The translations under genes and the position numbers were made by a program. Below are positions 1 to 10,768 of a stretch of 10,768 nt of DNA, in pieces; positions within the stretch are counted from its first letter, which is position 1; the number at the start of each line of letters is the position of its first letter. The notes beneath the pieces are model-generated. The model was not told the origin of the DNA. It did no database searches and worked only from the letters and a program-made list of their open reading frames with translations. The stretch is from Candidatus Brocadiaceae bacterium (GTDB lineage Bacteria; Planctomycetota; MHYJ01; JACQXL01; CAKKQI01), in contig CAKKQI010000056.1 of assembly GCA_919901895.1 (NCBI GenBank), forward strand, positions 1-10,768, given 5' to 3'.

Positions 1-53
1 AGTTTTTAAAAGCGCTGGCCGAGCAAAACGGCGGCACTTTCGTGAAAAAATGA
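1..53 (+). CDS. C-terminal tail of an upstream gene (partial)
   Basis: Reading from base 3, the frame gives FLKALAEQNGGTFVKK followed by TGA at 51-53. The 'F-x-x-L-A-x-x-N-G-G-x-F-V' pattern is what is often seen at the very C-terminus of von Willebrand factor A-type and similar Rossmann-like domains, where a last helix and strand close the fold. Only 16 residues are visible, so the product cannot be named. Codon choice (GCG, CTG, GCC, GGC, GTG) looks like that of the other coding regions here, and the other two forward frames give less protein-like peptides. No clear terminator follows directly; the downstream 250 bases hold hairpin repeats. Confidence 0.5.
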   Translation, partial: FLKALAEQNGGTFVKK

Positions 54-69
54 AGCGGAGAGTTTAAGA

Positions 70-95
70 GCACGAATAAATTCGTGCCTACAAAT
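70..95 (-). repeat. TTTGTAGGCAC hairpin repeat, copy 1
   Basis: Read on the minus strand, the unit starts ATTTGTAGGCAC (95-84) and runs into a hairpin with arms GCACGAA and TTCGTGC around a 4-nt loop (70-87). Two more copies of the same 12-mer with different hairpin arms follow at 156 and 243, in the opposite orientation. Confidence 0.75.
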
Positions 96-155
96 ATAAC
101 GGGACAATGTTGATCCCGCCTGGGCGAGATAGGGTTCGCCGCTGCGGTGATGGTG

Positions 156-207
156 ATTTGTAGGCACAGTCGCTAATACAGCGACCGTCCGCTGCATTAG
201 CGGACGG
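156..207 (+). repeat. TTTGTAGGCAC hairpin repeat, copy 2, with a second hairpin
   Basis: The 12-mer ATTTGTAGGCAC (156-167) is followed by a hairpin GTCGCT-N5-AGCGAC (169-185). A stronger one, CCGTCCGCT-N5-AGCGGACGG (185-207, 9 bp), overlaps it by one base. TTTT follows at 208-211, so the second hairpin could act as a weak intrinsic terminator for the gene ending at 53. Confidence 0.7.
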
Positions 208-242
208 TTTTAATCCCGCCGTGACGGGAATGAAAAATCAGG

Positions 243-274
243 ATTTGTAGGCACGGTTTTAACCGTGCTGTTTT
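243..274 (+). repeat. TTTGTAGGCAC hairpin repeat, copy 3
   Basis: ATTTGTAGGCAC (243-254) leads into the perfect 8-bp hairpin GCACGGTT-TT-AACCGTGC (251-268), followed by TGTTTT. It ends 35 bases before the protease start codon. The 12-mer overlaps the left arm of the hairpin, as it does in copy 1. It could terminate upstream transcription; a promoter for the protease is not evident between it and the gene. Confidence 0.7.
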
Positions 275-309
275 AACTAAACCAAAAGAAATAATAAAGG
301 AGGAGAAAC

Positions 310-1995
310 ATGAAAAAAATATTAGCGATTCTATTGTTGAGTCTGATACTCGCACCGGTAAAATCAACTAGTTCGGCTTCGCTCACTACAAGCCTGTTAG
401 CCGAAGATTCCGAAAAACAGGCCATCCCCTCTAATAGCAATCTTGATTTTTTTAAAGTCGCCGACCATCTTGATGAAACGTTGAACTTAGAAAACGTCTG
501 GAAATCTATTCCGCCGGAAAAATTAAACGCCAAAATAATTATCGCGGTGCTTGATACCGGCATTGATACCGAAAATAAATATTTTAAAACTTATGACACG
601 CTGGTCAAAGGGGCTGATTTTTTAAGCCCCGCCGCGGCGGGGCAGGCCCAGGACGCCTCGGCCGGCGAAGACGTTACCGACCTGAACGGACACGGGACGA
701 TGGTGGCCGGGGTAATATTTAAAATCTGTCCCTGGGCGAAGATTATGCCGGTGCGGGTGGCTGAGCCGGTCTTCGGCTGGAGCGAACATAAACTTTTAGC
801 CCAAGGCATCATCTGGGCGGCCGACCACAAGGCGCGCATTATCTGTATTCCGATCGGCGGCTGGATGGGCTCGCAAACCTTAAAAGACGCGGTCAAATAT
901 GCCTATGAAAAAAACTGTGTCATCATCGCTTCATCCGGCTCCAGCGCCGGGGCCAACCAGGATTTTTATCCGGCCGGATATTATGATTACGTTATTTCCG
1001 TCACCAGCGCTGATGAGCGGGGAATCATCGCCGAAAACGCCAACCTGACGCCGCAGACGCATCTGGCCGCTCCGGGCGAGGTTTACACGAGCAGTCTTAA
1101 TAATGAATTCGGCTGGCTGAGCGGCAGTTCGGCCGCGACCGCGGTCGTGGCCGGCATGGCCGGGCTAATCCTGACCCAGAACCCCCAATTACCGCCGCAA
1201 CGGGTTAAACAAATTATGAGACAATCAGGCGAACTGATTCCCATAGATAATTTCTACCCGTTTTTTAAGGCAAAATTAGTCAATCCGGCTAAAACTTTTT
1301 CCCTGACCCCGGTTGAAATCAGCGACCGCTCCATCGCAGAACTTTCCTGCTGGCCCAATGAGCCTTTACCTGAACAGTCGGTTTATCTTTTCGCCCGGGT
1401 CGCTAATTGGGGCAATGCGAAACTACCGCCCAGCCGCCTGCAGGTAACTTTAGATAAAAAAGTCGTCTTACATAATAATCAGGATTGGATTCCCGTGCCG
1501 GCCCTTGAGCCGGCTGAAGACTTTGAAATAACTCTCACTGCGCTCAGCCCTAAAGAACCGGGAAAATATCCCATCGCCGCCAGCCTGGAACTCCAGCCCG
1601 GCGAAACTAACATTAATAATAACGTGGTCATTCAGGAAATAGAAGTTATCACCGAACAAATCCGGCAGGTGGAAATCACCGAAATAGAAACCTCTGAAGC
1701 AATGGCTGGTAAAAATGGACTGGATTTTATCCTGACCGTGCAGAATAGAGGCAACATCAATGAAAAAGAAGTAATTATTACCGGTGCGGTGGAAGGCACG
1801 CTGCCGGAACAGGATTTTGAACTCAAGGCCGGTGAAACTAAACAGATAAAATTACCCTGGCAACGAACGAACCCGGGCGGACAGGTTTTCACTTTCACCG
1901 CCGGTTGTTATCTGGATGAAAAAAACGAAAATGGATTCCAGGATGAAGTAACGCTGAATTTCCATTTTGATCCGACCATAACGCTGGTCAGATAG
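310..1995 (+). CDS. Exported subtilisin-like (S8) serine protease with C-terminal beta domains
   Basis: A 561-residue protein with a strong SD (AGGAGG, 299-304) six bases before ATG. Residues 1-23 form a lysine-led hydrophobic signal peptide with likely cleavage near SSA-S. The peptidase domain spans about 75-325: Asp82 in VLDTGID, His128 in NGHGT, and the presumed nucleophile Ser274 in GSSAATAVVAG, which departs from the usual GTSMAxP. At the oxyanion-hole position the usual Asn of 'AAGN' is replaced by Ser211 (ASSGS), so activity may be weak or altered. No long propeptide is evident. Residues about 333-447 and 452-561 look like two immunoglobulin-like CARDB-type beta domains ('VANWGNA', 'VQNRGNINEKEV'), with a DEKNENGFQDE segment (536-546) resembling calcium-binding loops. 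A perfect palindrome (626-643) encodes an extra loop between Asp82 and His128. The likely place of action is outside the cytoplasmic membrane; the substrate is unknown. The gene is monocistronic, 111 bases from the convergent DUF2283 gene. Confidence 0.88.
   Translation: MKKILAILLLSLILAPVKSTSSASLTTSLLAEDSEKQAIPSNSNLDFFKVADHLDETLNLENVWKSIPPEKLNAKIIIAVLDTGIDTENKYFKTYDTLVKGADFLSPAAAGQAQDASAGEDVTDLNGHGTMVAGVIFKICPWAKIMPVRVAEPVFGWSEHKLLAQGIIWAADHKARIICIPIGGWMGSQTLKDAVKYAYEKNCVIIASSGSSAGANQDFYPAGYYDYVISVTSADERGIIAENANLTPQTHLAAPGEVYTSSLNNEFGWLSGSSAATAVVAGMAGLILTQNPQLPPQRVKQIMRQSGELIPIDNFYPFFKAKLVNPAKTFSLTPVEISDRSIAELSCWPNEPLPEQSVYLFARVANWGNAKLPPSRLQVTLDKKVVLHNNQDWIPVPALEPAEDFEITLTALSPKEPGKYPIAASLELQPGETNINNNVVIQEIEVITEQIRQVEITEIETSEAMAGKNGLDFILTVQNRGNINEKEVIITGAVEGTLPEQDFELKAGETKQIKLPWQRTNPGGQVFTFTAGCYLDEKNENGFQDEVTLNFHFDPTITLVR
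626..643. repeat. Perfect 18-bp palindrome inside the protease gene
   Basis: GCCCCGCCG is followed directly by its exact reverse complement CGGCGGGGC. It encodes the stretch S-P-A-A-A-G-Q in the loop between the catalytic Asp and His segments. The same core, CCCCGCC-NN-GGCGGGG, occurs between genes at 6356-6371 with TG instead of GC in the centre, so this is probably an in-gene copy of a dispersed repeat. Confidence 0.65.
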
Positions 1996-2106
1996 TGAAT
2001 ATCATTAAACGGAAAGAAGTTGAAAAAAAGATACCTGAAAAATATTAATCAGATATTCAACTAACCACATTAGCGACATTATTGATACCGCATTATGACA
2101 TCCGAT

Positions 2107-2307
2107 CTAATTCTGGTATTTCACCGGTAACAGATGTTCTAGATTAACCCGCTTGGACGCATCCATGATTTCCACGCCAATAATAATATTATTTTCTCCA
2201 ATATCCAACACGACATCGTCCGTAACACGTTTATTTACTACCGGTTGTTTGCGATCATCTAAACGCAAATAAAGAAGGTCTGTTTTATTATTATACATAA
2301 TATTCAT
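2107..2307 (-). CDS. DUF2283 family protein
   Basis: A 66-residue protein starting at the ATG at 2307 (MNIMYNN). The sequence fits the DUF2283 pattern: an N-terminal strand, then 'D-L-L-Y-L-R-L', a 'V-x-D-D-V-V-L-D-I' strand and 'I-I-I-G-V-E-I-M-D-A-S-K-R' near the end. Members are small beta-rich proteins often encoded next to DUF4258 genes; the pair is suspected to be toxin-antitoxin-like, but the function is not established. A GTG five codons upstream is in frame but lies inside the SD (GGGAGGGG, 2312-2319), so the ATG is the better start. This ATG overlaps the stop of the DUF4258 frame as ATGA, meaning translation was coupled. With the upstream frame now interrupted, this gene probably relies on its own SD. 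Confidence 0.85.
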   Translation of the reverse strand: MNIMYNNKTDLLYLRLDDRKQPVVNKRVTDDVVLDIGENNIIIGVEIMDASKRVNLEHLLPVKYQN

Positions 2308-2573
2308 TTCAACCCCTCCCACTTTCCGTAAAATACATAAACCGTAGCGGTTATGATTACATCTTCTTCTACAATATAAAATACTTCTACTCTTTTCTAC
2401 TCGTAATATTTACCGTTCCTTTGCAGTTTGAAATGATAAACTTTACATTTACCTAACTTTCCGTATTTGGCCGGGACAGGGCTACCGGAATTAACAACAT
2501 CTATTATCTCATTTTCATTAGTGCCACGCTCATCAGCCCGTTCTAATGTGTGTGCATCAATTTGTATTTTCAT
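2304..2573 (-). pseudogene. DUF4258-like gene broken by an in-frame TAG
   Basis: Minus-strand reading from ATG at 2573 gives MKIQIDAHTLERADERGTNE and on to codon 58. Codon 59 is TAG (2399-2397), after which the same frame continues without another stop for 30 codons (KRVEVFYIVEEDVIITATVY, then VFYGKWEGLK) to TGA at 2306-2304. The full 89-position frame matches DUF4258 architecture: an N-terminal 'H-x-L-E-R-x-x-E-R-G' helix, an 'I-I-D-V-V' segment, a 'G-K-Y-Y' strand and a C-terminal 'V-I-I-T-A-T-V-Y' strand. Conservation past the stop and the intact ATGA overlap with the next gene indicate a recent single-base change (CAG or AAG to TAG is the simplest) or a consensus error. If real, the 58-residue fragment lacks the C-terminal strands. 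DUF4258 proteins are sometimes classed as RelE-like toxins; that role is unproven here. Confidence 0.8.
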
Positions 2574-2582
2574 TAATTATAG

Positions 2583-2611
2583 ATTATAACTTTTAACGAT
2601 CCGTTAGTCAA
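2583..2611 (-). promoter_or_regulatory. Near-consensus sigma70 promoter for the DUF4258/DUF2283 pair
   Basis: On the minus strand, TTGACT (2611-2606), a 17-base spacer and a perfect TATAAT (2588-2583). Transcription would start about 2576, only a few bases before the ATG at 2573. No SD can fit in that space, so the DUF4258 transcript is predicted to be leaderless or nearly so. A second TATAAT (2581-2576) lacks a correctly spaced -35. Confidence 0.75.
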
Positions 2612-2625
2612 GGAAAATCTAACCA

Positions 2626-2663
2626 CCGATTACACGGGTTAGAACGGATTACACAGATTAAAT
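2626..2663. repeat. Degenerate 19-bp tandem repeat (GATTACAC)
   Basis: Two adjacent 19-base units (2626-2644 and 2645-2663) agree at 14 positions and share the core GATTACAC. This type of 'CGGATTACACRGATTA' spacer is familiar from intergenic regions of environmental genomes; no function can be read from it. The rest of 2664-2790 is AT-rich and shows nothing definite. Confidence 0.5.
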
Positions 2664-2794
2664 CCTATCAAGTTACATATAATTTCCTATGCGATCAAGG
2701 AAATATTTTCCGGTATTAGATCAAGCTCTTTTAAGTATTGACACACTTTTCTTTCCTTAAAACAGATTTTCACAACGCATTTTTATTTCCTTTA

Positions 2795-2823
2795 TTGACA
2801 AACCGAAAAGAATGTTATAAAAT
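2795..2823 (+). promoter_or_regulatory. Sigma70-type promoter of the sensor kinase operon
   Basis: A perfect -35 TTGACA (2795-2800), a 17-base spacer and TAAAAT (2818-2823). An alternative -10, TATAAA (2816-2821), would have a 15-base spacer. The predicted start lies near 2830 and the leader is about 25 nt, carrying the SD AGAGAGG (2841-2847). This promoter probably drives both the kinase and the activator gene. Confidence 0.65.
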
Positions 2824-2854
2824 AATGTCCTCTTTTTTATAGAGAGGTCATTCT

Positions 2855-4720
2855 GTGCTATCCGAAAAAATCTTACGGAAACTTATCCCCTACCGCATCG
2901 GCCATCAGGTCGGCCTGGTTTTTGGGCTCCTGCTAACCGGGGCGCTTGGTTTCCTGGGATTTTCGTTAATTAACACCAGCCGGCAAGCGGTGATTGATTC
3001 GGTCCTGCGCGATTACGACACGATCGTCAAAGGCGCCTCGCGGGAGTTAGCCACCCACGTTACCCAGCCGCAAGAATTACTCGTGAATACCGCCGCGCTG
3101 CTGGCCAATCTCCCCCAGCATAAACCGGAAACGTTCAAGGCCGTTATCTACCAAACACTCATTAACCAAGCAAACCGGTTTGAACGCATCACCCTGATTA
3201 ATGCGGCCGGCCAGGAAATAATCGCTTCCGACTGGCAAAACCCGCTTAAAGACCGTTCGGTTGAAATAATTTTTCAACAGGTTAAAACAAATCCACAACC
3301 CACCATTTCCCGGGTTTATTTTTCGCCGGAACATTTTCCTTTTATCAGTATTGCGGTCCCGGTCCGCCGGCTGAATGAAGTAACCGGATTCCTGCTCGCC
3401 GAGGTAAAATTGTCCGGACTCTGGGACGTAGTTAACCGGATTAAATTACCGGACGGCGAATCATTCTTAGTAGATGAGGAAGGTTATATGCTGGTGCATA
3501 ATGAAGAGCGCCGGGTATATCGGGCGGAAGATTTGAGCGGCCTGGCCGTGGTGCAGGCGGCCTTGCAGGGACAGAGCGGCAGTAAGGAACAAACGGCCGG
3601 CTCGGAAAATGAGTCAACGAATTCAGCCGGCCCAAAAACCGATTGGCTTTACGCCTATGCACCGGTGCAGCCGTTCGGCTGGGGATTAATCATCCGCCAG
3701 CCGGCCCGGGCCGCCTATGCTTTTTCGGACCGGATGCAGAAGACGGCCTTGATTACGATCGCCCTGGCGATTTTATCCGCCGGCGGGTTGAGCTGGCTCC
3801 TCGCCCGCCGGATTGTTAAACCCATTAATAAAATCGTGACCGCCTCAGAACAGGTGGCCCTCGGTAATCTGGAACAGGAAATAACCTCAAAACGTCAGGA
3901 CGAAATGGGCGGTCTTTTGAGTTCATTTAATGAAATGATTAAAAAGTTACGCCAGGTCCGGCGGCTGGAAAAACTTTCAACCATCGGACTGGCCACTTCT
4001 AAAATAGGACATGAAATCAGAAACCCGCTGGTCGCAATGAAAACCTTTATCCAATTGCTCGGACGGAAACATGAGGACAAAGAATTTATTCATAATTTTA
4101 ATAACATCGTCCCGTCTGAAATGGCCCGGTTGGAAAAGATGGTCAATGAATTAACGGAATTCTCCAAGGCGCCGCAACTGCGCCTGGCCGACTGCGAACC
4201 GGACCGGATTATCCGGAACTCCCTTGATTTATTCCGGGAAGAATTCCAGGAAAAGAAAATTACGGTTTTAACCAATCTGGAAACAAACCACCGTTGCCCC
4301 GATATGCATCGGGACTTCACTTCGTTACGCCTGCGGGCGGATAACGACCGCTTAAAGCAGGTATTGATTAATCTGATTCGCAACGCGCTGGAAGCGATGC
4401 CGGAAGGCGGCCAACTGGAAGTTAATGCCCAGATGAGTAACGGCCGGACCAGTCTTAGTCCGGCTGATTCAAGCCGTAACGACTCCTGCCCCGATATCAT
4501 CGGGACCTGCGTGATTGAAATCAAAGACACCGGCTGCGGGATACCGTCTGAAGCCCAGACGAACCTTTTTGAACCGTTCCAGACTTTCAATAAAAAAGGC
4601 GGACTCGGACTGGGGCTGACCATCTGCAAGGAAATTATCACCCAGCACCGGGGAACGATTGAGGTAGACAGCCGCTTAAACCAAGGCACGACTTTTAAAA
4701 TTACGTTACCGATTGAGTAA
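2855..4720 (+). CDS. Membrane sensor histidine kinase (Cache-HAMP-HisKA-HATPase)
   Basis: A 621-residue kinase starting at GTG, seven bases after AGAGAGG. A transmembrane helix at about 17-39 precedes an extracytoplasmic region (40-295) with the pattern of a double-Cache sensor (Y154-F-S, 'F-L-V-D-E-E-G-Y-M-L-V-H', 'Y-A-P-V...G-W-G-L-I-I-R-Q-P'). A second helix follows at about 297-316, then HAMP (317-370). The H-box is GHEIRNPL with His386 as phospho-acceptor; the N-box is around Asn506/Asn510; G1 is DTGCGIP (558-564); G2 is GGLGLGLTI (582-590). The H-box type is that of NtrB/AtoS/ZraS-like kinases that pair with sigma54 activators, and exactly such a gene follows 20 bases later. Two extra segments in the ATPase domain (about 479-491 and 531-550) coincide with palindromic DNA repeats; all catalytic boxes are intact, so the kinase is probably functional. 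The ligand is unknown. Confidence 0.92.
   Translation: MLSEKILRKLIPYRIGHQVGLVFGLLLTGALGFLGFSLINTSRQAVIDSVLRDYDTIVKGASRELATHVTQPQELLVNTAALLANLPQHKPETFKAVIYQTLINQANRFERITLINAAGQEIIASDWQNPLKDRSVEIIFQQVKTNPQPTISRVYFSPEHFPFISIAVPVRRLNEVTGFLLAEVKLSGLWDVVNRIKLPDGESFLVDEEGYMLVHNEERRVYRAEDLSGLAVVQAALQGQSGSKEQTAGSENESTNSAGPKTDWLYAYAPVQPFGWGLIIRQPARAAYAFSDRMQKTALITIALAILSAGGLSWLLARRIVKPINKIVTASEQVALGNLEQEITSKRQDEMGGLLSSFNEMIKKLRQVRRLEKLSTIGLATSKIGHEIRNPLVAMKTFIQLLGRKHEDKEFIHNFNNIVPSEMARLEKMVNELTEFSKAPQLRLADCEPDRIIRNSLDLFREEFQEKKITVLTNLETNHRCPDMHRDFTSLRLRADNDRLKQVLINLIRNALEAMPEGGQLEVNAQMSNGRTSLSPADSSRNDSCPDIIGTCVIEIKDTGCGIPSEAQTNLFEPFQTFNKKGGLGLGLTICKEIITQHRGTIEVDSRLNQGTTFKITLPIE
4289..4329 (+). repeat. 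In-gene palindromic element A (kinase ATPase domain)
   Basis: The palindrome CCCGAT-ATGC-ATCGGG (4298-4313) lies within about 39 bases coding for residues 479-491, which are extra between 'V-L-T-N-L-E-T-N' and 'L-R-A-D-N-D-R-L-K-Q-V-L'. Eight bases after the palindrome comes TCGTTACG (4322-4329), whose reverse complement lies beside element B. Confidence 0.65.
4443..4504 (-). repeat. In-gene palindromic element B (kinase ATPase domain)
   Basis: A 60-base in-frame segment (4445-4504) codes for residues 531-550, between 'L-E-V-N-A-Q-M-S-N-G' and 'T-C-V-I-E-I-K-D-T-G'. Removing it restores the normal HATPase spacing before the G1 box. It contains two hairpins, GCCGGAC-N8-GTCCGGC (4443-4464) and CCCGAT-ATC-ATCGGG (4490-4504), and CGTAACGA at 4475-4482. 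The last is the reverse complement of TCGTTACG next to element A, at nearly the same distance from the palindrome (7 versus 8 bases). The two elements thus look like copies of one repeat in opposite orientation. Confidence 0.7.
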
Positions 4721-4740
4721 TTTAGAAAGGGGTTAAAAAT

Positions 4741-6174
4741 ATGAAAAATCATAATGATACCGTTGAAAAAAAGGATCATCGTTTTGCGCCCAAGATTCTG
4801 GCGGTGGATGATGAGCCGGGTGTCCTGCAAAGCCTGCGTCTTATTTTTGCGGAAGATTACCAATTCTTTACGGCCCAAAATGCCGCCGAAGCGATGGAAG
4901 TCCTTAATAAACAAAATATTCAACTCATGATTTTAGACATCTGGCTACCTGATATGTCCGGACTAGAATTATTGAAAAAGATAAAACAACGGAATAACTA
5001 TATTGAATGTGTTATCCTGACGGCTAATACCGAACTGGACAGCGGGATAGAGGCGATGAAATCAGGCGCCTATGATTATTTAGTCAAACCGTTTGACGCG
5101 GACCGGCTCGCGCTGGTTGTCCAGAATGCGTTGGAAAGGTCAAAACTCAGAAAAGAAGTTCAGTATTACCGGCTCAGGGATAAAGAAGAATCGCTCCCAA
5201 AAGTTTTGATCGGCAAAAGCCCGTTAATGGAAAAAACTTATGAACTAATCGGACGGGCGGCTACGGTTGACGCCACGGTACTGCTGACGGGCGCAAGCGG
5301 CACCGGTAAAGAACTCGCCGCGCGCGCGATTCATCAACAAAGCGAACGTAAAAACCACCCGTTTATAACCGTGAACTGCGGCGCCATCCCCAAAGATCTG
5401 GTGGAAAGCGAACTTTTCGGACATGAAAAAGGCTCGTTTACCGGCGCTTTATACGGCAAAAACGGTAAATTTGAATACGGACACCATGGAACAGTTTTTC
5501 TTGATGAAATTGGACTCCTGCCGCCCGGCTCTCAGGGAAAAATCCTGCGCGTCCTTCAGGAAAAAACCGTGGAACGGGTCGGCGGAATCCATCAAATATC
5601 GGTTGATGTCCGCATTATCGCCGCCACCAACCTTGACCTGAAACAGGAAATGCAAAAAGGCAACTTCAGGGAAGACCTCTATTACCGGCTTAATATCATT
5701 CCCCTCTCCCTGCCGTCCTTACGGGAACGCAAAAGCGATATCCCGCTCCTGACGGAATATTTCCTGAAAATATATAATACCAAATATAACAAGCAGGTTA
5801 ATGAACTGCCGGCCGATATTATGGAGTATTTCCATAATTACGACTGGCCCGGGAATGTCCGGGAACTGGAAAATATCGTTCAGCGGTTATTGGTTATTTC
5901 AACCGGGAGCGATATTTCGGCAAAACAGTTGCCGCTGGAGATGATTACCGGATGTCATACCAATGAGGCCGGGAAGAAAAGTTGCGTCCTGAAAGAAGCG
6001 GTTGACCGTTTTGAACGAGAGTATATTCAACGGACCTTAAGGAACACCAACAGCCAACGTGAAGCCGCGGAACTGCTCGGTATCCACCGCAATACCCTGC
6101 TTCTGAAAATGAAAGAATTAAAAATAGGTGACAACCTGCCCCAGCCGAATGATCCTTCAGTTGAACAAATTTAA
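4741..6174 (+). CDS. NtrC-family sigma54-dependent response regulator
   Basis: A 477-residue activator, 20 bases after the kinase gene and preceded by AAAGGGG (4726-4732). The receiver domain (about 17-132) has acidic Asp23/Asp24, phospho-acceptor Asp66 (ILDIWLP), Thr94 and Lys116. The AAA+ domain (about 155-390) shows Walker A GASGTGKE (184-191), the sigma54-contact loop as GSFTGA (231-236; the usual form is GAFTGA), Walker B TVFLDE (251-256), 'AATN' (294-297), arginines in 'FREDLYYRLN' and GNVRELEN (371-378). A Fis-type helix-turn-helix lies at about 437-460 (SQREAAELLGIHRNTLLLKM). When phosphorylated, such proteins bind upstream sites and remodel sigma54 RNA polymerase. The neighbouring kinase is the probable phospho-donor. 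Targets may include the sigma54 promoter at 6812, which is inference only. Confidence 0.94.
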   Translation: MKNHNDTVEKKDHRFAPKILAVDDEPGVLQSLRLIFAEDYQFFTAQNAAEAMEVLNKQNIQLMILDIWLPDMSGLELLKKIKQRNNYIECVILTANTELDSGIEAMKSGAYDYLVKPFDADRLALVVQNALERSKLRKEVQYYRLRDKEESLPKVLIGKSPLMEKTYELIGRAATVDATVLLTGASGTGKELAARAIHQQSERKNHPFITVNCGAIPKDLVESELFGHEKGSFTGALYGKNGKFEYGHHGTVFLDEIGLLPPGSQGKILRVLQEKTVERVGGIHQISVDVRIIAATNLDLKQEMQKGNFREDLYYRLNIIPLSLPSLRERKSDIPLLTEYFLKIYNTKYNKQVNELPADIMEYFHNYDWPGNVRELENIVQRLLVISTGSDISAKQLPLEMITGCHTNEAGKKSCVLKEAVDRFEREYIQRTLRNTNSQREAAELLGIHRNTLLLKMKELKIGDNLPQPNDPSVEQI

Positions 6175-6680
6175 TGAGCGTGTCCAAAAAGGGTAGTGGA
6201 CATAGACACCTAGGCGGGATGGGGTAGACGAAAGCCCTTGCTTTCGGTCTTAGCGGTTCGGCAAGGCTCACCGCCCCGAGTTTACCGAGGGGCTGTAGGA
6301 CTTCAGCCAGCCACCATAGGCGAGCTCGCCCTTCTGGGCGGGAGGCTTTGATTGTCCCCGCCTGGGCGGGGCGGAAATCAGTCCTTTGCTTGATAACGGT
6401 TCAAACCTTGGCTTGAACCTATCCTTATTCACCCCACCTAGGGGCGTGGTCGGGCATAAAGCCCGACGCTACCAAGGGGACTTCAAACGGCTAAATAATT
6501 ACGATTTTTCATCATCTCTGCACCACGTAGAGTTCAGGGTGGTGAACCCTACGCTTGCCATAAAGTCAGCATCCTTCATGGTGATTCACCGCATTTTCAT
6601 TATTAACGCCGCGGTGAACTCTGCGTAGTTCACCGCCCAAATTTTTGGGCTGATGCACAAAAGATTGTGCATTAGCCCTT
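6175..6680. repeat. Gene-free cluster of unrelated hairpin repeats
   Basis: About 500 bases after the operon hold at least nine hairpins of differing sequence. They include TGTCC/GGACA (6181-6202), CGAAAG/CTTTCG (6229-6246), GCGGT/ACCGC (6253-6274), GGCGA/TCGCC (6319-6330), CCCCGCC/GGCGGGG (6356-6371) and GGTTCAA/TTGAACC (6398-6419). Further ones are GTCGGGC/GCCCGAC (6449-6467), CGTAG/CTACG with GTTCA/TGAAC inside (6526-6553), GCGGTGAACT/AGTTCACCGC (6611-6636) and a 14-bp stem at 6647-6678. I see no convincing protein gene: an 80-codon frame at 6386-6628 is made of these repeats. The cluster probably grew by repeated insertion of small non-autonomous elements; some stems may end transcription of the upstream operon. 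Confidence 0.7.
6611..6678. repeat. Chain of three overlapping, mutually exclusive hairpins
   Basis: GCGGTGAACT-N6-AGTTCACCGC (6611-6636, 10 bp) shares its last two bases with GCCCAAA-TT-TTTGGGC (6635-6650). That hairpin shares GGGC with a 14-bp stem (6647-6678: left arm GGGCTGATGCACAA, loop AAGA, right arm TTGTGCATTAGCCC, one G-T wobble). TTAAAAA follows. No gene starts close enough downstream to call it an attenuator. Confidence 0.7.
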
Positions 6681-6700
6681 AAAAATACCCATACCCTTAT

Positions 6701-6719
6701 TGATTAACACGAGCAATCA
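6701..6719. promoter_or_regulatory. Possible enhancer dyad upstream of the sigma54 promoter
   Basis: TGATT-N9-AATCA forms a 19-base interrupted dyad about 110 bases upstream of the -24 element. Size and distance suit an NtrC-type activator site, but a 5-bp dyad in AT-rich DNA is weak evidence and only one copy is seen. Confidence 0.25.
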
Positions 6720-6811
6720 TTAAAGATTCCCCATATTTAACATCTTGTAAAATAAGAAGTTATAATTAGCATTTCATTTATTCTGAAATTAATCCTTCTT
6801 GCCTTACTTTT

Positions 6812-6826
6812 TGGCACAAAATTTGC
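6812..6826 (+). promoter_or_regulatory. Sigma54 (-24/-12) promoter
   Basis: The string TTGGCACAAAATTTGCATC (6811-6829) contains TGGCAC and TTGC with exactly ten bases between the invariant GG (6813-6814) and GC (6825-6826). This matches the sigma54 consensus TGGCAC-N5-TTGC. Transcription would start near 6838 and read toward the HD-GYP gene at 7057, giving a leader of about 220 nt. Two NtrC-family activators in the same window make it biologically coherent. Confidence 0.8.
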
Positions 6827-6847
6827 ATCATTAATATTAAAACCACT

Positions 6848-6939
6848 AGTCAGGTGAGGTCACCCGATGACCATCGAGGGACTGTCTTGACTTTATAGGC
6901 CCCTACTTTTCAGCCAAAGGTTGCTTAGCCAACGGCTAA
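6848..6939 (+). ncRNA. Structured 5' leader of unknown class (candidate)
   Basis: Just downstream of the predicted sigma54 start site lies a compact fold. AGTCA (6848-6852) pairs with TGACT (6888-6892) and encloses two 4-bp hairpins, GGTG-AGGT-CACC (6853-6864) and CGAT-GACC-ATCG (6865-6876). Their loops are complementary (GGT with ACC), as in a kissing interaction. TTAGCC-AAC-GGCTAA (6925-6939) follows, overlapping an alternative stem that starts at AGCC (6912). I could not match it to the consensus cores I know (c-di-GMP-I/II, fluoride, cobalamin, TPP, glycine, ydaO). It is called from pairing alone, without comparative support. Confidence 0.35.
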
Positions 6940-6969
6940 AATATTCAGAATTCAGGCCACTTTATCTCC

Positions 6970-7025
6970 GGCCAAGATTTATCCCGATTAGCATCTGGAA
7001 ATGCCGGTGATCTGGTGGGCTTTTT
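6970..7025 (+). terminator. Terminator-like hairpin in the HD-GYP leader
   Basis: An imperfect hairpin pairs CC-A-AGAT (6972-6978) with ATCTGG (7010-7015), CCG (6984-6986) with CGG (7005-7007), and GCAT (6991-6994) with ATGC (7001-7004). TGGGC and a T-run (7021-7025) follow directly. It sits 30 bases before the HD-GYP start codon, inside the predicted leader. A terminator there suggests either attenuation control or simple insulation from upstream reading; the stem is interrupted, so the call is tentative. Confidence 0.4.
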
Positions 7026-7056
7026 ATTTACACTCCCGATGTGTCTCGGAACAAGT

Positions 7057-8043
7057 ATGAACCATAAAATTTTAATCGTTGATGACGAACCAGCGGTCAG
7101 GGAAATGATGGTAACCTTCCTGACAAAATCAGGTTACGAAACTTTTGTCGCCGAATCAGGCACCGAGGCAATCCGGCAAATAAAAAATAAAGTTTTTTCG
7201 CTGGTACTCTGTGATGTGGTGATGCCGGCCTCCCCGATTGATATCGGGGGACCGGCGATGGATGGTTTGCAGGTCCTGGCTGAAATCAAACGAATTAATC
7301 CGGCCCTGCCGGTTTTGATGATGAGCGGGGTCACCACTCACGACCTGGTGATTAAGTCGCTGGAAAAAGGTGCGGTTGATTTTATTGCCAAACCAATCAG
7401 CCTGGTTCAGGTCAACAAGATTATCAAGAAAGTCCTCAATCCCGATTTGAGAATCCCGCTGGAATATCCCTCGCCGGTGGCCCGGCTGATGCGCGAGGGA
7501 TATTTCGGAATATTAAAAACGACCAACCAGATGCTTGAAATGAAAAATCCTTATCTCAAAGGTCATTCCCAGCGGGTGGCGGATGCTGCGGTAAAAATTG
7601 CCCGCGGGTTAAAACTGCCGGATAATACGATTGAAGTAATTAACTATGCCGCTCTTTTGCATGACATCGGAAAGGTCGGAATCAGCGATGTCATCCTTTT
7701 TAAACCGGACAAATTAACCGCGCAGGAATGGGCGGATATTAAGACGCATCCGATTCTCAGCCGGATGATGGTGGAACAGTTACGGCTCTTCAGGGCTGAA
7801 GAACCGATTATTGAATATCACCACGAATGGTACGACGGTTCCGGTTACCCGAAAGGATTAAGCCATGAAGAAATCCCGCTGGGCGCCCGGGTTATCAGTA
7901 TCGCCGATGCCTATGACGCGATGACTTCAGACCGGCCTTACCGGGTTTCCCTGGATAAAATTAATGCGGAAAAAGTTCTCCGGAAATACAGCGGCACACA
8001 GTTTGACCCGAAAATGGTGGAAGTGTTTTTGGAAGTTATCTGA
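7057..8043 (+). CDS. Receiver-HD-GYP response regulator (probable c-di-GMP phosphodiesterase)
   Basis: The best start is ATG at 7057 (MNHKILIVDDEPAV, 328 residues). A GTG 14 codons upstream lies inside the leader hairpin and would add a peptide foreign to receiver domains; the SD before 7057 is weak (CGGA, 7047-7050). The receiver (1-125) has Asp9/Asp10, phospho-acceptor Asp53, Ser90 and Lys112. It carries about nine extra residues at 58-67, between 'D-V-V-M-P' and 'M-D-G', encoded by a palindromic repeat. The HD-GYP domain (about 145-328) shows GHSQRVAD (His170), LHDIGKVGI (His202-Asp203), His231, His255-His256, the GYP motif in DGSGYPKGL (261-269) and IADAYDAMTSDRPYR. All expected metal ligands appear present, so hydrolysis of cyclic di-GMP in the cytoplasm is likely. 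It lies 3 bases before a PAS histidine kinase gene, which is a likely phospho-donor, and behind a sigma54 promoter. Confidence 0.93.
   Translation: MNHKILIVDDEPAVREMMVTFLTKSGYETFVAESGTEAIRQIKNKVFSLVLCDVVMPASPIDIGGPAMDGLQVLAEIKRINPALPVLMMSGVTTHDLVIKSLEKGAVDFIAKPISLVQVNKIIKKVLNPDLRIPLEYPSPVARLMREGYFGILKTTNQMLEMKNPYLKGHSQRVADAAVKIARGLKLPDNTIEVINYAALLHDIGKVGISDVILFKPDKLTAQEWADIKTHPILSRMMVEQLRLFRAEEPIIEYHHEWYDGSGYPKGLSHEEIPLGARVISIADAYDAMTSDRPYRVSLDKINAEKVLRKYSGTQFDPKMVEVFLEVI
7228..7257 (+). repeat. In-gene palindromic element C (receiver loop of HD-GYP gene)
   Basis: CCCCGAT-TGAT-ATCGGGG (7232-7249) is embedded in frame after the phospho-acceptor Asp53, where receivers normally read 'D-x-x-M-P-G-M-D-G'. 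The stem core CCCCGAT/ATCGGG is that of elements A and B, but it is read in another codon phase. Confidence 0.65.
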
Positions 8044-8046
8044 ATT

Positions 8047-9138
8047 ATGGAAAATAGTGTTAATAACCAAAATAGTTTTCTTGATCATCTAATTGACAGC
8101 ATTATTATATTGGACGAAGAAGGCCGGATTAAGGAAATTAATCAATCCACTCTTAATCTTTTAGGTTATAGGAACAAAGAAGACCTACCCGGTAAGCCAA
8201 TGAGTTCAGTAAGCAAGAATTTTTCTCTCAAGGAAATAAAGGATAAAATCCCTTTACCGGATTATGAAATGGTCTATTTGAGCAGCCAGAAACAAGAAAT
8301 TCTGGTCAGTGTTAATATTACCACTCGCCAGAAAAACATTATTTTTATAGCCCGGGATATTAGAAAGACAAAAAACCTGATTGAGGAGCTCACCCAATCC
8401 AAACGGGAACTTGAAAAATCTTATACCCAACTACAGGAAAGTAAAGATGAACTGATTCGGTCTGAGAAACTTGCTTTTACCGGACGCATCGCCGCGAACA
8501 ATGCTCATGAGATAAGAAATCCTCTCGCCAACGTATCGATGGCCGTGGAGCAACTTAAGAAAGCCCCCCGCCGGCCCCAATATATTGAGACCGTTTTAAG
8601 AAATACCAAAAGGATTAACTATTTAATTACCGAACTATTAAACTGTGCTCGACCACCAAAACTTAACATCCGACCTTATAATATCCATAGAGTCTTAGAA
8701 GATGTTTTAGAATCCCTTAAAACTAAAATTGTTTCACAAAAGGTAACGGTAGCTAAAGGGGTTAGGGCTAAACTATCCAGAATAAAGATGGATAAAGAAC
8801 AAATGCACCGGGCTTTCTTGAATTTAGCCACGAATGCTATTGAGGCTATGCCTAACGGGGGCAGATTAGATTATCTTACAGAAACTAACGAAAACTTTTT
8901 AGTGGTGAAAATTAGAGATACCGGTAAGGGCATTCCGGAAGAAAATATTATTAGGATCTTTGACCCTTTCTTTAGCTCCAAGCCCGGTGGGGTCGGATTA
9001 GGATTGACTATCTGTTATGGGGTGATCGTCAGCCACGGTGGCACGATTGAGGTAAAAAGCAGGCTGAGAAAAGGAACGACCTTTACAATTTCTTTACCGT
9101 TTGAGCGAAAGAACGAGGGGCAGATAAAATTTGGGTAA
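8047..9138 (+). CDS. Soluble PAS-domain histidine kinase
   Basis: A 363-residue kinase without transmembrane helices. A PAS domain spans about 10-105 (LIDSIIILDEEGRIKEINQS, 'L-L-G-Y', 'I-F-I-A-R-D-I'). A charged coiled coil follows (about 106-140). The H-box is AHEIRNPL with His154, the N-box has Asn259/Asn263, G1 is DTGKGIP (291-297) and G2 is GGVGLGLTI (314-322). It starts 3 bases after the HD-GYP stop; the nearest SD-like GGAAG (8031-8035) is 11 bases away, so translation is probably coupled. The PAS input suggests a cytoplasmic redox, gas or small-molecule cue, but no heme or flavin motif is identifiable. Likely partners are the HD-GYP receiver just upstream and, beyond the repeat-filled gap, the receivers at 9372 and 9988. 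Its codons look more AT-rich at third positions than those of the 2855-8043 genes. Confidence 0.92.
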   Translation: MENSVNNQNSFLDHLIDSIIILDEEGRIKEINQSTLNLLGYRNKEDLPGKPMSSVSKNFSLKEIKDKIPLPDYEMVYLSSQKQEILVSVNITTRQKNIIFIARDIRKTKNLIEELTQSKRELEKSYTQLQESKDELIRSEKLAFTGRIAANNAHEIRNPLANVSMAVEQLKKAPRRPQYIETVLRNTKRINYLITELLNCARPPKLNIRPYNIHRVLEDVLESLKTKIVSQKVTVAKGVRAKLSRIKMDKEQMHRAFLNLATNAIEAMPNGGRLDYLTETNENFLVVKIRDTGKGIPEENIIRIFDPFFSSKPGGVGLGLTICYGVIVSHGGTIEVKSRLRKGTTFTISLPFERKNEGQIKFG

Positions 9139-9149
9139 AGAATTTTTGT

Positions 9150-9255
9150 AATTATGAGACTGTTGAAAAACCACCGCCCTGCCTGGGCGGAGCGGGACAC
9201 CGCGCTACCAAAATGTCCCAACAGCGGAGGTGGGTTTTTCAACAGTCTCAATTAT
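9150..9255. mobile_element. MITE-like element with 17-18 bp inverted repeats
   Basis: The left arm TGAGACTGTTGAAAAACC (9155-9172) is the exact reverse complement of 9233-9250. The outer flanks carry AATTAT on both sides (9150-9155 and 9250-9255), a plausible target-site duplication around a 94-bp body (9156-9249) that begins GAGACTG and ends CAGTCTC. Inside lie CCGCCC-N5-GGGCGG (9174-9190) and GGGACA/TGTCCC (9194-9219). There is no coding capacity, as expected for a non-autonomous element moved by a transposase elsewhere. The ends resemble those of some insertion sequences, but I do not assign a family. With its GGGTTTTT right arm it may also terminate the kinase transcript. Confidence 0.75.
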
Positions 9256-9260
9256 TTATA

Positions 9261-9341
9261 AGTCCCGTTACATCCCGAAAGGTCCCGCCAAAGGCGAGGC
9301 TCGCCCTATCGGGCGGCGGGATTTCGCTATCCCTAGGGACT
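9261..9341. repeat. Nested GC-rich palindrome
   Basis: A set of nested arms: AGTCCC (9261-9266) with GGGACT (9336-9341), TCCCGCC (9283-9289) with GGCGGGA (9315-9321), and an inner hairpin GGCGA-GGC-TCGCC (9293-9305). The inner motif resembles GGCGAGCTCGCC at 6319-6330. It is probably another small dispersed element, 30 bases before the next gene. Confidence 0.65.
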
Positions 9342-9371
9342 CACTATTTAATGATGGGATAGATCAACATT

Positions 9372-9986
9372 ATGGAAATAAAATGGGATCTTAAAAGAGG
9401 CGCAGAAATATATCGGTCAGTATATGATATCCGATTAAAAAAATGGGTTGCGACGGGTAAGATAAAGCGAGGCGAAGCACTTGTCTGGCGAAGCGGTTTT
9501 TCAGGTATGCGTAAAGCCGAAGACCTTGAGGAACTAGCGCCATTTTTTAACCAGTGGGAAAGAAAGCAGTTAAGAAGAACCAAAAAACCTGGTTTGCCCG
9601 GTAAACCACTACTTCAAAAAGACCAGATTAAGAATATTTTGATCATAGATGATGAAAAAGATTTGTGTTCACTTTTATCTGATGTCTTAACGCGCAAAGG
9701 ATATAATGTATCGGTCGCCCATAGCAAGAGGGAAGGCGTAACCTTTCTAAAGAAGGAATTACCTGACCTGGTATTTTTAGATTTAAAACTACCTGATGAC
9801 GATGGAATGAAAATTCTTTCTAAAATCAATAATATGGATTCTCGGCCGATCGTGAGCATCATTTCTGCCTATGGTAGTGAAGAAAAAAGAGAAGAAGCCA
9901 AGAAGAAAGGGGTTTATAGTTTTATTGACAAGCCCTTTACCGAGAAAGATATATTAAGGAATATCAGAAGTTGCATAAGGAAATAG
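9372..9986 (+). CDS. GYF_2-like domain fused to a response-regulator receiver
   Basis: A 204-residue protein. Residues 1-60 resemble GYF_2-type domains: 'L-K-K-W-V-A-T-G-K-I-K-R-G-E-A-L-V-W-R-S-G' followed by 'A-E-D-L-E-E-L', matching the family's 'GkI...tlVWkeGm..w.pa.ev.el' pattern, though the leading W-Y strand is less typical. A basic linker (61-85) leads to a receiver (about 87-204) with Asp93/Asp94, phospho-acceptor Asp137 (VFLDLKLPDDDG), Ser165 and Lys187 (DKPF). There is no output domain after the receiver, so the N-terminal part may act as a protein-binding or targeting module. The start at 9372 has only a weak SD-like GGGATAG (9356-9362). The stop TAG is one base before the next start, so the two genes are co-transcribed. 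Confidence 0.85.
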   Translation: MEIKWDLKRGAEIYRSVYDIRLKKWVATGKIKRGEALVWRSGFSGMRKAEDLEELAPFFNQWERKQLRRTKKPGLPGKPLLQKDQIKNILIIDDEKDLCSLLSDVLTRKGYNVSVAHSKREGVTFLKKELPDLVFLDLKLPDDDGMKILSKINNMDSRPIVSIISAYGSEEKREEAKKKGVYSFIDKPFTEKDILRNIRSCIRK

Positions 9987-9987
9987 C

Positions 9988-10768
9988 ATGGAAACTATTC
10001 TTATTGTCGATGATGAAAAAGAGATGTGCTGGATGCTTTCTAACCTTTTAAGAGAAGAGAAATATCAACCCATCACGGCGGGCAATGCTCAAGAAGCACT
10101 TAAAGCGGTAAATAAAACATCCCCTGAACTGATACTTTTAGATTTAAGGTTACCAGATCTGGATGGGATAGAAGTCTTAAAGAAATTAAAGAATCTCGAT
10201 AGGAATCTACCAGTTATTATGCTCACCGCCTATGGAGATATTAGTTCTGCGGCAAAAGCGATGAAATTGGGAGCCGTCGATTATATTACTAAGCCCTTTG
10301 ATAATAATGGATTGCTTCAGTTAATTAAAAAGACTCTTCAAATAAAATATTTGTCCAGGGAATTTAAAAATTTAAATCTGCCCTTAGGTGATAAACTGGC
10401 TATTGGAGAAGTCATGGGAAATAGTCCCCAGATTCGGCATATCTTTGAACAGGTAATGATTGTCGCACCTACTAATATGACCGTAATTCTTTGGGGAGAG
10501 AGCGGCACGGGCAAGGAATTGATCTCCCAGATGATTCACCACCACAGTCCCAGACGAGATAAACCATTTATTCCAATTGATTGCGGAACTTTCCCTGAAT
10601 CTCTCATAGAAAGTGAACTCTTTGGCCACGAGAAAGGCGCTTTCACCGGCGCAGAAACATCCAAAGAAGGCCGGTTTGAATTAGCCGAAGGTGGAACTAT
10701 TTTTTTGGATGAGATTAATAGTTTGACCGAGTCAACTCAAAGAAGGTTTCTAAGGGTGTTAGAAGAAA
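9988..10768 (+). CDS. Second NtrC-family sigma54 activator (truncated by window end)
   Basis: The frame opens at ATG 9988 (METILIVDDEKEM) after the SD AAGGAA (9977-9982) and runs open to the window edge, giving 260 visible residues. The receiver (1-118) has Asp8/Asp9, phospho-acceptor Asp52 (LLDLRLPDLDG), Thr80 and Lys102. The AAA+ domain begins near 138 with Walker A GESGTGKE (170-177), a canonical GAFTGA loop (217-222) and Walker B TIFLDE (237-242). The remaining ATPase segments and the expected Fis-type helix-turn-helix lie outside the window. It differs clearly from the activator at 4741: the receivers share only family-level motifs and the sigma54 loop is GAFTGA rather than GSFTGA. It is a candidate partner of the PAS kinase at 8047, with the repeat-filled gap at 9139-9371 between them. 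Confidence 0.93.
   Translation, partial: METILIVDDEKEMCWMLSNLLREEKYQPITAGNAQEALKAVNKTSPELILLDLRLPDLDGIEVLKKLKNLDRNLPVIMLTAYGDISSAAKAMKLGAVDYITKPFDNNGLLQLIKKTLQIKYLSREFKNLNLPLGDKLAIGEVMGNSPQIRHIFEQVMIVAPTNMTVILWGESGTGKELISQMIHHHSPRRDKPFIPIDCGTFPESLIESELFGHEKGAFTGAETSKEGRFELAEGGTIFLDEINSLTESTQRRFLRVLEE

Follow-up and report, generated by a model that had tools for sequence, protein, structure and literature searches.

The question raised by this locus is how a short palindrome came to lie, in frame, within a kinase gene of an uncultured planctomycete. The gene encodes a sensor histidine kinase (2855..4720, + strand; dCache-HAMP-HisKA-HATPase_c, 621 aa) and belongs to the window, by which we mean the whole stretch of 10,768 nucleotides that was analysed; the one named genome in which an orthologue was found is the Planctomycetota MAG CSMAG_1870 (58%, best segment). 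An earlier note on this DNA had proposed a mobile double-hairpin unit of 60 bp. The feature is probably a single insertion of a palindromic element that is very short and non-autonomous, a 15-bp hairpin placed at a duplicated 6-bp target, and we infer that this CCCGAT hairpin is mobile.

Anatomy of the insert in the kinase gene

The kinase copy begins with a left target copy, TCCTGC (4484..4489), followed by the 15-bp hairpin core CCCGATATCATCGGG (4490..4504; CCCGAT-ATC-ATCGGG, codons PDIIG) and by a right target copy, ACCTGC (4505..4510), which matches the left one at 5 of 6 bases. Every part is in codon phase, and the core plus one target copy amounts to 21 bp, or 7 codons. The general unit is CCCGAT-NNN-ATCGGG, 15 bp with a potential 6-bp stem and a 3-base loop, and the target consensus is RCNNGY.

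The two hairpins described in the earlier note are present and both fold (4435-4515: -28.1 kcal/mol, z -2.09, with 6 of 200 shuffles equally stable), and the 3' hairpin terminates at 4504 as claimed. The upstream hairpin (4443..4465) lies outside the element, as its pattern CCGGACN{3,12}GTCCGG occurs at 5 sites in the genome versus 6 in the reversed control. On these counts the double-hairpin unit was rejected, whereas the proposal of a palindromic element in frame in the kinase holds for a unit of 15 bp plus a 6-bp duplication. A TCGTTACG module adjoining the hairpins was rejected as well, its matches being few and mostly unrelated.

The stretch from GGQL to CGIP comprises 47 residues in the kinase versus 27-41 in 11 aligned homologues, and subtraction of 7 residues gives 40, within the range of the homologues. 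Because loop length is too variable among these 11 proteins, the size of the insert is not measurable by protein alignment, and the figure of 21 bp was judged by anatomy. The same variation undercuts the earlier description of 20 extra residues with exact boundaries at 4445 and 4504. The peptide itself is absent from 11 of 11 aligned homologues, in agreement with the insertion that had been proposed.

A second palindrome in the same gene, CCCGATATGCATCGGG (4298..4313), has a 4-base loop and lies inside an 11-residue insert that is missing from all 11 aligned homologues; no clear direct repeat was found in its flanks. The AlphaFold model of the kinase is of modest confidence (pTM 0.47) and has six low-confidence segments, of which 480-488 and 531-548 coincide with the two inserts, between strands. 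Low model confidence at both inserts fits tolerated loops and is also expected from alignment gaps or a shallow alignment.

Copies and target repeats in the genome

The genome that was searched comprises 2.5 Mb in 509 contigs and is 93% complete. BLAST with 4440-4512 returned the window itself and 21 further matches, 17 of which lie in the 3' hairpin, around CCTGCCCCGATNNNATCGGGGCCTG. The pattern CCCCGATN{0,8}ATCGGGG has 126 sites in this genome (control 0), and CCCGATNNNATCGGG has 96 (reversed control 1). As such, the expectation that further copies would be dispersed inside and outside genes, with coding insertion tolerated, was borne out by about a hundred genome copies.

For the anatomy of these copies, flanks were fetched for the listed sites and 95 distinct 3-base-loop copies were retained. 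In about half of them the core is flanked by direct repeats with the consensus RCNNGY and a period of exactly 21. The free NN positions are equal in both flanks in 43 of the 95 copies, compared with a mean of 7.9 and a maximum of 20 in 2000 shuffles (8.0 and 22 in a re-run with 5000), and after removal of copies sharing outer 6-mers the agreement is 36 of 79 versus 7.1 expected (maximum 16). This agreement peaks only at period 21; periods 17-20 and 22-27 give 1-9 of 95. It is strong in genes (37/77 vs 6.5, maximum 15) and weak outside them (6/18 vs 2.0, maximum 7). Flanks matching at 5-6 of 6 bases were found in 31 of the 95 copies (6.2 in shuffles, maximum 15). A single mechanism may not cover all copies, since the flanks match at fewer than 4 of 6 bases in 46 of the 95, among which 9 carry ACAGGY as a fixed flank instead.

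Perfect 6/6 repeats surround eight copies and are of seven kinds (GCCTGC twice, GCTGGC, GCCAGC, GCGGGC, GCGCGT, GCTTGC, and GCGAGC); therefore, the repeat is not a constant part of the element. Loops differ even among these perfect-repeat copies, which counts against simple copying of a master. When palindromic ends bordered by perfect 6-bp repeats were sought at 37 insert lengths, 8 cases were found at 15 bp and 0-2 at each other length, in a scan biased to 15 bp by the fetching of loci with hairpin patterns, mostly 3-base-loop with perfect arms; fetching of this kind also conceals decayed copies. Seven of the eight 15-bp inserts were RCNNGY with CCCGAT.

The spacing of the arms bears on another origin, in which the 15-bp hairpins would be footprints of near-precise excision of a longer CCCGAT...ATCGGG transposon that duplicates a 6-bp RCNNGY target. 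Such an origin would account for the target duplication, the symmetric ends, and the variable middle bases, and Tn10, whose near-precise excision leaves a palindromic remnant, offers a precedent. The fetched part of the genome contains no evident parent transposon with the same ends; among its 260 distant CCCGAT...ATCGGG pairs (110-2500 bp), 3 have flanks matching at 5 or more of 6 bases. These three lend the excision reading some support, but their number is small and one of them does not conform to RCNNGY. Moreover, the gap between arms with strong flank repeats is 3 in 31 pairs and 4, 6, and 9 in one pair each, a narrower spread than would be expected of excision repair, and two of the three strong-repeat pairs with gaps of 24-60 are tandem pairs. 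We therefore regard excision footprints as unlikely. Two CCCGAT...ATCGGG pairs about 1.4-1.5 kb apart have matching flanks (L008:109-1520, GCCTGT/GCCTGC; L168:531-2040, GTTTGT twice) and represent either chance or the ends of a longer element.

Three tandem pairs lie exactly 21 bp apart in this genome. One (L161) has the three target copies GCGAGC, GCGAGT, and GCGAGC; in another (L157) the outer targets agree (GCGTGC, GCGTGG) and the middle one, GTATAC, differs; in the last (L175) all three differ.

Insertion of a very short element remains the reading that we favor. An enzyme supplied in trans would make cuts staggered by 6 bp in RCNNGY, the hairpin itself or a DNA copy of it would be joined to the staggered target ends, and fill-in would then duplicate the 6-bp target; a duplicated target is the established hallmark of staggered cuts that are filled in. 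More specifically, and only tentatively, the 15-bp hairpin might be the self-contained substrate of an integrase-like enzyme, which would cut RCNNGY with that stagger and leave a fresh 3-base loop at each insertion. Neither an enzyme nor an intermediate was found, nor a near-identical strain in which the site is empty. If the hairpin is indeed such a substrate, few DNA insertion elements described would be as small, its 15 + 6 arithmetic would make it naturally suited to adding 7 residues to proteins, and insertion with target duplication would be achieved by a unit far below the 70-300 bp of the MITEs that we compared. This could open to test how small transposable DNA can be and how often selfish inserts create protein loops.

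Palindromes with the same arms and longer loops do not fit a single family. Copies with 4- or 5-base loops have no common target duplication, and one family for all loop lengths was rejected on this ground; we treat these copies as related but separate classes. Five 4-base-loop loci (L020, L036, L111, L149, and L176) contain a longer repeat near GAGTTCTCCGAAGCCCCGATNNNNATCGGGGTTCGGAGTCCATC, mostly outside called genes, with the same arms and a different family identity. Three others (L027, L096, and L107, with L088, L097, L103, and L106 similar) contain the repeat TGGCGGATATCCCCCGATGTNAYATCGGGGG and its variants, which has a 5-base loop and lies partly in ORFs. Within the window, a palindrome CTCCCCGATTGATATCGGGGGA lies between two CCGGC direct repeats with a period of 27 (7225..7256), in the receiver domain of a response regulator with an HD domain (7015..8043, + strand). 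It adds 9 residues relative to 24 of 26 aligned regulator homologues, the other two exceeding those 24 by 1 and 7 residues. The homologue with seven more residues (P0148) has a similar peptide at this site, and the insert is therefore not private to this genome, which may point to an older insertion or to a hot spot. A further palindrome, CCCGAAAGGTCGGGATTTCG, adjoins tRNA-like 5' ends (CCGTAGCTCAA and variants) at L022:1440-1640 and L025:200-560, near tRNA genes in the latter; tRNA genes may have been invaded here by yet another palindrome.

Copies in genes and their effect on proteins

Gene context was assigned by calling genes from open frames with a basic dicodon model built for this analysis. 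Among the 49 copies with at least 4 of 6 flank matches, 43 lie in genes and 6 outside; of the copies with fewer matches, 34 are genic and 12 are not. Coding sequence makes up a fraction of 0.84 of the fetched loci, which overlap in part, and clear-repeat copies are found in genes about as often as this. All three frames are used by the 43 gene copies (21, 13, and 9), and the encoded peptides include APIxSG, PDxIG, and PRxxRG. Since 15 + 6 = 21, every such insertion is frame-neutral, and many would be tolerated in loops. That genes are not avoided could follow from frame neutrality alone, and under the integrase-substrate reading a frame-neutral length would mean that they need not be. It is most likely that the element serves no function in its host.

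Ten gene copies were compared with homologues; four add exactly 7 residues and six add 6-27. The NDP-sugar epimerase has 29 residues versus 22, a difference of 7 against all 80 aligned homologues. PheT has 7 more than 6 of 6 relatives, including the same-family genome, and the same excess in both printed PDB alignments, as does the FAD oxidase in both of its own. The SdhA-like flavoprotein exceeds 5 of 6 relatives by 7 residues and the sixth by 6. The remaining proteins are Maf (+6), AroDE (+8), MurC (+10 to +14), TatD (+15), TilS (about +27), and transketolase (+14 and +17). In the transketolase (L151:1670-2590), the adjacent inserts QTPIKSEQ and NKPRLHRAK jointly add 14 residues relative to the best PDB match, and the stretch looks like one decayed copy (QTPIKSEQ) followed by an intact one (NKPRLHRAK). 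If these are indeed insertions of the element, short extra peptides such as APIxSG, PDxIG, and PRxxRG in MAG proteins can be DNA elements rather than functional motifs.

These inserts also bear on whether the palindromes might not be mobile at all, being binding or RNA-processing sites that arose or are kept by selection. The arms are nearly always perfect (of 30 strong-repeat copies that have 10/12 arm bases or more, 27 have 12/12) while flanks and loop vary, as selection on a site would predict, and most 4-base-loop copies are extragenic (23 of 34; 6 of 14 for 5-base loops). The perfection of the arms is partly due to how the copies were collected, however, and neither whole 7-residue inserts that homologues lack nor target-copy flanks are expected from point mutation, which makes a selected site very improbable.

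A hairpin sitting between direct repeats inside conserved enzymes could further be taken to suggest that the insert is skipped in translation or removed from the RNA, such that the proteins carry nothing extra; the mitochondrial byp elements are a precedent for translational skipping. Skipping would not require the frame to be kept, but the loop is 3, 6, or 9 bases long, and hence frame-keeping, in 33 of 34 short-gap strong-repeat cases, and we give this reading only the slightest chance. The open frames of the gene copies do not test skipping, as genes were called from open frames.

Known palindromic elements, relatives, and viruses

The small dispersed repeats (SDRs) of Nostoc and its relatives, which were reportedly described by Elhai et al. 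in 2008, are said to be hairpin-forming, dispersed, nested sequences of 21-27 nt. The element that we describe resembles them in size class (net 21 bp vs the 21-27 nt said of SDRs), in forming hairpins, in its dispersal, and in its nesting, as seen in tandem copies 21 bp apart. It differs, by what is said of SDRs, in belonging to another phylum, in duplicating a variable 6-bp target with a net gain of 21 bp, and in having most copies in coding sequence. SDR5 inserts precisely between nucleotides 3 and 4 of HIP1 (PMC4390886), and precise insertion into a short palindromic target is a likeness to SDR5.

Rickettsia palindromic elements (RPEs; Ogata et al. 2000) are likewise palindromic, dispersed, and in frame in conserved genes, with copies inside and outside ORFs. 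Their length is put at 105-146 bp in one review and at about 150 bp in another, and they are given 12-bp terminal repeats, with target duplication marked by a question mark (PMC2229807, PMC10969869). Kinship with RPEs, which the earlier note had cited as a parallel, is not supported, given a unit of 15 bp (period 21) against 105-150 bp for RPEs, and a clear 6-bp duplication here. The element works like RPEs and cyanobacterial SDRs and is not shown to be either, with full membership in none of the compared systems. Bacterial MITEs share terminal inverted repeats and target site duplication with it, but PMC3733652 gives them 70-300 bp with terminal repeats of 15-30 bp, whereas the whole unit here is 15 bp. 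Among the matches listed in a literature search, with subscription papers mostly beyond reach, no title or abstract opening describes such an element.

Single-strand transposition by Y1 enzymes is not known to duplicate the target. This weighs against a REP-type origin of the hairpin, with a REP-associated tyrosine transposase (RAYT) as the agent of its spread, since the element does duplicate its target. Such an origin draws on one Y1_Tnp gene in the genome and on the character of REP/REPIN sequences, which are likewise short high-copy palindromes, some of them in frame in ORFs (PMC3733652, PMC3116915). The element lacks the GTAG or CGTC tag of REPs at the hairpin foot; its flanks are RCNNGY with variable NN. 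Furthermore, no CCCGAT hairpin lies beside the Y1_Tnp gene in its 3.3-kb locus (genome 93% complete), and the palindromes that flank this gene are different ones, GTAG-tagged as judged by eye. A RAYT origin was rejected on the basis of this sole Y1_Tnp found, with its other palindromes and no CCCGAT hairpin nearby, and we hold it to be a very small possibility. The flanking palindromes of the RAYT-like gene (L227:1380-2100), GTAGCTGCGGGGCTTGCCCC and GGCGACCACAAGGGTCGCCGCTAC, apparently form a separate REP system with it.

Across 149 Planctomycetota genomes, CCCCGATN{0,8}ATCGGGG has its 126 sites in the genome studied here; three members of the family or order have 14-28, another three genomes 21-25, and the remainder 0-4 (control 0-1). 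In eight relatives of the same order, CCCGATNNNATCGGG was found at 0-17 sites (control 0). When 30 copies from seven relatives were read, flanks matching at 5-6 of 6 bases were found in only 3, two in a genome of the same family (G001) and one in G006. When 392 Planctomycetota genomes were searched for the strict form RCNNGY-CCCGATNNNATCGGG-RCNNGY, two had it, both of one family: the one studied here (18) and G001 (3). In another relative (G008), 16 of 17 three-base-loop copies share the loop GAA, and the five that were read share parts of their flanks; these copies are a longer conserved repeat rather than a target-duplicating element.

Related viruses or hosts may carry the element. Three IMG/VR contigs match; the flanks are perfect 6-bp direct repeats on L217 and L218 and inverted on the third contig. 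The copy on L217 follows closely after the stop codon that ends a long ORF. A search for relatives of the viral ORF that contains a copy returned the ORF itself alone, and it has no PHROG match. This copy, L218:9865-9891 (IMGVR_UViG_3300025312_001180), has perfect GCTCGC repeats and is in frame in the 192-aa ORF, where it encodes PRLHRG (EPRLHRGE).
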